A stretch of 64,000 bases of DNA. It comes from Alloscardovia macacae. Lineage in GTDB: Bacteria > Actinomycetota > Actinomycetes > Actinomycetales > Bifidobacteriaceae. Shown in pieces: positions 1 to 64,000 of this stretch. The translations under genes and the position numbers were made by a program. Position 1 is the stretch's first letter; each line of letters starts with the position of its first letter. The DNA lies in the NCBI RefSeq assembly GCF_002259705.1, contig NZ_MWWT01000005.1, positions 62,001-126,000 of the forward strand. The letters run 5' to 3'. The notes below the pieces were generated by a model. That model ran no database searches. It was given only the letters and a program-made list of their open reading frames with translations, and was not told the origin of the DNA.

Positions 1-90
1 GGCACGTAAGGCTTCTCAGTACTCGAAGCGTTAAGTCCTGTTTTTTCTACGGCTTTACGCCTCGTACTGAAGTGTGCTTCAGTAGTGACG

Positions 91-129
91 AATGCCCCAC
101 TCCATCGTTATCGTATGGAGTGGGGCATT
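91..129. terminator. Perfect 14-bp hairpin, probable terminator of the gene upstream of the window
   Basis: Bases 91-104 are the exact reverse complement of 116-129, with an 11-base loop and a short TTT after the stem. No gene is visible in bases 1-90, so it probably ends a transcription unit lying to the left. A TATAGT hexamer at 133-138 follows directly and could be the -10 box of the TM2 gene; no good -35 is seen. Confidence 0.7.
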
Positions 130-211
130 TGCTATAGTGAGAGGTACGATAACCCTTCTCGAAGGCTCTCGGCTAAGCAGAGAGCAGAGGGGCGAAAAAG
201 GAAGGATAGAG

Positions 212-871
212 ATGGACGAGCAGAATGTGCATGATGAGCCGTCAGAGCCAGTAGCTCCAGCAGTGCCAGAAGCCGGAGTTCAGCAGGAAGCGTCGGAGAC
301 GTCAGATTCAGCTCCGACGCAGGCACAGGAGCCGCAGCAGACGGCACTCCAGCAGGAAGCAGCTACGCAGCCGTATGAGCAGCAGCCGTACGCGCAGGCA
401 TATGCTCAGCCTCAGCCACCCCAGCAGCCACCTTACGGACAGGTTCCACCACAGCAGCAGTATGCGGGTGCGCAGTCGGGGCCGTACGCTCAGCAGCAGG
501 GCGTGCCCTATGGTCAGCCTCAGTACGCACAGCCTCAGGCAGGTCCGTATGCACAGCAGCCCTATGCTCAGGCGCAGCCACAGTATGTGGCGTATGGTAT
601 GCAGGGCCAGCCTCTCATCGTGGGGAATAAGAATAAGGTTCTAGCGGCTGTACTGGCCTTCTTCCTCGGCGGTTTCGGTGTGCATAACTTCTACCTCGGT
701 CGTACCGGCCGTGGTATCGCGCAGCTTCTCATGTGCACCATCGGCTGGCTGCTCATCATTCCACCATTTATCGCGGGGATATGGGCATTCGTCGAGTTCA
801 TTCTCATCCTCGTGGCTGCTCCTGGAACGACGTATCACCAGGACGCACAGGGATTTGAGCTGCAGGACTAG
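212..871 (+). CDS. TM2-domain membrane protein with Pro/Gln/Tyr-rich N-terminal region
   Basis: 219 residues. The N-terminal ~140 residues are low complexity, dominated by Pro, Gln, Ala and Tyr, with repeated QPYAQ/GPYAQQ units. The last ~75 residues are a TM2 domain: two hydrophobic segments (AVLAFFLGGFGVHNFYLGR and a second around WLLIIPPFIAGIWAFVEFIL) joined by a short turn. TM2 proteins are small membrane proteins of unclear function; the Pro/Gln-rich tail is common in actinobacteria and may mediate protein contacts. The frame is open from 92, but that segment overlaps a terminator; ATG 212 has an AAGGA-like site just upstream and starts the acidic MDEQN sequence. It stands alone between two terminators. 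Family sure, function unknown. Confidence 0.85.
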   Translation: MDEQNVHDEPSEPVAPAVPEAGVQQEASETSDSAPTQAQEPQQTALQQEAATQPYEQQPYAQAYAQPQPPQQPPYGQVPPQQQYAGAQSGPYAQQQGVPYGQPQYAQPQAGPYAQQPYAQAQPQYVAYGMQGQPLIVGNKNKVLAAVLAFFLGGFGVHNFYLGRTGRGIAQLLMCTIGWLLIIPPFIAGIWAFVEFILILVAAPGTTYHQDAQGFELQD

Positions 872-916
872 GTACTGGTAGGCAGGAGAATCTCCTCGGT
901 TCTTACTTTTTGCTCG

Positions 917-960
917 ACGGCGCATTCTGAGAGATAACAGACTCTCGGAATGCGCCGTTT
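917..960 (+). terminator. Terminator of the TM2 gene
   Basis: A 17-bp stem pairs 917-933 with 942-958 (one G-U pair), has an 8-base loop and ends in TTT. It lies 45 bases after the TM2 stop. The following 959-1173 holds no gene; it must carry the adhE promoter. A TATAAC at 1129-1134 is a possible -10, but no convincing -35 is seen. Confidence 0.8.
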
Positions 961-1173
961 GGCACAAAAGAGGGCGCTTAGGTGGACCCTGCGTTTTCTC
1001 TATTCGCCCAGCTGAGAAGAAGAGGAAAAATTGGCATAAAAGAACGTCTTACGGACTTTCATAAAATAACTTTACAGAAGTCGAGCCGAGAATTTGCGTG
1101 TCGGAACGAAGTCCTTTACGCTGTGAGGTATAACACAAAAGACGTGTGAAAGCACGACCAGAGGAGGTCACTC

Positions 1174-3903
1174 GTGGCGAAGACTAAGGAAGCTCCACAG
1201 GAGCAGACGCAGGCACAGGCACCAGCTCAGGAAGCCCCTGCCATGTCCCCAGCAGAGAAGGAAGTAGACGAGCTCGTCCAGCGCGCACTCGTAGCACTGG
1301 ATGAATACCAGAACTTCGACCAGAAGAAGATAGACTACATCGTCGCGAAGGCGTCCATCGACGCACTGCACGCACACCTCGAGCTCGCGAAGCTCGCCGT
1401 GGACGAAACCGGGCGCGGTATGGTGGAAGATAAAGCGACGAAGAACATCTTCGCGTGCGAACACATCACGCATCACCTGGCGAACCAGCGCACCGTGGGC
1501 ATCATCAGCGAGAACGATGTGGACGGCATTACCGAGATAGCAGAACCAGTGGGCGTGGTAGCAGGCGTGACCCCAGTGACGAACCCTACGTCCACCACCA
1601 TTTTTAAGGCTCTCATCGCTCTGAAGACGCGCTGTCCTATCGTCTTCGGCTTCCATCCATTCGCACAGGAATGCTCGAAGGCAGCAGCGAAGATAGTGCG
1701 CGATGCTGCAGTGGCAGCAGGTGCACCGAAGGACTGCATCCAGTGGATCGAGCACCCATCCATCGAAGCGACGGGCGCTCTGATGAAGCACCCAGGTGTG
1801 GCTACCATCCTGGCCACCGGTGGTCCTGGCATGGTGAAGGCAGCATACTCGTCTGGTAAGCCAGCTCTCGGCGTGGGTGCAGGTAATGCTCCTGCCTACG
1901 TGGATGCAGATGTGGATCTCGACCGCGCAGTAAACGACCTCGTGCTCTCGAAGCATTTCGACTACGGCATGATTTGCGCTACCGAGCAGGCCATCATCGC
2001 CCACACGGACATCTATGATGCTCTCATCGAGAAGCTGAAGGCACGCCACACGTACTTTGTGGAAGGTGAGGAAAAGGCGAAGCTCGAGCAGTTCATGTTC
2101 GGCGTGACTGCTGGCGAGTTCGCGAAGACAGGCAAGAAGCCATCTCTGAACTCGAAGGTGCCAGGAAAGTCTCCACACTGGATCGCGGAGCAGGCGGGCA
2201 TTACTATCCCAGAAGATACCGTTATCATCGCAGCAGAATGCTCGGAGGTGAGCGAAAACGAGCCACTGACCATGGAAAAGCTCGCACCAGTGCACGCTGT
2301 GCTGCGCGCGAAGAATAAGGATGAAGCGTTCGTCCTGTGTGAGCAGATGCTCGTTCATGGTGAAGGCCACACGGCAGCCATCCACACGAATAACGAAGCA
2401 CTGGTACGCGAGTATGGCCTGCGCATGCACGCCTGCCGCGTCATCTGGAACTCCCCATCCTCGCTCGGCGGCATCGGAGACATCTATAATGCCATCGCGC
2501 CATCGCTCACGCTCGGCTGCGGCTCCTACGGCGGTAACTCCGTCGCGGGTAACGTCCAGGCAGTAAATCTCATTAACGTGAAGCGTGTAGCACGAAGGAA
2601 TAATAATATGCAGTGGTTTAAGATCCCTCCAAAGACGTACTTCGAGCCAAACGCTATCCGCTACCTGCGCGACATGGTGGGCGTGAACCGCGTGGTCTTC
2701 GTGTGCGACAAGGTCATCCTCGACCTCGGCATCATCGATAAGGCCATCGCTCAGCTCCAGCAGCGTCTGAATAAAGTGGAGTGGCGCATCATCGATTACG
2801 TCGAGCCAGAACCATCCATCGAGACGGTGGAACGCGGTGCAGCTATGATGCGCGACGAGTTCCAGCCAGATACCATCATCGCCATCGGCGGTGGTTCGCC
2901 TATGGATGCGGCGAAGATTATGTGGCTGCTGTACGAACACCCAGAAATCGAGTTCCGCGACATCCGCGAGAAGTTCTTCGACATCCGTAAGCGCGCATTC
3001 CGCCTGCCAGAGCTGGGGAAGAAGGCGAAGCTCGTATGCGTACCGACCACCTCGGGTACGGGTTCGGAAGTCACTCCGTTCGCTGTGATTACGGATACGA
3101 AGACGGGTATCAAGTATCCTATTACGGATTACTCGCTGACGCCATCTGTGGCAGTGGTGGATCCAGTCCTCGCGCGCACGCAGCCTCGCCGCGTGGCTTC
3201 GGATTCTGGTTTCGACGCCATCACCCACGCTATGGAAGCCTACGTGTCTGCGTATGCGAATGACTTCACGGACGGTCTCGCGCTGCACGGCGTGAAGCTC
3301 TTGTGGGAGAACCTCGCCGACTCGGTGAACCAGGGTCAGGCGAACCCTCAGGCTCAGGAGAAGGTTCATAACGCTGCGACTATGGCGGGCATGGCATTTG
3401 GCTCGGCATTCCTGGGCATGTGCCACTCGATGGCGCACACCATCGGCGCACTGTGCCACGTGGCGCACGGTCGATGCAACTCCATCCTGCTGCCATACGT
3501 CATCCGCTATAATGGTCAGACTCCTCTGGAACCTATCAGCTGGCCGAAGTATGACAAGTACGTGGCTCCTGAGCGCTACCAGGACATCGCCAAGCAGCTA
3601 GGTCTGCCTGCTGCCACGCCTGAAGAAGGTGTGGAGAACCTCGCTCGCGCTGTGGAAGACTACCGCGATAATAAGCTGGGCATGGACCGCTCCTTCCAGG
3701 CTGCAGGCGTGGACGAAGAGCACTTCTGGTCTGTGCTCGACCAGATAGGCATGCGTGCGTACGAAGATCAGTGCACCCCTGCTAACCCGCGCATTCCTCA
3801 GATCGAGGACATGAAGGACATCGCTATAGCGGCATACTATGGCGTGTCTCAGGCCGAGGGTAAGAAGCTGCGCGCTGAGCGTGCTGCGGCTGCGGCTGCA
3901 TAA
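1174..3903 (+). CDS. adhE: Bifunctional acetaldehyde-CoA/alcohol dehydrogenase AdhE
   Basis: 909 residues, the usual AdhE length. It reduces acetyl-CoA to acetaldehyde and then ethanol, reoxidising two NADH, the ethanol branch of heterofermentative metabolism. The N-terminal half (to ~450) is an acylating aldehyde dehydrogenase with the catalytic Cys268 in the YGMICATEQ motif. The C-terminal half is an iron-dependent alcohol dehydrogenase: GGGSPMDAAK nucleotide-binding loop, DAITHAMEAY and HSMAHTIGALCHVAHG, which supply the metal-binding Asp and His residues. The first ~25 residues are an Ala/Gln-rich extension. GTG start, with a strong GAGGAGGT site at 1161-1168. Monocistronic: its own terminator follows. 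AdhE normally assembles into spirosomes; nothing here suggests otherwise. Confidence 0.97.
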   Translation: MAKTKEAPQEQTQAQAPAQEAPAMSPAEKEVDELVQRALVALDEYQNFDQKKIDYIVAKASIDALHAHLELAKLAVDETGRGMVEDKATKNIFACEHITHHLANQRTVGIISENDVDGITEIAEPVGVVAGVTPVTNPTSTTIFKALIALKTRCPIVFGFHPFAQECSKAAAKIVRDAAVAAGAPKDCIQWIEHPSIEATGALMKHPGVATILATGGPGMVKAAYSSGKPALGVGAGNAPAYVDADVDLDRAVNDLVLSKHFDYGMICATEQAIIAHTDIYDALIEKLKARHTYFVEGEEKAKLEQFMFGVTAGEFAKTGKKPSLNSKVPGKSPHWIAEQAGITIPEDTVIIAAECSEVSENEPLTMEKLAPVHAVLRAKNKDEAFVLCEQMLVHGEGHTAAIHTNNEALVREYGLRMHACRVIWNSPSSLGGIGDIYNAIAPSLTLGCGSYGGNSVAGNVQAVNLINVKRVARRNNNMQWFKIPPKTYFEPNAIRYLRDMVGVNRVVFVCDKVILDLGIIDKAIAQLQQRLNKVEWRIIDYVEPEPSIETVERGAAMMRDEFQPDTIIAIGGGSPMDAAKIMWLLYEHPEIEFRDIREKFFDIRKRAFRLPELGKKAKLVCVPTTSGTGSEVTPFAVITDTKTGIKYPITDYSLTPSVAVVDPVLARTQPRRVASDSGFDAITHAMEAYVSAYANDFTDGLALHGVKLLWENLADSVNQGQANPQAQEKVHNAATMAGMAFGSAFLGMCHSMAHTIGALCHVAHGRCNSILLPYVIRYNGQTPLEPISWPKYDKYVAPERYQDIAKQLGLPAATPEEGVENLARAVEDYRDNKLGMDRSFQAAGVDEEHFWSVLDQIGMRAYEDQCTPANPRIPQIEDMKDIAIAAYYGVSQAEGKKLRAERAAAAAA

Positions 3904-3927
3904 GGCTGCTTTTCGTAGTCCATTTTT

Positions 3928-3966
3928 CGGGCGGTGTGCGTCGGTTCGGCGTAGACCGCCCGTTTT
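3928..3966 (+). terminator. Terminator of adhE
   Basis: 8-bp GC-rich stem (3928-3935 with 3955-3962) whose loop region can also pair, followed by TTTT. It starts 25 bases after the adhE stop. Confidence 0.8.
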
Positions 3967-3981
3967 GTGTAAGGAGAGACG

Positions 3982-4089
3982 ATGAGTGTATTTCCGGGTG
4001 TACGCACTCGCGGCGTTCGGCGTGTGCGTGCTCGTGAGTGGTGCGGCAGCTGCCCGCGGGAGGTCAATTCTTCTCAAGCGGGCTCATAA
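3982..4089 (+). CDS. Candidate 35-residue small protein or leader peptide
   Basis: An ATG at 3982 lies 5 bases after an ideal AAGGAG ribosome site (3971-3976), itself just after the adhE terminator. The frame gives 35 residues, Arg-rich, with a WCGSC motif near the middle, and stops at 4089 inside a 13-bp inverted repeat. The same ribosome site could also serve a GTG at 3986 in another frame, open to 4291 (101 residues, hydrophobic start then basic). I recognise neither product. The strong ribosome site is the only positive evidence; both readings could be chance, and translation is unproven. Confidence 0.3.
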   Translation: MSVFPGVRTRGVRRVRAREWCGSCPREVNSSQAGS

Positions 4090-4110
4090 GAAAGAGAAAG
4101 AATTGACCTC
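4060..4110. repeat. 13-bp perfect inverted repeat containing GGTCAATTCTT
   Basis: Bases 4060-4072 are the exact reverse complement of 4098-4110, spaced by 25 bases. There is no T tract after it, so it is unlikely to be a terminator. The core GGTCAATTCTT recurs at 41912-41922 and 49993-50003, with a 10-base match at 19149-19158. It could be an operator or a small dispersed repeat. Confidence 0.6.
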
Positions 4111-4310
4111 GAAGGCAGCAGGAGCGAGACATGACACTCAATACACGCGCGGGCGTGCTCGTCAGCTGGTAATATCCCAGGGCTCGTGTACTGTGAACAC
4201 GTACTCATACACCAGACCCGGTTTTCTCACACGATTATCCTCTCTGGGTGAGCGTCTTCTGTCACGCAGAAAACGCGACACGCCCGGATGATTTCGGGTA
4301 GGGGTTCTGG

Positions 4311-4496
4311 TTAAATAGATGAGTTGCCTGTTTTAGGCTCGCATGCTTTTATGCTTAATATTTGAAATAGCGAGCGTGGCAGCGGTAAGTGCCGCTAGCT
4401 ACGCACTGATGGGGATTCGTCCATGAGGCGAATGACGCCGGTTAGTGCTCTAAACAGGTTGGAAATGTATCGATCGCAAGAAAGGGCGGACGGCGA
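4311..4496 (+). promoter_or_regulatory. Structured leader of the S10 operon
   Basis: Upstream of rpsJ, a long-range pairing (CCTGTTT, 4327-4333, with AAACAGG, 4452-4458) can enclose several local stems: GCAT/ATGC at 4341-4354, AGCGG/CCGCT at 4381-4396, and GCACTGAT/GTTAGTGC (4403-4410 with 4441-4448) around ATTCGTC/GGCGAAT (4415-4421 with 4427-4433). A TTAAAT at 4311-4316 and a TAATAT at 4357-4362 are candidate -10 boxes. In E. coli the S10 leader is the target of L4 autoregulation; whether this unrelated leader does the same is inference. The rest of 4111-4310 shows only minor hairpins. Confidence 0.45.
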
Positions 4497-4805
4497 ATGG
4501 CGGGACAGAAAATCCGCATCAGGCTAAAGTCCTATGACCATGAGGTCATCGACCAGTCGGCTAAGAAGATAGTCGAGACGGTCACGAACGCAGGCGCTAC
4601 TGTAGTAGGCCCAGTTCCACTTCCTACCGAGAAGAACGTGTTTGTCGTTATTCGTTCTCCTCATAAGTATAAGGATTCTCGCGAGCACTTCGAGATGCGC
4701 ACGCACAAGCGTCTTATCGACATCGTAGACCCAACTCCTAAGGCAGTTGATTCTCTGATGCGTCTCGATCTGCCAGCAGACGTAAACATCGAGATCAAGC
4801 TGTAA
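4497..4805 (+). CDS. rpsJ: 30S ribosomal protein S10 (NusE)
   Basis: 102 residues, the full family length, starting [15 protein letters not shown] as typical for actinobacteria. S10 sits in the head of the small subunit and, as NusE, takes part in transcription antitermination. First gene of the S10 operon and preceded by a long structured leader. The ribosome site is a modest AAAGGG at 4481-4486. rplC follows after 12 bases. Confidence 0.98.
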
Positions 4806-4817
4806 GGGAGGGGAGAA

Positions 4818-5468
4818 ATGACTTCGAATAACAATCGTCAGGCACTGCTCGGCACCAAGCTCGGCATGTCTCAGATGTGGGATGAGAACGGTTTCTTCGT
4901 TCCAGTGACGCTCGTAGAAGTAGATACGAACGTCGTTACAGCTGTGAAGAATGAGGAATCTGACGGCTACAAGGCTGTTCAGATAGCATACGGCGCTATC
5001 GACCCAAACAAGGTCACCAAGCCACTGGCTGGTCACTTTGCTAAGGCAGGCGTTACCCCTCGTCGTCACCTCGTCGAGTTCCGCACCGAGGACGTAGAGA
5101 ACTACGAGCCAGGTCAGGAACTGACTGCAGAGATCTTCCCAGATGGCGCTGTCGTCGATGTGACGGGCACCACCAAGGGTAAGGGCTTCGCTGGTACCAT
5201 CAAGCGCTGGGGCTTCAAGTCCTACCGTCGTACCCACGGTTCTCACAAGAACGAGCGTCGTCCAGGTTCTGTAGGTGCATGCGCTACTCCATCGCGCATC
5301 CTTAAGGGTAAGCGCATGGCTGGTCGCATGGGTCATGACACCCACACCACGCTGAACCTCACCGTCGTATCTTCCGACGCAGCAAACGGCGTCATCGCTA
5401 TCAAGGGTGCTGTACCAGGACCTAAGGGCGCTCTCGTCGTCGTACGTACTGCAGTGAAGGGAGCATAA
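4818..5468 (+). CDS. rplC: 50S ribosomal protein L3
   Basis: 216 residues. L3 is an early-assembly protein whose extended loop reaches the peptidyl transferase centre. The sequence shows [10 protein letters not shown] near the N-terminus and the conserved [15 protein letters not shown] and [15 protein letters not shown] segments that thread into 23S rRNA. The start is set by a GGGAGGGG site 4-5 bases upstream. Canonical position between rpsJ and rplD. Confidence 0.98.
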
Positions 5469-5471
5469 GGT

Positions 5472-6125
5472 ATGGCAAACGTAACTTTGAACATCACCGA
5501 TGCTAACGGTAATGCAGCTGGCACCGTCGAAGCTCCAGTAGAGCTCTTCGGCATCGAGCAGGACGTCGTGCGTGCACACGTTCCACTCGTACACCAGGTG
5601 GTTATCGCTCAGCTGGCAGCTGCTCGTCAGGGCACCCATGCTGTAAAGAACCGCGCTCGTATCTCCGGCGGTGGAAAGAAGCCATGGAAGCAGAAGGGCA
5701 CCGGTCGTGCTCGTCAGGGTTCCATCCGCGCTCCACAGTTCGCTGGTGGTGCAGTAGTTCATGGTCCAGTACCACGTGACTACTCGCAGCGCACCCCTAA
5801 GAAGATGAAGGCAGCAGCTCTGCGCTACGTGCTTTCTGATCGTTTTAACGCAGGTCGCGTACACGTCGTGAACTTCGGTCTGGGCGAGACTCCATCCACG
5901 AAGGCTGCTAAGGCTGCTCTGTCCGTGGTCGAGAACCGCTTCACCACCGTAGTCGTGTCCCGTGAGAACATCACCGAATGGCTGTCCGTTCGTAACCTCA
6001 CCTATGTGCACGTGCTCTTCGTGGATCAGCTGAACACCTATGACGTCGTGACCGCTGAAGATGTCGTCTTTACTCAGGACGCCTTCGACGCTTTCGTGGC
6101 TGCTAAGACCGCTAAGGAGGCCTAA
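5472..6125 (+). CDS. rplD: 50S ribosomal protein L4
   Basis: 217 residues. L4 lines part of the exit tunnel and in some bacteria represses its own operon by binding the S10 leader. The conserved basic loop [20 protein letters not shown] that enters the tunnel wall is intact. Only 3 bases separate it from the rplC stop, so translation is probably coupled. The possible leader target is described upstream of rpsJ. Confidence 0.98.
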
Positions 6126-6130
6126 GTTCC

Positions 6131-6427
6131 ATGGTCGCTATTCATAAGACAGCACATGACATCATCATCAAGCCAGTAGTTTCCGAAAAGGCTTACATGA
6201 ACTCTGATCGTGGCCAGTACACCTTCGTGGTGGCACCAAAGGCGAACAAGATCGAGATCAAGCAGGCTGTAGAAGAAATCTTCAAGGTTAAGGTTACCAG
6301 CGTGAACACTCTGAACCGCATCGGCAAGCGCCAGCGCACTCGCACTGGTTTCGGTCAGCGTGCTTCCCAGAAGCGTGCTATCGTCACCGTCGCTGCAGGT
6401 CAGACCATCGACATCTTCGGTAACTAA
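6131..6427 (+). CDS. rplW: 50S ribosomal protein L23
   Basis: 98 residues. L23 lies at the tunnel exit and is the docking site for trigger factor and SRP. The [19 protein letters not shown] start region and the [19 protein letters not shown] rRNA-binding arm are typical. An AAGGAGG site overlaps the end of rplD, 5 bases from its stop to this ATG. Confidence 0.97.
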
Positions 6428-6461
6428 GCAATAGCCGAGAAAGTTAGGATTAAAACACATT

Positions 6462-7292
6462 ATGGCTATCCGCGTATATAAGCCAACGACTGCAGGCCGT
6501 CGTAACGCATCTGTCTCTGATTTCTCGGAGATTACGCGTTCCACGCCTGAAAAGTCCTTGCTGCGTAAGCTCAGCAAGACTGGCGGCCGTAACTCGTACG
6601 GTCGCATCACGAGCCGTCACCGTGGTGGCGGACACAAGCGTCAGTACCGTCTCATCGACTTCAAGCGCTGGGACAAGGACGGCGTACCAGCTAAGGTAGC
6701 GCACATCGAGTACGATCCAAACCGTTCTGCTCGCATCGCTCTTCTGCACTTCGCAGATGGTGAGAAGCGCTACATCATCGCTCCTGAAGGCATCAAGCAG
6801 GGCGATACCATCGAGACTGGTCCACAGGCTGACATCAAGCCAGGTAATAACCTGCCACTGGCGAACATTCCTACCGGTACCGTGGTGCACGCCATCGAGT
6901 TGCGTCCACTGGGCGGTGCGAAGATCGCTCGCTCTGCAGGCGTATCTGTACAGCTCGTGGCTAAGGACGGTAACCTCGCACAGCTTCGTATGCCATCCGG
7001 AGAAATCCGTAACGTCGAAGCAGCATGCCGCGCCACCATCGGTGAAGTAGGTAACTCCGAGCACGCAAACATCGAGCTCGGTAAGGCTGGACGTGCACGC
7101 TGGATGGGCAAGCGCCCTCACACGCGTGGTGAGTCCATGAACCCAGTAGACCATCCACATGGTGGTCGTACCCGCGGTGGTAAGCCACCAGTATCCCCAT
7201 GGGGTAAGGGTGAGGTTCGTACTCGTCGTCCTAAGAAGGCTTCGAACAAGATGATTGTTCGTCGTCGTCCTAACGGTAAGAACCGCAAGTAA
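6462..7292 (+). CDS. rplB: 50S ribosomal protein L2
   Basis: 276 residues, full length. L2 is needed for subunit association and peptidyl transferase function. Conserved features include the N-terminal [15 protein letters not shown], the SH3-like and OB-fold central region, and the C-terminal [20 protein letters not shown] loop holding the His essential for activity. The 34-base gap after rplW holds a weak ribosome site. Confidence 0.98.
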
Positions 7293-7307
7293 GGGAGTGT
7301 CGAAGAG

Positions 7308-7586
7308 ATGACTCGAAGCATCAAGAAGGGCCCATTCGTCGACGCCCACTTGCAGAAGAAAGTCGACGCTCAGAACGAAAAGGGTACTCACGACGTCATC
7401 AAGACCTGGTCTCGTCGTTCGATGATTACCCCAGACTTCATCGGTCACACGTTCGCGGTTCATAACGGCCGCAACCACGTGCCGGTGTTCGTTACTGAAG
7501 CGATGGTAGGTCACAAGCTCGGAGAGTTCGCTCCTACGCGTACTTTCAAGGGCCATGTTAAGGATGATAAGAAGGGACGCCGCTAA
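7308..7586 (+). CDS. rpsS: 30S ribosomal protein S19
   Basis: 92 residues with the family signature [14 protein letters not shown] and the conserved YNGR-type segment [21 protein letters not shown]19 is in the head of the small subunit and contacts S13 and the A-site region. It abuts rplV with no spacer (stop at 7586, next ATG at 7587). Confidence 0.97.
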
Positions 7587-7946
7587 ATGGAAGCTAAGGC
7601 AATTGCTCGTCACGTTCGCGTGACGCCACGCAAGGCTCGCCGCGTCGTGGACCTCATCCGCGGCAAGAAGGCGACCGAAGCCATCACCATTTTGAAGTTT
7701 GCTCCACAGGCTGCTTCCACTCCAGTACTCAAGGTACTCGAGTCCGCGATAGCTAACGCTCGCGTAAAGGCAGAACAGGCAAACGAACCATTCCGTGAGA
7801 ACGAACTGGTAGTAGCAGCTACGTATGTCGACGAGGGGGTAACCCTCAAGCGCTTCCGTGCACGTGCACAGGGCCGCGCTGGTCGCATTAACAAGCGCAC
7901 TTCCCACATCACGGTCATCGTCGCAGATAAGGAAGGTGCACGCTAA
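7587..7946 (+). CDS. rplV: 50S ribosomal protein L22
   Basis: 119 residues. L22 has a long beta-hairpin that forms the exit tunnel constriction and influences macrolide action. [20 protein letters not shown] and the [18 protein letters not shown] hairpin region are conserved. Its stop overlaps the ATG of rpsC by one base (TAATG). Confidence 0.97.
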
Positions 7947-8758
7947 TGGGCCAGAAGGTAAATCCATTTGGTTACCGCCTCGGCGTAACCGAGTATCACC
8001 GTTCGAAGTGGTTCTCTGATTCCACGAAGAAGGGCGAACGTTACCGCGATTTCGTTCTCGAAGACGATAAGATTCGTAAGGCTATGACGAAGGACCTCGA
8101 GCGTGCAGGCGTGTCCCGCATCGTCATCGAGCGTACCCGTGACCGTGTGCGTGTGGACATCCACACTGCTCGTCCAGGTATCGTCATCGGCCGTCGTGGT
8201 GCAGAAGCTGATCGCGTACGCGCTAAGCTCGAGAAGATTACCGGTAAGCAGGTACAGCTGAACATCTTCGAAGTGAAGAATGCAGCTATCGACGCTCAGC
8301 TCGTGGCTCAGTCCATCGCAGAGCAGCTCGCTAACCGCGTGACCTTCCGTCGCGCTATGCGTAAGGCTCAGCAGGATGCTATGCGTGCAGGCGCTAAGGG
8401 TATCCGCATTAAGCTCTCCGGTCGTCTCGGTGGTGCGGAAATCGCACGTTCTGAGTTCTACCGTGAAGGCCGTGTGCCACTGCAGACTCTGCGTGCTTTG
8501 ATCGACTACGGTTTCTTCGAAGCAAGCACGACTTATGGCCAGATCGGCGTGAAGGTATGGATCTATAAGGGCGACATGACCGAGAAGCAGTTCGAAGAGC
8601 AGCAGGCTCAGCAGAACAACCGCTCTCGCCGTGGCTCGAATGACCGCCGTCCACGTCGTAACAACCGTGGTGCAGCTGCACAGCGCGGCGCTAAGGAAGC
8701 TCCAGCTCAGGCCGAAGCTCCTGCAGCACCAGCTGAAACTGCAGAAGTAAAGGAGTAA
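7946..8758 (+). CDS. rpsC: 30S ribosomal protein S3
   Basis: 270 residues. The N-terminal ~215 hold the KH domain with GRRG (in [15 protein letters not shown]) and the S3 C-terminal domain. The last ~50 are a disordered-looking tail, first Arg/Asn rich and then Ala/Glu rich, as often found in actinobacterial S3. S3 lines the mRNA entry channel. The start overlaps rplV by one base. Confidence 0.97.
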
Positions 8759-8764
8759 GTGAGA

Positions 8765-9184
8765 ATGCTTATCCCAAAGAGGACCAAGTACCGTAAGCAG
8801 CACCGTCCAGTGCGCTCGGGTATGTCTAAGGGCGGTAACGAGATCGCTTTCGGTGATTTCGGTATTCAGGCTCTTGCTCCTGCTTACATTACCAACCGTC
8901 AGATCGAAGCTGCACGTATCGCTATGACCCGCTACATCAAGCGTGGTGGCCGCGTGTGGATCACGATCTTCCCAGATCGTCCTTTGACGAAGCACGCTCT
9001 CGGCGCTCGAATGGGTTCCGGTAAGGGTGCACCTGAGTTCTGGGTGGCTAATGTACGTCCAGGACGCGTTATGTTCGAAATTTCAGGCGTTTCTGAGGAA
9101 GTTGCTCGTGAAGCACTTCGTCGTGCAGTCGATAAGCTGCCTATGAAGTGCCGCATCATAGCTCGTGAAGGCGGTGACAACTAA
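8765..9184 (+). CDS. rplP: 50S ribosomal protein L16
   Basis: 139 residues starting [14 protein letters not shown], the universal L16 N-terminus. The frame is open to a GTG at 8759, but the AAAGGAG site (8749-8755) is 9 bases from ATG 8765 and only 3 from that GTG, so 8765 is chosen. L16 lies near the A-site tRNA elbow and is required for late 50S assembly. Directly abuts rpmC. Confidence 0.97.
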
Positions 9185-9418
9185 ATGGCAAACGCTACGG
9201 ATTACTCGATCAAGACTTTGAACGAGAAGACTAACGCAGAGATTGAGGACTTCCTCAAGAAGTCGAAGGAAGAACTTTTCAACCTTCGCTTCCAGAACGC
9301 CACTGGTCAGCTGGAAAATGCGTCTCGCATCAAGGCTGTCAAGCGTGATATCGCCCGCATGTACACTGTTCTTCGCGAACGTGAACTCGGTATCACCGAG
9401 TCCCCAGTGCAGGAATAA
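9185..9418 (+). CDS. rpmC: 50S ribosomal protein L29
   Basis: 77 residues. Two antiparallel helices are recognisable from [20 protein letters not shown] and the [20 protein letters not shown] signature. L29 sits next to L23 at the tunnel exit. The start codon follows the rplP stop directly, so translation is coupled. Confidence 0.96.
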
Positions 9419-9436
9419 GAAATCTGAGGAGTTAAC

Positions 9437-9703
9437 ATGGCTGAAAAGCTGGAACGCAACGATCGTAAGGTCCGCACTGGATACGTAGTGTCCGAGGCGA
9501 TGGACAAGACGATTACCGTTGAGTTGGAGCAGCGTTCTACCCATCCATTGTATGGTAAGGTAGTACGTAGCAACAGCAAGGTCAAGGTCCATGACGAGAA
9601 CAACGACGCACATGTCGGCGATCTTGTTACAATTATGGAGACAAGGCCTTTGAGCAAGACGAAGCGTTGGCGTCTCAACGCTATCGTCGAGCGTGCTAAG
9701 TAA
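9437..9703 (+). CDS. rpsQ: 30S ribosomal protein S17
   Basis: 88 residues, OB fold. The conserved [17 protein letters not shown] strand and the [17 protein letters not shown] loop are present. S17 is a primary 16S-binding protein of the small-subunit body. An AGGAG site precedes it. A strongly structured 140-base spacer separates it from rplN, marking the border of the S10 and spc groups. Confidence 0.97.
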
Positions 9704-9720
9704 ATAAGTTCGGCAAGGCT

Positions 9721-9815
9721 CCGCGTACACCTGGTAGCCTCTTGGGGGAGGGGTGCTTCCTGCTCACTTTCGGGTGAGTATAGCACTCCTGCCAGCGGGG
9801 TTACCGGGTGTGCGG
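9721..9815 (+). ncRNA. Long nested hairpin RNA between rpsQ and rplN
   Basis: Five consecutive helices stack into one rod: CCGC 9721-9724 with GCGG 9812-9815, ACACC 9727-9731 with GGTGT 9807-9811, GGTAGCC 9733-9739 with GGTTACC 9799-9805, GGGTGCT 9751-9757 with AGCACTC 9782-9788, and CTCAC 9763-9767 with GTGAG 9774-9778. The G-U pairs suggest the RNA rather than the DNA is the functional form. No T tract follows, so a simple terminator is unlikely. It could be a spc-operon regulatory leader or an RNase III processing site. Confidence 0.6.
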
Positions 9816-9843
9816 GGAGGACCAGCTCGGCTAAGGAGAATCA

Positions 9844-10212
9844 ATGATTCAGCAAGAATCGCGACTTCATGTCGCCGACAACACGGGTGCTAAGGAAATC
9901 CTGGCAATTCGCGTGCTCGGTGGATCGAAGCGACGCTATGCCGGAATCGGCGACGTGATCGTCGCCTCCGTTAAGGATGCTATTCCTGGCGGTTCGGTAA
10001 AGAAGGGTGACGTAGTCAAGGCTGTCGTCGTCCGTACAGTGAAGGAACGTCGTCGTGCAGACGGTTCCTACATCAAGTTTGATGAGAACGCTGCTGTTAT
10101 CCTCGGTAACGGCCGCGAACCAAAGGGCACACGTATCTTCGGACCAGTAGGTCGTGAACTGCGCGACAAGCGCTTCATGAAGATCGTGTCTTTGGCACCG
10201 GAGGTGATCTAA
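9844..10212 (+). CDS. rplN: 50S ribosomal protein L14
   Basis: 122 residues, the exact family length, starting [19 protein letters not shown]14 lies at the subunit interface, contacts 16S rRNA and binds silencing factor RsfS. AAGGAG is 7 bases upstream. First gene of the spc group, preceded by the structured spacer RNA; its stop overlaps the ATG of rplX. Confidence 0.98.
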
Positions 10213-10544
10213 TGGTAGCTAAGATCAAGAAGGGTGACCTCGTTAAGGTTATCCGTGGTAAGGATCGCGGCGCAGAAGGCACCGTCCAGCGTGTACTGCC
10301 TAACGATCGTCTGATCGTCGAGGGCGTACAGATCGTGAAGAAGCACATCCGCGCTACTGTGCAGGGACAGCAGTCCGGCATCGTATCTGTGGAAGCGCCT
10401 ATTCACCGTTCGAACGTGATGCTCATCGATCCTGAAACCAAGCAGCCTACTCGCGTGGGTGTCGTGGTGAAGGAAGAAGCACGTGATGGTAAGGTCAAGC
10501 GCGTCCGCGTACGCGTGGCTAAGAAGTCCGGAAAGGAGCTGTAA
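10212..10544 (+). CDS. rplX: 50S ribosomal protein L24
   Basis: 110 residues. The KOW motif ([20 protein letters not shown]) is at the N-terminus and the [20 protein letters not shown] segment follows. L24 initiates 50S assembly by binding the 5' region of 23S rRNA. It overlaps rplN by one base and abuts rplE exactly. Confidence 0.97.
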
Positions 10545-11117
10545 ATGAGCGACGTAACTATCGAGGCTCCTGCAACTCCTCGTCTGAAGGCTCGTTACAA
10601 GGAAGAAATCGTTCCTGCCCTGGAGAAGGAATTTAACATTTCGAATCCTATGCAGGTACCTGGTGTACAGAAGGTCGTCGTCTCCATGGGTGTCGGTGCC
10701 GCAGCTCGCGACTCGAAGCTCATCGAAGGCGCAGTACGCGACCTTACTGCTATCACTGGCCAGAAGCCAAAGATTACCCTTGCGAAGAAGTCTGTAGCAC
10801 AGTTCCATCTTCGTGAAGGTCAGGCTATCGGTGCGTTCGTCACCCTGCGTGGTGACCGTATGTGGGAGTTCCTGGATCGTCTTCTGACCCTGGCTCTGCC
10901 ACGTATCCGCGACTTCCGCGGTATTAACGCTAACCAGTTCGATGGTAATGGTAACTATAACTTCGGTCTGACCGAACAGTCCATGTTCCATGAGATCGAT
11001 CCAGACACCATCGATCACCGCCGTGGTATGGATATCACTGTAGTGACCTCGACTAAGAGCGATGAGGAAGGTAAGGCGCTGCTCAAGCACCTCGGCTTCC
11101 CATTCAAGGAGGACTAA
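10545..11117 (+). CDS. rplE: 50S ribosomal protein L5
   Basis: 190 residues. L5 binds 5S rRNA in the central protuberance and contacts P-site t[41 protein letters not shown] and the [19 protein letters not shown] loop are conserved. The short acidic start ([12 protein letters not shown]) is a common actinobacterial extension. Three bases before rpsN. Confidence 0.98.
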
Positions 11118-11120
11118 GAG

Positions 11121-11306
11121 ATGGCTAAGACAGCTCTGAAGAACAAGGCTGCTCGCACGCCTAAGTTCGCAGTACGTGCATACACTCGCTGCGAAGTGTG
11201 CGGTCGACCTCATTCCGTTTATCGCAAGTTCGGTCTCTGCCGCATCTGCCTTCGCGAGAAGGCTCATCGTGGTGAGCTTCCAGGCGTAACGAAGTCCAGT
11301 TGGTAA
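11121..11306 (+). CDS. rpsN: 30S ribosomal protein S14, zinc-binding type
   Basis: 61 residues, the short Z-type S14. The four zinc ligands are visible as CEVC and CRIC flanking a 12-residue loop. S14 completes the head of the 30S subunit. Actinobacteria often carry a second, zinc-free S14 induced in zinc starvation; none is in this window. It sits in the usual spc position between L5 and S8. Confidence 0.97.
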
Positions 11307-11378
11307 AAATCGACGTTGAAGGTCCGCGGCCGGGTTATCCGGCGGCGGAAACCACGACGAGGAAGGGCATCAGCCCAA

Positions 11379-11777
11379 ATGACAATGACAGATCCAATCG
11401 CAGATATGCTCACGCGTCTGCGTAATGCGAGTGCGGCAAAACACGAGACCGTGGACATGCCATACTCGAAGTTTAAGGCACATATCGCCGAAATCCTCAA
11501 GCGCGAGGGTTACATCGCTGATTTCGCAGCGAAAGAAGCTCGTGTAGGCCAGACTCTGGAGATTACTCTGAAGTATGGTAAGCACGGCGAACAGAGCATC
11601 CAGGGTATTAAGCGTGTTTCGAAGCCTGGCCTGCGTCGTTACGCTAAGAGCGACGCACTGCCTATGCCACTTGGTGGCCTCGGCATCGCTATTATCTCGA
11701 CCAGCTCTGGTTTGATGACTCAGAAGGAATGCCTTGACAAGGGCATCGGCGGCGAAATCGTCGCTTACGTGTGGTAA
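11379..11777 (+). CDS. rpsH: 30S ribosomal protein S8
   Basis: 132 residues starting [17 protein letters not shown], the usual actinobacterial start. The frame is open upstream to 11316, but that part encodes only an Arg-rich stretch without homology to S8, and AGGAAGGG at 11360-11367 serves ATG 11379. S8 binds the central domain of 16S rRNA and in E. coli represses the spc operon. C-terminal [22 protein letters not shown] is typical. Confidence 0.96.
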
Positions 11778-11794
11778 GGAGGGCTTAAAGAATT

Positions 11795-12334
11795 ATGGCA
11801 TCACATATCGGTAAGCTCCCTATCGCTGTTCCAGCTGGAGTAGAAATCACTATTAACGGAAGCATCTTCCAGGCTAAGGGTCCTAAGGGCACTGACTCCT
11901 TCGAGATCCCAGCAGGTATCTCTGCTTCTGTAGAAGACGGACACGTTATCTTCACCCCTGAAGATGATGCACGTCCTACCCGTGCTAAGCACGGCTTGGC
12001 TCGTTCCCTCGCAGCAGGCATCGTCGAAGGTGTCTCTCAGGGCTTCACCAAGCGTCTTCTCATCGTCGGTACCGGTTACCGCGTCGTCGCTAAGGGTAAG
12101 AATCTCGAGTTCTTCCTGGGTTACTCCCACACCATTAATGTGGAAGCTCCAGAAGGCATCGAATTCGAAGTCGTGAATGCGAACGAGCTCCTGGTTAAGG
12201 GTATCGATAAGCAGGCTGTGGGCCAGGTGGCTGCAAACATCCGTAAGCTTCGTGCTCCAGAACCATATAAGGGTAAGGGCATCAAGTACGCAGATGAGCG
12301 CATCATCCGCAAGGCTGGAAAGGCTGGTAAGTAA
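11795..12334 (+). CDS. rplF: 50S ribosomal protein L6
   Basis: 179 residues, two repeated alpha/beta domains. MASHIGKLPIAVPAGVEI at the start and PEPYKGKGIKYADERIIRKAGK at the end are family hallmarks. L6 lies near the sarcin-ricin loop and factor-binding site. TAAGGAGGG overlaps the rpsH stop; rplR follows without a gap. Confidence 0.98.
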   Translation: MASHIGKLPIAVPAGVEITINGSIFQAKGPKGTDSFEIPAGISASVEDGHVIFTPEDDARPTRAKHGLARSLAAGIVEGVSQGFTKRLLIVGTGYRVVAKGKNLEFFLGYSHTINVEAPEGIEFEVVNANELLVKGIDKQAVGQVAANIRKLRAPEPYKGKGIKYADERIIRKAGKAGK

Positions 12335-12706
12335 ATGACGGTTAAGATTTTTGGTAAGGGCAAGAACGTTGCTCGCTTGCGCCGTCACGCACGTCTTCGC
12401 AAGAAGATCTCCGGCACCGCTGAGCTCCCACGTCTCGTAGTTTTCCGTTCGAACCGTAACATGGTGGCACAGATCATCGATGACACGAAGGGCGTAACCC
12501 TCGTGAGCGAATCCACTCTGCATAACGACTTCGGTACCTTCGAAGGTACGAAGGTCGAAGCTGCAAAGCGCGTCGGTGAGCTCGTCGCTAAGAAGGCTCT
12601 CGAAGCTGGTATCACTGCTGTCGTCTTCGACCGTGGTGGCTACAAGTATCACGGTCGCGTAGCTGCAGTAGCAGACGGCGCACGTGAAGGAGGTCTGCAG
12701 CTGTGA
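12335..12706 (+). CDS. rplR: 50S ribosomal protein L18
   Basis: 123 residues. L18 joins L5 and 5S rRNA in the central protuberance. [20 protein letters not shown] and the [20 protein letters not shown] end are conserved. It overlaps rpsE by four bases (GTGA), so the two are translationally coupled. Confidence 0.97.
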
Positions 12707-13419
12707 GCGATAACGAAAAGGAAATCAACGTGGCTGAAGAAACTCAGACTACCGAGCAGGCTCCAGCAGCTGAAGAGCGCAAGGGCCGTCGCTCGAACCG
12801 CGGTGAAGGCCGTCGTGGAGAGCGTCGTAACCGCCGTGAGCGTAACGAACAGCGCGACGAGCTTCTCGATCGCGTAGTAACCATTCGTCGCGTCAGCAAG
12901 ACAAACAAGGGTGGTCGCACCATGAGCTTCGCAGCTCTCGTCGTAGTCGGTGACGGTAACGGCACCGTAGGCGTAGGCTACGGAAAGTCTCACGAAGTAC
13001 CATCTGCTATCGCGAAGGGACAGCTCGACGCGAAGAAGCACATGTTCACCGTACCACGCGTACGCGGTACCATTACTCACCCAGTAATCGGTCACCAGAA
13101 CGCAGGTACTGTGCTCCTGCGCCCAGCAGCACCAGGTACTGGTGTTATCGCCGGTGGCGCAGTACGTGCAGTACTCGAGTGCGCTGGCATCACCGACATT
13201 CTGTCGAAGGACATGGGTTCGGGTAACGCCATTAACACGGTTCGCGCTACTGTAGCAGCTCTGAAGCAGCTCGAAGAGCCAGAAGAAGTGGCAGCTCGCC
13301 GCGACCTCTCGCTCGCTGAGGTAGCTCCAGATCAGCTCCTTCGTGAGCGTGCACAGGGTCTTGAAGAGGCTCGCAAGGCACGTGAAGAAGCAGCTCAGGC
13401 AGCAAAGGATGGTGAGTAA
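12703..13419 (+). CDS. rpsE: 30S ribosomal protein S5
   Basis: 238 residues, about 70 more than E. coli S5. The extra N-terminal ~50 residues are acidic and then strongly basic ([20 protein letters not shown]), and the C-terminus is an Ala/Glu/Arg helix; both extensions are usual in this group. The core from [19 protein letters not shown] carries the S5 double-stranded-RNA-binding fold. S5 affects decoding fidelity and mRNA helicase activity. GTG start; an AAGGAGG site lies inside rplR. Confidence 0.96.
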
Positions 13420-13604
13420 TGGCTAAGCAGCTTAAGATCACCCTGAAGAAGGGCCTCGTAGGTTCTACCCAGGTACAGAAGGATAATGTCCACTCCCTCG
13501 GTCTGCGTAAGATTCACCAGACTGTACTGCGTGAGGATACTCCTGTATACCGCGGTATGATCCAGAAGGTTCGTCATCTCGTCGTAGTGGAGGAGCTAGA
13601 CTAA
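13419..13604 (+). CDS. rpmD: 50S ribosomal protein L30
   Basis: 61 residues, full length for the short bacterial L30. [19 protein letters not shown] and [16 protein letters not shown] are conserved. It overlaps rpsE by one base and rplO by one base, an unbroken coupled series. Confidence 0.96.
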
Positions 13605-14059
13605 TGGCAAATAACGAAGTCGACATCCTTCAGATGCATGACCTTCGCCCAGCTCCTGGTGCGAAGAAGTCGAAGACCCGCGTGGGTCGCGGTGAGGGCT
13701 CCAAGGGTAAGACCTCGGGTCGCGGTATGAAGGGCACGAAGGCTCGCTATCAGGTTCGTCCTGGTTTCGAAGGTGGCCAGCTTCCACTGTACATGCGCCT
13801 TCCTAAGCTCCGTGGCTTCAAGTCCCCATTCAAGGTGGAGTTCCAGGTCGTGAATCTCGATGACCTGACGAAGCACTTCCCTAATGGTGGCGAAGTTACC
13901 GTAGAAGCACTCGTGAACGCAGGCCTCGTTCGTAAGAACCAGCCTGTAAAGGTGCTCGGCGACGGTGAAGTATCCGCCGCATACACCATCACTGGTGTAA
14001 AGTCCTCTGCATCTGCAAAGGCTAAGATTGAAGCAGCTGGCGGTTCTATCGCCGAGTAA
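13604..14059 (+). CDS. rplO: 50S ribosomal protein L15
   Basis: 151 residues. The Gly/Arg/Lys-rich N-terminal arm ([20 protein letters not shown]) penetrates 23S rRNA. The globular C-terminal part ends in the [11 protein letters not shown] signature. Last gene of the spc ribosomal group before the terminator and promoter that precede secY. Confidence 0.97.
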
Positions 14060-14073
14060 GAATTTCAGATGAC

Positions 14074-14160
14074 GGGATGTGTCCGTGCGGGCACATCCCC
14101 GAAATTCGAGCTGATTCGTAAGGTCCTTGACACGGAAACGTGCCAAGGACCTTATCTTTT
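14074..14160 (+). terminator. Tandem hairpins between rplO and secY
   Basis: The first stem pairs 14074-14081 with 14092-14099. The second is longer: 14120-14129 pairs exactly with 14144-14153, continues past one mismatch with CACG/CGTG and closes on a GAAA tetraloop. ATCTTTT follows. The second is a probable terminator or attenuator that reduces readthrough from the ribosomal genes into secY. Confidence 0.65.
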
Positions 14161-14168
14161 GTTATAGT
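14160..14168 (+). promoter_or_regulatory. Extended -10 promoter for secY-adk
   Basis: TGTTATAGT reads as an extended -10 (TG, one base, TATAGT), 46 bases upstream of the secY start and directly after the terminator hairpin. A TTGACA inside the hairpin is 30 bases upstream, too far for a -35. Together terminator and promoter would give secY partly independent expression. Confidence 0.5.
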
Positions 14169-14213
14169 AGATTTCAGTGTGTCTCTAAAACCAGACACTT
14201 CAGGAGGAATTCA

Positions 14214-15539
14214 GTGAGAACGCTTATACAAGCATTGCGAGCCAAGGAGCTACGCAACAAGATTTTATTCACGATACTCATCGTCGTTATATACCGCATC
14301 GGTGCGTCTATTCCGACTCCTGGTATCGATTACAAGGTCGTGAGCGACACCGTTCGTAACGCGTCGAGTGGAGAGAACTTCGTCGCGCTGGTGAACCTCT
14401 TCTCGGGTGGCGCACTGCTGCAGCTGTCCGTCTTCGCCCTCGGCATTATGCCGTACATTACGGCGTCCATCGTGGTGCAGCTTCTGCGTGTGGTTATCCC
14501 ACGCTTTGAAGCTCTCCATAAGGAGGGTCAGTCCGGTGAAGCGAAGCTGACGGAGTACACTCGTTACCTCACCATCGGTCTGGCATTCCTGCAGTCCACG
14601 ACGATTCTCGTGACTGCGCAGACGGGTGCACTCTTCGGCACTGCTGCTACAGGTAAGATTATCCCAGACAGCTCCGTTCATAACCTTCTGTTCATGATTA
14701 TCATCATGACTGGTGGTACGGGTCTGGTCATGTGGATGGCTGAGCTGATTACGGATAAGGGTATCGGTAACGGTATGTCCGTGCTCATCTTTACGTCCAT
14801 CTGCTCGGGCTTCCTGCCACAGCTCTGGAATATCGGCTATGTGGGCGGTCAGTGGACGCAGTTCGGCATCGTTTCCGGCACGCTTCTGGTCGTTCTCATC
14901 TTCGTCGTCTACGTCGAGCTCATGCAGCGCCGTATTCCGGTTCAGTATACGCGCCGTATGATCGGCCGTAAGATGTATGGCGGTACATCCACGTACCTTC
15001 CTCTGAAGGTGAATATGTCGGGCGTTATTCCACCTATCTTCGCGTCGTCTATTCTGGCTATCCCTACTCTGGTCGCACAGTTCGGCAGCACGGACGCGTC
15101 CTGGGTGCAGTGGATTAACCTGAATCTGGCGAATACCACGTCGCTCTGGTACATCGGTCTGTATTCGCTCATGATCGTCTTCTTCACGTTCTTCTACACG
15201 TCTATTACGTTTAACACGGACGAGACTGCAGATAATATGAAGCAGTACGGCGGCTTTATTCCGGGTATCCGCGCGGGCCGTGCGACGAGTGAGTATCTGA
15301 CCTACATCATTAACCGTCTGAATACGGTCGGTGCGGTGTATCTGCTGTTCGTCGCCTTAATCCCAACTGTCCTCATCCTAGCGCTGGCTCTGGGTTCACG
15401 TCTGCCTTTCGGCGGCACCACTATCCTGATTATCGCAGGTGTGGGCCTCGATACGCTGCGTCAGGCTCGTGCACAGACCGAGCAGTTCCAGTATGAAGGC
15501 TTCCTCGACATCGAGGCAGATAAAGCTGAAGAAAAGTAA
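14214..15539 (+). CDS. secY: Protein translocase subunit SecY
   Basis: 441 residues with ten predicted membrane segments. SecY is the pore of the Sec translocon. The frame is open upstream to 14127, but the terminator lies there; GTG 14214 follows AGGAGGA (14203-14209) and begins with the normal RTLIQALRAKELRNKI sequence. The signature GGALLQLSVFALGIMPYITA in the second membrane segment is intact. Co-transcribed with adk (10-base gap). Confidence 0.97.
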   Translation: MRTLIQALRAKELRNKILFTILIVVIYRIGASIPTPGIDYKVVSDTVRNASSGENFVALVNLFSGGALLQLSVFALGIMPYITASIVVQLLRVVIPRFEALHKEGQSGEAKLTEYTRYLTIGLAFLQSTTILVTAQTGALFGTAATGKIIPDSSVHNLLFMIIIMTGGTGLVMWMAELITDKGIGNGMSVLIFTSICSGFLPQLWNIGYVGGQWTQFGIVSGTLLVVLIFVVYVELMQRRIPVQYTRRMIGRKMYGGTSTYLPLKVNMSGVIPPIFASSILAIPTLVAQFGSTDASWVQWINLNLANTTSLWYIGLYSLMIVFFTFFYTSITFNTDETADNMKQYGGFIPGIRAGRATSEYLTYIINRLNTVGAVYLLFVALIPTVLILALALGSRLPFGGTTILIIAGVGLDTLRQARAQTEQFQYEGFLDIEADKAEEK

Positions 15540-15548
15540 GGATAAATT

Positions 15549-16112
15549 ATGCGTTTGCTGATTATGGGCCCTCAGGGCGTAGGTAAGGGTACTCAGGCTG
15601 CGAAGCTTGCCGAGCACTTCGGTATTCCTACCATTTCTACGGGAGATATCTTCCGCTATAACATTAAGAATGAGACGGAGCTGGGTAAGCAGGCTCTGGC
15701 CTTCATTAATAAGGGACAGCTCGTTCCTGATGAGCTGACGAACTCCATCGTGAAGGACCGTCTGGCTCAGGATGATGTGAAGAATGGCTGGATTCTGGAT
15801 GGATACCCACGTAACGCGTCTCAGGTAGAGGCACTGGATACCATGCTCGCTGAGCTGGGTACTCCACTGGACGCTGTCGTGGCTCTGGATGCTGACCGTG
15901 ATGTGCTCATGGAGCGCATGATGAAGCGTGCTGAGATAGAAGGCCGTGCTGATGACACTCCAGAAGCTATCGCTACACGCCTTGACGTGTATGCGAAGGA
16001 GACTGCTCCTCTTCTGGACATCTATTCCGAGCGTGGACAGCTCGTGTCCATTAACGGTGTGGGCGAGATAGATGCCATTCAGGCGAATATCATCGCTGAA
16101 CTGACGAAGTAA
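15549..16112 (+). CDS. adk: Adenylate kinase
   Basis: 187 residues, the short form without a zinc LID insert. It interconverts ATP + AMP and two ADP. The P-loop [11 protein letters not shown] is at residues 7-17, TGDIF follows, and DGYPRN is the AMP/ATP domain signature. Ten bases after secY, and followed by a strong terminator. The methionine aminopeptidase gene that often follows adk in other bacteria is absent here. Confidence 0.97.
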
Positions 16113-16134
16113 ACCTTCGGACGAATTCCTCTAG

Positions 16135-16177
16135 GGGAGGGGCTTACGTACGACACGTAAGCCCCTCCCATTTTTTA
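16135..16177 (+). terminator. Strong terminator of secY-adk
   Basis: Perfect 15-bp stem (16135-16149 with 16155-16169), 5-base loop, then A and six T. A textbook intrinsic terminator 22 bases after the adk stop. Confidence 0.92.
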
Positions 16178-16189
16178 TTTCTCTGCCTG

Positions 16190-16195
16190 TATAAT
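16190..16195 (+). promoter_or_regulatory. Consensus -10 box of lemA, leaderless arrangement
   Basis: TATAAT ends exactly 6 bases before the lemA ATG at 16202, which is where transcription would start. There is no ribosome site. No clear -35 is seen because the terminator T tract occupies that place. Confidence 0.65.
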
Positions 16196-16201
16196 GGCAT
16201 T

Positions 16202-16774
16202 ATGAATACTACTTTTATACCGTGGCTCATAGCCCTCGTCGTCATAGTCCTCATCGCACTGTGGGTAGCTAGTGCATATAACTCTCTTGTGGCACTACGG
16301 AACCGTGTCGCAAATGGCTGGTCTCAGATCGATGTTCAGCTCAAGCAGCGCTCGGATCTCATCCCGAATCTCGTGAATACCGTGAAAGGATATGCGAGTC
16401 ACGAGTCGTCTGTCTTTACTGCTGTCACTCAGGCACGTGCAGCTGCACAGTCTGCAGCGAGCTCGGGGAGTGTAGCAGACCGTATTCAGGCGGAAGGCGC
16501 TCTGGATAAGGCAATTGTGAATGTTCTCGCCGTAGCTGAAGCGTACCCAGAGCTGAAGGCAAATGCGAACTTTATCGACCTGCAGAATCAGCTCAAGGAG
16601 CTTGAGTCGAAGATAGCATATGCTCGTCAGTTCTATAACGATGTGGTCCTGAAGCTGAATAATGCTGTAGAGATGTTCCCTACGAATATCATCGCTGGTC
16701 TCTTCCACTTCGAAAAGGCTCAGTTCTTCGAAGCTTCTGAAACGGAGCGCACGGTTCCTCAGGTTCAGTTCTAA
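16202..16774 (+). CDS. lemA: LemA family protein
   Basis: 190 residues. One N-terminal membrane segment ([20 protein letters not shown]), then a helical bundle with the family signature [20 protein letters not shown] and [19 protein letters not shown]. LemA proteins are membrane-anchored with most of the chain outside the first helix; their biochemical role is not settled. The gene is leaderless by sequence. It forms a two-gene unit with the DUF2207 protein after 29 bases, a pairing seen in many bacteria, and lies between two terminators inside the ribosomal cluster. Confidence 0.93.
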
Positions 16775-16803
16775 GAGCGTGTAGCTGATACAGGGAGAGA
16801 GAT

Positions 16804-19116
16804 ATGAAAAAGAAGATGCATGCCCTCATGGTGGGGCTCGTCACGGCGCTCGTCGTGGCAGTGGGCGTGCCTTTTATTTTCGGATTCATTCAGTATATGA
16901 ATGATCAGGATGGCGACCTGTCCTACAGTGCTCTGAAGTATGATGCGCAGCTTAAAGATAATGGGGACATGCACATCACTCAGACAGTGACGGTTCAGAT
17001 GCGCGACCGTGACCGTCCGTGGCGTCAGCTCTTTCAGGCATATACTCTCTCCAGTGATCAGCTCACGAACATCGAGGACATCTCCGTAAAAAATGATACG
17101 ACAGGGGAGAACTATACGCGTGCCAGTTTCGCCGACACAGATACGGAAAAGATTCCTGTGGAAAACTGGGATGCTCAGGCTGCGAAGACATGGTATCTGA
17201 GAAATACGGAGAATAATGAGGATATCACGCAGTCTTCTGCTCTGGCTGTCTCGAACCAGCGCAGCCAGACCACGCGCGTGGAGCTCGGATGGAATATCCC
17301 CGTCACGGATGAGAGTACACAGACCTTTACCATCTCCATGACATGGAAGAACGTGGCGAAGGCACTCAAGGATGGCGTGTATGCTGCGTGGTATCCGGTA
17401 GCCACGGATAATGAGATTCCTATCCGCCATCTCGAGGGAACGATTACCTATCCTGACGATGCCAGCGAGAACTGGACCTGGATGCATTACGAAGGAAACG
17501 GGCAGACGAGGAAGACCTCGGAGCAGGTTATGCAGTTTAGTGCAGACCGCATTCCTGCAGGAGCTTACGTATCCTTTATTCTTCTCGAGAAGAGCTCGAA
17601 TGCAGACTATGCCTCACAGATAATGCGGCAGGACTCTTCGCTAAGCGTGGCAGATATCCAGAATGATGAACGCCAGCGCTTAAACCAGTGGCAGGATACA
17701 CTCAGGCAGCAGGCGCGTACACGCATCATCGTCATGCTCGCGGCTCTCGTTCTCGGAGTACTTCTTATACTCTGGCTTATCACAGGTGCATTCTCTACGA
17801 GGCGGCGCACGCGCTATACGGGACCTCTCGAGTACTTCCGTGAGTCTGTACCGCTATCTCCAGCAGCTGCAGCACAGCTTTATGCAGTTCTTCAGGGTGA
17901 AAACCCGAAGAAGGAGAGCGTCACTCAGCGGGCTCTCAGTGCCACCATGCTGTCTTTGCTCTCGAAAAAAGCGCTGTACATTCTTCCAGGAGCGGCGAAG
18001 AAGTATAGGTCGGGAACACTGGACCATGCATCAGAAGAATATATCTCCGCACTCCTCGAAGATGCTACACGCGGTGGAAGTACGAACACGGGGAATTCAG
18101 AAGCGCTCATGATTCGCGAGAAGATGGAAGAGGCTGTGACGAAGAAACACGCCTCCATCACGTATATCCTCTCCGAAGAATCCTTCGAGTACGGTTTCAC
18201 CGATGCGCATTATCTCAGTGACTCGGAGCGCACGCTGCTCACCGTGCTGCAGGACATCTCTCAGAAGCGAGGGACACGTGTCATCAGCGACCAGGATATT
18301 CGAAAAGTCTCGAAGCAGTATGATAAGACACGAGCAGAGCATGTGCAGAACATGTATGGGAGTATCTCCAGAGAGTTTACTGTTCTGGGCTTAGCGAAGA
18401 ATCCATTCACCATGCATGGGCTCCCACTCCTTCTCAGTGTGTTCTATGTACTGGCTGTGGGCGCATTCGGTATGCAGACTTCGTACTTCGCGGTGTCCCT
18501 CATCGCTGCTGTGCTGGTCGCATTTGCTGCAGGGTTCACTGCATCCTACGGTTCGAATGTCGTGCTCACCGATACTGAGGATGAACTCGTCGGACAGGTC
18601 CACGGGCTTGCTCGCTACCTCGATGATTTTAGTGACTTCAGCGACCGCGGTATCGAGGATATGATTCTGTGGGATCGCTATCTCGTGTATGCTGCGGCTT
18701 TCGGCATGAGTCAGAAAGTAGCAGATGCCATGCGAACGACGGTGCTGAGCACGCCAGGAGACGAGCTCGAGGATGCGGGAATCGGAGCCCTTTCGTACTC
18801 TCCGATGCACTGGATGTGGATGCCATGGTACCCAGGATATGGATACGGGTATGGTTTCGGTAGTGACAGCGAGGTAGATACGGGTACTCTGTCAGGAGGC
18901 GTACAGCCGAACTTCGCAGTTTCGCCAGACTTCTCGAGCTTCGATGGCTTTATGGACTCCTTTAACTCCTCTCTGAACTCTTTCCAGTCGGATCTGCACA
19001 CGGCTATGACGAACCCATCGTCCGGCGGGTCGGGTAGCGGAAGCTTTGGCTCGGGTGGTGGATCCTTCGGTGGCGGAGGTTTCGGTGCTGGAGGCGGAAG
19101 CTTTGGCGGACGCTAA
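16804..19116 (+). CDS. DUF2207 family membrane protein
   Basis: 770 residues. An N-terminal hydrophobic segment (residues ~8-30) is followed by a ~270-residue extracytoplasmic beta-rich DUF2207 domain (KYDAQLKDNGDMHITQTVTV, MTWKNVAKALKDGVYAAWYP). A membrane segment follows near 300-325, then a cytoplasmic region, two further segments near 540-585, and a C-terminal tail ending in Gly/Ser/Phe repeats (GSFGGGGFGAGG). Such Gly-rich tails are typical of this family. Function unknown; the constant partnership with LemA suggests a shared envelope role. AGGGAGAG precedes the start. Family clear, function open. Confidence 0.88.
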   Translation: MKKKMHALMVGLVTALVVAVGVPFIFGFIQYMNDQDGDLSYSALKYDAQLKDNGDMHITQTVTVQMRDRDRPWRQLFQAYTLSSDQLTNIEDISVKNDTTGENYTRASFADTDTEKIPVENWDAQAAKTWYLRNTENNEDITQSSALAVSNQRSQTTRVELGWNIPVTDESTQTFTISMTWKNVAKALKDGVYAAWYPVATDNEIPIRHLEGTITYPDDASENWTWMHYEGNGQTRKTSEQVMQFSADRIPAGAYVSFILLEKSSNADYASQIMRQDSSLSVADIQNDERQRLNQWQDTLRQQARTRIIVMLAALVLGVLLILWLITGAFSTRRRTRYTGPLEYFRESVPLSPAAAAQLYAVLQGENPKKESVTQRALSATMLSLLSKKALYILPGAAKKYRSGTLDHASEEYISALLEDATRGGSTNTGNSEALMIREKMEEAVTKKHASITYILSEESFEYGFTDAHYLSDSERTLLTVLQDISQKRGTRVISDQDIRKVSKQYDKTRAEHVQNMYGSISREFTVLGLAKNPFTMHGLPLLLSVFYVLAVGAFGMQTSYFAVSLIAAVLVAFAAGFTASYGSNVVLTDTEDELVGQVHGLARYLDDFSDFSDRGIEDMILWDRYLVYAAAFGMSQKVADAMRTTVLSTPGDELEDAGIGALSYSPMHWMWMPWYPGYGYGYGFGSDSEVDTGTLSGGVQPNFAVSPDFSSFDGFMDSFNSSLNSFQSDLHTAMTNPSSGGSGSGSFGSGGGSFGGGGFGAGGGSFGGR

Positions 19117-19173
19117 ACGTTCCGATAGAGTCGTCATCTAGGTGAGGTAGAATTGACCTTACGAAAAGAACAT

Positions 19174-19249
19174 GCAGAATGCGCGGAGAGAGGAACACGC
19201 TCGTCCGCGCATTCTGCTATTCTTATGAGTTGGTGTGTTTTCATAAGAA
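19174..19249 (+). terminator. Terminator of lemA-DUF2207 and second hairpin before infA
   Basis: A perfect 14-bp stem pairs 19174-19187 with 19204-19217; it ends the inserted unit. A second perfect 9-bp stem (19220-19228 with 19241-19249) follows, about 33 bases before the infA start, and may belong to the infA leader. AGAATTGACC at 19149-19158 is one of the dispersed motif copies. Confidence 0.75.
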
Positions 19250-19282
19250 AATGCTCTAGTAATCTAGCGAGAAAAGAGGCCC

Positions 19283-19501
19283 ATGGCTAAAGACGGTGTT
19301 ATCGAAGTCGAAGGACAGGTAGTAGAGGCTTTGCCGAATGCTATGTTCCGTGTCGAGTTAGAGAACAAGCATATCGTTTTGGCTACGATCTCTGGAAAGA
19401 TGCGTAAGAATTACATACGTATCCTTCCGCAGGACCGCGTGGTGCTCGAGATGAGCCCATACGACCTGACTCGCGGTCGTATTACATACCGTTACAAGTA
19501 A
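19283..19501 (+). CDS. infA: Translation initiation factor IF-1
   Basis: 72 residues, S1/OB fold, starting [19 protein letters not shown] and ending RGRITYRYK, both diagnostic. IF-1 occupies the A site during initiation. An AGAGG site lies 4-5 bases upstream. It starts the infA-rpmJ-rpsM-rpsK-rpoA-rplQ group; the intervening terminators mean this group needs its own promoter upstream of 19283, which I cannot place firmly. Confidence 0.97.
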
Positions 19502-19512
19502 AGGAAAAACCC

Positions 19513-19629
19513 ATGAAGGTTAGCCCAAGTGTAAAGCGTATCTGCGACTCGTGCCGCGTGATTCGCCGCCACGGTCGCGTAATGGTAATCTGCAACGCTA
19601 ACCCACGCCACAAGCAGCGTCAGGGCTAG
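19513..19629 (+). CDS. rpmJ: 50S ribosomal protein L36 with one-residue insertion
   Basis: 38 residues where the family norm is 37. It starts [14 protein letters not shown] and ends NPRHKQRQG. The zinc ligands are Cys11, Cys14, Cys27 and His33. Between Cys27 and the His are five residues (NANPR) instead of the usual four, so an extra codon (AAC or GCT) has entered the metal-binding loop. The gene is too short to stand out by length but position and sequence leave no doubt. AAGGAAAAACCC precedes it, 11 bases after infA. Confidence 0.95.
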
Positions 19630-19658
19630 GAGTTACAGGTCTCAGCGACCACCATTAG

Positions 19659-19753
19659 GCGCTAAATCACAGAAAAGTTTCCTCGACACGAAGAAACCAC
19701 TTCTGAACCTCAAGTACGGAGGCTTGAGCCACATCCCGTGGAAGATTTAGTGC
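19659..19753 (+). ncRNA. Cloverleaf-like structured RNA between rpmJ and rpsM
   Basis: An outer stem GCGCTAAATC (19659-19668) with GATTTAGTGC (19744-19753), one G-U pair, can enclose three local hairpins: GTTTC/GAAAC (19677-19681 with 19693-19697), CTCAAG/CTTGAG (19709-19714 with 19723-19728) and CCAC/GTGG (19729-19732 with 19738-19741). It lies 33 bases before rpsM, where E. coli has the S4-binding alpha-operon leader; the sequence here is different. Regulation by a ribosomal protein is inference. Confidence 0.5.
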
Positions 19754-19786
19754 ACGACCCCCGTTGAACAGAAAAGGAATTCGAAG

Positions 19787-20164
19787 ATGGCACGTCTTGC
19801 CGGAGTCGACATCCCTAATGAGAAGCGCATCGAGATCGCTCTCACCTATATCTTTGGTGTGGGACGCACTCGCGCTAAGGAGACACTCGAAGCTACTGGT
19901 ATCTCTCCAGACATTCGTGTAAAGGACCTCACGGACGAACAGCTCATCCAGCTTCGTGACTACATCGAAGCAAACTATAAGATCGAGGGTGACCTGCGTC
20001 GCGAAATCGATGCAGATATTCGTCGTAAGATTCAGATTAATTCGTACCAGGGTATGCGTCACCGCCGTCACCTCCCAGTGCGCGGCCAGCGTACCAAGAC
20101 TAACGCACGTACTCGTAAGGGTCCAAAGCGCACGGTTGCTGGAAAGAAGAAGGCTACGAAGTAA
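19787..20164 (+). CDS. rpsM: 30S ribosomal protein S13
   Basis: 125 residues. [21 protein letters not shown], the helix-hairpin-helix [16 protein letters not shown] and the basic tail [14 protein letters not shown] are all typical. S13 bridges head and large subunit and contacts P-site tRNA. AAAAGGAA is the ribosome site. The gap to rpsK (20165-20254) shows only weak hairpins. Confidence 0.98.
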
Positions 20165-20254
20165 GACCTTTGAGCCACGCGTGCTCACGGGCATGCATCG
20201 CTGAAAGATACGTAGCGCTAAGAATTAATAGCTATAAGGAAATGAGGGTCTCTC

Positions 20255-20653
20255 ATGGCAGCTGCAAAGCAGGCCACGCGCAAGCCTCGTCGTAAGGACC
20301 GCAAGTCGGTTCCAGTCGGCCAAGCGCACATTAAGTCCACATTCAATAACACTATCATCTCCATCACGGACCCATCCGGAGCAGTAATCTCCTGGGCTTC
20401 CGGTGGTGACGTAGGCTTCAAGGGCTCCCGTAAGTCCACCCCTTACGCAGCAGGTATGGCAGCTGAAGCTGCTGCTCGTAAGGCACAGGAGCACGGCGTG
20501 AAGAAGGTAGATGTATTCGTTAAGGGTCCAGGTTCCGGTCGCGAAACCGCTATCCGTTCCCTCCAGTCTGCGGGTCTCGAAGTCGGTTCTATCTCCGACG
20601 TCACCCCACAGGCACATAACGGTGTGCGCCCACCAAAGCGCCGCCGCGTCTGA
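20255..20653 (+). CDS. rpsK: 30S ribosomal protein S11
   Basis: 132 residues. [20 protein letters not shown] and [20 protein letters not shown] are conserved, and the C-terminus [12 protein letters not shown] is standard. S11 forms part of the platform near the E site. Normally rpsD (S4) follows in many bacteria; here rpoA comes next, so rpsD must lie elsewhere. Confidence 0.98.
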
Positions 20654-20731
20654 GCACAAGACAGACCATTATTAGTCCAACCCGCGAAGATCAGGAAGTG
20701 CACACTGATCTTAAGCTGAAAGGATACGAAG

Positions 20732-21727
20732 GTGCTTATCGCACAACGTCCGTCACTGACAGAGGAAGTAGTAAATCCTCAGCGTTCACGCTTCACCTTT
20801 ACTCCGCTGGAGCCAGGATTTGGCTACACGCTGGGTAACTCGCTGCGTCGTACGCTTCTGAGCTCCATTCCTGGTGCTGCAGTGACATCGGTGCGTATCT
20901 CCGGCGCGCTTCACGAGTTCACCACTCTGCCAGGCGTAAAGGAAGACGTCACCGAGATCCTCCTGAATATTAAGGGGATTGTGCTCACGAGTGAATACGA
21001 TGAGCCAGTAGCCATCTACCTGCATAAGCAGGGTGAGGGCGAAGTGACTGCGGGTGACATCACCCCAGTCTCTGGCGTCGTCGTCGCTAATCCAGATTTG
21101 CACATCGCGACTCTCGCAGAAGATGGCGAACTGGAGATCGAGTTCACTGTAGAGCGTGGTCGCGGTTACGTACCAGCTCAGATGAACAAGCAGGAAGGCG
21201 ATGAGATTGGCCGTATTCCAGTCGATTCCATCTACTCTCCAGTGCTCAAGGTCAGCTACAAGGTCGAGGCTACCCGTGTGGATCAGCGTACCGACTTTGA
21301 TAAGCTCATCCTCGACGTCGAAACCAAGCAGGCTATCACTCCTCGCGACGCTGTAGCATCCGCAGGCTCCACTCTGGTAGAGCTCTTCGGCTTGGCTCGC
21401 GAGCTGAATGTGGAAGCTGAAGGTATCGAGGTGGGTTCTGCTCCTGTCGTAGAGGAAGCAAACCCAGAACTCGAGATTCCTATCGAGGATCTGAACCTGA
21501 CACAGCGCTCGTATAACTGCCTCAAGCGTGAAGGTATTCACACTGTAGGCGAGCTCGTCAAGCGCACGGAGCAGGATCTGCTTGACATTCGTAATTTCGG
21601 TATGAAGTCCATCGATGAAGTGAAGGAAAAGCTCGAAGCTCGAGGTCTTTCCCTGAAGGCTTCGCCGCTCGGCTTTAACCCAGTAGATCTCGAAGGTGGC
21701 ACTTTCTTCACTCCAGACGATATGTAA
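20732..21727 (+). CDS. rpoA: RNA polymerase alpha subunit
   Basis: 331 residues. The N-terminal domain (to ~230) dimerises and assembles beta and beta': [20 protein letters not shown] and [15 protein letters not shown] are conserved. The C-terminal domain (from ~250) carries the helix-hairpin-helix region [19 protein letters not shown] that binds UP elements and activators. GTG start after AAAGGA. Abuts no gene; a hairpin-rich spacer precedes rplQ. Confidence 0.98.
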
Positions 21728-21742
21728 GCCTCGCGCTTCGCT

Positions 21743-21779
21743 CGTCCTGCTCTGTGCATGAGCATGCAAAAGCAGGACG
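21743..21779 (+). promoter_or_regulatory. Hairpin in the rpoA-rplQ spacer
   Basis: A perfect 9-bp stem pairs 21743-21751 with 21771-21779, and GCAT/ATGC can pair inside the loop. No T tract follows, so it is more likely a processing or stability element than a terminator. A second small hairpin is built from two GAATTC copies nearby. The 166-base spacer is otherwise empty. Confidence 0.45.
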
Positions 21780-21893
21780 GCGGGTGCATCGCTGGCGTCG
21801 TCGAATTCAGGAAAGAAGAATTCACCGTCGTAAATGTAAACCCAGCACGGATGTTCGGGCGTATGCCCACCTGTGCCGGATAAGGAGAATAAC

Positions 21894-22385
21894 ATGCCAA
21901 GACCAAAGAAGGGCCCACGTCTGGCTTCTAGCCCAGCACACGAGCGCCTTATGCTGGCGAACATGGCTACCAGCCTGTTCCAGAACGGTCGTATCACCAC
22001 CACTTTGCCTAAGGCAAAGCGTCTGCGTCCACTCGCAGAGCGCCTCATCACGCTCGCAAAGCGTGGTGACCTGCACTCTCGCCGTCGTGTGATGCGCGTG
22101 ATCCGTAACAAGTCCGTCGTTCACGCTCTGTTCACCGTTATCGCTGAGCAGATGGAACAGCGCGAGGGCGGCTACACCCGCATCGTGAAGATAGCTCCAC
22201 GTCAGGGTGATAACGCTGCTATGGCTATCATCGAGCTCGTGACCGAACCAGTATCCCCGAAGAAGGCTGCTGTAAAGGAAGCGGAAGCTGCAGTAAAGGT
22301 AGCCGAGGAGAAGGCTGAAGAAGCTGCTCCAGTAGAAGAGGCTCCTGTAGAGGAAGCTCCAGCTACGGAAGAAGCTGCTGAGTAG
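21894..22385 (+). CDS. rplQ: 50S ribosomal protein L17
   Basis: 163 residues. The core (to ~120) has [20 protein letters not shown] and [20 protein letters not shown]; the last ~45 residues are an Ala/Glu tail common in actinobacteria. The frame is open to GTG 21873, but AAGGAG at 21882-21887 selects ATG 21894 and the family sequence begins there. L17 lies near the tunnel exit. A terminator follows. Confidence 0.97.
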
Positions 22386-22416
22386 TTTCTGCTCGTAGCG
22401 TTTCGTACGCTTAGTT

Positions 22417-22465
22417 AGTCCGCGTTTCGTGCTGAAAGGCACGGGATGCGGACTTTCTTTTTATC
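22417..22465 (+). terminator. Terminator of the alpha operon
   Basis: 16 continuous pairs (22417-22432 with 22439-22454, three of them G-U), a 6-base loop, then TTTCTTTTT. It closes the infA-rplQ group. Confidence 0.9.
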
Positions 22466-22541
22466 TGTCAATTCGTGCGTGTACGGCGGTTACTCCTCGA
22501 GATGTGGCACAGTAAGCCTCCTACGCTAGAATGAACGTATT

Positions 22542-23504
22542 ATGCGACTGAGGATAGATCTCGCCTACGATGGCACGGAATTTCATGGATGGGCTCGCCA
22601 GACTGGCCAGCGCACTGTTCAGGGTGAGCTGGAGGCTGGCCTCGCGAAGATACTACGCCTTTCTCCTGAGGAGGTTCAGGTCACTGTGGCTGGCCGTACA
22701 GACGCGGGTGTGCATGCAGTGGGGCAGGTCTGCCATGTCGATGTGGCGGAAGAGGTTCTCGAGCGCGCCATAGGACACATGACAGGGGTAAGTGCCTCTG
22801 AGGCGCTCTTTAGGCGTGTGTCTCGCGTCGTTCCAGGGGATATGAGTATATTTTCTCTGGAACCTGCTCCTGAGGGTTTTGACGCGCGTTTTTCGGCTTC
22901 TGACAGGGTGTATGTGTATCGAGTAGCAGATGCTAGCGCACAGCGAGATCCGCGTCTGGCTCGGATGGTGCTGCGAGTGGATGATGAGCTGGATGTACAC
23001 GCCATGAATGAGGCTGTGAGTTCCACTGTGGGATTACATGATTTCGGATCGTTCGCTCTGCCAAATCCTGGGGGCACCACCATTCGCGAGGTGAAGTATG
23101 CTGCGTGGCAGCGTGTTCCCGATATGCTGCTGACCCCGGACGGCGTGTATGGTGGGGGAGCTCAGGCGAGTGCCACTCAGGCTGTAGGGGCTGCTCCGTC
23201 GTCTGGTGCAGGTGTGGCATATGGCATTCGGGCTGCGGAGTCAGGACTGCTCACGTTTACTATCATCGCAGATGCCTTTGCTCGAAACATGGTGCGCTCG
23301 CTCGTGGGTGCCAGCATAGCCGTGGGGCGAGGAAAGAAGACCGTATCCTGGTTCCACGAGAAAGTGGCACATCCGCAGCGCGAAGGTCTTACTGGGCCAG
23401 CTCCAGCGTGTGGACTCACCCTCGAGCGGGTGAACTATCCGTCGGATGCACTCCTGGCTCAGCGGGCTGATGCTATTCGTGCTGTGAGGACTTTAGAAGA
23501 GTAA
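22542..23504 (+). CDS. truA: tRNA pseudouridine(38-40) synthase TruA
   Basis: 320 residues, longer than the ~260 of E. coli. It modifies U38-U40 in tRNA anticodon arms. The catalytic Asp lies in VAGRTDAGVHA; the RIDLAYDGTEFHGWARQ start and FTIIADAFARNMVRSLVGA are conserved. The extra length is a ~40-residue Gly/Ala/Ser-rich insertion near residues 200-235, a surface loop. TAGAAT at 22527-22532 is 9 bases before the ATG and no ribosome site is present, so the transcript may be leaderless or nearly so. It sits after rplQ as in many genomes. Confidence 0.94.
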   Translation: MRLRIDLAYDGTEFHGWARQTGQRTVQGELEAGLAKILRLSPEEVQVTVAGRTDAGVHAVGQVCHVDVAEEVLERAIGHMTGVSASEALFRRVSRVVPGDMSIFSLEPAPEGFDARFSASDRVYVYRVADASAQRDPRLARMVLRVDDELDVHAMNEAVSSTVGLHDFGSFALPNPGGTTIREVKYAAWQRVPDMLLTPDGVYGGGAQASATQAVGAAPSSGAGVAYGIRAAESGLLTFTIIADAFARNMVRSLVGASIAVGRGKKTVSWFHEKVAHPQREGLTGPAPACGLTLERVNYPSDALLAQRADAIRAVRTLEE

Positions 23505-23505
23505 G

Positions 23506-23543
23506 AAAAATGTCTCAGAAGTATGTACTTCTGAGACATTTTT
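23506..23543. terminator. Bidirectional terminator between truA and tRNA-Ser
   Basis: An AT-ended palindromic stem (about 23506-23523 with 23526-23543) has A tract on the left and T tract on the right, so it can stop transcription from both truA and the converging tRNA gene. Confidence 0.88.
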
Positions 23544-23545
23544 TG

Positions 23546-23634
23546 TGGCGGATGATAAGGGATTTGAACCCTTGGAGGTGTTTAGCCTCACACGATTTCG
23601 AGTCGTGCTCCTTCGACCGCTCGGACAATCATCC
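23546..23634 (-). tRNA. tRNA-Ser (anticodon CGA)
   Basis: 89 bases with encoded CCA. The acceptor pairs 23628-23634 with 23550-23556. The anticodon loop reads CTCGAAA, giving anticodon CGA for codon TCG, and the long variable arm is that of a class II tRNA. Discriminator G as usual for serine. TCG is used often in this window, in keeping with a dedicated tRNA. It points leftward into the bidirectional terminator. Confidence 0.96.
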
Positions 23635-23659
23635 ACGTCGCTTTATAAGCAACTCGACT

Positions 23660-23688
23660 ATTATGCCATACCCTCACGAAAAAGTCCA
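23660..23688 (-). promoter_or_regulatory. Promoter of tRNA-Ser
   Basis: On the minus strand TGGACT (23683-23688) and CATAAT (23660-23665) are separated by 17 bases, and TG precedes the -10 by one base. The -10 lies about 25 bases before the mature 5' end. Confidence 0.55.
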
Positions 23689-23748
23689 TGGAGGAGGCAT
23701 ACGGCGAGTCGCGAGAAAATTGACATCAACTCACAGCCCAGCACACGA

Positions 23749-25002
23749 CTAAATGGCGCGCAGAACGTGCTGTAGAACGCACGTCGTCTCGCCCTGCATA
23801 ACGATGTTATCGCCGAACTCGCAGCGCCGTACGCGGACAGGGCGCGGCTGTACTACGGACATGGTGCGTTCGTTCACTACCTCGGATGCGCGGTCGATGA
23901 GCGTGTCGTTCACGATGTCTGCCGGGCCGTAGATGGCGATGTCCGTCACATCGAGCAGGCTCACGGACATGGACAGCGCTTTTCCGAGCTTTTCACCCGC
24001 GTCGCGCAGTATATCGGAGCGCCCATCCGTATCCCCGGCGGAAAGATCGCCGAAACGCGCGCGTAGTGCAGGCACGCACAGCGAGGCCTCGAGACAGCCG
24101 TGCTTGCCGCAGACGCACGGCGTGTCGTCATCGTCGATAATCGTGTGACCTATCTCACCTGCAGCGTTATTCGTGCCGGAGACGATGCTGCCATTAATGA
24201 GGACGCCCGCTCCGATGCCCATCGATATCTGGATGAAGATGAGGTTCGGCTCGCCGTCGCCGAAGAAACGTTCGGCGAGCAGTGCGCAGTTAGCGTCATT
24301 ATCGACGGTGCACGGCAGGTTAAAGGTCTCCTGAATAATGCTCGCCAGCGGCACGTTATTCCAGTCGAGGTTACGCGAGTCGATGACAGTGCCTGTACTG
24401 TCTACCACGCCGGGCACAGCGATGCCTATGCCAAATATCTTTCCTGGAGCCTTACTGATGACTTTGCGGCACAGCTCGACCACGATATCCACATCTACAT
24501 CCTTCGGAGAGGCTATGGATATCTCGGCGCGTGCGAGAATCTGACCAGCGAGATTCGAAACGACACCCTGGATGACAAACTCCTGAGACAGGTCCAGCGA
24601 GATGATGTTCCAGTAGTTTGTATCTATCTCTATCTGGGTGCCGCGCTTACCGCGCCGTCCTGGCACGCTTTCCGTGCTTCGACCATTCTCTGTGAGAATG
24701 TGCTCGTCGATCATGGAAGCTACCACTTCCGACACCGATGCGCGCGAAAGGCCTATGCGGCGGCTCACCTGTGCGCGGGAGAGTGCCCCATGCGGGAACA
24801 GGATGTTAAAGATGGCTATGCGGTTATTAATACGCACATCCGTAGGATCGGCCTTCATGCCTTCCGTCTCGAGGACGGAGGAGAAGCCGAAGCCATTCGC
24901 GCTGGCAGAAGTGCCAGTGGAGTGTAGCTCGCCCATACCAGGCGGGCCGACCAAAGCACCCTCTTCTGCGGCTTCGCGCAGAAGAACGTCATCTTCTTTC
25001 AT
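23749..25002 (-). CDS. ROK-family transcriptional regulator, probable LNB/GNB regulator (NagR-like)
   Basis: 417 residues. After a ~50-residue extension comes a winged helix-turn-helix (LSRAQVSRRIGLSRASVSEVV), then the ROK sugar-binding fold with GIGIAVPGVVDSTG, the VDNDANCALLAER motif and the zinc site GHTIIDDDD...CVCGKHGCLE. ROK repressors bind operators until a sugar or sugar phosphate releases them. It is the last gene of a leftward pair diverging from the lacto-N-biose operon, and bifidobacteria use a ROK regulator (NagR) for that pathway, so control of this locus is likely. Start 25002 has GAAGAGGG upstream and overlaps the preceding gene by 14 bases, which supports the long N-terminus. 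Ligand not determined from sequence. Confidence 0.88.
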   Translation of the reverse strand: MKEDDVLLREAAEEGALVGPPGMGELHSTGTSASANGFGFSSVLETEGMKADPTDVRINNRIAIFNILFPHGALSRAQVSRRIGLSRASVSEVVASMIDEHILTENGRSTESVPGRRGKRGTQIEIDTNYWNIISLDLSQEFVIQGVVSNLAGQILARAEISIASPKDVDVDIVVELCRKVISKAPGKIFGIGIAVPGVVDSTGTVIDSRNLDWNNVPLASIIQETFNLPCTVDNDANCALLAERFFGDGEPNLIFIQISMGIGAGVLINGSIVSGTNNAAGEIGHTIIDDDDTPCVCGKHGCLEASLCVPALRARFGDLSAGDTDGRSDILRDAGEKLGKALSMSVSLLDVTDIAIYGPADIVNDTLIDRASEVVNERTMSVVQPRPVRVRRCEFGDNIVMQGETTCVLQHVLRAI

Positions 25003-26455
25003 AATTACCCTCTTCGTCTGGTTTACTTATAAAACCCTGGAATCGGTTACGAGACCAGGTGATGTCCGAACCGTCCGGGTGCCACAGGTAATCATAGGGC
25101 ATTCGGGCGTCGTTGACAAAAATATTCTCCTCGATGCGCGCCACGCCGTCAGCACGGTGGGTGCGTAAAGGCTCGCAGTCGTCCGCCAGAATGAATACGT
25201 TATGGTGGACGTACGCATCTGGATTTCGCGGTATATCTATGGCTCCCACATGGTCATGGTAGGCCACGTTATGATAGAACTGCGAGTTCACTGCTTTTTC
25301 ATTGCAAAACATTACAGTTCCCCCTGAATTTCCGGAGGAGTAGTTATAGCGGTATACAGTGCCGTCGCCGAAATCCGCGTCCCACGCCTGGCCGTCGCCA
25401 TTTCCGCAGTCCGCATTCAGCGTGTCGTACGCTTCGTTATATTCAAAGAGAGCGTCCTTACATCGCCACGGCCAGATGGCGGCTGCTACTTTATCGTTCT
25501 GAGTGGCGGTATAGACAGTGTCACAGATGTCTCGCGCGGCACGTCTCGAGACGTTCGCGCGGATATACGGCGTGTCGCAGTACATGACGGTGATGGCATC
25601 TCCGCCCGCGTCTTCTACCACGTTCTCTTCTATCCGTACGTTCGTCGCGCCATACGTCTGAAGAGTTTCGTGGTCCATTCGTCCATCACCATAATCAAAC
25701 ACATTCGTCCACTGACTTGTAGCGGCGTCGCGCTCGCCGTGGTCGATGTAATTCAGATATGCGGTATATCCCACGGCTATGCCCCAGCGACGTGTGCGCT
25801 GGACAGTGCAGTGGGTGATGCGGATGTCATCGAAGCGCGCGATGTTTGTCAGGACAGTGTCTGGATCGCTCGGGAAGTGGGCTATGGCGTAGATGCCGCC
25901 GTTTGCCATGTGTTTGTTATAGACATTCCCCTCCACGTCATGGACATGAACCCGGTCGATGTGCACGTGGCGCATGGTGCCACCATCCTGAGCTATAAGA
26001 GCTATGCCCGTGCGGTCCATGGCCTCGATGGCGTTATAGGGGCGGCCGTCTGTCGGCTCGCAGGAATTCGCTATGTCGAGGAGACTTATCTCGATGTAGC
26101 TGCAGTCTTTCAGCAGGAGAGTGGTGGAGACATTTCCACAGTACTTATGAGGAGCGCCACCGATGGGTGCTCCGTAGTTTTCGAACCAGATGCCATCTCC
26201 ACGTGCGTCGATGCGCGGCAGAGGAAGGTCTGGGTCTCCGTACTCTGAGATGATGACCGGCGTGTCGCTCGTTCCTGCCACGCCAGATAAGTGCAGGAAC
26301 TGACCTGTAAAGTCACTTCCGCGCTCGAGGAGGATGGCATCTCCTGGCTGGAGCGACACGCCGGTGATCTGGGATAGAGAAGACCACGGCGTGTCGTGAT
26401 GTGTTCCAGCTGAGGAGTCATTCCCATGCAGCGTCGAAAAGTAATAGGTCGTCAT
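24989..26455 (-). CDS. Cytoplasmic right-handed beta-helix protein, possible GH136-like glycosidase
   Basis: 488 residues with no signal peptide. After YYFSTLHGNDSSAGTHHDTPW, the usual start of parallel beta-helix polysaccharide enzymes, the chain is a series of short beta repeats rich in N, D, G and V (PbH1-type). A motif GDGQAWDAD has Asp354 and Asp361 seven residues apart; as I recall, catalytic Asp411/Asp418 of GH136 lacto-N-biosidase LnbX have the same spacing. Similar motifs occur in many uncharacterised beta-helix proteins, so GH136 membership is inference. It is cotranscribed with the ROK regulator and divergent from the LNB operon. ATG 26455 (weak AAGG) is preferred over GTG 26482 (no ribosome site). 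Fold sure, activity uncertain. Confidence 0.75.
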   Translation of the reverse strand: MTTYYFSTLHGNDSSAGTHHDTPWSSLSQITGVSLQPGDAILLERGSDFTGQFLHLSGVAGTSDTPVIISEYGDPDLPLPRIDARGDGIWFENYGAPIGGAPHKYCGNVSTTLLLKDCSYIEISLLDIANSCEPTDGRPYNAIEAMDRTGIALIAQDGGTMRHVHIDRVHVHDVEGNVYNKHMANGGIYAIAHFPSDPDTVLTNIARFDDIRITHCTVQRTRRWGIAVGYTAYLNYIDHGERDAATSQWTNVFDYGDGRMDHETLQTYGATNVRIEENVVEDAGGDAITVMYCDTPYIRANVSRRAARDICDTVYTATQNDKVAAAIWPWRCKDALFEYNEAYDTLNADCGNGDGQAWDADFGDGTVYRYNYSSGNSGGTVMFCNEKAVNSQFYHNVAYHDHVGAIDIPRNPDAYVHHNVFILADDCEPLRTHRADGVARIEENIFVNDARMPYDYLWHPDGSDITWSRNRFQGFISKPDEEGNYERR

Positions 26456-26525
26456 CGTCCTTGCTTTCTGTAGGGTCTGCACACGCTGAATACGCCGGCA
26501 GATAAGGTAAGTTCGTACGGTGTGT

Positions 26526-26656
26526 GGAGAAATTCGCAGACGGCGCGAGATTTCTCCGCGATATGTACTCTAGTTTACTCCATTTTTGGTGAAAAGACTA
26601 GAAGAAAAGGATAATTGTTCGACACCTTGACAAATTATTTTTTTCTATGGTATAGT
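26526..26656. promoter_or_regulatory. Divergent control region of the LNB locus: promoter and candidate operators
   Basis: The rightward promoter is TTGACA (26627-26632), 18 bases, TATAGT (26651-26656) with TG one base before, an extended -10. Three inverted repeats lie around it: GGAGAAAT/ATTTCTCC (26526-26533 with 26550-26557), TCTAGT/ACTAGA (26569-26574 with 26597-26602, with further partial symmetry inside), and ATAATTG/CAAATTAT (26611-26617 with 26631-26638), the last spanning the -35 box. The ROK protein next door is the likely ligand-controlled binder. The leftward promoter is not clear. Confidence 0.6.
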
Positions 26657-26708
26657 CATACACAAGTCGTCGCGAGGGCGCGGCTACCGTCCCGAAGGAG
26701 GGAAAGGA

Positions 26709-28016
26709 ATGAACACAAGAGGAAAGCACCTCGTCGCAGGTGTAGCATCACTGGCAGTCATGGCTCTGGCTCTGGCAGGCTGCGGATCTACGTCCGCATC
26801 CTCTTCCAGTGGTTCTAAGGATGAGAAGGTAGAAATCACGTATCTGCACCGTCTGCCAGATAAGGAAGGCATGACGAAGGTAGATGAAATCGTGAAGAAG
26901 TGGAACGCTGCGAACCCGAACATTCAGGTGAAGGCTACGAAGTATGCCGGCGAAGCGTCGAACATGATGAAGAAGCTCGAAGCAGATGTGAAGGCTGGTA
27001 CGGCTCCAGATCTCGCACAGCTCGGCTATGCAGAAGTGCCAGAAGCATTCACGAAGGGTGTCCTCGAAGACGTGACTGCAGAAGCGGACCAGTATAAGAA
27101 GGACTTCTCTGCTGGTGCATACAGCCTCATGCAGCTGAATGGTAAGACCTTCGGTCTGCCACAGGATGGCGGTCCACTGGTGTACTACTATAACGAAGCT
27201 GCATTCAAGGAGCTGGGCATCGATGTGCCGAAGACTCAGGATGAGCTTCTCGCATCCGCGCAGAAGGCAGCTGCTGCTGGAAAGTACATCATGTCTTTCC
27301 AGGCTGATGAAGCCGGTAACATGCTCACTGGTCTTGCTGGTGCATCCTCGCCATGGTATACCGTCAAGAGCGATAAGTGGAACGTGAACACGAACACGGA
27401 TGGTTCGAAGGCTGTGGCAGATGTCTTCCAGAAGATGATCGATGCGAAGAGCGCTTTCGTGAATCCTCGCTGGGAGCCGAGCTTCGATGCAGCTCTGAAG
27501 GATGGTAAGCTCATCGGTACTGTAGGTGCTGCATGGGAAGCTCCACTCATCATGGATTCCGCTGGTGGTGGCGAGAGCACCTGGAAGGTAGCTCAGCTGG
27601 GTGACTGGTTCGGTAACAAGGGTAAGACTGGTCCAGACGGTGGTTCTGGTGTCGTAGCTCTGAAGGGCACGAAGCATAAGGCGGAAGCCATGAAGTTCCT
27701 CGACTGGTTTAACACTCAGGTGGAAGACCTCACTACGCAGGGTCTCATCGTCTCGGCTACTACTGCTACCGCGAAGACTCCAGATGCATGGTCGAAGTTC
27801 TACGGTGGCCAGGATGTGATGAAGGAGCTCGTCGCTGCGAATAATAACATGGGCGACTTTAACTTCATCCCAGGCTACTCGGCTGTCGGTGCTGCTATGA
27901 AGGAGACTGCTGCGAAGGCTGCAGATGGCTCTGGTAAGGTAGCAGACATCTTCTCCGTGGCTCAGACCACATCTGTGGACACGCTGAAGAACCTGAAGCT
28001 GTCCGTCGCTGAGTAA
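26709..28016 (+). CDS. ABC sugar transporter, solute-binding lipoprotein (LNB/GNB type)
   Basis: 435 residues, family 1 solute-binding protein. A signal peptide ends in the lipobox LALAGCGS, so it is a lipoprotein. The body resembles the GltA/GNB-LNB-binding protein of bifidobacteria, which captures galacto-N-biose and lacto-N-biose I; this specificity is inferred from the operon. GAAGGAGGGAAAGG precedes the ATG. First gene of the operon. A long hairpin after it probably keeps its mRNA more abundant than the permease part. No ATPase gene is in the locus, so a shared MsmK-type ATPase elsewhere must energise it. Confidence 0.9.
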   Translation: MNTRGKHLVAGVASLAVMALALAGCGSTSASSSSGSKDEKVEITYLHRLPDKEGMTKVDEIVKKWNAANPNIQVKATKYAGEASNMMKKLEADVKAGTAPDLAQLGYAEVPEAFTKGVLEDVTAEADQYKKDFSAGAYSLMQLNGKTFGLPQDGGPLVYYYNEAAFKELGIDVPKTQDELLASAQKAAAAGKYIMSFQADEAGNMLTGLAGASSPWYTVKSDKWNVNTNTDGSKAVADVFQKMIDAKSAFVNPRWEPSFDAALKDGKLIGTVGAAWEAPLIMDSAGGGESTWKVAQLGDWFGNKGKTGPDGGSGVVALKGTKHKAEAMKFLDWFNTQVEDLTTQGLIVSATTATAKTPDAWSKFYGGQDVMKELVAANNNMGDFNFIPGYSAVGAAMKETAAKAADGSGKVADIFSVAQTTSVDTLKNLKLSVAE

Positions 28017-28050
28017 GCAGTGCGCTGAGCGCGCACATACTCCATAAGTC

Positions 28051-28131
28051 AAAAGCCCGTAGACCCTCTCAGTGCCCCAGGGCCAGCAGGAGAGATATAC
28101 TCCTCGCTCGAGAAGAGTCTACGGGCTTTTT
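28051..28131 (+). terminator. Long hairpin after the binding-protein gene (partial terminator)
   Basis: Bases 28051-28064 pair perfectly with 28117-28130; the 52-base interior has its own small stem (CTCTC/GAGAG). TTTTT closes it. A further 9-bp hairpin lies at 28148-28167. With permeases of the same system downstream, the likely role is partial termination or 3'-end protection that boosts binding protein levels. Confidence 0.75.
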
Positions 28132-28215
28132 CCACATGAGACATACTGAAGCACGTGGACGTGCTTCGATGCAGAGTATATATACCAGTATTTTCCCCTT
28201 GTGAGGTAAATCATC

Positions 28216-29160
28216 ATGACCGCACAAAAACATACACAGAAAAAGGTGCGTGGCTTCTCTACCAAGCGCCAGAACATCACAGGATGGGCATTTATGACGC
28301 CATTCGCCGTCCTGTTTAGTTTCGTCTTTATCCTGCCTATAGGCTGGGCTATTTACTCGAGCTTCTTCCGTGAGATATCCGAAGGCGGTGGAGCTTACGG
28401 TGGAGGTGAGCTCGTTCATAAATTCGTCGGACTCGATAACTTCATTTACGCTGCTACGTCGGATAAATTCTGGACGGGTGTGGGACGCGTGGTTCTTTAC
28501 ACTGTCATCCAGGTGCCTTTTATGATTATCTCGGCACTGGCTCTGGCCATGCTTATCGACTCATACATCGTGAAGCACGTGACGGGCTTTAGGCTCGGTT
28601 ACTTCCTGCCTTTCGCTATACCAGGAGTCGTGGCGTCCCTCATCTGGGTCTATCTGTATAACGGGCAGATTTCTCCTATCGCGAAGGGGCTGGCAGCTCT
28701 GGGCATTCCCGTGAACTTCTACTCAGGGAACATCGTCCTGCTGTCTATGGCGAACATCACCACCTGGACGTACACAGGATATAACATGCTCATCTTCCTC
28801 GCGGCGCTTCAGGCCATTCCACATGACCTGTATGAGGCTGCACGCATCGATGGAGCGAATGGCTTCCAGATAGCCATGCAGGTGAAGCTTCCGAGCGTAC
28901 GCGGTGCTGCGCTTCTGGCCATGCTGCTGTCCATCGTGGGCACCATACAGCTCTTTAACGAGCCGCAGATCATGCAGATAGCCGACCCGGGTATCTCGAA
29001 ATCCTACACGCCGATGATGATGGCACTGAACACTTCGCAGGGAAGTATCACTCCGAGCGGGGATGGGCCGGCTTCGGCTATAGCTATAGTGATGGCTATA
29101 ATCGCTGGACTTCTCGCTATGGTCTACATTATGGCGGAACGAAAGGTGAATGAATCATGA
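28216..29160 (+). CDS. ABC sugar transporter permease 1
   Basis: 314 residues, six membrane segments, MalF-like. The cytoplasmic EAA loop is visible as YEAARIDGANGFQIAMQVKLP, which docks the ATPase. Co-transcribed with the second permease through a 4-base ATGA overlap. Presumed to import lacto-N-biose and galacto-N-biose with the upstream lipoprotein. Confidence 0.92.
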   Translation: MTAQKHTQKKVRGFSTKRQNITGWAFMTPFAVLFSFVFILPIGWAIYSSFFREISEGGGAYGGGELVHKFVGLDNFIYAATSDKFWTGVGRVVLYTVIQVPFMIISALALAMLIDSYIVKHVTGFRLGYFLPFAIPGVVASLIWVYLYNGQISPIAKGLAALGIPVNFYSGNIVLLSMANITTWTYTGYNMLIFLAALQAIPHDLYEAARIDGANGFQIAMQVKLPSVRGAALLAMLLSIVGTIQLFNEPQIMQIADPGISKSYTPMMMALNTSQGSITPSGDGPASAIAIVMAIIAGLLAMVYIMAERKVNES

Positions 29161-30128
29161 GTACCGTACAGAATGCACAGATGACAGATAAGCAGCGCGC
29201 TCGTGAGCAGGCCCGTGCTCGCCGTAAGGCAGAACGCATTCGTGCGAAGGCGGCTCATGACCTTCCGCGCTCTATGCAGCCGTCGAAGCCAGTGGTGGGA
29301 CTGACCTGGATTATCCTCGTCTTCGCTCTGCTGTACTTCCTTTTCCCTATCTACTGGGCAGTAATAGCCTCGACGAAGAGTCCGTCAGAACTCGTGAGTA
29401 CGAACGGACTATGGTTCGCTGTGGGTCCGGGAGAGATAGCGAATGCCGTGGCGAAGAATTATGCATCCTTGCTCGGCTGGACACAGAACCGTTTCTGGCA
29501 GTGGGTGCTGAACTCCTTTATTTATTCAGGAGTTTCAGCAGCAGTGGGGACGGTCATCGCGGTGATGGCGGGATATGCTACCGCGAAGTTCGACTTTAGG
29601 GGGAAGGGCGTGGCCATAGGCATCGTCATGGGGTGCATGCTCATGCCAGCGGCTCTCCTGACCATTCCACAGTACTCCATCTTCCACTCTCTGCACTTAA
29701 CGAATACGGTACTCTCAGTCATCATTCCATGCTCTGTTTCACCGTTTGGCTTCTTCCTCGGGCGCGTATATGCGCAGAGCTCTGTACCGAATGAGCTGCT
29801 CGAAGCTGCACGCATCGATGGAGCAGGCGAGGCGCGTATCTTCTTTACGATGGTTCTGCGCCTGCTCTCGCCAGCTATGGTGACCATCTTCCTCTTCCTC
29901 TTCGTAGGGGCCTGGAATAACTTCCTTCTGCCGCTGATGATGCTCACGGATGAAAGCCTGAAGCCTATCACACTGGGGCTGTACGGTATGGCATCTCTCG
30001 CTACCTTTAACGAAAAGGGTGCGCTCATGATGGGTGCGCTGCTCGGCGTGCTTCCGCTCATCGTGCTCTTCCTGGGACTGCAGCGCTACTGGCAGTCGGG
30101 ACTTTCGGCTGGTGCAGTGAAGGAATAA
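29157..30128 (+). CDS. ABC sugar transporter permease 2
   Basis: 323 residues, MalG-like, with six membrane segments after a ~45-residue basic N-terminus (REQARARRKAERIRAKAAHD). The EAA loop is LLEAARIDGAGEARIFFTMV. Partner of permease 1; the operon continues to lnpA after 25 bases. Confidence 0.92.
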   Translation: MSTVQNAQMTDKQRAREQARARRKAERIRAKAAHDLPRSMQPSKPVVGLTWIILVFALLYFLFPIYWAVIASTKSPSELVSTNGLWFAVGPGEIANAVAKNYASLLGWTQNRFWQWVLNSFIYSGVSAAVGTVIAVMAGYATAKFDFRGKGVAIGIVMGCMLMPAALLTIPQYSIFHSLHLTNTVLSVIIPCSVSPFGFFLGRVYAQSSVPNELLEAARIDGAGEARIFFTMVLRLLSPAMVTIFLFLFVGAWNNFLLPLMMLTDESLKPITLGLYGMASLATFNEKGALMMGALLGVLPLIVLFLGLQRYWQSGLSAGAVKE

Positions 30129-30153
30129 GGAATTTTATATAAAGGAGATATAC

Positions 30154-32325
30154 ATGACTACCACAGGTCGCTTTACTATCCCGAGCGAGGAGAACTACGC
30201 GAAGGAGACGGGAGAATTGGCAGAACTCTGGGGAGCAGATGCCGTACGAAACAGTGACGGCACGCACCTAGACGCGGACGTTCTCGCACTCGGAAAGAAG
30301 ATATACAGCGCGTACTTCCCGACGCGTGCCCATAACGAGTGGATCAGCCTGCATATGGACGAAACACCGCAAGTCTACCTGCTGACGAACCGTATCCTCG
30401 CGGAAAGCACGAGCGTGGATATCGCGCTTATGGAAAGCTTCTACGAGGAGCAGCTCAGCGTGAACTATGACGTGGATCCGCACCGCTACTGGGAAGTCAT
30501 CGACCGCACGACGGGCGAAGTCGTGGCGCCGGAGCTGTGGAGCGTGAACGTGGAGGATGGCACGGTGCACGTGGATGAGGTCACGCCGATGCATGAATAC
30601 ACGGTGTCCTTCCTCGCGTACATTATCTGGGATCCGGTGGAGATGTATAATCACCTCACGAATGATTGGGGGGATAAGGAACACGAGATTCCATTCGACA
30701 TCTACCATGAGAAGACGCGCGAATTCGTCTTCGAGACTTTCCATCAGTGGCTTAAGGATAATCCGCAGACGGATGTGGTGCGCTTTACCACCTTCTTCTA
30801 CCAGTTCACGCTGCTCTTCGATAACAAGCACCGGGAAAAGGTGGTGGACTGGTTTGGCTCGGCGTGCACTGTCTCTCCGAAGGCTCTGGACGACTTCGAG
30901 GCACAGTATGGTTACCGTCTGCGTCCAGAAGACTTCATAGACATGGGCAGCTATAACTCTGCGTGGCGTATCCCGCGCAAGCCTCAGCGTGACTGGAATG
31001 ACTTCCTGACCACCTTCGTGCGTGCGAATGTGAAGCGTCTCGTTCAGGATACGCATGCGCATGGAAAAGAAGCCATGATGTTCCTGGGCGACCAGTGGAT
31101 AGGAACCGAGCCGTATAAGAAGGGCTTCGAGGAGCTCGAGCTCGACGCCGTCGTGGGGTCGGTGGGAGATGGAACCACGCTGCGCATGATAGCGGATATC
31201 CCAGGCGTGCGTTATACAGAAGGACGCTTCCTGCCGTACTTCTTCCCGGATACCTTCTATGAGGGGAATGATCCGAGCATCGAGGGGCTGGATAACTGGC
31301 GTAAGGCGCGCCGCGCTATCCTGAGGAGCCCTATCTCGCGCATGGGATATGGCGGCTACCTGTCTCTGGCGAATAAGTTCCCGAAGTTTGTGGATACCGT
31401 CACACACATCGCAGACGAATTCCGCACGCTCCACGAGTATACGAACGGTGCTGCTGCTGAGCCAGCTCTGACGGTAGCTCTCGTGAACTGCTGGGGCGCG
31501 CAGCGCTCATGGATGGCCTTCACTGTGGCGCATGCTCTGCCAAATAAGCAGACGCATTCGTACTATGGCATTCTCGAAGCGCTCTCGGGCATGCGTGTGA
31601 ACGTGCGCTTCATCAGCTTCGAGGATATCCTCGAGCATGGCATCGACGAGGATATCGACGTGCTTATTAACGGCGGTCCAGTGGATACTGCTTTCTCGGG
31701 TGGAGACGTGTGGGAGAATCCTCGCCTCGTGGAAATCATCCGCGCATGGGTACGCGCTGGTGGTGCCTTCGTGGGCGTGGGTGAACCATCCTCGGTGAAC
31801 CGTCAGGGGCGCTTCTTCCAGCTGGCTGATGTGCTCGGTGTAGATGAAGAACGCTTCCATACGCTCAGTGTGGATAAGTACTTCCCTCAGACGACGCCGC
31901 GCAGCGAGCACTTCATCACGCGTGATGTTCCAGAAGACTATGAGATAGACTTCGGCGAGCCTATTTTAAACACGTATCCTATCCATGAAGGCGTGACGGT
32001 GCTCAGTGCTCGCGGGGGAGAAGTGCAGCTGGTGGCGAACGAATATGGCGCTGGTCGCGGAGTGTACATCTCGGGCCTGCCATACTGCGCACTGAATGCT
32101 CGTCTGCTCGAGCGTGTGCTCTTCTATGCAAGCCATAATGAGGAGAAGTATGACGCGTGGAGCTCCACGAATCCGGAGTGCGAAGTAGCGCACTATCCAG
32201 AGGCGAAGCTCTTCTGTGTGATTAATAACACCGACCGCGCGCAGGCCACGGATGTGCGCCGGGCTGATGGTACGGTGGAGAGCTTCGAACTCGAACCGAG
32301 CGCTATGGTGTGGAGACACGAGTAG
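30154..32325 (+). CDS. lnpA: 1,3-beta-galactosyl-N-acetylhexosamine phosphorylase (GH112)
   Basis: 723 residues, slightly shorter than the ~750 of B. longum LnpA. It splits lacto-N-biose I or galacto-N-biose with phosphate into galactose 1-phosphate and N-acetylglucosamine or N-acetylgalactosamine. Asp313, in FLGDQWIGTEPY, occupies the number of the known general acid of the B. longum enzyme. The TIM-barrel N-terminal half is followed by Rossmann-like and small beta domains as in the family. Ribosome site AAGGAGATATAC is near perfect. Cytoplasmic, acting on disaccharide brought in by the ABC system. Confidence 0.95.
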   Translation: MTTTGRFTIPSEENYAKETGELAELWGADAVRNSDGTHLDADVLALGKKIYSAYFPTRAHNEWISLHMDETPQVYLLTNRILAESTSVDIALMESFYEEQLSVNYDVDPHRYWEVIDRTTGEVVAPELWSVNVEDGTVHVDEVTPMHEYTVSFLAYIIWDPVEMYNHLTNDWGDKEHEIPFDIYHEKTREFVFETFHQWLKDNPQTDVVRFTTFFYQFTLLFDNKHREKVVDWFGSACTVSPKALDDFEAQYGYRLRPEDFIDMGSYNSAWRIPRKPQRDWNDFLTTFVRANVKRLVQDTHAHGKEAMMFLGDQWIGTEPYKKGFEELELDAVVGSVGDGTTLRMIADIPGVRYTEGRFLPYFFPDTFYEGNDPSIEGLDNWRKARRAILRSPISRMGYGGYLSLANKFPKFVDTVTHIADEFRTLHEYTNGAAAEPALTVALVNCWGAQRSWMAFTVAHALPNKQTHSYYGILEALSGMRVNVRFISFEDILEHGIDEDIDVLINGGPVDTAFSGGDVWENPRLVEIIRAWVRAGGAFVGVGEPSSVNRQGRFFQLADVLGVDEERFHTLSVDKYFPQTTPRSEHFITRDVPEDYEIDFGEPILNTYPIHEGVTVLSARGGEVQLVANEYGAGRGVYISGLPYCALNARLLERVLFYASHNEEKYDAWSSTNPECEVAHYPEAKLFCVINNTDRAQATDVRRADGTVESFELEPSAMVWRHE

Positions 32326-32345
32326 GCGCGGTGAGACGCGGATAG

Positions 32346-35029
<2,684 letters not shown>

Positions 35030-35047
35030 CCTGCGGGATGCAGAAAA

Positions 35048-35121
35048 CTGAGGGGTGAGATGGGTCGTGCGGCCTGTCTCACCCCTCAGCGAATGGGGGC
35101 AGGATTTATCCTGCCCCCATT
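35048..35121. terminator. Two tandem hairpins ending the LNB operon
   Basis: Perfect 13-bp stem 35048-35060 with 35077-35089, then perfect 14-bp stem 35092-35105 with 35108-35121. The second starts with AA and ends with TT and can act on both strands, serving the converging gene on the right as well. Confidence 0.85.
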
Positions 35122-35143
35122 TACGTGAGAAAGAGAGAAATTT

Positions 35144-35713
35144 TTACAGAGCTGCGAAGCCACCCATCCAGGTGATCTGCTCGCGGATAGCGAGAGTGAT
35201 CTGCAGAAAGCCGAATGCTTCGAGTTCACGAGAGCGCTTCAGAGCGCCAGCGTCGATGGTCTTCAGGCCACCAGCCTGGATGAGCTCAGCGAGGCGAGTC
35301 TTCGCTGCCTCGTCATCCGAAGCGATTTGCACGGTGGTGGTAGCAGAATCTGCGACCTTCTTCGAAGCGAGAGTAGCGGCGAAGGTGGTGTTAAAAGCCT
35401 TCACTACCGTGGTATCTGGAACGAGCTTCTGGATCTCTTCAGCGGCAGAGCTGTCAGCTGGAGTGACCTGGCTGTCCATGGTGGAGAAGTCCACCGGGTT
35501 CGAGATATCGACGAGGATCTTACCCTTCAGTGCATCCTTATAGTTCGCGATGATGGACTCTGCGGCTGCGTATGGGGTAGCCAGTACGACGATGTCGCTG
35601 AGCTCGGCGTCGGTTTCCTTACCGACGAAGTTTACGGTGTTACCGCCATCGGTGAAGATGCTGGCGATAGCCTTACCCATGGTACCCTGACCGAAGATAG
35701 TGATGTTAGCCAC
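35144..35713 (-). CDS. NAD(P)-binding oxidoreductase, F420-dependent NADP reductase-like
   Basis: 189 residues. A Rossmann domain starts at once with ITIFGQGTMGKAIA, and VVLATPYAAA and ILVDISNPVDF follow; the C-terminal part has VVKAFNTTFAATL and the end AFGFLQITLA. The family is that of NADP-F420 oxidoreductases and related ketoreductase-like proteins. Bifidobacteria are not known to make F420, so the cofactor is probably just NADP. GTG start after AAAGGAG. Single gene with a palindromic site in its upstream region. Substrate unknown. Confidence 0.8.
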   Translation of the reverse strand: MANITIFGQGTMGKAIASIFTDGGNTVNFVGKETDAELSDIVVLATPYAAAESIIANYKDALKGKILVDISNPVDFSTMDSQVTPADSSAAEEIQKLVPDTTVVKAFNTTFAATLASKKVADSATTTVQIASDDEAAKTRLAELIQAGGLKTIDAGALKRSRELEAFGFLQITLAIREQITWMGGFAAL

Positions 35714-35744
35714 GAGAGGACTCCTTTACTGTAGAGAATAATTC

Positions 35745-35779
35745 CGTGATGTATCCGAAACGATTACATCGTGATGTAA
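35745..35779. promoter_or_regulatory. Palindromic operator candidate upstream of the oxidoreductase
   Basis: TTACATCGTGATGTAA (35764-35779) is a palindrome apart from its two central bases. A second copy of the half CGTGATGTA lies at 35745-35753, 25 bases away. The pair is on the upstream side of the leftward gene starting at 35713. The rest of 35780-35882 shows nothing further. Confidence 0.5.
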
Positions 35780-35882
35780 GTAATCTTATTACAGCTTTTT
35801 GCCGTCTGCGGAGGATTATGCTCAGAGCGAATAGAGGACCGCGAAGGAGGTGGAAGAATTGACAGAAAAAGCAGCAGAAAGC

Positions 35883-37364
35883 TTATTTTTTCAGGCCGCG
35901 TGGCGTATCCAAACGCTTCAGCCACACCTCGCTCTTCACGCGCCACAGGAACAGCGCGCCGCACACCCACCACTGAATAACTGAAGCCAGCCAGTACCCG
36001 TTAATACCCATGAACGGGCAGAAGATAATGGACAGCGGCACGCGGATGGCCCAAATGGTACCCGCGGTGAAAATACTCGACGCCAGCGTATCTCCCGCAC
36101 CGCGCAAAGCTGCAGATGCGACGATGGATGCCGCGAAGAACGGCTCAGCGATAGCGCCTATGCGCAGCGCCGCGCCACCCATATCCTGAATAACAGGGTC
36201 GGGGGAGAGCATGCTGATCATCTGAGGGGCGAAAATGAACATGAGGATACCAGCGGTGGTCATGGTGGCCATGCCGAGTGCGATGGACAGCCAGACGAAA
36301 CGCCGTGCCATGCGCTTTTGCTTCGCGCCGACGGACTGTCCCACGATGGTGGTGGCAGCAGAACCGATGCCGAAGCCTGGCTGATAGCAGATGCTCTCGG
36401 CGGTCACAGCGAACGCATTTGCGGCGATAGCCGTGGTGCCCAGAGGAGAAATAATGCGCGTGCTGACCACCTGAGCGCTATTCGTCACGGCGTTTTCGAT
36501 GGCCACAGGTGTGCTGATTTTTACCGCGGTCATGACGATGATACGACTAAACCGCAGATGCTCTCCACGGCGGCGGCGCAGAACAGTGGAATGTACCAGC
36601 ATAAACCACAGATAGATGCCAGCCCCTACAGCTTCGGCGAGCGCTGTACCGAGGGATGCTCCCGCCACGCCGAGGTTAGCGCCAGGCCAGGCCATGGAAA
36701 AAAGCCCAAGGACAGAATAGGTGGTCGGAGGAAAGATGAGAAGAGAATTAAAAAAGACGTCGCAGATGCACATGATGATGCTGACGAGACTCGGAAGCTT
36801 CATATTCCCCGAACTCTGGACCATGGAACTTCCCATGGAGGTCATCTGCAGAGCGAAAAGCGACACGCCGAAGATAGCGAGATATGCCGTCGATCCCGCG
36901 CGCACGTCTGGCGCTCCGCCCAGCCATGTCGGCAGAACGAAGGCGAGCGCCACGGTAATGATGGCCAGCACTCCAGAAAAGAGCAGTCCCACGATGAGAC
37001 CCTGCTTCATGATGCTTCGTGCAGCCTTCTGGTCGCGCGAGCCGAATCGCTGTGCCATCTGGACGGCGAAGCCTGCGGTCAGCGCAGTGCACAGTCCATT
37101 AAACAGCCACGTTACGGGGGAGATGAGCCCGATGGATGCCGAGGCTGTGGTGCTTAAGTGTCCCACCATGGCAGCGTCGATGTACTGCATAATGATGTAA
37201 GACAGCTGGGCTGCGATGGTAGGTAAGGACAGCAGAACGACCAGTAAGATGCTGCGGCGTATGCTCAGGGTATCGCCGGACTGAAGCTGGTGGAGAAGTT
37301 CAGCTGATTTCGGGAACGACTTCAGGGGTGACTTCGGAAAGGGCCGCGGGGATTTTATTCTCAT
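35883..37364 (-). CDS. MATE family multidrug exporter
   Basis: 493 residues, twelve membrane segments in two related halves. The first half begins with LSLPTIAAQLSYIIMQYIDAAMVGHL and the second with STPVAIENAVTNSAQVVSTR, both typical of NorM/DinF-type transporters, which expel drugs in exchange for sodium or protons. It starts 27 bases after the TetR gene on the same strand, so the two form a regulatory pair. TAGAAT lies 6 bases before the ATG and there is no ribosome site, so a leaderless transcript from its own promoter is possible. Substrate not predictable. Confidence 0.93.
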   Translation of the reverse strand: MRIKSPRPFPKSPLKSFPKSAELLHQLQSGDTLSIRRSILLVVLLSLPTIAAQLSYIIMQYIDAAMVGHLSTTASASIGLISPVTWLFNGLCTALTAGFAVQMAQRFGSRDQKAARSIMKQGLIVGLLFSGVLAIITVALAFVLPTWLGGAPDVRAGSTAYLAIFGVSLFALQMTSMGSSMVQSSGNMKLPSLVSIIMCICDVFFNSLLIFPPTTYSVLGLFSMAWPGANLGVAGASLGTALAEAVGAGIYLWFMLVHSTVLRRRRGEHLRFSRIIVMTAVKISTPVAIENAVTNSAQVVSTRIISPLGTTAIAANAFAVTAESICYQPGFGIGSAATTIVGQSVGAKQKRMARRFVWLSIALGMATMTTAGILMFIFAPQMISMLSPDPVIQDMGGAALRIGAIAEPFFAASIVASAALRGAGDTLASSIFTAGTIWAIRVPLSIIFCPFMGINGYWLASVIQWWVCGALFLWRVKSEVWLKRLDTPRGLKK

Positions 37365-37390
37365 AGCGATATTCTAGAGTACCAGAAACG

Positions 37391-38050
37391 CTAGCCCGCG
37401 CTGCTGCTGTCTGAATCTGAAGGAGCGGTCGATGGGGTAGCCGGCGCGAAGTAAGTGGCGATGGCTGCATCCTGGTCTGGTTCGTATGGTGCGCGCAGGT
37501 CTGCTATGCCGTGCTCGATGAGTCGTCCGAGGAGTGTGATGGCTTGAGACATGGGGACTTTCTTTCCGGACAGTGCCCAGCGCCGCCACACGTTCACGGA
37601 GGAGTAGACGACGAAGGTGTTTATAAGCTCCTGCTCGGCTGGTGTAAAGTTTCGGTACGGGTTATAGATGCTGCGGCTGATGAGCGTGTTCTGGGCGATG
37701 ATGTCGTCTGCCATGCGCCGCGTATGTGGGCTCGTAAAGATATGCTCGATGGTGGGCGTGGAGGTATAGTACTCGAACATAATGCGCGAGAGATCATAGT
37801 AGTCGAACGGTCTCGGCAGTGCGGTCAGATGGCTCGTCATGTCATCAGAGATGATGCGCACGCATTCGGCATAGACGTCCTCGATGCTCGAGTAGTGCGG
37901 GTAGAACGTCTTGCGGTGGATGCGTGCATGTGCTGTCAGTTCTGCCACGGTGATGCGTTCAGGAGATGTGGTGAGGATGAGCTGCGTGTACGCGTACTGG
38001 ATGGCGGCATGCGTGCGCTGCCAGCGTGGGGAGTGAGTCTGTTCGGCCAT
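37391..38050 (-). CDS. TetR-family transcriptional regulator
   Basis: 219 residues. The N-terminal helix-turn-helix spans about residues 15-55 (ITVAELTAHARIHRKTFYPH). The C-terminal ligand-binding region is less conserved and ends in a Ser/Ala/Pro-rich tail. The frame is open to 38146, but ATG 38050 fits the family length and has a TAAAAT box 7 bases upstream, a leaderless arrangement. Likely represses itself and the adjacent MATE exporter; binding site not identified. Confidence 0.85.
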   Translation of the reverse strand: MAEQTHSPRWQRTHAAIQYAYTQLILTTSPERITVAELTAHARIHRKTFYPHYSSIEDVYAECVRIISDDMTSHLTALPRPFDYYDLSRIMFEYYTSTPTIEHIFTSPHTRRMADDIIAQNTLISRSIYNPYRNFTPAEQELINTFVVYSSVNVWRRWALSGKKVPMSQAITLLGRLIEHGIADLRAPYEPDQDAAIATYFAPATPSTAPSDSDSSSAG

Positions 38051-38057
38051 ATGGTCA

Positions 38058-38063
38058 ATTTTA
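38058..38063 (-). promoter_or_regulatory. -10 box of the TetR gene
   Basis: TAAAAT on the minus strand ends 7 bases before the start codon. No ribosome site and only a weak -35. It overlaps an AATTGACC motif related to the dispersed repeat. Confidence 0.45.
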
Positions 38064-38181
38064 CCGGTGTCGTGGCTGATGACTCCAGCGGAGGACAAGC
38101 GAAAATGGACATTCAGAAAGTATGAAGGAAAGCGCAAAAGCGACACGCCGCGTAAAAAAGCGGAAAAACGGGCGAAAAAAC

Positions 38182-38210
38182 TTGACTTCGGAATGAATCC
38201 TGCGTAAAAT
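38182..38210 (+). promoter_or_regulatory. Promoter of rpoB
   Basis: TTGACT (38182-38187), 17-base spacer, TAAAAT (38205-38210): close to the vegetative consensus. Transcription would start near 38217, giving a leader of about 120 bases if translation begins at 38339. Confidence 0.85.
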
Positions 38211-38338
38211 GGTTAAGTTAAAACTTGTGTCATATTGCGGGCATGGGCGTCACAGCGAACGATGCAGGTGTATATAGCGGCTCCGAGCATCGCGCTGATA
38301 CTAGGAAATATTATACAGCGAATGGTAAGGAATTCCCC

Positions 38339-41300
38339 TTGGCTGCTACACATAGCAATAGTGCGACGGCAGTAATAGCACGCGCAGATGAGCATGATAT
38401 CAAGCTGCGTAAGGCTACTGACCGCGTAAACTTTGGCTCCATCCGTGAGCCTATCGAAGTGCCAGATCTCCTCGGCGTACAGACAGACAGCTTTGACTGG
38501 CTGATCGGTAACGAACGCTGGAAGGCACGTGTCGCAGAAGATGAGAAGAACGGCACATTCACCGTTCCTCGTACTTCTGGCTTAGAAGAAGTATTCAGCG
38601 AAATCTCGCCTATCGAGAACTTCGCGCAGACCATGTCTCTGACATTCTCTGACCCTTACTTCGAGTATCCACGTCACAGCGTGCAGGAATGCAAGGAAAA
38701 GGATTATACCTATTCTGCACCTCTGTACGTAAACGCAGAATTCACGAACTACGACACTGGTGAAATCAAGTCCCAGACGGTCTTCATGGGAGACTTCCCA
38801 CTGCAGACTCCTCACGGTACGTTCATCATCGGTGGCACGGAGCGTGTTATCGTCTCTCAGCTCGTGCGTTCTCCTGGTGTGTACTTCGACCGCCAGGCTG
38901 TACAGGCTTCTGATAAGGAAGTCTTCGGCGCAAAGATAATCCCTAGTCGTGGTGCATGGCTTGAGTTCGAAATCGATAAGAAGGACGTCCTTGGCGTACG
39001 CATCGACCGTAAGCGTAAGCAGTCTGCCATCGTCTTCCTGAAGGCCATCGGCATGACGGATTCCGAGATAGCGGAAGCATTTAAGGACTACCCACTGGTC
39101 ATGCAGGCTCTGCAGGAAGATACCACGGTAGACCAGGATGCCGCTCTCGTGGACCTCTACCACAAGATTCGTCCGAACGACGCTGCTACAGCAGATGCAG
39201 GACGTAATCTTCTGGACTCCTTCTACTTTAATACGAAGCGTTATGACCTCGCGCGCGTGGGGCGCTATAAGATAAATCACAAGCTGGGCCTCGAAGCGGA
39301 TGTAAACGACCGCTCCCTGTCTCGCGAAGACATTATCGCCACCATTAAGTATCTCGTGAGCCTGCACTCTGGTGCGGCTACCTTCCCAGGTATGCGTAAC
39401 GGCGAAGCTGTAGAACTGCGCGTGGATGTGGATGATATCGATCACTTCGGTAACCGCCGTATCCGCCAGGTCGGTGAGCTCGTTCAGAACCAGCTGCGTA
39501 CGGGTCTGTCCCGTATGGAGCGCGTGGTTCGTGAGCGCATGACCACTCAGGATGCTGAAGCCATCACTCCACAGTCTCTGCTGAACATCCGTCCAGTGGC
39601 TGCAGCGATTAAGGAGTTCTTCGGAACGTCTCAGCTGTCCCAGTTCATGGATCAGAATAACCCACTGGCAGGCGTGACGAATAAGCGTCGTCTGTCCGCT
39701 CTGGGTCCTGGCGGTCTGTCCCGTGACCGTGCATCCATGGAAGTGCGAGACGTACACCAGTCTCACTTCGGCCGTATGTGCCCTATCGAGTCTCCTGAAG
39801 GACCAAACATCGGTCTGATCGGCTCGCTGGCTACCTTCGGTCGCGTGAACCCATTCGGCTTCATCGAGACTCCATACCGTAAGGTCGTCGATGGTCAGGT
39901 GACGAATGATGTGGTCTACATGACCGCAGACCAGGAGTCCGAGCACTTCATCGCACAGGCGAACCAGAAGCTCGATGCAGACGGCCGCTTCCTGACGAAG
40001 GAAGCACTCGTCCGCGATGCGAATGCTGAAGCAGAGGATGTGCCAGTATCCCAGGTGGATTACATGGACGTCTCTCCTCGTCAGATGGTCTCCGTGGGTG
40101 CTTCGCTCATCCCATTCCTCGAGCACGATGAGGGTCACCGCGCACTTATGGGCGCGAACATGCAGCGTCAGGCTGTGCCACTGATCAAGTCCGAGCGCCC
40201 ACTGGTCGGTACTGGTACTGAGTGGCGTGCAGCTGTGGACTCGGGTGACGTGGTGAAGGCGGAGAAGGATGGCGTGGTTATCTACGTCTCCGGTGACATG
40301 ATTCGCACGCTGAACGATGACGGCACGCAGTCGTCCTACAAGATAGTGAAGTTCCAGCGCTCGAACCAGACCACCTGCTATAACCAGGTCCCACTCGTAA
40401 ATGAGGGTGACCGCGTGGAAGCTGGCTCTGTTCTGGCTGACGGTCCTGCGACCGACCAGGGTGAGCTCGCACTGGGTAAGAACCTGCTCGTGGCTTTCAT
40501 GCCATGGAACGGCTATAACTACGAAGATGCTATCATCATCTCGCAGCGCCTCGTCCAGGATGACACCCTGTCCTCCATCCATATCGAAGAGTATGAGATC
40601 GATGCCCGTGAGACGAAGCTCGGTGCAGAAGAAATTACGCGCGACCTGCCAAACGTGGGTGAAGACGCTCTGGCGAACCTCGACGACCGCGGTATCATCC
40701 GCATCGGTGCTGAGGTAGAGCCAGGAGACATCCTCGTGGGTAAGGTCACTCCGAAGGGTGAGACCGAGCTGACTCCTGAAGAGCGCCTGCTGCGTGCTAT
40801 CTTCGGTGAGAAGAGCCGCGAAGTGCGTGACACCTCGCTGCGCGTACCTCACGGTGAGACTGGTACCGTTATCGGTATTAAGGAACTCAGCCGTGAAGAT
40901 GCTGAAGAGGATGGCGACGAGCTTCCTACCGGCGTAAACCACATGATTCGCGTGTACATCGCTCAGCATCGTAAGATCACGCAGGGTGATAAGCTCGCAG
41001 GTCGCCACGGTAATAAGGGTGTCATCTCGCGCATTCTGCCAGAAGAAGACATGCCGTTCCTCGCAGACGGTACTCCAGTGGACATCATGCTGAACCCACT
41101 GGGTGTGCCTTCGCGAATGAACGTGGGTCAGGTTCTCGAGTTCCATCTCGGATGGATCGCGAAGTCTGGCTGGGATATCTCCCTCGATCCTAACCTGGAG
41201 GCAGAGTGGAAGAAGTACATCCCAGAAGGTGCTGAGAAGGGTGCTCCTGGCACTCCAGTAGCTACCCCAGTCTTCGATGGTGTGAAGCCAGACGTCCTGA

Positions 41301-41911
41301 ACGGTCTGCTCTCCACCACGCTGCCGAACCGCGACGGCGACCACATGGTGGGCGCAAACGGTAAGGCTCAGCTCTTCGACGGCCGCACGGGTGAACCATT
41401 CGGTAAGCCTATTTCCGTGGGATACATGTACATGCTGAAGCTGCACCACCTCGTGGATGATAAGATCCACGCGCGCTCCACAGGTCCATACTCCATGATT
41501 ACTCAGCAGCCTCTGGGCGGTAAGGCACAGTTCGGTGGACAGCGCTTCGGTGAGATGGAAGTGTGGGCACTGGAAGCATACGGTGCCGCACATACCCTGC
41601 ATGAGATGATGACCGTGAAGTCTGATGACGTGGACGGCCGCGTACGCGTGTATGGCGCCATCGTGAAGGGTGATAACCTGCCATCTGCTGGTATCCCAGA
41701 ATCCTTCAAGGTTCTGCTTAAGGAAATGCAGTCCCTGTCCCTGAATGTGGAAGTGCTGAACGCCGAAGGCGTGGCCATCGACATGAAGGAAGAGGACAGC
41801 GACCCGGTATCCGCTACTGATGATCTCGGCTTTAACATAGGCACGCGTCCAGATGCGTCTGCAGGCTACGAAGAGCCGGCAGCTGCACCTGTGACCGAGT
41901 TCCAGGCCTAA
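38339..41911 (+). CDS. rpoB: RNA polymerase beta subunit
   Basis: 1190 residues from the TTG at 38339; the frame is open to 38225 (TTG) with an ATG at 38243. The TTG at 38339 is chosen because AAGGAA is 6 bases upstream, while ATG 38243 has no ribosome site and the 32 codons between look non-coding; similarity to known RpoB begins near [20 protein letters not shown]. Rifampicin region [17 protein letters not shown] is wild type (S, D, H positions intact), and [10 protein letters not shown] is the active-centre loop. Own promoter; rpoC follows after 180 bases. Confidence 0.93.
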
Positions 41912-41969
41912 GGTCAATTCTTCCTCCTCCTGGCGCAGATCACGCGCGAGGAGTGGAGAAATAAGCTTT

Positions 41970-42035
41970 ACTCGGTTGCTTCCGCGTCCTACGCGGACCT
42001 CGAACGAGGACGCCGCACGCGGAAAGCAGCCGGGT
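41970..42035 (+). promoter_or_regulatory. Long hairpin in the rpoB-rpoC spacer
   Basis: CGGTTGCTTCCGCG (41973-41986) pairs with CGCGGAAAGCAGCCG (42018-42032) with one bulged A and one G-U; three more pairs extend the base of the stem, and GTCC/GGAC pairs continue inside. No T tract follows. A dispersed GGTCAATTCTT copy begins right after the rpoB stop at 41912. Probably an RNase processing site or attenuator tuning beta to beta' ratio. Confidence 0.55.
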
Positions 42036-42091
42036 GATGCACTCAGCAGATATAAGTAGACGTAACAGGAACGAACAAGACAGGATATTAA

Positions 42092-45000
42092 ATGCTGGAC
42101 GTAAATGCATTTGATCAAGTACGAATCGGTTTAGCGACCGCTGACGAGATTCGTGGCTGGTCTCATGGCGAAGTGAAGAAGCCAGAGACCATTAACTACC
42201 GTACCCTCAAGCCAGAGAAGGACGGCCTGTTCGGTGAGCAGATCTTCGGACCTACTCGCGACTGGGAGTGCGCATGCGGTAAGTATAAGCGCGTGCGCTT
42301 TAAGGGCATCGTGTGCGAACGATGCGGTGTGGAAGTAACCCGTTCTCGCGTACGCCGCGAGCGCATGGGCCACATCGAGCTGGCTGCACCAGTAACCCAC
42401 ATCTGGTTCTTTAAGGGCGTGCCATCGCGCCTCGGCTACCTTCTGGATATGTCTCCGAAGGACCTGGAAAAGGTCATCTACTTCGCAGCATACATGGTCA
42501 CGAAGGTAGATGAAAAGACCCGTCAGCAGGATATGCCAGACCTGACCGACGAGTTCGAAGTGGAGATCAAGCGTCTCGAACAGCGTCGCGACATCGAGCT
42601 GAATGCTCGCGCGAAGAAGCTGGAAGAGGACGTGGCAGAAATCGAAGCTGAAGGTGGAAAGTCCCCAGCGAAGGCGAAGCTTCGCAGCAGCGCTGAGCGC
42701 GAACTGCGCAGCATTCGTCAGAAGTATGATGACGAGATCGCTCGTCTGACTGCTGTCTGGGATAAGTTCATCAGCCTCAAGCCTGGTGACATGGAAGGCG
42801 ACGTGGACCTGTGGCGAGAGATGGAAGATCGCTACGGTGACTACTTCGAAGGCTGCATGGGCGCGGAAGCTATCCGTCAGCGCCTTCTGGACTTCGACCT
42901 GAATGCTGCGACTGAAGAGCTGCAGGATGCCATCGCTACCGGTACCGGTCAGCGTAAGGCTCGCGCTCTGAAGCGTCTGAAGGTCGTACGCTCCTTCGTA
43001 GAGACCGGTAAGTCCCCAGCCGCTATGGTTCTGGACGTTATCCCAGTAATCCCTCCAGACCTGCGTCCTATGGTGCAGCTGGATGGTGGCCGCTTCGCTA
43101 CCTCGGATCTGAACGACCTCTACCGTCGTGTGATTAACCGTAATAACCGCCTGAAGCGTCTCATCGAGCTCGGTGCTCCAGAGATTATGCTGAATAACGA
43201 AAAGCGCATGCTTCAGGAGGCAGTGGACTCCCTGTTCGATAATGGCCGTCGTGGTCGCCCAGTTACGGGTGCGTCGAACCGCCCTCTGAAGTCTCTCTCG
43301 GACATGCTCAAGGGTAAGCAGGGTCGTTTCCGCCAGAACCTTCTGGGTAAGCGCGTAGACTACTCGGGCCGTTCCGTGATCGTGGTGGGCCCATCCCTGC
43401 GCATGCACCAGTGTGGTCTGCCGAAGTCCATGGCTCTGGAACTCTTTAAGCCATTCGTTATCAAGCGTCTGGTGGATAAGGGATACTCCCAGAACATGAA
43501 GAGCGCGAAGCGCCTCGTGGACCGTGGTGACGTGGCAGTGTGGGATGTGCTCGAAGAGGTTATCGCTGAGCATCCAGTACTGCTGAACCGTGCACCTACG
43601 CTGCACCGCCTGGGTATTCAGGCCTTCGAGCCAGTGCTCGTCGAAGGTAAGGCTATCCATCTGCCGCCACTGGCCTGCGCAGCATTTAACGCAGACTTCG
43701 ATGGTGACCAGATGGCAGTACACCTGCCGCTGTCCGCTGAAGCTCAGGCAGAAGCACGCTCGCTCATGATGGGTTCGGATAACATCCTGAAGCCTGCAGA
43801 TGGACACACCGTGACCATGCCTTCCCAGGATATGATCATCGGTCTGTTCTACCTGTCCACCGTGGTCAAGGGCGCGAAGGGTCAGGGACGTGTCTTCGGT
43901 TCTATGGCTGAAGCGCGCATGGCTCTGGACCTCCACGAGATAGACATGCAGGCAGAAATCCTCATCCGCCAGCCAGAAGACTTCGTTCTTCCGACGAACT
44001 GGGAGCCTCGTGAGATAGAGATCCTCGACCCAGTCGAGGGTGGCGTGACCACGGCGAAGGAAGAGCGTTTCGCAGATGGTTCTGTGCTCTTCGCTACTTC
44101 GTATGGTCGTATGCTCTTTAACGAGACCCTGCCAGTGGACTACCCATTTGTGAACGAACAGGTCGCGAAGGGTAAGCTCTCGGGCATCGTGGATGACATC
44201 GCAGCACGCTACTCCACCCAGCAGGTGGCAGCGACGCTGGATGCGCTCAAGGATCTCGGCTTCACTCGAGCACCTTGGTCTGGTGTGACCATGGCCTTCT
44301 CTGATATCGTGGCTCCAAGTAACCACCAGGAGATAGTCTCCTCCTACGAAGAGCAGGCTCGTAAGGTAAACGACCAGTTCGAGCTCGGTCTTCTGACGGA
44401 AGAAGAGCGTAAGCAGGAGCTCATTAACCTGTGGACTGAGTGCACCGATAAGGTGGCTGAGGCTATGCAGGAGAACTTCCACGACGATAATAACGTGAAC
44501 ATCATGGTTCAGTCTGGTGCTCGCGGTAACTGGATGCAGATTCGCCAGATCGCCGGTATGCGCGGCCTCGTGGCAGATCCTAAGGGTGAGACCATCGCCC
44601 GCCCAGTGAAGTCGAACTACCGTGATGGCCTGTCCGTGCTCGAGTACTTCATCTCCCAGCACGGTGCACGTAAGGGTCTGGCGGATACCGCACTGCGTAC
44701 TGCAGAGTCTGGTTACCTGACTCGTCGTCTCGTGGATGTGTCTCAGGACGTCATCGTTCGTTCGCTCGACTGCGGCACCCGTAAGGGTCTGCCTATGCAG
44801 ATAGCTGAGCGCGATGCTGAGGGTAACCTCGTACTCGTAAAGAATGCGGATGGTGGCCCATACTCGCGTATCCTCGCAGCTGATGTGGTGGACCCTGCAG
44901 ATGGTCAGACCGTTCTGTATAAGCGTGGCGATGCTCTGTCCATGGATGTCCTGCGTGACCTCGTGGCTCACGGTGTGGAGACTGTCTCCGGACGCTCCGT

Positions 45001-46141
45001 ACTGACCTGCGAGTCTACGGATGGCGTGTGCGCGATGTGCTACGGCTGGTCCCTGGCCACGAATCGTCTCGTGGACATCGGCGAAGCTGTGGGTATCGTG
45101 GCAGCACAGTCCATCGGTGAGCCTGGTACGCAGCTGACACTGCGTTCCTTCCACTCCGGTGGTGTGGCATCTGCTTCGGATATTACGCAGGGTCTTCCTC
45201 GTGTGGCTGAGCTTTTCGAAGCGCGTAACCCTAAGGGTGAAGCTCCTATCGCTTCCGACGCTGGTACCGTGCGCATCGAAGATAATGAGACTGGTCGTAA
45301 GATTATCCTCACTCCAGATAATGGCTCGGACGTGGTGGAGTACCCAGTATCTCGCCGTAATCCTGTCATCGTTCAGGATGGACAGCACGTGGAAGCTGGT
45401 GCTCAGCTGACTGAAGGTTCTGTCGATCCTAAGAAGATTACGGACATCCTCGGCGCTCGTGCTGGTCAGGTATCCATCGTGGAAGGCGTGCACGACGTGT
45501 ACCGCAGCCAGGGTGTGGATATCCACGATAAGCACATCGAGGTAATCGTGCACCAGATGCTGCGTCGTGTCACCGTCATCGAGTCTGGCGACACGAAGTA
45601 CCTTCCAGGTGAGCTGGTAGACCAGCAGATCTTCCGCGCAGCAAATAAGGCTGCTGTGGCTGCTGGCCAGAAGCCTGCTACGGGTCGTCCAGTGCTCATG
45701 GGTATCACGAAGGCATCTCTGGCCACCGAGTCCTGGCTGTCTGCGGCATCCTTCCAGGAGACCACACGTGTTCTCACGGAAGCAGCACTGAGCCAGAAGA
45801 TCGATGATCTGAAGGGTCTGAAGGAGAACGTGATCATCGGTAAGCTCATCCCAGCTGGTACCGGTTTGTCGCGTTACCGTAATGTGACCGTGGAGCCAGA
45901 TAAGGCCATCCGCGACACCATCTATCCAAGCTTCGGCCTGGATGCAGATATGGGTGCGGACTTCTCTGGCCTGGGTGACGCGGACTTCTCCGATGTGGAC
46001 TTCGAGTCCCTGGACTTCGGTGACCTCAACCTCGGACAGGACATGAACCCGGATGACTTCCTGGGTGATTCTGATTCGAACTTCGGCGGTCTTGGAGACC
46101 TCGGAAGCCTCGATCTCGGGGATAACTCGGCTGAGGCATAA
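42092..46141 (+). CDS. rpoC: RNA polymerase beta' subunit
   Basis: 1349 residues, normal for actinobacteria. The N-terminal zinc finger ([20 protein letters not shown]), the catalytic [12 protein letters not shown] with Asp535, Asp537 and Asp539, the trigger-loop region and the second zinc site ([20 protein letters not shown]) are all present. The C-terminus is Asp/Gly/Phe-rich. AGGA lies 7 bases before the ATG. A strong terminator follows. Confidence 0.98.
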
Positions 46142-46171
46142 AGCGTCTGGCTGATGTGCTGAAAAGCGTTC

Positions 46172-46217
46172 AGGAGCGTGCTGCGTGCGAATGCGCAGCA
46201 CGCTCCTTTTTTATTTA
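46172..46217 (+). terminator. Terminator of rpoBC
   Basis: Perfect 14-bp stem (46172-46185 with 46194-46207) followed by TTTTTTATTT. Confidence 0.93.
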
Positions 46218-46340
46218 TCGGCGCGTCACGAACTTCCCTACAGTAGCGTACAGTAGTAGAAGCGGAAAAATTGGACTGCGACACAGCAGAACGATACATG
46301 CGCGAAACGGTGGATGAAGAGCGGATAGGGGTGATGAGTT

Positions 46341-47279
46341 ATGATGCGTATATTTAGTACTGTAAACGGCCGAACCGAGCAGATATCTCACCCCGAACGC
46401 GGATCGTGGGTAAACCTCACAAAGCCTACTGACGCGGAACTGGCAGAAGTAGCAGATAAATGCAAGATAGACCTCGCAGACCTGCGCGCACCGCTTGATG
46501 ATGAAGAGCGCTCGCGCGTGGATGTGGAAGAAACGTATACCATGGTCATCGTGGATATTCCTACGGTAGAAGAGCGCGGTGGGCGAGACTGGTATGAGAC
46601 TATCCCACTGTCCATCATCGTCACGGATGAACTCATCGTTACCGTGTGTATGGAAGATACGCTGCTGTTGCATCCGTTTATGGATGGCACTATCCGCGGA
46701 TTTAATACGTTTATGCGCTCACGCTTCATTCTGCAGGTGCTGTACCGGAATGCATCGCTGTATCTGCGCTATCTGCGTATCATCGACCGGGAGAGCGATA
46801 AGCTGGAAAACCGTCTGCAGCACTCGACGGCGAACCGTGAGATTCTGCTGCTCATGGAGCTGTCGAAGTCTTTGGTGTACTTTACGACTTCGCTGAAGTC
46901 GAATGAAGTGGTGCTCGAAAAGCTGACGAATCTACAGCGCTTCCGCTATTACGAAGATGATGCGGACCTGCTGGAAGACGTTATTACGGAGAATAAGCAG
47001 GCTATCGAGATGGCGAGCATCTACCAGTCCGTTCTACAGGGCATGACCGAAGCGTTTGGAACCATCGTGTCGAATAATGTGAATAATGTCATGAAGATTT
47101 TTACCATTATCTCGCTCGTCATGGCTATTCCGACGATGATTTTCTCGCTGTACGGTATGAACTTCGTGGATATGCCGTTGACGAGTTCGCCGTGGGGCTT
47201 CTGGATAGCCATCGCGCTGTCCGTCTTCCTGTCCGTGCTCGCTGCGTGGATTTTCACACGATCGAATCGCTTTAAGTAG
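46341..47279 (+). CDS. corA: CorA-type divalent metal transporter
   Basis: 312 residues. A large cytoplasmic funnel domain precedes two C-terminal membrane segments; the first ends in the diagnostic YGMNF motif (GMN selectivity signature), the second ends in basic residues. CorA pentamers conduct magnesium and some other divalents. AGGGGTGATG is the ribosome site. Stands alone after the rpoBC terminator; the next gene starts 52 bases later. Confidence 0.93.
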   Translation: MMRIFSTVNGRTEQISHPERGSWVNLTKPTDAELAEVADKCKIDLADLRAPLDDEERSRVDVEETYTMVIVDIPTVEERGGRDWYETIPLSIIVTDELIVTVCMEDTLLLHPFMDGTIRGFNTFMRSRFILQVLYRNASLYLRYLRIIDRESDKLENRLQHSTANREILLLMELSKSLVYFTTSLKSNEVVLEKLTNLQRFRYYEDDADLLEDVITENKQAIEMASIYQSVLQGMTEAFGTIVSNNVNNVMKIFTIISLVMAIPTMIFSLYGMNFVDMPLTSSPWGFWIAIALSVFLSVLAAWIFTRSNRFK

Positions 47280-47331
47280 AGATATGTAGGGATATAGAGA
47301 GATATGTTCAGTCGAGATGGGGTGTGAGCGT

Positions 47332-48270
47332 ATGACTCGTACACGGCAGACTCATGTACGGCAGACTATGCAGAAGCCTCTATTTTTCAGTGCTCTCGTG
47401 CTCATGCTTGTCTCGCTCATTCTCCTCGGAGGATGCAGCGTGCAGCAAGCTCAGGTTAGTGACGTCGTAGGTCCTACTATAAACATAGGAGTCGCTTTCG
47501 ATCAGCCGGGAATGAGCTTTTCACAGCGAGGAGTCGATGCTACACGTAGTGGGGGTCATGGTGTGAGTGGATTCCATGCGGACATCGCGCGAGAATTAGC
47601 GCTCGACCTCGGATACTCGGAGCGTCAGATAAACTGGGTGGACGTGACTGACCAGAACCAGAATCTCCTTTTTTCCACAGGGAAAGTGGATATGGTAGTG
47701 GGCGTATCCCAGTATTCGCAGACCTCTGCTGGGGAAGGGGAGCATGCGGTAGAGTTTTCCGGGCCTTACCTTACAGCGCCTCTGGGTATTATGGTTAGCC
47801 CTGCATCCGAGGATTTAGCTACCCTCGAATCTTTACGGAGTAAGCGTGTCTGCACCGTGCGAGGCGAATATCCTGATGCAGCCACAGCCACGAGTGTCCA
47901 GGAGCTTAGTCACCAGACAGCACAGAACTTCGAGCAGGATACCTACAGCCAGTGCATGGCAGCACTCGGGACTGGAACAGTGGATGCTGTGGTGGGCAGT
48001 GAGATAGTACTCGAGCAGTTCGCCCACTCCATTCAAGGACAGAGTTTTCGTCTGCACGAGGTGGAGAATGCTACTCTTTCCTACGGTGTGAGTGTGCCGC
48101 AGGGCGATGTACGCCTGTGGGCGAAGATACAGAATAAACTGCGAGATCTTGTCTCGAAAGGACAGTGGACGCGTTTCTTCTCCGAACTGCAGAAAGATAC
48201 GTCGAGCGCTACCATCCGTCAGATGAAAGCTCCGCAGATTTCAGAACCACCACGTGAGAAATACGACTAA
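47332..48270 (+). CDS. Solute-binding lipoprotein, amino-acid ABC type (family 3)
   Basis: 312 residues. A basic N-terminus and a hydrophobic stretch end in the lipobox ILLGGCS, so it is membrane anchored. The body has the family 3 pattern GFHADIARELALDLGY, KVDMVVGVSQYSQ and GTVDAVVGSEIVLEQF. Such proteins bind polar amino acids such as glutamate or glutamine. There are no permease or ATPase genes beside it, so it may serve a remote transporter or act as a sensor. ATG 47332 (GGGGTG upstream) is preferred over the in-frame ATG 47317. Ligand unknown. Confidence 0.85.
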   Translation: MTRTRQTHVRQTMQKPLFFSALVLMLVSLILLGGCSVQQAQVSDVVGPTINIGVAFDQPGMSFSQRGVDATRSGGHGVSGFHADIARELALDLGYSERQINWVDVTDQNQNLLFSTGKVDMVVGVSQYSQTSAGEGEHAVEFSGPYLTAPLGIMVSPASEDLATLESLRSKRVCTVRGEYPDAATATSVQELSHQTAQNFEQDTYSQCMAALGTGTVDAVVGSEIVLEQFAHSIQGQSFRLHEVENATLSYGVSVPQGDVRLWAKIQNKLRDLVSKGQWTRFFSELQKDTSSATIRQMKAPQISEPPREKYD

Positions 48271-48451
48271 AATATACCTCTAAAGTCCACGTGACCGTCG
48301 ATAATCGGAGTAGTTTTGCTTCCATAAGCTCGTGTAGAAGCTTACGAAAGACCTCAAGAAATCCTCTACGGATAGGATGCAGCCAGCTGGTGAAAACTGT
48401 GCTCGGATTCACTTCTATCCCCGTGTGAAAGCGTATGAAAGCGAGAAAAAC

Positions 48452-51400
48452 ATGGAAAATGCGAATCAGGAAGCCGTAGCGGCTGCTTCTGTAGCGCAGG
48501 CCAGCGAACCGGCTGGAACTAGCGCATCGTCCGGTGAACCACAGTGGCGTTATAATGCCCAGCTGGCGCAGAAGATAGAAGAACACTGGCAGGAAAAGTG
48601 GGATACAGAGGGTACCTTCTGGGCAGCGAATGTCGAGGGGGATATGACTGATGGCGAGGGGAATCTCGCAGGAGACCGTAAGCCGTACTTTGTTATGGAC
48701 ATGTTCCCATACCCATCTGGGCGTGGTCTGCATGTGGGACATCCTCTGGGATACATAGCTACGGATGTGGTCTCGCGTTACCACCGCATGAAGGGTGAGA
48801 ATGTTCTTCATGCTCTCGGCTATGACGCATTCGGTCTTCCAGCTGAGCAGTTCGCAGTACAGACTGGTCAGCATCCGCGCATTACGACGGAAGAAAATAT
48901 AGCAAATATGCGTCGTCAGCTCCACCGTATGGGTCTGAGCCTGGATAACCGTCGTTCCTTCGCTACCATCGAGCCAGAATATGTGCACTGGACGCAGTGG
49001 ATTTTCACGCGCATTTTTAACTCGTGGTATGACGAGAACTTCGTGCGCGCAGACGGCGGTCGCGGTTCTGCGCGACCTATTAGTGAGCTCGTGGAGAAGC
49101 TTTCTGCGGGTACCGTGGAAGTTCCTCGCGTCGAGTCTGACGATGTGGCTGCTGGTGCTGCATGGAATGAGCTGAGCGCGAAGCAGCAGGATGCTGTGCT
49201 GAATGAGTTCCGTCTCGCCTACGTCTCGAAGTCTCCAGTGAACTGGTGCCCAGGCTTGGGGACTGTGCTCGCAAATGAAGAGGTGACAGCGGATGGTCGC
49301 TCGGAGCGTGGAAACTATCCTGTCTTCCAGCGTGAGCTGTCCCAGTGGTCCATGCGCATTACTGCTTATGGGCATCGTTTGATAGAAGACCTCGACACCA
49401 TAGACTGGCCAGATAAGGTAAAGTCTATGCAGCGTAACTGGATAGGTGAGTCTCACGGTGCTTCTGTGCATTTCGAGGTGCCGGTGTCTGATGGCTCAGA
49501 GTCTGCAGACCTTGAGGTGTATACGACCCGCGCAGATACTCTGTTCGGTACGACGTTCGCAGTTATAGCGGTAGATCATCCGCTCCTCGAGCATGTTCCA
49601 GCAGAATGGGCTGAGGATGTACCTGAGGCATGGCGCGGTGGATATGCGTCGTTAGGTGAGGCTGTGCGCGAGTACCGCCGTCAGGCTATGGCGAAGACGG
49701 CTATGGACCGCGTGGCCGATAACGGCGCGAAGACGGGCTTCTTCTCTGGTCTGTATGCTGTGAATCCTATTACGGGCGCTCAGATTCCTGTGTTCGTTTC
49801 GGACTACGTTCTCATGGGCTATGGAACGGGCGCTATTATGGCCGTGCCTGGTGGAGACGAGCGCGACTATGACTTTGCTGCAGCGTTCGGCCTGCCTGTG
49901 ATTTATACGGTCGAGCCGTCTGCTGAGTCTGGTGAGACGCTTGAGGCAGACTACGTGGGACAGAAGGCGTACACGTCTCATGACGGTACTGTGGTCAATT
50001 CTTCCGTCTCTTCCACACATGTGGGTGGCGTGAAGCTGGACCTTAATGGTATGGCCGTGGATGATGCCACTGCCGCAGCTATCGCCTGGCTCGAAGAGCA
50101 GGGAGTAGGACGCGGAAGCGTATCCTACCGTCTGCGTGACTGGCTCTTTAGCCGTCAGCGCTACTGGGGTGAGCCATTCCCTATCGTCTACGATGAGGAG
50201 GGAGTCGCGCACACTATCCCAGATAGCATGCTGCCACTGAATCTGCCAGATGTGCCAGACTACAGCCCACGCACGTATGATCCTATGGATAGTGATACAG
50301 AACCGGAAGCTCCACTGAGCCGTAACACCGAGTGGGTGAATGTGACTCTCGACCTCGGGGACGGTCCACGCCAGTACCGTCGCGATACGAATACCATGCC
50401 GCAGTGGGCAGGATCGTGCTGGTACTACATGCGCTATACGGATCCGAAGAACTCCGATGCCATGGTGTCTTCTGCCGAGTATGACTACTGGCTGGGAGCG
50501 AACCATAATGCGACCGCTGGCGAATCTGGCGGTGTAGACCTCTACGTCGGTGGTGTGGAGCATGCAGTTCTGCATCTTCTGTATGCGCGCTTCTGGCATA
50601 AGGTACTCTTCGACCTTGGTGTGGTGAGCACTCCAGAGCCATTCCATAAGCTCTTTAACCAGGGATACATTCAGGCCTACGCCTATACGGATGAGCGCGG
50701 ACAGTATGTGCCTGCAGCAGAGGTGGACGAAGTGCCAGGAGCGGATGGGTCCGTCGAGTACGAGTGGAATGGTCAGAAGGTAAACCGTGAATTCGGTAAG
50801 ATGGGTAAGAGCCTGAAGAATATTATTACCCCAGATGACATGTATGACGAGTATGGTGCAGATACCTTCCGCCTGTACGAAATGAGCATGGGGCCGCTGG
50901 ATGAGTCTCGTCCATGGAACACGCGAAATGTTATCGGTTCTCAGCGCTTCCTACAGCGTCTGTGGCGTAACGTCATCGACGAAGAAACCGGTGCAGTGGT
51001 GGTGACGGAAGATGAGCTGGATGAAAAGACAGCAAAGCTTCTGAATAACACCATCGTGGCAGTAACCGAAGAGATGGAGAATATGCGTCCAAACACGACC
51101 ATATCGAAGCTCATCGTTCTGAATAATCACCTCACGTCTCTAAATGGTGTGCCACGTGCAGCCGTCGAGCCACTGATTCTCATGCTCGCGCCTATAGCTC
51201 CACACATCTGCGAAGAGCTATGGAGCAAGCTTGGTCATGAGAAGTCTCTCTCGAATGCGCCATGGCCAGTGGCAGATGAGCGATTCGTGGGACACGATAC
51301 TGTCACTGCAGTAGTCCAGATTAAGGGTAAGGTTCGTGGAAAGCTCGAGGTTAGCACAGACATTAGTGCTGAAGAGCTCGAAGCACAGGCTCTGGCACTG

Positions 51401-51490
51401 CCGAGCATCGTCGAGCGTCTCGGTGGAGTGGCCCCACGTAAGGTCATCGTGAAGGCTCCACGCATCGTATCCATCGTTCCGGGTGAATAA
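48452..51490 (+). CDS. leuS: Leucyl-tRNA synthetase
   Basis: 1012 residues, longer than E. coli (860) by an Ala-rich N-terminal extension and insertions in the editing domain. It charges tRNA-Leu. The HIGH motif is HVGHPLGYIA and the KMSKS motif is KMGKSLKN; the CP1 editing domain lies between. The frame is open to 48377, but ATG 48452 starts a plausible protein (MENANQEA). Its leader (48271-48451) has a 6-bp hairpin near 48326-48345 but no T-box motif. GGTCAATTCTT occurs within the gene at 49993. Confidence 0.95.
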   Translation: MENANQEAVAAASVAQASEPAGTSASSGEPQWRYNAQLAQKIEEHWQEKWDTEGTFWAANVEGDMTDGEGNLAGDRKPYFVMDMFPYPSGRGLHVGHPLGYIATDVVSRYHRMKGENVLHALGYDAFGLPAEQFAVQTGQHPRITTEENIANMRRQLHRMGLSLDNRRSFATIEPEYVHWTQWIFTRIFNSWYDENFVRADGGRGSARPISELVEKLSAGTVEVPRVESDDVAAGAAWNELSAKQQDAVLNEFRLAYVSKSPVNWCPGLGTVLANEEVTADGRSERGNYPVFQRELSQWSMRITAYGHRLIEDLDTIDWPDKVKSMQRNWIGESHGASVHFEVPVSDGSESADLEVYTTRADTLFGTTFAVIAVDHPLLEHVPAEWAEDVPEAWRGGYASLGEAVREYRRQAMAKTAMDRVADNGAKTGFFSGLYAVNPITGAQIPVFVSDYVLMGYGTGAIMAVPGGDERDYDFAAAFGLPVIYTVEPSAESGETLEADYVGQKAYTSHDGTVVNSSVSSTHVGGVKLDLNGMAVDDATAAAIAWLEEQGVGRGSVSYRLRDWLFSRQRYWGEPFPIVYDEEGVAHTIPDSMLPLNLPDVPDYSPRTYDPMDSDTEPEAPLSRNTEWVNVTLDLGDGPRQYRRDTNTMPQWAGSCWYYMRYTDPKNSDAMVSSAEYDYWLGANHNATAGESGGVDLYVGGVEHAVLHLLYARFWHKVLFDLGVVSTPEPFHKLFNQGYIQAYAYTDERGQYVPAAEVDEVPGADGSVEYEWNGQKVNREFGKMGKSLKNIITPDDMYDEYGADTFRLYEMSMGPLDESRPWNTRNVIGSQRFLQRLWRNVIDEETGAVVVTEDELDEKTAKLLNNTIVAVTEEMENMRPNTTISKLIVLNNHLTSLNGVPRAAVEPLILMLAPIAPHICEELWSKLGHEKSLSNAPWPVADERFVGHDTVTAVVQIKGKVRGKLEVSTDISAEELEAQALALPSIVERLGGVAPRKVIVKAPRIVSIVPGE

Positions 51491-51503
51491 TCTATGAACT
51501 GCT

Positions 51504-51549
51504 AAAAAGTGGGTGGGCTACTTTCTTCGGAAAGTGGCCCACTTTTCGT
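51504..51549 (+). terminator. Terminator of leuS with UUCG tetraloop
   Basis: AAAAGTGGG...CCCACTTTT (51505-51513 with 51538-51546) encloses ACTTTC/GAAAGT closed by a TTCG loop between C and G, the very stable cUUCGg form. TTTTC ends it. Confidence 0.88.
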
Positions 51550-51628
51550 ATGACTTTTCGTATGGATGTTCGACTCGTCTGTACGATATGGGGATAACTG
51601 GGAGGTTATCTTCCTATATATGACACGG

Positions 51629-51637
51629 TTATCCACA
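51629..51637 (+). other. Consensus DnaA box upstream of comEA
   Basis: TTATCCACA matches the strict DnaA box. A one-mismatch copy, CTATCCACA, lies at 51703-51711 just inside comEA. Two sites are too few for an origin and no dnaA or dnaN is nearby; the role, if any, would be regulatory or titrating. Confidence 0.35.
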
Positions 51638-51696
51638 TCGGGTCACATATGCTTCTCACGCTCGTCATCTCAGGAAGAATATGGCAGGGTAGGAGT

Positions 51697-52461
51697 ATGA
51701 CACTATCCACAGATGACGTTCTTCAGGAACTGCGCACTGTTTCTCCGACAGACAGTGTAGACAGCCTGCTCGTACGGGGAGCTCTAGCTCCAGGGCGAGT
51801 AGAGGCTGACAGTGCTGCGCGTTCATCATCGAGTGCCTCATTTGGTGCAGATCGACGCCGCAGGCATGCAGCTTCTGGCTCTTCATCACTGTGGACCGCG
51901 CTCTTTCGTGGACGTGTCACTTCTGAACACGCATCTGGACGCAGATATAGGCTTCCTCATGTGCTCGGTTCTCCGCTCTATGGCGCTGTAGCCATACTTA
52001 TTCTCATCCTCGCTCTCAGCACGAGTCTGACTCTGCTTCTCATCCAGGCTGTGAATATCTCTCGTCTGGATACTCCTGCTGTGCATAGCGTCGCTATCGC
52101 AGCCTCGGAAGAGAAGAAAGAACAGGCGCCTGCACCGCAGACTCCGGTGGAAGCTCCGGCTCAGTCTCTGGCACTGCCTCAGCCGCAGGGCGCTTCAGCA
52201 CCTGCTGCACCATCTGCACCGGCTGCACCATCTGCAGACCCAGCGCCTGTGTCCGCTCCAGAGGCTGCGGGCGTGAATGTGAATACTGCGAGTAAGGAAG
52301 AATTGGAACAGATACCGGGTGTAGGCCCCGTCACAGCACAGCGTATCCTCGACTACCGTACGGCGCACGGCGCATTCTCGAGCATAGACCAGCTCACGCG
52401 TGTATCCGGAATCGGTACGAAAACGCTAGAAAAGATGAGGAACCATGTTCGCGTTCAGTAA
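51697..52461 (+). CDS. comEA: ComEA-like helix-hairpin-helix DNA-binding protein
   Basis: 254 residues. A polar N-terminal ~85, a membrane segment (GAVAILILILALSTSLTLLLI), a Pro/Ala-rich linker and a C-terminal tandem helix-hairpin-helix domain (VNVNTASKEELEQIPGVGPV). ComEA binds incoming DNA outside the membrane in competent bacteria. Start 51697 is chosen near AGGGTAGGAG; the frame is open to 51649. It overlaps comEC by 17 bases, so the two are coupled. Confidence 0.9.
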   Translation: MTLSTDDVLQELRTVSPTDSVDSLLVRGALAPGRVEADSAARSSSSASFGADRRRRHAASGSSSLWTALFRGRVTSEHASGRRYRLPHVLGSPLYGAVAILILILALSTSLTLLLIQAVNISRLDTPAVHSVAIAASEEKKEQAPAPQTPVEAPAQSLALPQPQGASAPAAPSAPAAPSADPAPVSAPEAAGVNVNTASKEELEQIPGVGPVTAQRILDYRTAHGAFSSIDQLTRVSGIGTKTLEKMRNHVRVQ

Positions 52462-54205
52462 GCATGATATCCGCATCCTCTTCGCCGCACTGCTCGCATG
52501 GACCACAGCCGCACTAACTCTGTCCGGTCTCGTCTCGCATGCAGTCCTGCTGACGGGAGTGGGACTACTCAGCCTCATGGGTGTAGTGCTCTGCATGCTC
52601 CCCTTGAGTAATCCTCTCCTCGCACCGCTCCAGCATATCTCTCAGCTCAGCATGCTCTACGCATGCGTTATCCTGAGTGTGCTGTGCAGCTGTGTCGTAC
52701 AGGATGCATTCAGCCGAGCGGACATCCAGTCCGAGCTCAGCACAGTGCATGCCCAGACTGTGAGTGCACGCGTGACGATCACGAGTCCTTTGCTCGCCTC
52801 GTCTCTGCGCGGATTCACCTGTTCGGTGGAAGCCACAGCACAGGAACTTACAGTACGTGGTATAGCACAAGGAAGCAGGCGGACCATGCGGATATTCGCG
52901 CGCTCGCCGACGGACTGCGTACTCCAGCGTGGAGCTACGTATAATATCCGCGGAAGTATACAGTTTTCGACGTATGGTCGAGGTGCCTGGGTGCTCCATC
53001 TCGATCATGCAGAACGCATAAAGCCAGCATCCATGCTCGACACCTTCGTCGAGCACCTCCATACGCGATTTCTCGACCAGACATCGCGCCTGGATACGCA
53101 GGGAGCCATTCTCGTTCCTGGCGTGACGATGGGAGTAATGGGACATGATGTCTTAAATCCGTCGACGGCCATTATCTCGTCCTCGTCATCCCCCTCCGGT
53201 TCTCTAGAAAATCCAGGAAGCGATACGACTACACAGAAAGGTTCTGACGAAGTCTCACCGGACGGCACGAACATAGTGCGAAAGACCTCGGGGAAGTCCT
53301 CGGGTGCGTCTGCGAGGAAAACCGTCGCGCGCGAAGCGAAGAAAATAAAAGAAGCTTTCCGCGTGGCGGGGATCATGCATGTGCTCGCCGTGTCTGGTGG
53401 ACATTTCGCGCTCGCTGTCAGCCTCGTCACGTGGGTGATGAAGCGTATGCGCGCGCCTCGAGTGCTTCGCGCTGCCGCTATGATAGCTGCAGACATACTC
53501 CTTTACATCATCATGTATCCCTCAGATTCCATTCTGCGTGCCTTTATCATGGGATTTTTTAGCGCTGGGTACGTCTACTTCGGTAGGAGAGCAGATTCCG
53601 TATCCGCGCTGTCCTGGACTATCCTCTGTCTTCTCTTCGTGGACCCATCCTATGCGCTCAGCGTGGGTTTTTCTCTCTCGTGTGCAGCTGTCCTCGGTAT
53701 CATCCTCTGGAGCGGCTGGATAACGCGTGGGCTTGAGCACTTTCTTCCTCACCGTCTCGCAGGGGCGTGCGCGGTGACTCTGGCCGCACATGTGGTGACT
53801 CTTCCTATCTCGTTACTTATATCCCCATCCATCCCGGTCTATGCTGTCGTGGCGAACGTACTCATCGCTGTGCCTATGGATGTGGCCACGGTATGTGGTC
53901 TTCTCGGTCTCGTTTTTTCGTGGTGCGTTCCGGTACTCGGATATGCGTGCGTGTGGGTATCGAGCCAGTGCACATCTCTGATGGTGATGCTTGCATACTG
54001 GGTGAGTTCCTGGCCTTATGCACAGGTGGATATGAGTCCGTGGCAGCTCGGAGTGGGCTATATGGTTATTCTCGTCAGTGGGGGTGTGGTGTGGCGGTTC
54101 TGGGCGTGGTATGCAGATGCTCACGCGTATGAGCGCGAATACCGTGAGCCTGTGAAAGAGCGCTGGGTAGCGTGGTGGAAGGAAACGCTTGACATGTTCC
54201 GCTAG
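52445..54205 (+). CDS. comEC: ComEC/Rec2-type DNA uptake membrane protein
   Basis: 586 residues with about ten membrane segments. The competence core begins at MHVLAVSGGHFALAV and continues through ADILLYIIMYPSDSILRAF. Just before it is an unusual ~70-residue Ser/Gly/Lys-rich low-complexity segment (about 235-300). The C-terminal metallo-beta-lactamase-like nuclease domain of the ~750-residue homologues is missing: no HxHxDH motif is present. Short forms are common in actinobacteria. It would form the inner membrane channel for single-stranded DNA. Confidence 0.9.
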   Translation: MFAFSKHDIRILFAALLAWTTAALTLSGLVSHAVLLTGVGLLSLMGVVLCMLPLSNPLLAPLQHISQLSMLYACVILSVLCSCVVQDAFSRADIQSELSTVHAQTVSARVTITSPLLASSLRGFTCSVEATAQELTVRGIAQGSRRTMRIFARSPTDCVLQRGATYNIRGSIQFSTYGRGAWVLHLDHAERIKPASMLDTFVEHLHTRFLDQTSRLDTQGAILVPGVTMGVMGHDVLNPSTAIISSSSSPSGSLENPGSDTTTQKGSDEVSPDGTNIVRKTSGKSSGASARKTVAREAKKIKEAFRVAGIMHVLAVSGGHFALAVSLVTWVMKRMRAPRVLRAAAMIAADILLYIIMYPSDSILRAFIMGFFSAGYVYFGRRADSVSALSWTILCLLFVDPSYALSVGFSLSCAAVLGIILWSGWITRGLEHFLPHRLAGACAVTLAAHVVTLPISLLISPSIPVYAVVANVLIAVPMDVATVCGLLGLVFSWCVPVLGYACVWVSSQCTSLMVMLAYWVSSWPYAQVDMSPWQLGVGYMVILVSGGVVWRFWAWYADAHAYEREYREPVKERWVAWWKETLDMFR

Positions 54206-54268
54206 GAGCATTCAGGTAGCGGTTAGACTAAGATAGTTTTCGGACAGCCTAGGATAAGGAATGGAAGC

Positions 54269-55255
54269 ATGGGGTCGAGTGCAGTATATGTGGTGAATGG
54301 AGGAGATGAGTATCTCAATGGCCAGATGCTCAGCAAGCTTCTTCATGACATGAGCGCTGAACTGCCTGACATGGAACGCATGGACCTCGATGCAGGTTCC
54401 GCGAGTGCGTATGACTTCATCGAGGCAGCCAGTCCGTCCCTTTTTTCGGATGGCGCTATCGTTCTCGTGGATAACCTCGAGAACTGCTCAGATAGTTTGT
54501 CTGACGCTTTAGAACAATTTTCTCTCGAGCACAAAAACCGTACTCGAGGAGACTCCGTCGTCATCTGCCGGAAGAATCCTGGGCAGAAGGGCATGGGGCA
54601 TGTGAACCGCTTAAAGAAAGCGGGGGCGAATATCATCTCTGTACCTCAGCTGAAAAATGACAGAGACTATAAGTCGTTCATCACTGGTGAGTGCGAACGC
54701 TATGGACGTTTTATGACGGCGGATGCCATAGTACTCCTGACAGGAGTACTCTCTGGGCAGACAGGAGCGATGGCAGCCATGTGCCATCAGCTGTGCATGG
54801 ACTTCGACGAGAATCCTATTACGGCTCAGACTGTCTCGCTGTATATGCTGAATAATCCTCAGGTGACAGGATTCGCTGTGGCAGATAAGGCTCTGGCAGG
54901 TAATGTAGCTGGAGCCGTGGTAGATATGCGTAATGCTGTAGCGCAGGGTATAGCTGAGATAGCCATTCTCGGTGCTCTCGCGTCTAATTTACGATCCATA
55001 GCGAAAGTGGCAGCTGTAGAGTCTGGGCAAGTGAGTAAAGACGATGCCCATATGACAAATACGTGGGTATATAACAAAGCCAAAGCGCATCTCCGTGGCT
55101 GGACGTCTACTGGACTCGGACGTGCCATACAGATGTGCGCGTGGGCAGATGAACAGTGTAAAACGTCGGGCACTGATCCGCTTTATGCAGTCGAAAAAAC
55201 CATAGAATGCATAGCATCCCAAGGACGTGTGACAGTGGAAGGAATGAATACGTGA
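54269..55255 (+). CDS. holA: DNA polymerase III delta subunit
   Basis: 328 residues, HolA family. Delta opens the sliding clamp within the clamp loader. The family features are low in motif content: an AAA-like N-terminal part from VYVVNGGDEYLNGQML, VLVDNLENC, and C-terminal helices with LGRAIQMCAWADEQ. comEC-holA adjacency is widespread in bacteria and supports the call. Its stop overlaps the tsaE start by one base. Confidence 0.9.
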   Translation: MGSSAVYVVNGGDEYLNGQMLSKLLHDMSAELPDMERMDLDAGSASAYDFIEAASPSLFSDGAIVLVDNLENCSDSLSDALEQFSLEHKNRTRGDSVVICRKNPGQKGMGHVNRLKKAGANIISVPQLKNDRDYKSFITGECERYGRFMTADAIVLLTGVLSGQTGAMAAMCHQLCMDFDENPITAQTVSLYMLNNPQVTGFAVADKALAGNVAGAVVDMRNAVAQGIAEIAILGALASNLRSIAKVAAVESGQVSKDDAHMTNTWVYNKAKAHLRGWTSTGLGRAIQMCAWADEQCKTSGTDPLYAVEKTIECIASQGRVTVEGMNT

Positions 55256-55857
55256 TGCAGATGGCTGAAGGAATTCTCCGAGTAGACGTACCTACTGCTG
55301 AGGATATGCAGCATCTAGGAGAGCTCGTAGCAGGGGCACTTCACGGATCTGACGTCGTCGTGCTTTCGGGGCCTTTAGGAGCGGGAAAGACTACTTTTAC
55401 TCAGGGCATAGGAACGGGGCTTCAGATAGATGAACCCGTAGTATCTCCTACATTTACCATCGCGAGAGAAATGGATGGGCGCTTTAGCGGGGGACTGCAC
55501 GCTCATCTCGTTCATGTGGATGCCTACCGTCTTCCAGGCTCTGATAATGATGACGCTATGTATAGTGGTTCACAGAATGCAGTCAACAGGCTGCTCGATG
55601 AGCTCGAGTCACTCGGTCTGGATGAGATTCTCGAGGCGCCGGACGATGATACGGTTATCCTCATCGAATGGGGATCTATGATGGCTTCAGTACTCGCTCC
55701 TGAGCGCCTCGAGATAGACATAGACCGCAGTGTGGATAATGAAGAAAGTCCATGTGCGTCAGATGAACTCACGAGTAATGGTACACGCCGAGTGACTTTG
55801 CGTGCGGTGGGACTATCCTGGCAGTCGAGGCTCGAGTCCATAGCTCAAAAATGGTAA
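55255..55857 (+). CDS. tsaE: tRNA t6A biosynthesis ATPase TsaE
   Basis: 200 residues. The Walker A motif is GPLGAGKTTFTQG, followed by the TsaE-specific SPTFTIAREM and HVDAYRL segments. With TsaB and TsaD it makes N6-threonylcarbamoyladenosine at tRNA position 37. An acidic ~25-residue stretch and C-terminal tail extend it. ATG 55255 overlaps the holA stop; an upstream in-frame start at 55207 would lie deep in holA. It overlaps tsaB by 7 bases. Confidence 0.93.
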   Translation: MQMAEGILRVDVPTAEDMQHLGELVAGALHGSDVVVLSGPLGAGKTTFTQGIGTGLQIDEPVVSPTFTIAREMDGRFSGGLHAHLVHVDAYRLPGSDNDDAMYSGSQNAVNRLLDELESLGLDEILEAPDDDTVILIEWGSMMASVLAPERLEIDIDRSVDNEESPCASDELTSNGTRRVTLRAVGLSWQSRLESIAQKW

Positions 55858-56765
55858 AGCATCACACAAAAGAAGATAACGGAAAACGTATGACACATAT
55901 AGAAGCAGCACATATGGCACAAGCCCTTCACATGGGATTCGATGCAGACGTGGTGACGAGCCTATATAGCTCGCCGACGCTGGTTATCGATACGTCGTTC
56001 GGAGCTATTGTGGGAGTCGTGGGATATACTCCCGTCTATGAAGCAGATTCGCGCTCGCATGTGGAACTTCTCCAGCCATGCATCGCTCAGGTCATCGATG
56101 AAGCGGGACTTCAGGCAGCAGATATTCAGCGCGTGGTGGTCGGTACAGGTCCAGCACCTTTTACAGGGCTGAGAGCAGGAATAGTCGCGGCCCGTGCGCT
56201 GGCTTATGCTATGGGGGCTGAACTTCTCGGAATGAATGTCCTCGACGTACAGAGCACGTGGAATCGCATAGAGCGAGCAAATATGATGCAGTTCGCTGGC
56301 CATGAGAAGGATAATCTGGTGGTGCATTATACCCTGGCGGTAAACGATGCCCGGCGTAAGCAGCTCTATTATGCTCTGTATGATGATACAGGACGTGAAG
56401 TGCTCCCTATGGATATAGCCCCGGCTGACCACATCGCTGAGAAGATTCATGGCGTACTAGACATGTATCTCTCTGATGAAAGTTCTGATACAGTCGTGGA
56501 CGTTATAGGACATGGTGCCGTGAAGTACGCTACGTCCTGGCAGTCACTTCCGGTGGGGGAGGTACGGGAAGAATCCGTTCTTCACGATGCAGGTGCTGCT
56601 GGACTGGGGATTTTCGCAGCAGCTGCGGTGATGCGTCAGATACAGGGTAAAGATGTGAGCACAGAGCCGCTATATCTGCGTCGTCCAGATGTGACCATTC
56701 CTGCGCCGAGCAAGCATATACTGGGGCAGACCGAGCTCTCTATTCCTGTGGGTGGAAAAGAGTAA
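55851..56765 (+). CDS. tsaB: t6A biosynthesis protein TsaB
   Basis: 304 residues, longer than E. coli TsaB (231) with a ~40-residue N-terminal region. The ASKHA fold is visible from TLVIDTSFGAIVGVVGY and VVVGTGPAPFTGLRAGI. TsaB is the non-catalytic partner of TsaD. The ATG at 55851 lies inside the end of tsaE; a second candidate is ATG 55890. The stop overlaps the rimI start by one base. Confidence 0.92.
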   Translation: MVKHHTKEDNGKRMTHIEAAHMAQALHMGFDADVVTSLYSSPTLVIDTSFGAIVGVVGYTPVYEADSRSHVELLQPCIAQVIDEAGLQAADIQRVVVGTGPAPFTGLRAGIVAARALAYAMGAELLGMNVLDVQSTWNRIERANMMQFAGHEKDNLVVHYTLAVNDARRKQLYYALYDDTGREVLPMDIAPADHIAEKIHGVLDMYLSDESSDTVVDVIGHGAVKYATSWQSLPVGEVREESVLHDAGAAGLGIFAAAAVMRQIQGKDVSTEPLYLRRPDVTIPAPSKHILGQTELSIPVGGKE

Positions 56766-57319
56766 TGGCCGAGGATAGGGCGAACAAGGAAGATTCCCTC
56801 GCTGAGGAGCTGCCTCTCTTTTATGAGTGGCTGAACCTTGATGACGTCGATGAGCAGGACGTGACGACTATAGCGAGGCTCGAAACGGAGCTCTTCGGTC
56901 TGGGTGCATGGAGCGAAGCTGCAGTCCAGCAGGAGCTGCAGGCGTCTTCACGATATTATGCTGTCGCTCGAGATAAGAAGAGCGTGATAGGATATGCCGG
57001 GATATGGTTTGATGGCGAGGATGCTCAGATCATGACCATAGGTGTAGCGTCATCCTATCAAGGTCGGCACGTAGGGACTGCGCTGATGGGCATACTCACA
57101 GAAAAGGCACGTTCTCTCGGTGCTAGGCGTATGCTTCTCGAAGTGGCCACAGATAACGAGCCTGCTCTGGCTGTATATAAGTCAGCAGGATTTGAACAGA
57201 TAGGACTACGCAAAAGGTACTATCAGCCGGAGAATAAGGATGCTTATGTCATGGCCTGTGTACTTCGTGCTGGTGAATCAGTACGAGGGAATCCTGTAGG
57301 TTTTAGCATTCCGGAATAA
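56765..57319 (+). CDS. rimI: Ribosomal-protein-alanine N-acetyltransferase RimI
   Basis: 184 residues, GNAT fold. IGVASSYQGRHVGTALM is the acetyl-CoA binding motif A and LLEVATDNEPALAVYKSAGF motif B. RimI acetylates S18 in E. coli, though broader targets are known. Its place between tsaB and tsaD is conserved in many bacteria. The ~25-residue acidic start is an extension. Confidence 0.92.
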   Translation: MAEDRANKEDSLAEELPLFYEWLNLDDVDEQDVTTIARLETELFGLGAWSEAAVQQELQASSRYYAVARDKKSVIGYAGIWFDGEDAQIMTIGVASSYQGRHVGTALMGILTEKARSLGARRMLLEVATDNEPALAVYKSAGFEQIGLRKRYYQPENKDAYVMACVLRAGESVRGNPVGFSIPE

Positions 57320-57364
57320 TGAATCTGAAGTGTACGAGTCTGAAGAGTGATGAGGATAAGGAAT

Positions 57365-58411
57365 ATGAGTGAACCAGTAATCTTAGGAATAGAATCTACG
57401 TGTGATGAGACTGCAGCAGCTGTGGTACGCGGTAAGACTCTTGTGTCGAATGTGGTGGCTTCCTCGATGAACGAGCATGCGCGCTATGGTGGAGTAATCC
57501 CTGAGATAGCATCGCGTGCGCATGCAGAGGCTTTTGTGCCCGTCGTATCTCAGGCATTAGCAGATGCACAGATGGACATCAGTGATGTGGATGCTATAGC
57601 AGTGTCTGCAGGACCCGGACTGGCAGGATGCCTCGCGGTGGGAGTGTCTGGAGCAAAATCTCTCGCATGGGCTGCGAATAAGCCGCTCTATGGTATTAAT
57701 CATGTCATAGGACATGTGGCAGTGACACAGCTTCAGTTTGGAGACGTTCCAGAAAATACACTCGCGCTCATCGTCTCTGGCGGTCACACGTCTATTCTGC
57801 GTGTGGGGGATATCGCTACAGATGTGTCAGTGATAGGTACGACGCTGGATGATGCGGCGGGAGAGTGCTTTGATAAGGTGGCTCGTTTGCTCGGATTCCC
57901 TTATCCAGGTGGACCGCATATCGACCGTCATGCGCAAAGTGGTGACCCTCATGCGCTACGCGTGCCGCAAGGACTCACTCAAGGGAAAGCAGCTGCAGCT
58001 CATCCATATGACTTCAGCTTCTCGGGTGTAAAGACTGCTGTAGCCAGGTGGATAGAGTCAGAAAGTGCTAAGGGGCATGAGATTCCTGTCGACGATGTCT
58101 GCGCTGCGCTGGCGGACTCTGTCGCTACGGTACTGTCAAAGAAGACGATGGCTGCTGCGGAAAAGTTCGGGGCTGATACAGTCATCGTGGGTGGTGGATT
58201 TAGCGCAAACTCGCAGCTGCGCGAGGCCCTTCGTCAGTCTGGTGTGGACCACGGTATCGATGTGCGTATCCCTGAGCTGAAGCTATGTACAGATAATGGT
58301 GCCATGGTAGCTATGCTGGGGTCGAATCTGGTTAGCGCTGGCGTGAAACCGTCGAGTATGGACTTTTCTATCGATTCTTCGATGAGCCTGAATACCATCT
58401 GCATGGAGTAG
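57365..58411 (+). CDS. tsaD: tRNA threonylcarbamoyltransferase TsaD
   Basis: 348 residues. The catalytic subunit of t6A synthesis. LGIESTCDETAAAVV, the metal-binding INHVIGHVAV pair of His, SGGHTSI and the C-terminal LCTDNGAMVAMLG are all conserved. ATG 57365 follows ATAAGGA; the frame is open to 57347. Last gene of the tsaE-tsaB-rimI-tsaD group. Confidence 0.97.
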   Translation: MSEPVILGIESTCDETAAAVVRGKTLVSNVVASSMNEHARYGGVIPEIASRAHAEAFVPVVSQALADAQMDISDVDAIAVSAGPGLAGCLAVGVSGAKSLAWAANKPLYGINHVIGHVAVTQLQFGDVPENTLALIVSGGHTSILRVGDIATDVSVIGTTLDDAAGECFDKVARLLGFPYPGGPHIDRHAQSGDPHALRVPQGLTQGKAAAAHPYDFSFSGVKTAVARWIESESAKGHEIPVDDVCAALADSVATVLSKKTMAAAEKFGADTVIVGGGFSANSQLREALRQSGVDHGIDVRIPELKLCTDNGAMVAMLGSNLVSAGVKPSSMDFSIDSSMSLNTICME

Positions 58412-58444
58412 GACTAGGAGCAGGGAGCGACTGGTGGAACTAGG

Positions 58445-58504
58445 CTAAGGCGGACTGGCGAGGAGAACTTTGGCTCCACGCCAGTCCGCCTTAGCGGTGA
58501 GCGG
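58445..58504 (+). terminator. Long hairpin after tsaD
   Basis: Perfect 16-bp stem (58445-58460 with 58489-58504), continued after one mismatch by GGAG/CTCC. No T tract, so termination may be inefficient or the stem protects the 3' end. The following 58505-58550 shows only a short direct repeat of TCCGAAATCT. Confidence 0.6.
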
Positions 58505-58557
58505 TACCTACATGATAGCGCAGTCATTCCGAAATCTAATCCGAAATCTGATATGCG

Positions 58558-58583
58558 AAAGCCCCGAACTGTGTCGGGGCTTT
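58558..58583 (-). terminator. Terminator of tRNA-Arg copy 1
   Basis: AAAGCCCC/GGGGCTTT stem (58558-58565 with 58576-58583) with a 10-base loop just downstream of the leftward tRNA. An identical copy at 58808-58833 serves the second tRNA. Confidence 0.85.
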
Positions 58584-58588
58584 ATCTG

Positions 58589-58662
58589 TGCGCCGAACAG
58601 GATTCGAACCTGCAACCTTCTGATCCGTAGTCAGATGCTCTAATCCGTTGGGCTATCGGCGC
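58589..58662 (-). tRNA. tRNA-Arg (anticodon ACG), copy 1
   Basis: 74 bases, CCA not encoded. Acceptor GCGCCGA pairs 58656-58662 with 58590-58596, discriminator A. Anticodon loop CTACGGA gives ACG, read as ICG after deamination, for the abundant CGT/CGC arginine codons. A promoter candidate upstream on the minus strand is TTGCAC, 18 bases, TAATAT. Confidence 0.96.
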
Positions 58663-58801
58663 AATCCTTGAAGAGTTACCTTCAAGCAACTTGTATATAT
58701 TAACCCTCACTATGCTGTGCGTGCAAGTCGGCGTGTCGTTTTGTGCTAGGGTGTGGGTGTTAGCTGGCTGGAATGTGTGGAAACTATATGAGTGGAAACT
58801 G

Positions 58802-58922
58802 TATGCGAAAGCCCCGAACTGTGTCGGGGCTTTATCTGTGCGCCGAACAGGATTCGAACCTGCAACCTTCTGATCCGTAGTCAGATGCTCTAATCCGTTG
58901 GGCTATCGGCGCAATCCTTGAA
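58802..58922. repeat. 121-bp exact direct repeat, copy 2 (contains tRNA-Arg)
   Basis: Second copy of the block at 58552-58672. The exact identity over tRNA and terminator, with diverged flanks, indicates a tandem duplication of a whole tRNA transcription unit kept alike by gene conversion or recent origin. Confidence 0.95.
58839..58912 (-). tRNA. tRNA-Arg (anticodon ACG), copy 2
   Basis: Identical to copy 1. Its own upstream promoter candidate is TTGCAT, 18 bases, TATCAT on the minus strand, the same spacing as for copy 1, so each copy is probably transcribed independently. The stretch 58923-59184 otherwise holds the nhaA upstream region, with a TAAAAT at 59134-59139 and a 7-bp GAGCTTA/TAAGCTC repeat at 59077-59107. 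Confidence 0.96.
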
Positions 58923-59184
58923 ATTATGAATAAATCTTATTTCAAGTAACTTATGTATGATACTCATGTTTATACTATAGATGCAAGCCGGCGTGTCTCA
59001 GAAAGTTTCACTCAGCTTTTCGTTTTCTCTCCTGTGTATCGCTGATAGCGCATGATAGCACAGTAGAGACTTTCCTGAGCTTATTCCGATATTCTGGCTA
59101 TAAGCTCTGCGACTCACCCGTGAGGGGATACGATAAAATAAGAAGTAAAGAAAATGCGCTAGGGTAGTGATTGCAGAGGTAACT

Positions 59185-60546
59185 ATGGCAGAGAATGCTC
59201 GAGGCTCAGAGCAGAAGCATCAGAATAAGACAAAGATTCTGTCGGGAGGAGACTCATGGTGGAACTCGTTTATAGCGAACGCGAAGCGTATCTCTGAATC
59301 GGATAGAACTTCTGGTCTTATTATGCTTGGATTTGCTTTCGTGGGTTTTCTCCTTGCGAATCTGCCTTTTACGTTCCATGTCTTCGAAAGCATAAGAGAA
59401 TTCGTCATTAGTGTGCCGCTCCTCCATATTCATCTTACTGTAGATGAGTGGGTGCAAGATGGTGTGCTTACCATCTTCTTCCTCGTCGTCGGCCTGGATC
59501 TAAAGCAGGAACTTACTACAGGATCCCTGTCGAATCCTCGTGCAGCTGCTGTACCTATGATAGCGGCTGTAGGGGGGATGATAGCTCCTGCTTTAATATT
59601 CCTCGCAGTGACTTTCGGATGGGCTTCTGTGACGGGGGGAGTGGAGACAGTGGCGAATGGTCAAGTTTTCCCGTTCGATGTGGTTTCGCATGGCTGGGCT
59701 ATCCCATCCGCTACGGATATAGCTTTCTCTCTCGCAGTGTTAGCTCTTTTTGCTAAAGCTCTTCCAGGCGTTTTGCGAGCGTTCCTGATGACTTTAGCTA
59801 CGGTAGATGATCTTCTCGGGATTATAGTCATAGCGCTCTTCTTTTCTGAGCTGCATAACGGATGGTGGGCGTGTGGTATTATCATAGGTGCTGCTGTATG
59901 GACATGGTCTATTCGTAGAGACACAGTTCCATGGGCTTTGGTTATTCTCGCAGGTTTTGTGATGTGGTATAGCATGCATGAGCTTGGAGTACATCCTACG
60001 CTGTCTGGTGTGCTTGCAGGACTGCTCACGCCATCGCGCCCTCTGGGAAGTGAACACGATGCGAGAGCTGCCCGCTATCTTCATAAGTTAGAGCCACTTT
60101 CTGCTCTTATCGCACTTCCTATTTTTGCGCTCTTTGCTACAGGAATTCACTTCGATGTTCTGTCGTGGAACTTGTTTACTTCTCCTCTGGTCATAGCAGT
60201 CATAGCTGCACTGGTTATAGGCAAACCGGTAGGAATTCTGTGCTCATCGTGTTTTTCTACTCACATTTTGAAGCTGAAGCTTGCTGCAGGTCTTCGTGTG
60301 AGGGATTTACTCCCTATCTCTGCCGCGTGCGGAATAGGTTTTACAGTGTCATTCCTCATAGCATCCCTAGCATATCATCAAGCAGAGCTGAGTAATGAAG
60401 CGCGGTTCGGAGTGCTCATCGGCTCGCTTCTGTCTGCCTGTATAGCTGCATACCTACTCCAGCGCCAGTCGAATGCCTATGCGAGAAAGAGCCAGATAAA
60501 AACAGTCTCGAACCAATCGGTTTCTTCTACAAGGAAGGTGGGATAG
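59185..60546 (+). CDS. nhaA: Na+/H+ antiporter NhaA
   Basis: 453 residues, eleven to twelve membrane segments. The ion-binding pair Asp208-Asp209 in LATVDDLLGIIVIAL matches Asp163-Asp164 of E. coli NhaA; VVGLDLKQELTTG and DIAFSLAVLALF are also conserved. It exports sodium using the proton gradient and protects against salt and alkali. AGAGGT (59175-59180) selects ATG 59185 over the upstream 59167. LOG gene follows after 3 bases, so they share a transcript. Confidence 0.94.
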   Translation: MAENARGSEQKHQNKTKILSGGDSWWNSFIANAKRISESDRTSGLIMLGFAFVGFLLANLPFTFHVFESIREFVISVPLLHIHLTVDEWVQDGVLTIFFLVVGLDLKQELTTGSLSNPRAAAVPMIAAVGGMIAPALIFLAVTFGWASVTGGVETVANGQVFPFDVVSHGWAIPSATDIAFSLAVLALFAKALPGVLRAFLMTLATVDDLLGIIVIALFFSELHNGWWACGIIIGAAVWTWSIRRDTVPWALVILAGFVMWYSMHELGVHPTLSGVLAGLLTPSRPLGSEHDARAARYLHKLEPLSALIALPIFALFATGIHFDVLSWNLFTSPLVIAVIAALVIGKPVGILCSSCFSTHILKLKLAAGLRVRDLLPISAACGIGFTVSFLIASLAYHQAELSNEARFGVLIGSLLSACIAAYLLQRQSNAYARKSQIKTVSNQSVSSTRKVG

Positions 60547-60549
60547 TAG

Positions 60550-61233
60550 ATGCCATTTACGAGAGAATTCGATACAGATATCGAGGGGTTTACTCACGCG
60601 CAGCGAGATGCAGCCTCGGATATTCAGAGGTTAGAGCGTATTCGAAGTGAGTTTCGCGAAGGTTTCTCTCTACTCAGAGACGTCGGTCCCGCTATTTGTG
60701 TGTTCGGCTCAGCTCGTATAACCGAAGGAAGTGAGGAATACGAGCAGGGCAGGAAGCTCGGAACGCTTCTCGCGCAGCGTGGATACGCGGTGATTACTGG
60801 TGGAGGTCCAGGCGCTATGGAGGCTGCAAACCGTGGAGCGTATGAAGCGGGTGGAACTTCTGTAGGTGTAGGTATAGAGCTTCCGCATGAACAAGGTATG
60901 AATCCGTATGTGACTATATCTATGGACTGCCATTACTTCTTTACGAGAAAAACCATGTTCATACGGTATTCGGATGGACTCATAGTTCTGCCCGGAGGAG
61001 TAGGGACTCTGGACGAGCTCTTCGAGGCTCAGACCCTTGTTCAGACTCATAAGACGAGTCCGCGAGCTATAGTTCTCGTCGGAGTGGCTTACTGGTCAGG
61101 ACTCATAGACTGGCTTAAAAACACAGTGATGAAGAGTGGAAAAATTAAAGAAGAAGATGTACAGAGATTTATTCTTACTGATGACCTCGAAGAAGCTGTA
61201 CGCATAGTCACTTCGCAGCAGCAGAGAATATAA
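60550..61233 (+). CDS. LOG family protein (TIGR00730, cytokinin riboside 5'-monophosphate phosphoribohydrolase-like)
   Basis: 227 residues. GGGPGAMEAANRGA and PGGVGTLDELFE are the two diagnostic motifs. Family members hydrolyse nucleoside 5'-monophosphates with N6-modified or plain adenine; they were once misnamed lysine decarboxylases. The exact bacterial role is unclear. Second gene after nhaA, followed by a very strong hairpin. Confidence 0.9.
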   Translation: MPFTREFDTDIEGFTHAQRDAASDIQRLERIRSEFREGFSLLRDVGPAICVFGSARITEGSEEYEQGRKLGTLLAQRGYAVITGGGPGAMEAANRGAYEAGGTSVGVGIELPHEQGMNPYVTISMDCHYFFTRKTMFIRYSDGLIVLPGGVGTLDELFEAQTLVQTHKTSPRAIVLVGVAYWSGLIDWLKNTVMKSGKIKEEDVQRFILTDDLEEAVRIVTSQQQRI

Positions 61234-61244
61234 GGCTGAAGATA

Positions 61245-61290
61245 TGCTGGTGGGCAGGTAGCTCCACTCTGAGCTACCTGCCCACCAGCA
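61245..61290 (+). terminator. Perfect 20-bp hairpin after the LOG gene
   Basis: 61245-61264 is the exact reverse complement of 61271-61290 with a 6-base loop, followed by CGTTTATG. Unusually long for a terminator here, but its place 11 bases after the stop fits one. Confidence 0.8.
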
Positions 61291-61354
61291 CGTTTATGAG
61301 AGGGAAGATAAAAGGAAATTAATCGATATGGGCTCCTTTCTCTTAGAGGATAGT

Positions 61355-61675
61355 ATGTCATTCTCAGAACGCGTGTACCATGTAGTACAGCAGATTCCGA
61401 AAGGGTGTGTGGTCACCTATGGGCAGGTGGCTGCGCTGATAGGGGCGCCACGTAGTGCTCGGTTCGTAGGGTATGCTCTTCACTCGAATCCCTATCCGGG
61501 GATAGTGCCCTGCCATCGTGTGGTTTTTAAGGATGGCGCTCTCGCTCCCGGTTTTGCTTTCGGCGGACCAGAAGAACAGTTCCGGCGCTTGAGCGAAGAG
61601 GGAGTAGAATTCACTACTCATGATGACGGAATTAGAAGAGTAATTCTAGAGCGCTATCAGTGGAGGATGGGCTAG
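61355..61675 (+). CDS. Ogt/MGMT-like DNA-binding domain protein with intact PCHR motif
   Basis: 106 residues, only the C-terminal domain of O6-alkylguanine-DNA alkyltransferase. The active-site PCHRVV is present with Cys53, unlike alkyltransferase-like proteins, where this Cys is replaced. GCVVTYGQVAALIGAPRSAR is the helix-turn-helix with the Arg finger. The N-terminal domain of full Ogt is missing. It may repair or flag alkylated DNA. AGAGGAT selects ATG 61355; the frame is open to 61328. Its last 44 bases overlap the end of dprA on the opposite strand. Confidence 0.87.
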   Translation: MSFSERVYHVVQQIPKGCVVTYGQVAALIGAPRSARFVGYALHSNPYPGIVPCHRVVFKDGALAPGFAFGGPEEQFRRLSEEGVEFTTHDDGIRRVILERYQWRMG

Positions 61676-62879
61676 AAGGAGAAAAAGTAGGAGATGCAGA
61701 CTCCTCGGCGTTTTTCTTCGAATAAAGCTTCAGATTACTCTCAGCAGGAAGTACTTCAGTATCTTCGCTCATCTCTTCATTCCCCTTCTTATTATCCTGA
61801 CTCTCTTGCGCTTGTGACATAGGTGCATCATGCACTTCATGATGTCCAGTGATGCTGTCGAGATTCGTGCAAGAGGGGAGAATATTTGCCTTTCCCTCAT
61901 GAATGAGGTTATTACAGCCAGCATTATACGGGGTATTAATATTCCCTGGAGCAGCGTAGATGAGGCGATTCATCTGCGCTGACCATTTAGCAGTATTCAT
62001 AGCTCCAGACTTCAGCTGTGCTTGAGAGATAATAAGAGTGGATGAGTATGCTGCTATAAGCCGATTCCTATCGTGGAAACGGTAGGAATCGGGGATAGTG
62101 TCGGGCGTCATCTCGCTTATAATAGCTCCGCCAGAATCGGTGATGCGCTGGAACAGTGTGTTATTCTGAGCAGGGCCTATGTGTTTGAGTCCTCCAGCCA
62201 TAATGGATACAGTTTTCCCCGGTGTATCCGTGATGTCGAGAGCAGCAAGTGCGCCCCAGTGAGCTGCAGCGTCTCCACCGAGTGCTCCTCCGGAGATGAC
62301 GAGGTGTCCATGAAGTGCCGCATCTTTCGCACATTCGAAAGCTACTTGGCGGCCATAAGAATTTACAGAGCGGGAGCCTATAATCCCATAGGGTTCGTCG
62401 CAGGATGTGAGAACTTGAGGGTCTCCTACTCCCCATAAACACAGAGGTGGGCAGGAGTCTTCTGTGTTCAGATACAGGTCTCGAAGCTGTGCAGGCCACA
62501 GTGGACTCATTCGGTCTATAATCCAGTACGAATAGTTATTCGTGAGCATACTGGAGAGTGCTGTAAGGCTCATGTCCTCATATCGAGTGAGGTTACTGAC
62601 CCAGTGATGGAGGGAATTGTTTAGGTGTTTGCGCACTGCGTGAGGGGAAGTGTCTTCAGAAATGTGCTGAAGGCGCTGAAGAAGGCAGTCATACAGGTCA
62701 TTCCATCGAGGAAGAGTTCCCGTATGTGCATACTGTTTGCTCATAAAACGTAGACGCTCGAGTAAGCCGAGTGGGCCTTCTTCATAATCGAGAGATAGGT
62801 AACTCAGAGCGACATCGCTGCTTCGTGCAGCAGCAGTGAGCATAGCGTGGGCGAGTGCAGTGGAAGTGAGAGGAATCAT
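61632..62879 (-). CDS. dprA: DNA-processing protein DprA
   Basis: 415 residues. The Rossmann-like core shows GIIGSRSVNSYGRQVA, VISGGALGGDAAAH and SGAMNTAKWSAQ. DprA loads RecA on single-stranded DNA taken up by transformation, and is also widespread in bacteria not known to transform. About 130 residues precede the core and a Ser/Glu-rich tail of ~80 follows. CAGGAG is 7 bases before the ATG. Transcribed with comM, 51 bases upstream. Confidence 0.93.
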   Translation of the reverse strand: MIPLTSTALAHAMLTAAARSSDVALSYLSLDYEEGPLGLLERLRFMSKQYAHTGTLPRWNDLYDCLLQRLQHISEDTSPHAVRKHLNNSLHHWVSNLTRYEDMSLTALSSMLTNNYSYWIIDRMSPLWPAQLRDLYLNTEDSCPPLCLWGVGDPQVLTSCDEPYGIIGSRSVNSYGRQVAFECAKDAALHGHLVISGGALGGDAAAHWGALAALDITDTPGKTVSIMAGGLKHIGPAQNNTLFQRITDSGGAIISEMTPDTIPDSYRFHDRNRLIAAYSSTLIISQAQLKSGAMNTAKWSAQMNRLIYAAPGNINTPYNAGCNNLIHEGKANILPSCTNLDSITGHHEVHDAPMSQAQESQDNKKGNEEMSEDTEVLPAESNLKLYSKKNAEESASPTFSPSSPSSTDSALELLF

Positions 62880-62930
62880 GAGAATCTCCTGAGAATAATG
62901 AGGACGAGTAACGTGATGGATAATAATGAA

Positions 62931-64000
62931 CTAGTTTCCAGGAAGGTAGAGTGCTTGAGCTGCAGAAAGATCATCAGCATCTGGATGTCCTTTACCGAGA
63001 AGGTCGGATATGCTCCACGCGATGCGAAGAATCTTATGTGCGCCACGTACAGTAATCTCTTCTCGTTTGAGAAGTGCATTTACGGCAGTAAGAAGAGACC
63101 GTGGAGTCTGGCGCATAAGCCATGACGCATCGGCGTGAGCATTCGTGGACCATGGTAGATTCTGGTAGCGGTATGCTGAGCGTTCTCTGGCGAGGCGTAC
63201 AGTCTCTCTCATATGTTCACTATCCCAGTGGGCATGTGTACCGAGAAGCGGGCTGTACGTGTCCGACGAAGCTGCAGGTGCAGCGAGAGAATGAACTGGA
63301 GGAACGTCGAGCTTAATATCGATGCGGTCTCGGATGGGACCGGAAATGCGCTGACGGTAGCGACGTAGCTCCTGCGCAGTACATGTGCATTCGCCATGCG
63401 TACTCCATAGATGTCCGCACGGGCAGGGATTCTGTGCGAGGATAAGCTGGAACTGCGCCGGATAGGAGACGGCTCCACGTAGACGCGTCACAGTGACAAA
63501 GCCAGTCTCAAGTGGTGTACGTAATGCCTGCATCACGTTTCGCTCGAATTCAGGAGCTTCATCGAGGAAGAGAATACCGTGGTGAGCGAGCGTCATAGCT
63601 CCAGGTTTGATGGTAGCTCCCTGGATTCCTCCGGTAAAGGACGCGAGAGTAACATTATGATGAACATTAAGAAAGGGAGCTGTCACATCGAGAGGAGATG
63701 TTACTGGCAGTCCTAGTGAGGAACGGATACATGCTGCTTCTATGGCTTCTTCGTGGGTGAGGTCTGGGAGTATGGAAGGAAGACGTGAAGCTAGCATGGT
63801 CTTTCCCACTCCTGGAGGTCCTTGCATTAGGACATGGTGACCGCCTGCTGCTGCTATCTCGAGTGCCCATTTTGCGTCCTCATGTCCTATAACATCGGTG
63901 AAATCCCGAGACGCCGTATCGAGGAACTGGTAAGAACCATCAGTGAGAGAAGAATACCGCTGTTCTGCCTCGTTCTGAGTCGGCTGAGTAGTGACACTAG
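62931..64000 (-). CDS. comM: ComM/YifB family Mg-chelatase-like ATPase (5' end outside the window)
   Basis: The frame stays open to the window edge, so about 356 C-terminal residues are visible and the N-terminal Lon-like domain is cut off. VIGHEDAKWALEIAAAGGHH leads into Walker A GPPGVGKTM, then LFLDEAPEF (Walker B) and the NPCPCGH zinc-like motif, ending with VRGAHKILRIAWSISDL. ComM is a hexameric helicase that drives branch migration in transformation. The comM-dprA order is common. Cut only by the window end, not a pseudogene as far as seen. Confidence 0.93.
   Translation of the reverse strand, partial: SVTTQPTQNEAEQRYSSLTDGSYQFLDTASRDFTDVIGHEDAKWALEIAAAGGHHVLMQGPPGVGKTMLASRLPSILPDLTHEEAIEAACIRSSLGLPVTSPLDVTAPFLNVHHNVTLASFTGGIQGATIKPGAMTLAHHGILFLDEAPEFERNVMQALRTPLETGFVTVTRLRGAVSYPAQFQLILAQNPCPCGHLWSTHGECTCTAQELRRYRQRISGPIRDRIDIKLDVPPVHSLAAPAASSDTYSPLLGTHAHWDSEHMRETVRLARERSAYRYQNLPWSTNAHADASWLMRQTPRSLLTAVNALLKREEITVRGAHKILRIAWSISDLLGKGHPDADDLSAAQALYLPGN

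Follow-up and report, generated by a model that had tools for sequence, protein, structure and literature searches.

A signal-less GH136 protein beside the lacto-N-biose operon of Alloscardovia macacae, from a Bifidobacteriaceae clade with no detectable GH136I/LnbY partner

GH136 lacto-N-biosidases have been described both as secreted and as intracellular enzymes. The founder of the family, LnbX of Bifidobacterium longum (PDB 5gqc), has a catalytic beta-helix, is secreted, and needs a second protein, LnbY (PMC8106489, PMC7019425, PMC11206791). An intracellular GH136 lacto-N-biosidase has also been published: RhLnb136 (I+II) of Roseburia hominis, which is found with GH112 and with an ABC transporter whose binding protein binds lacto-N-biose (LNB), GNB and lacto-N-tetraose (LNT), and which is active only if co-produced with RhLnb136I (PMC7335108). 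In ErLnb136 of Eubacterium ramulus (PDB 6kqs) the corresponding ErLnb136I domain is fused N-terminally and gives Tyr145 near the active site, and the catalytic pair is D568/D575 (PMC7335108). GH136 enzymes are accordingly reported to be inactive without GH136I (PMC7335108, PMC8106489). In Bifidobacteriaceae, a signal-less LnbX homologue is known from B. bifidum; PMC11206791 describes it as having a LnbY, and the pair as thought to be non-functional owing to its missing signal peptides. Finally, LNT is digested in the cytoplasm in B. infantis (PMC7019425, PMC11206791, PMC10688820).

We analyzed a stretch of 64,000 nucleotides from A. macacae (hereafter the window; all coordinates refer to it), which carries a gene for a GH136 beta-helix hydrolase at 24989..26455 on the minus strand. 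The frame runs from an ATG at 26455 to the stop at 24989 and encodes 488 residues, without a GH136I domain; an alternative GTG lies nine codons upstream. The protein was caught as GH136 through the NCBIfam LnbX model and PDB sequences. The LnbX model NF047897 matched residues 2-450 with an E-value of 4.5e-142 (475.5 bits), covering profile positions 44-520 alone and staying below the curated cut-off of this 1498-position model (2500 bits). Sequence matches in PDB were BsaX (1.3e-127), LnbX (1.5e-123), TnX (2.9e-112) and ErLnb136 (1.3e-104). The AlphaFold2 model is a right-handed beta-helix (pLDDT 89.2, pTM 0.91), and its overlay on GH136 structures gave Z scores of 45.3, 45.1, 43.7 and 37.9, while the next relative in fold reached 29.6. 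On LnbX the overlay had Z 45 and rmsd 1.8, with 47% identity in the structure alignment, and BsaX likewise reached Z 45; the value for ErLnb136 was Z 37.9, with rmsd 1.7 over 420 residues. The Pfam beta-helix match of the protein stayed under its cut-off, and a search of the A. macacae genome with PF12708 (pectate-lyase-like) gave no match. The sequence matches and the overlay assign the window protein to GH136, the family of the lacto-N-biosidase LnbX. A preliminary description of this DNA, made from the letters and their open reading frames, had proposed a parallel beta-helix protein resembling GH136; the model agrees with the fold, and the profile search, the PDB sequences and the overlay on LnbX all name GH136, rather than another beta-helix family, as the best match.

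The protein has no recognisable signal peptide, as judged by inspection and by Kyte-Doolittle hydrophobicity: in the open frame that precedes the ATG, the highest 12-residue mean is 0.56; the maximum is at least 1.98 in 45 of 48 secreted-type GH136 rows, with type assigned by locus. By inspection and hydrophobicity it has neither the signal peptide nor the C-terminal anchor of the secreted and anchored LnbX-type layout. Four of five secreted-type Bifidobacterium loci have a signal peptide, long C-terminal domains and an adjoining LnbY, all of which the window gene lacks; in the fifth (L043) the gene is interrupted and there is no LnbY. The 488 residues and the absence of a signal peptide had both been stated in the preliminary description, and both hold.

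The motif GDGQAWDAD, which had been singled out earlier for two aspartates seven residues apart, was found at residues 353-361 (25373..25399, minus strand). Asp354 (codon 25394-25396, minus strand) aligns with the acid/base D568 of ErLnb136, and Asp361 (25373-25375, minus strand) with the nucleophile D575; LnbX has the equivalent pair. Asp354, Asp359, Asp361 and Trp330 are invariant in all 97 labelled GH136 rows, which agrees with the proposed catalytic role of the two aspartates. Their predicted placement in the active cleft follows from the alignment and the model overlay.

Divergently from the GH136 gene, an LNB operon occupies 26709-35029 on the plus strand. It begins with the substrate-binding protein of an LNB/GNB ABC transporter of GltA type (26709..28016; PF01547), matching PDB 2z8d, the GNB/LNB-binding protein, at E 1e-183. 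Two ABC permeases (28216..29160 and 29157..30128; both PF00528) and the GH112 LNB/GNB phosphorylase LnpA (30154..32325; TIGR02336 above cut-off, PF09508) follow. The last two genes encode a putative NahK-type N-acetylhexosamine kinase (32424..33521; Pfam APH PF01636, E 1.2e-23), named from its position, and a type-2 UDP-glucose-hexose-1-phosphate uridylyltransferase, GalT (33518..35029; NF003632, E 2e-208, below cut-off). On the other side, co-oriented with GH136, lies a ROK-family transcriptional regulator (23749..25002, minus strand; PF00480, E 4.4e-44), which the Mlc and NagC models match at E about 1e-37, under their cut-offs, and which is a candidate for a NagR-type regulator of LNB genes. 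In its longest form this gene shares 14 bases with the end of the GH136 gene, stop included, and the true start may be further in. The orientations of the regulator, the transporter and the phosphorylase are those given in the preliminary description. The divergent intergenic region (26456..26708) contains, by eye, a promoter-like TTGACA...TATAGT for the operon. We also considered a shared operator of the ROK regulator: among the 13 intergenic regions scored for palindromes, eight had a best site with P <= 0.05 versus shuffles (window 0.045; range 0 to 0.185). This candidate was dropped, as the scoring is circular, the 19-base palindrome having been taken from two of the same 13 regions, and the TTGT-N8-TTGACAA-like site in the window overlaps the presumed -35 box.

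The window protein falls in a Bifidobacteriaceae clade of 13 members, all beside an LNB operon, with GH136 divergent from a binding protein-permease-permease-GH112 series in 13/13; this linkage is kept across two genera. The clade proteins have 484-610 residues, and all 13 frames, the window's included, are uninterrupted. On these comparisons chance is excluded as the origin of the observation, because of the E-value against the LnbX model, the PDB E-values at or below 1.3e-104, and the 13 uninterrupted homologues in like arrangement. Cultured species in the clade include B. pseudolongum and B. magnum. In one member (L031), GH136 forms a run of neighbouring genes with the ROK regulator, a ROK kinase and a nagB-like gene. 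The tree places the clade as one group with support 100, beside partnered enzymes; two of 96 GH136 ORFs, pieces of L104 with matches shorter than 350 residues, were kept out of the tree and the residue counts, the interrupted L043 stands outside the tree, and Varibaculum L102 is unlabelled in it. An insertion conserved in the clade lies at about residues 239-256 (25688..25741, minus strand), six of its columns being gaps in 72-81 of the 81 partnered rows. Part of this insertion is present in secreted bifidobacterial enzymes.

The new point is that GH136I/LnbY, described as required for activity, was undetectable in the genomes of this clade, and this absence is more surprising than the predicted intracellular location. 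With a six-row profile, none of the 13 genomes had a GH136I match below E 0.03, and all nine control genomes had one at E <= 3.6e-88, six of them having supplied profile rows and three being independent of the profile. The same profile finds GH136I in 65 of 80 GH136 loci (one of them, L089, counted although its match is a 32-residue fragment where the contig ends), 62 of which lie on contigs that contributed no row to it. A wider profile, with rows down to 18% identity to the first row and able to detect the ErLnb136I domain in PDB, again gave 0/13, and the absence holds at this search sensitivity. In Varibaculum (L102), GH136I is missing at the locus and present elsewhere in the genome. The preliminary idea of a cytoplasmic GH136 stands as regards family, fold and lack of a signal peptide, but it had overlooked the GH136I/LnbY subunit.

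Given the reports that GH136 enzymes show no activity unless GH136I is present, a protein lacking this partner might fold wrongly or have no activity. One reading is that the cytoplasmic enzyme still needs a helper encoded elsewhere: a strongly diverged GH136I, an unrelated protein or a general chaperone. The A. macacae genome (completeness 95%) also encodes a GH136-like protein of secreted type and, next to it, a lipoprotein whose GH136I-like match is weak (17.6 bits); both genome searches overlooked it, so that a very divergent partner could exist. However, judged by eye, this lipoprotein would be exported, and it adjoins that different gene for a secreted protein; homologues of the window locus aside, no ORF family of at least 80 residues occurs in more than five of 12 clade loci, the most widespread being a ROK kinase. 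Taking these points with the reach of the wider profile, we consider a helper rather unlikely. The absent partner would also be explained if the protein had lost catalysis through decay or served as a sensor, a view that the suggestion of non-function for the signal-less B. bifidum homologue in PMC11206791 might encourage; with the catalytic residues invariant and the frames intact in 13/13, and the operon linkage retained in two genera, this seems very improbable.

The neighbouring genes fit a route of import followed by cleavage, for which the intracellular RhLnb136 and the LNT-binding protein of R. hominis are a precedent. GltA of B. longum, by contrast, is said to bind LNB and GNB specifically (PMC7019425), which speaks against LNT uptake here. 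In favour of the route, GH20 is missing in 10/13 clade genomes, compared with 7/46 other GH112-bearing genomes (Fisher p 5.8e-5, which overstates independence because the species are related), in a search confined to GH20 among hexosaminidase families. The intracellular LNT route of B. infantis uses exo-acting GH42 (Bga42A) and GH20, the second of which most clade genomes lack. A different imported glycan might be the substrate: a GNB-capped chain of ganglio/globo type or of mucin origin, or a short LNB-capped sugar other than LNT. The A. macacae genome encodes a GH101 endo-alpha-N-acetylgalactosaminidase, and mucin core glycans are therefore a likely substrate source for its LNB operon; PMC7019425 mentions that lacto-N-biosidases act on the sugar chains of gangliosides and globosides, and the clade's animal hosts may have milk that differs from the human kind. 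However, a strong GH101 match occurs in only 4/13 clade genomes, and a weak one in one more. The pocket loops 330-341 and 520-543 of ErLnb136 are said to be shortened in a Lewis a/b-specific enzyme; in the window protein their equivalents are nearly full length (12/12 and 22/24 residues in the alignment), which fits the lacto-N-biosidase type. A different glycan thus appears improbable.

We infer that the window gene probably encodes a cytoplasmic, single-chain GH136 lacto-N-biosidase for imported LNT, working without GH136I/LnbY. The GltA-type transporter would import LNB and GNB and, as we assume, would take up intact LNT or a similar LNB-capped oligosaccharide with lower affinity. GH136 would hydrolyse LNT to LNB and lactose, with Asp354 as acid/base and Asp361 as nucleophile; GH112 would phosphorolyse LNB to galactose-1-phosphate and GlcNAc, which the operon kinase and GalT would channel to central metabolism. 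GH136I/LnbY would have been lost in the clade, rather than gained by the others, and the enzyme would fold and work alone, unlike every characterised GH136 enzyme we found described.

A second signal-less, partner-less GH136 clade was found in Clostridia. The Bifidobacteriaceae clade conserves 29 positions whose residues partnered rows seldom have, but only three of them (96, 313, 459) agree with the Clostridia clade; the sequences thus give no sign of one adaptation common to both clades, which counts against simple convergent replacement. We see about even chances that GH136I was lost at least twice, each time in a cytoplasmic enzyme encoded next to GH112 and an ABC transporter for sugars, so that a single chain came to suffice as a lacto-N-biosidase; catalysis could then dispense with GH136I, whose loss would mark a strategy of importing first and cleaving inside in animal-associated Bifidobacteriaceae largely without GH20.

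The 13 natural homologues without detectable GH136I make the subunit or chaperone requirement testable with one gene. If active alone, the protein would supply a lacto-N-biosidase of one chain with which to produce LNB, and a further LNT route in Bifidobacteriaceae, intact uptake followed by intracellular cleavage to LNB, which differs from secreted LnbX/LnbB and from intracellular GH42 plus GH20. Counts of lnbXY pairs or of secreted enzymes may then understate the species able to use type-1 chains.

The preliminary description had claimed a 488-residue beta-helix protein without a signal peptide, divergent from the lacto-N-biose (LNB) transporter and phosphorylase. The ORF is real and runs from 26455 to 24989 on the reverse strand, with an ATG start and an alternative GTG nine codons upstream, in a genome of 1.89 Mb that is 95% complete. 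Both the profile search and the structural overlay on LnbX proposed there place the protein in GH136. It matches the NCBIfam LnbX model (E 4.5e-142), and its closest PDB relatives are the lacto-N-biosidases BsaX, LnbX, TnX and ErLnb136 (E 1.3e-127 to 1.3e-104). By Foldseek and VIA-align, an AlphaFold2 model from 13 homologues (pLDDT 89.2, pTM 0.91) grouped with the same four enzymes (Z 45.3, 45.1, 43.7 and 37.9; rmsd 1.7-1.8), the next fold relative lying far below (Z 29.6). The predicted catalytic pair, Asp354 and Asp361 (presumably 411 and 418 in LnbX numbering), is invariant in all 97 GH136 rows labelled for the presence of the partner GH136I/LnbY: 13 from the clade of the window protein, 3 from a second partner-less clade and 81 partnered. 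The two residues align with D568 and D575 of ErLnb136, reported as its catalytic acid/base and nucleophile, respectively (PMC7335108).

The divergent operon (26709-35029, forward strand) is as claimed, with genes for a sugar-binding protein, two permeases, the phosphorylase GH112, an APH-family kinase (NahK-like) and GalT; the binding protein matches the solved GNB/LNB-binding protein 2z8d with E 1e-183. The locus is flanked by ribosomal protein genes and rpoB, and a tRNA-Ser(CGA) gene (23546-23634, reverse strand) lies at its edge, between truA and the ROK gene. A family-wide search gave GH136 matches in 38 of 189 Bifidobacteriaceae genomes, 13 of which, the window's included, carry the window type (insertions split the listed match into two pieces in G041 and three in G035). 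In all 13, the gene and the LNB operon are divergently oriented, with ~170-600 bases between them in 12 members, some transporter starts being extrapolated, and 2.1 kb in B. oedipodis. Eleven of these loci belong to A. theropitheci, B. phasiani, B. oedipodis, B. tsurumiense, B. pseudolongum, B. italicum, B. magnum, B. choerinum, B. cuniculi, B. choloepi and B. dolichotidis; the remaining two members are genome G030 and the window. Nine of the 13 loci have a ROK-family match (one partial) flanking the gene on its opposite side. At locus L031, genes for a ROK kinase and a member of the glucosamine-6-phosphate isomerase family come after the ROK regulator gene; nagK, nagR and nagB are likewise reported as neighbours in B. 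infantis (PMC9599254).

The lack of a recognisable signal peptide was also borne out. The stop-to-stop frame 5' of the window ATG holds no strongly hydrophobic stretch, with a maximum 12-residue mean of 0.56, and values did not exceed 1.11 in any of the nine scorable loci among the 11 named ones; the upstream frames of the other two (11 and 7 residues) are too short for a signal peptide. By comparison, 45 of the 48 rows assigned by locus to the secreted class score at least 1.98, the remaining three being two gene pieces and Varibaculum. All 13 clade proteins share a common start position, immediately before the first beta-strand. Because of this common start and the weak upstream hydrophobicity, the window protein is, on sequence grounds, very probably cytoplasmic.

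The BsaX/TnX structure paper reportedly used expression with specific chaperones. A signal-less GH136 has been published from R. hominis, whose RhLnb136I and RhLnb136II are both described as lacking signal peptides and as giving active enzyme only on co-expression; the same source has ErLnb136I contributing part of the active site (PMC7335108). GH136 enzymes are elsewhere described as likely heterodimers or two-domain proteins (PMC8106489) and as needing the chaperone LnbY (PMC7019425, PMC11206791), and signal-less LnbX/LnbY homologues of B. bifidum have been called probably non-functional (PMC11206791). In the open-access PMC literature covered we found no GH136 described without GH136I. Fold and family are already known, as is the concept of an intracellular lacto-N-biosidase; the new part is the partner-less state of the clade and its position beside the LNB operon.

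The partner was searched for with a narrow GH136I/LnbY profile (six genes adjoining bifidobacterial GH136) and a wide one (21 genes), the latter retrieving the ErLnb136I domain in PDB (E 6.5e-24, chain residues 66-184). With the narrow profile, all nine genomes with secreted or independent GH136 gave E <= 3.6e-88; six of them had given the profile its rows and three (G023, G052, G055) none. Positives for the wide profile were two clostridial genomes that supplied rows (~1e-56) and the Varibaculum genome, which did not (8.4e-51). Genome-wide, none of the 13 clade genomes had a GH136I match below E 0.03 (narrow) or 0.04 (wide). Among GTDB genomes, the six-row profile detected GH136I within 65 of 80 GH136 loci (the best 80 of 94 relatives), 62 of them on contigs giving the profile no row, and 56 of these with E <= 1e-10. 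GH136I was missing from 15 loci of this set: those of 11 clade members plus L099 (Mordavella), L106 (Claveliimonas), L107 (Eubacterium sp. ER2) and L102 (Varibaculum). With the wide profile, the whole genomes behind L099, L106 and L107 gave no match; because L106 and L107 hardly differ from each other, this second partner-less group represents two lineages.

Both genome-wide searches missed a lipoprotein of the window genome, and the absence of a partner is thus valid only at their sensitivity. This lipoprotein (L045:6032-6817) neighbours another GH136-like protein, secreted and 826 aa long (L045:6772-9252; G000:C16, about 326.0-329.3 kb), that matches the LnbX model with E 4.2e-28 and has Glu where the second catalytic Asp would stand. 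The GH136-like gene has fucosidase-family genes (GH29, GH95) and an ABC transporter as neighbours in addition to the lipoprotein gene, and its product is possibly a fucosylated-glycan variant. The lipoprotein reaches 17.6 bits against the GH136I profile and looks exported, from a lipobox recognised by eye; we think that it serves the secreted GH136-like protein.

In a tree of 98 GH136 rows (quick method without bootstrap, unrooted, ten clade rows flagged for unusual amino-acid make-up), the partner-less Bifidobacteriaceae rows formed a single clade of 13 (SH-aLRT 100), inside a set of 20 (98) with four secreted bifidobacterial rows, two partnered signal-less ones and Varibaculum. The three clostridial partner-less rows formed a separate clade (100), and the partner label switches two times along the tree (mean with shuffled labels 15.1). 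The wide occurrence of GH136I, and not a root of the tree, leads us to infer a loss of the partner instead of a gain. A recognisable signal peptide is absent from every partner-less row, but the converse fails, 33 clostridial rows (most of them 430-460 aa long) being partnered although signal-less. The second partner-less clade also adjoins an ABC transporter, and each of its loci (L099, L106, L107) has the end of a GH112 gene at its border; in L106 a GH20-family gene lies just upstream. Only 3 of the 29 clade-specific columns are common to both partner-less clades, so no shared sequence solution to partner loss is seen. Two Bifidobacterium genomes of ~3 Mb (G043, G054) carry, away from the LNB operon, a signal-less GH136 with an adjacent LnbY-like gene also lacking a signal peptide (L036, L037), an intracellular form of the same family that has its partner. 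In B. oedipodis (G066:C8), which also has a signal-less GH136, a secreted LnbX-like gene (L043) is broken by an in-frame TAG, and neither profile found LnbY in that genome.

As to substrates, B. longum GltA is reported to bind LNB and GNB specifically (PMC7019425), and import of lacto-N-tetraose (LNT) by such a transporter type is thus not favoured; the R. hominis binding protein is reported to bind LNT (PMC7335108). A strong GH101 match occurs in 4 of the 13 clade genomes, the window's included, and a weak one in a fifth, which makes mucin-derived GNB a likely further substrate of the operon. GH42 is present in 11 of the 13, including both Alloscardovia genomes. GH112 occurs in 59 of the 189 Bifidobacteriaceae genomes, and among these GH20 was counted by hand in 3 of 13 clade genomes versus 39 of 46 others (Fisher p 5.8e-5; the species are related, so that its scarcity in the clade is support and not proof); the clade match in G116 contains three internal stops. 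Lacking GH20, a cell could complete LNT breakdown by exo-acting enzymes (a galactosidase, then a hexosaminidase) only if a hexosaminidase of another family took part, and an intracellular lacto-N-biosidase would be a natural substitute for the missing GH20 step in LNT use.
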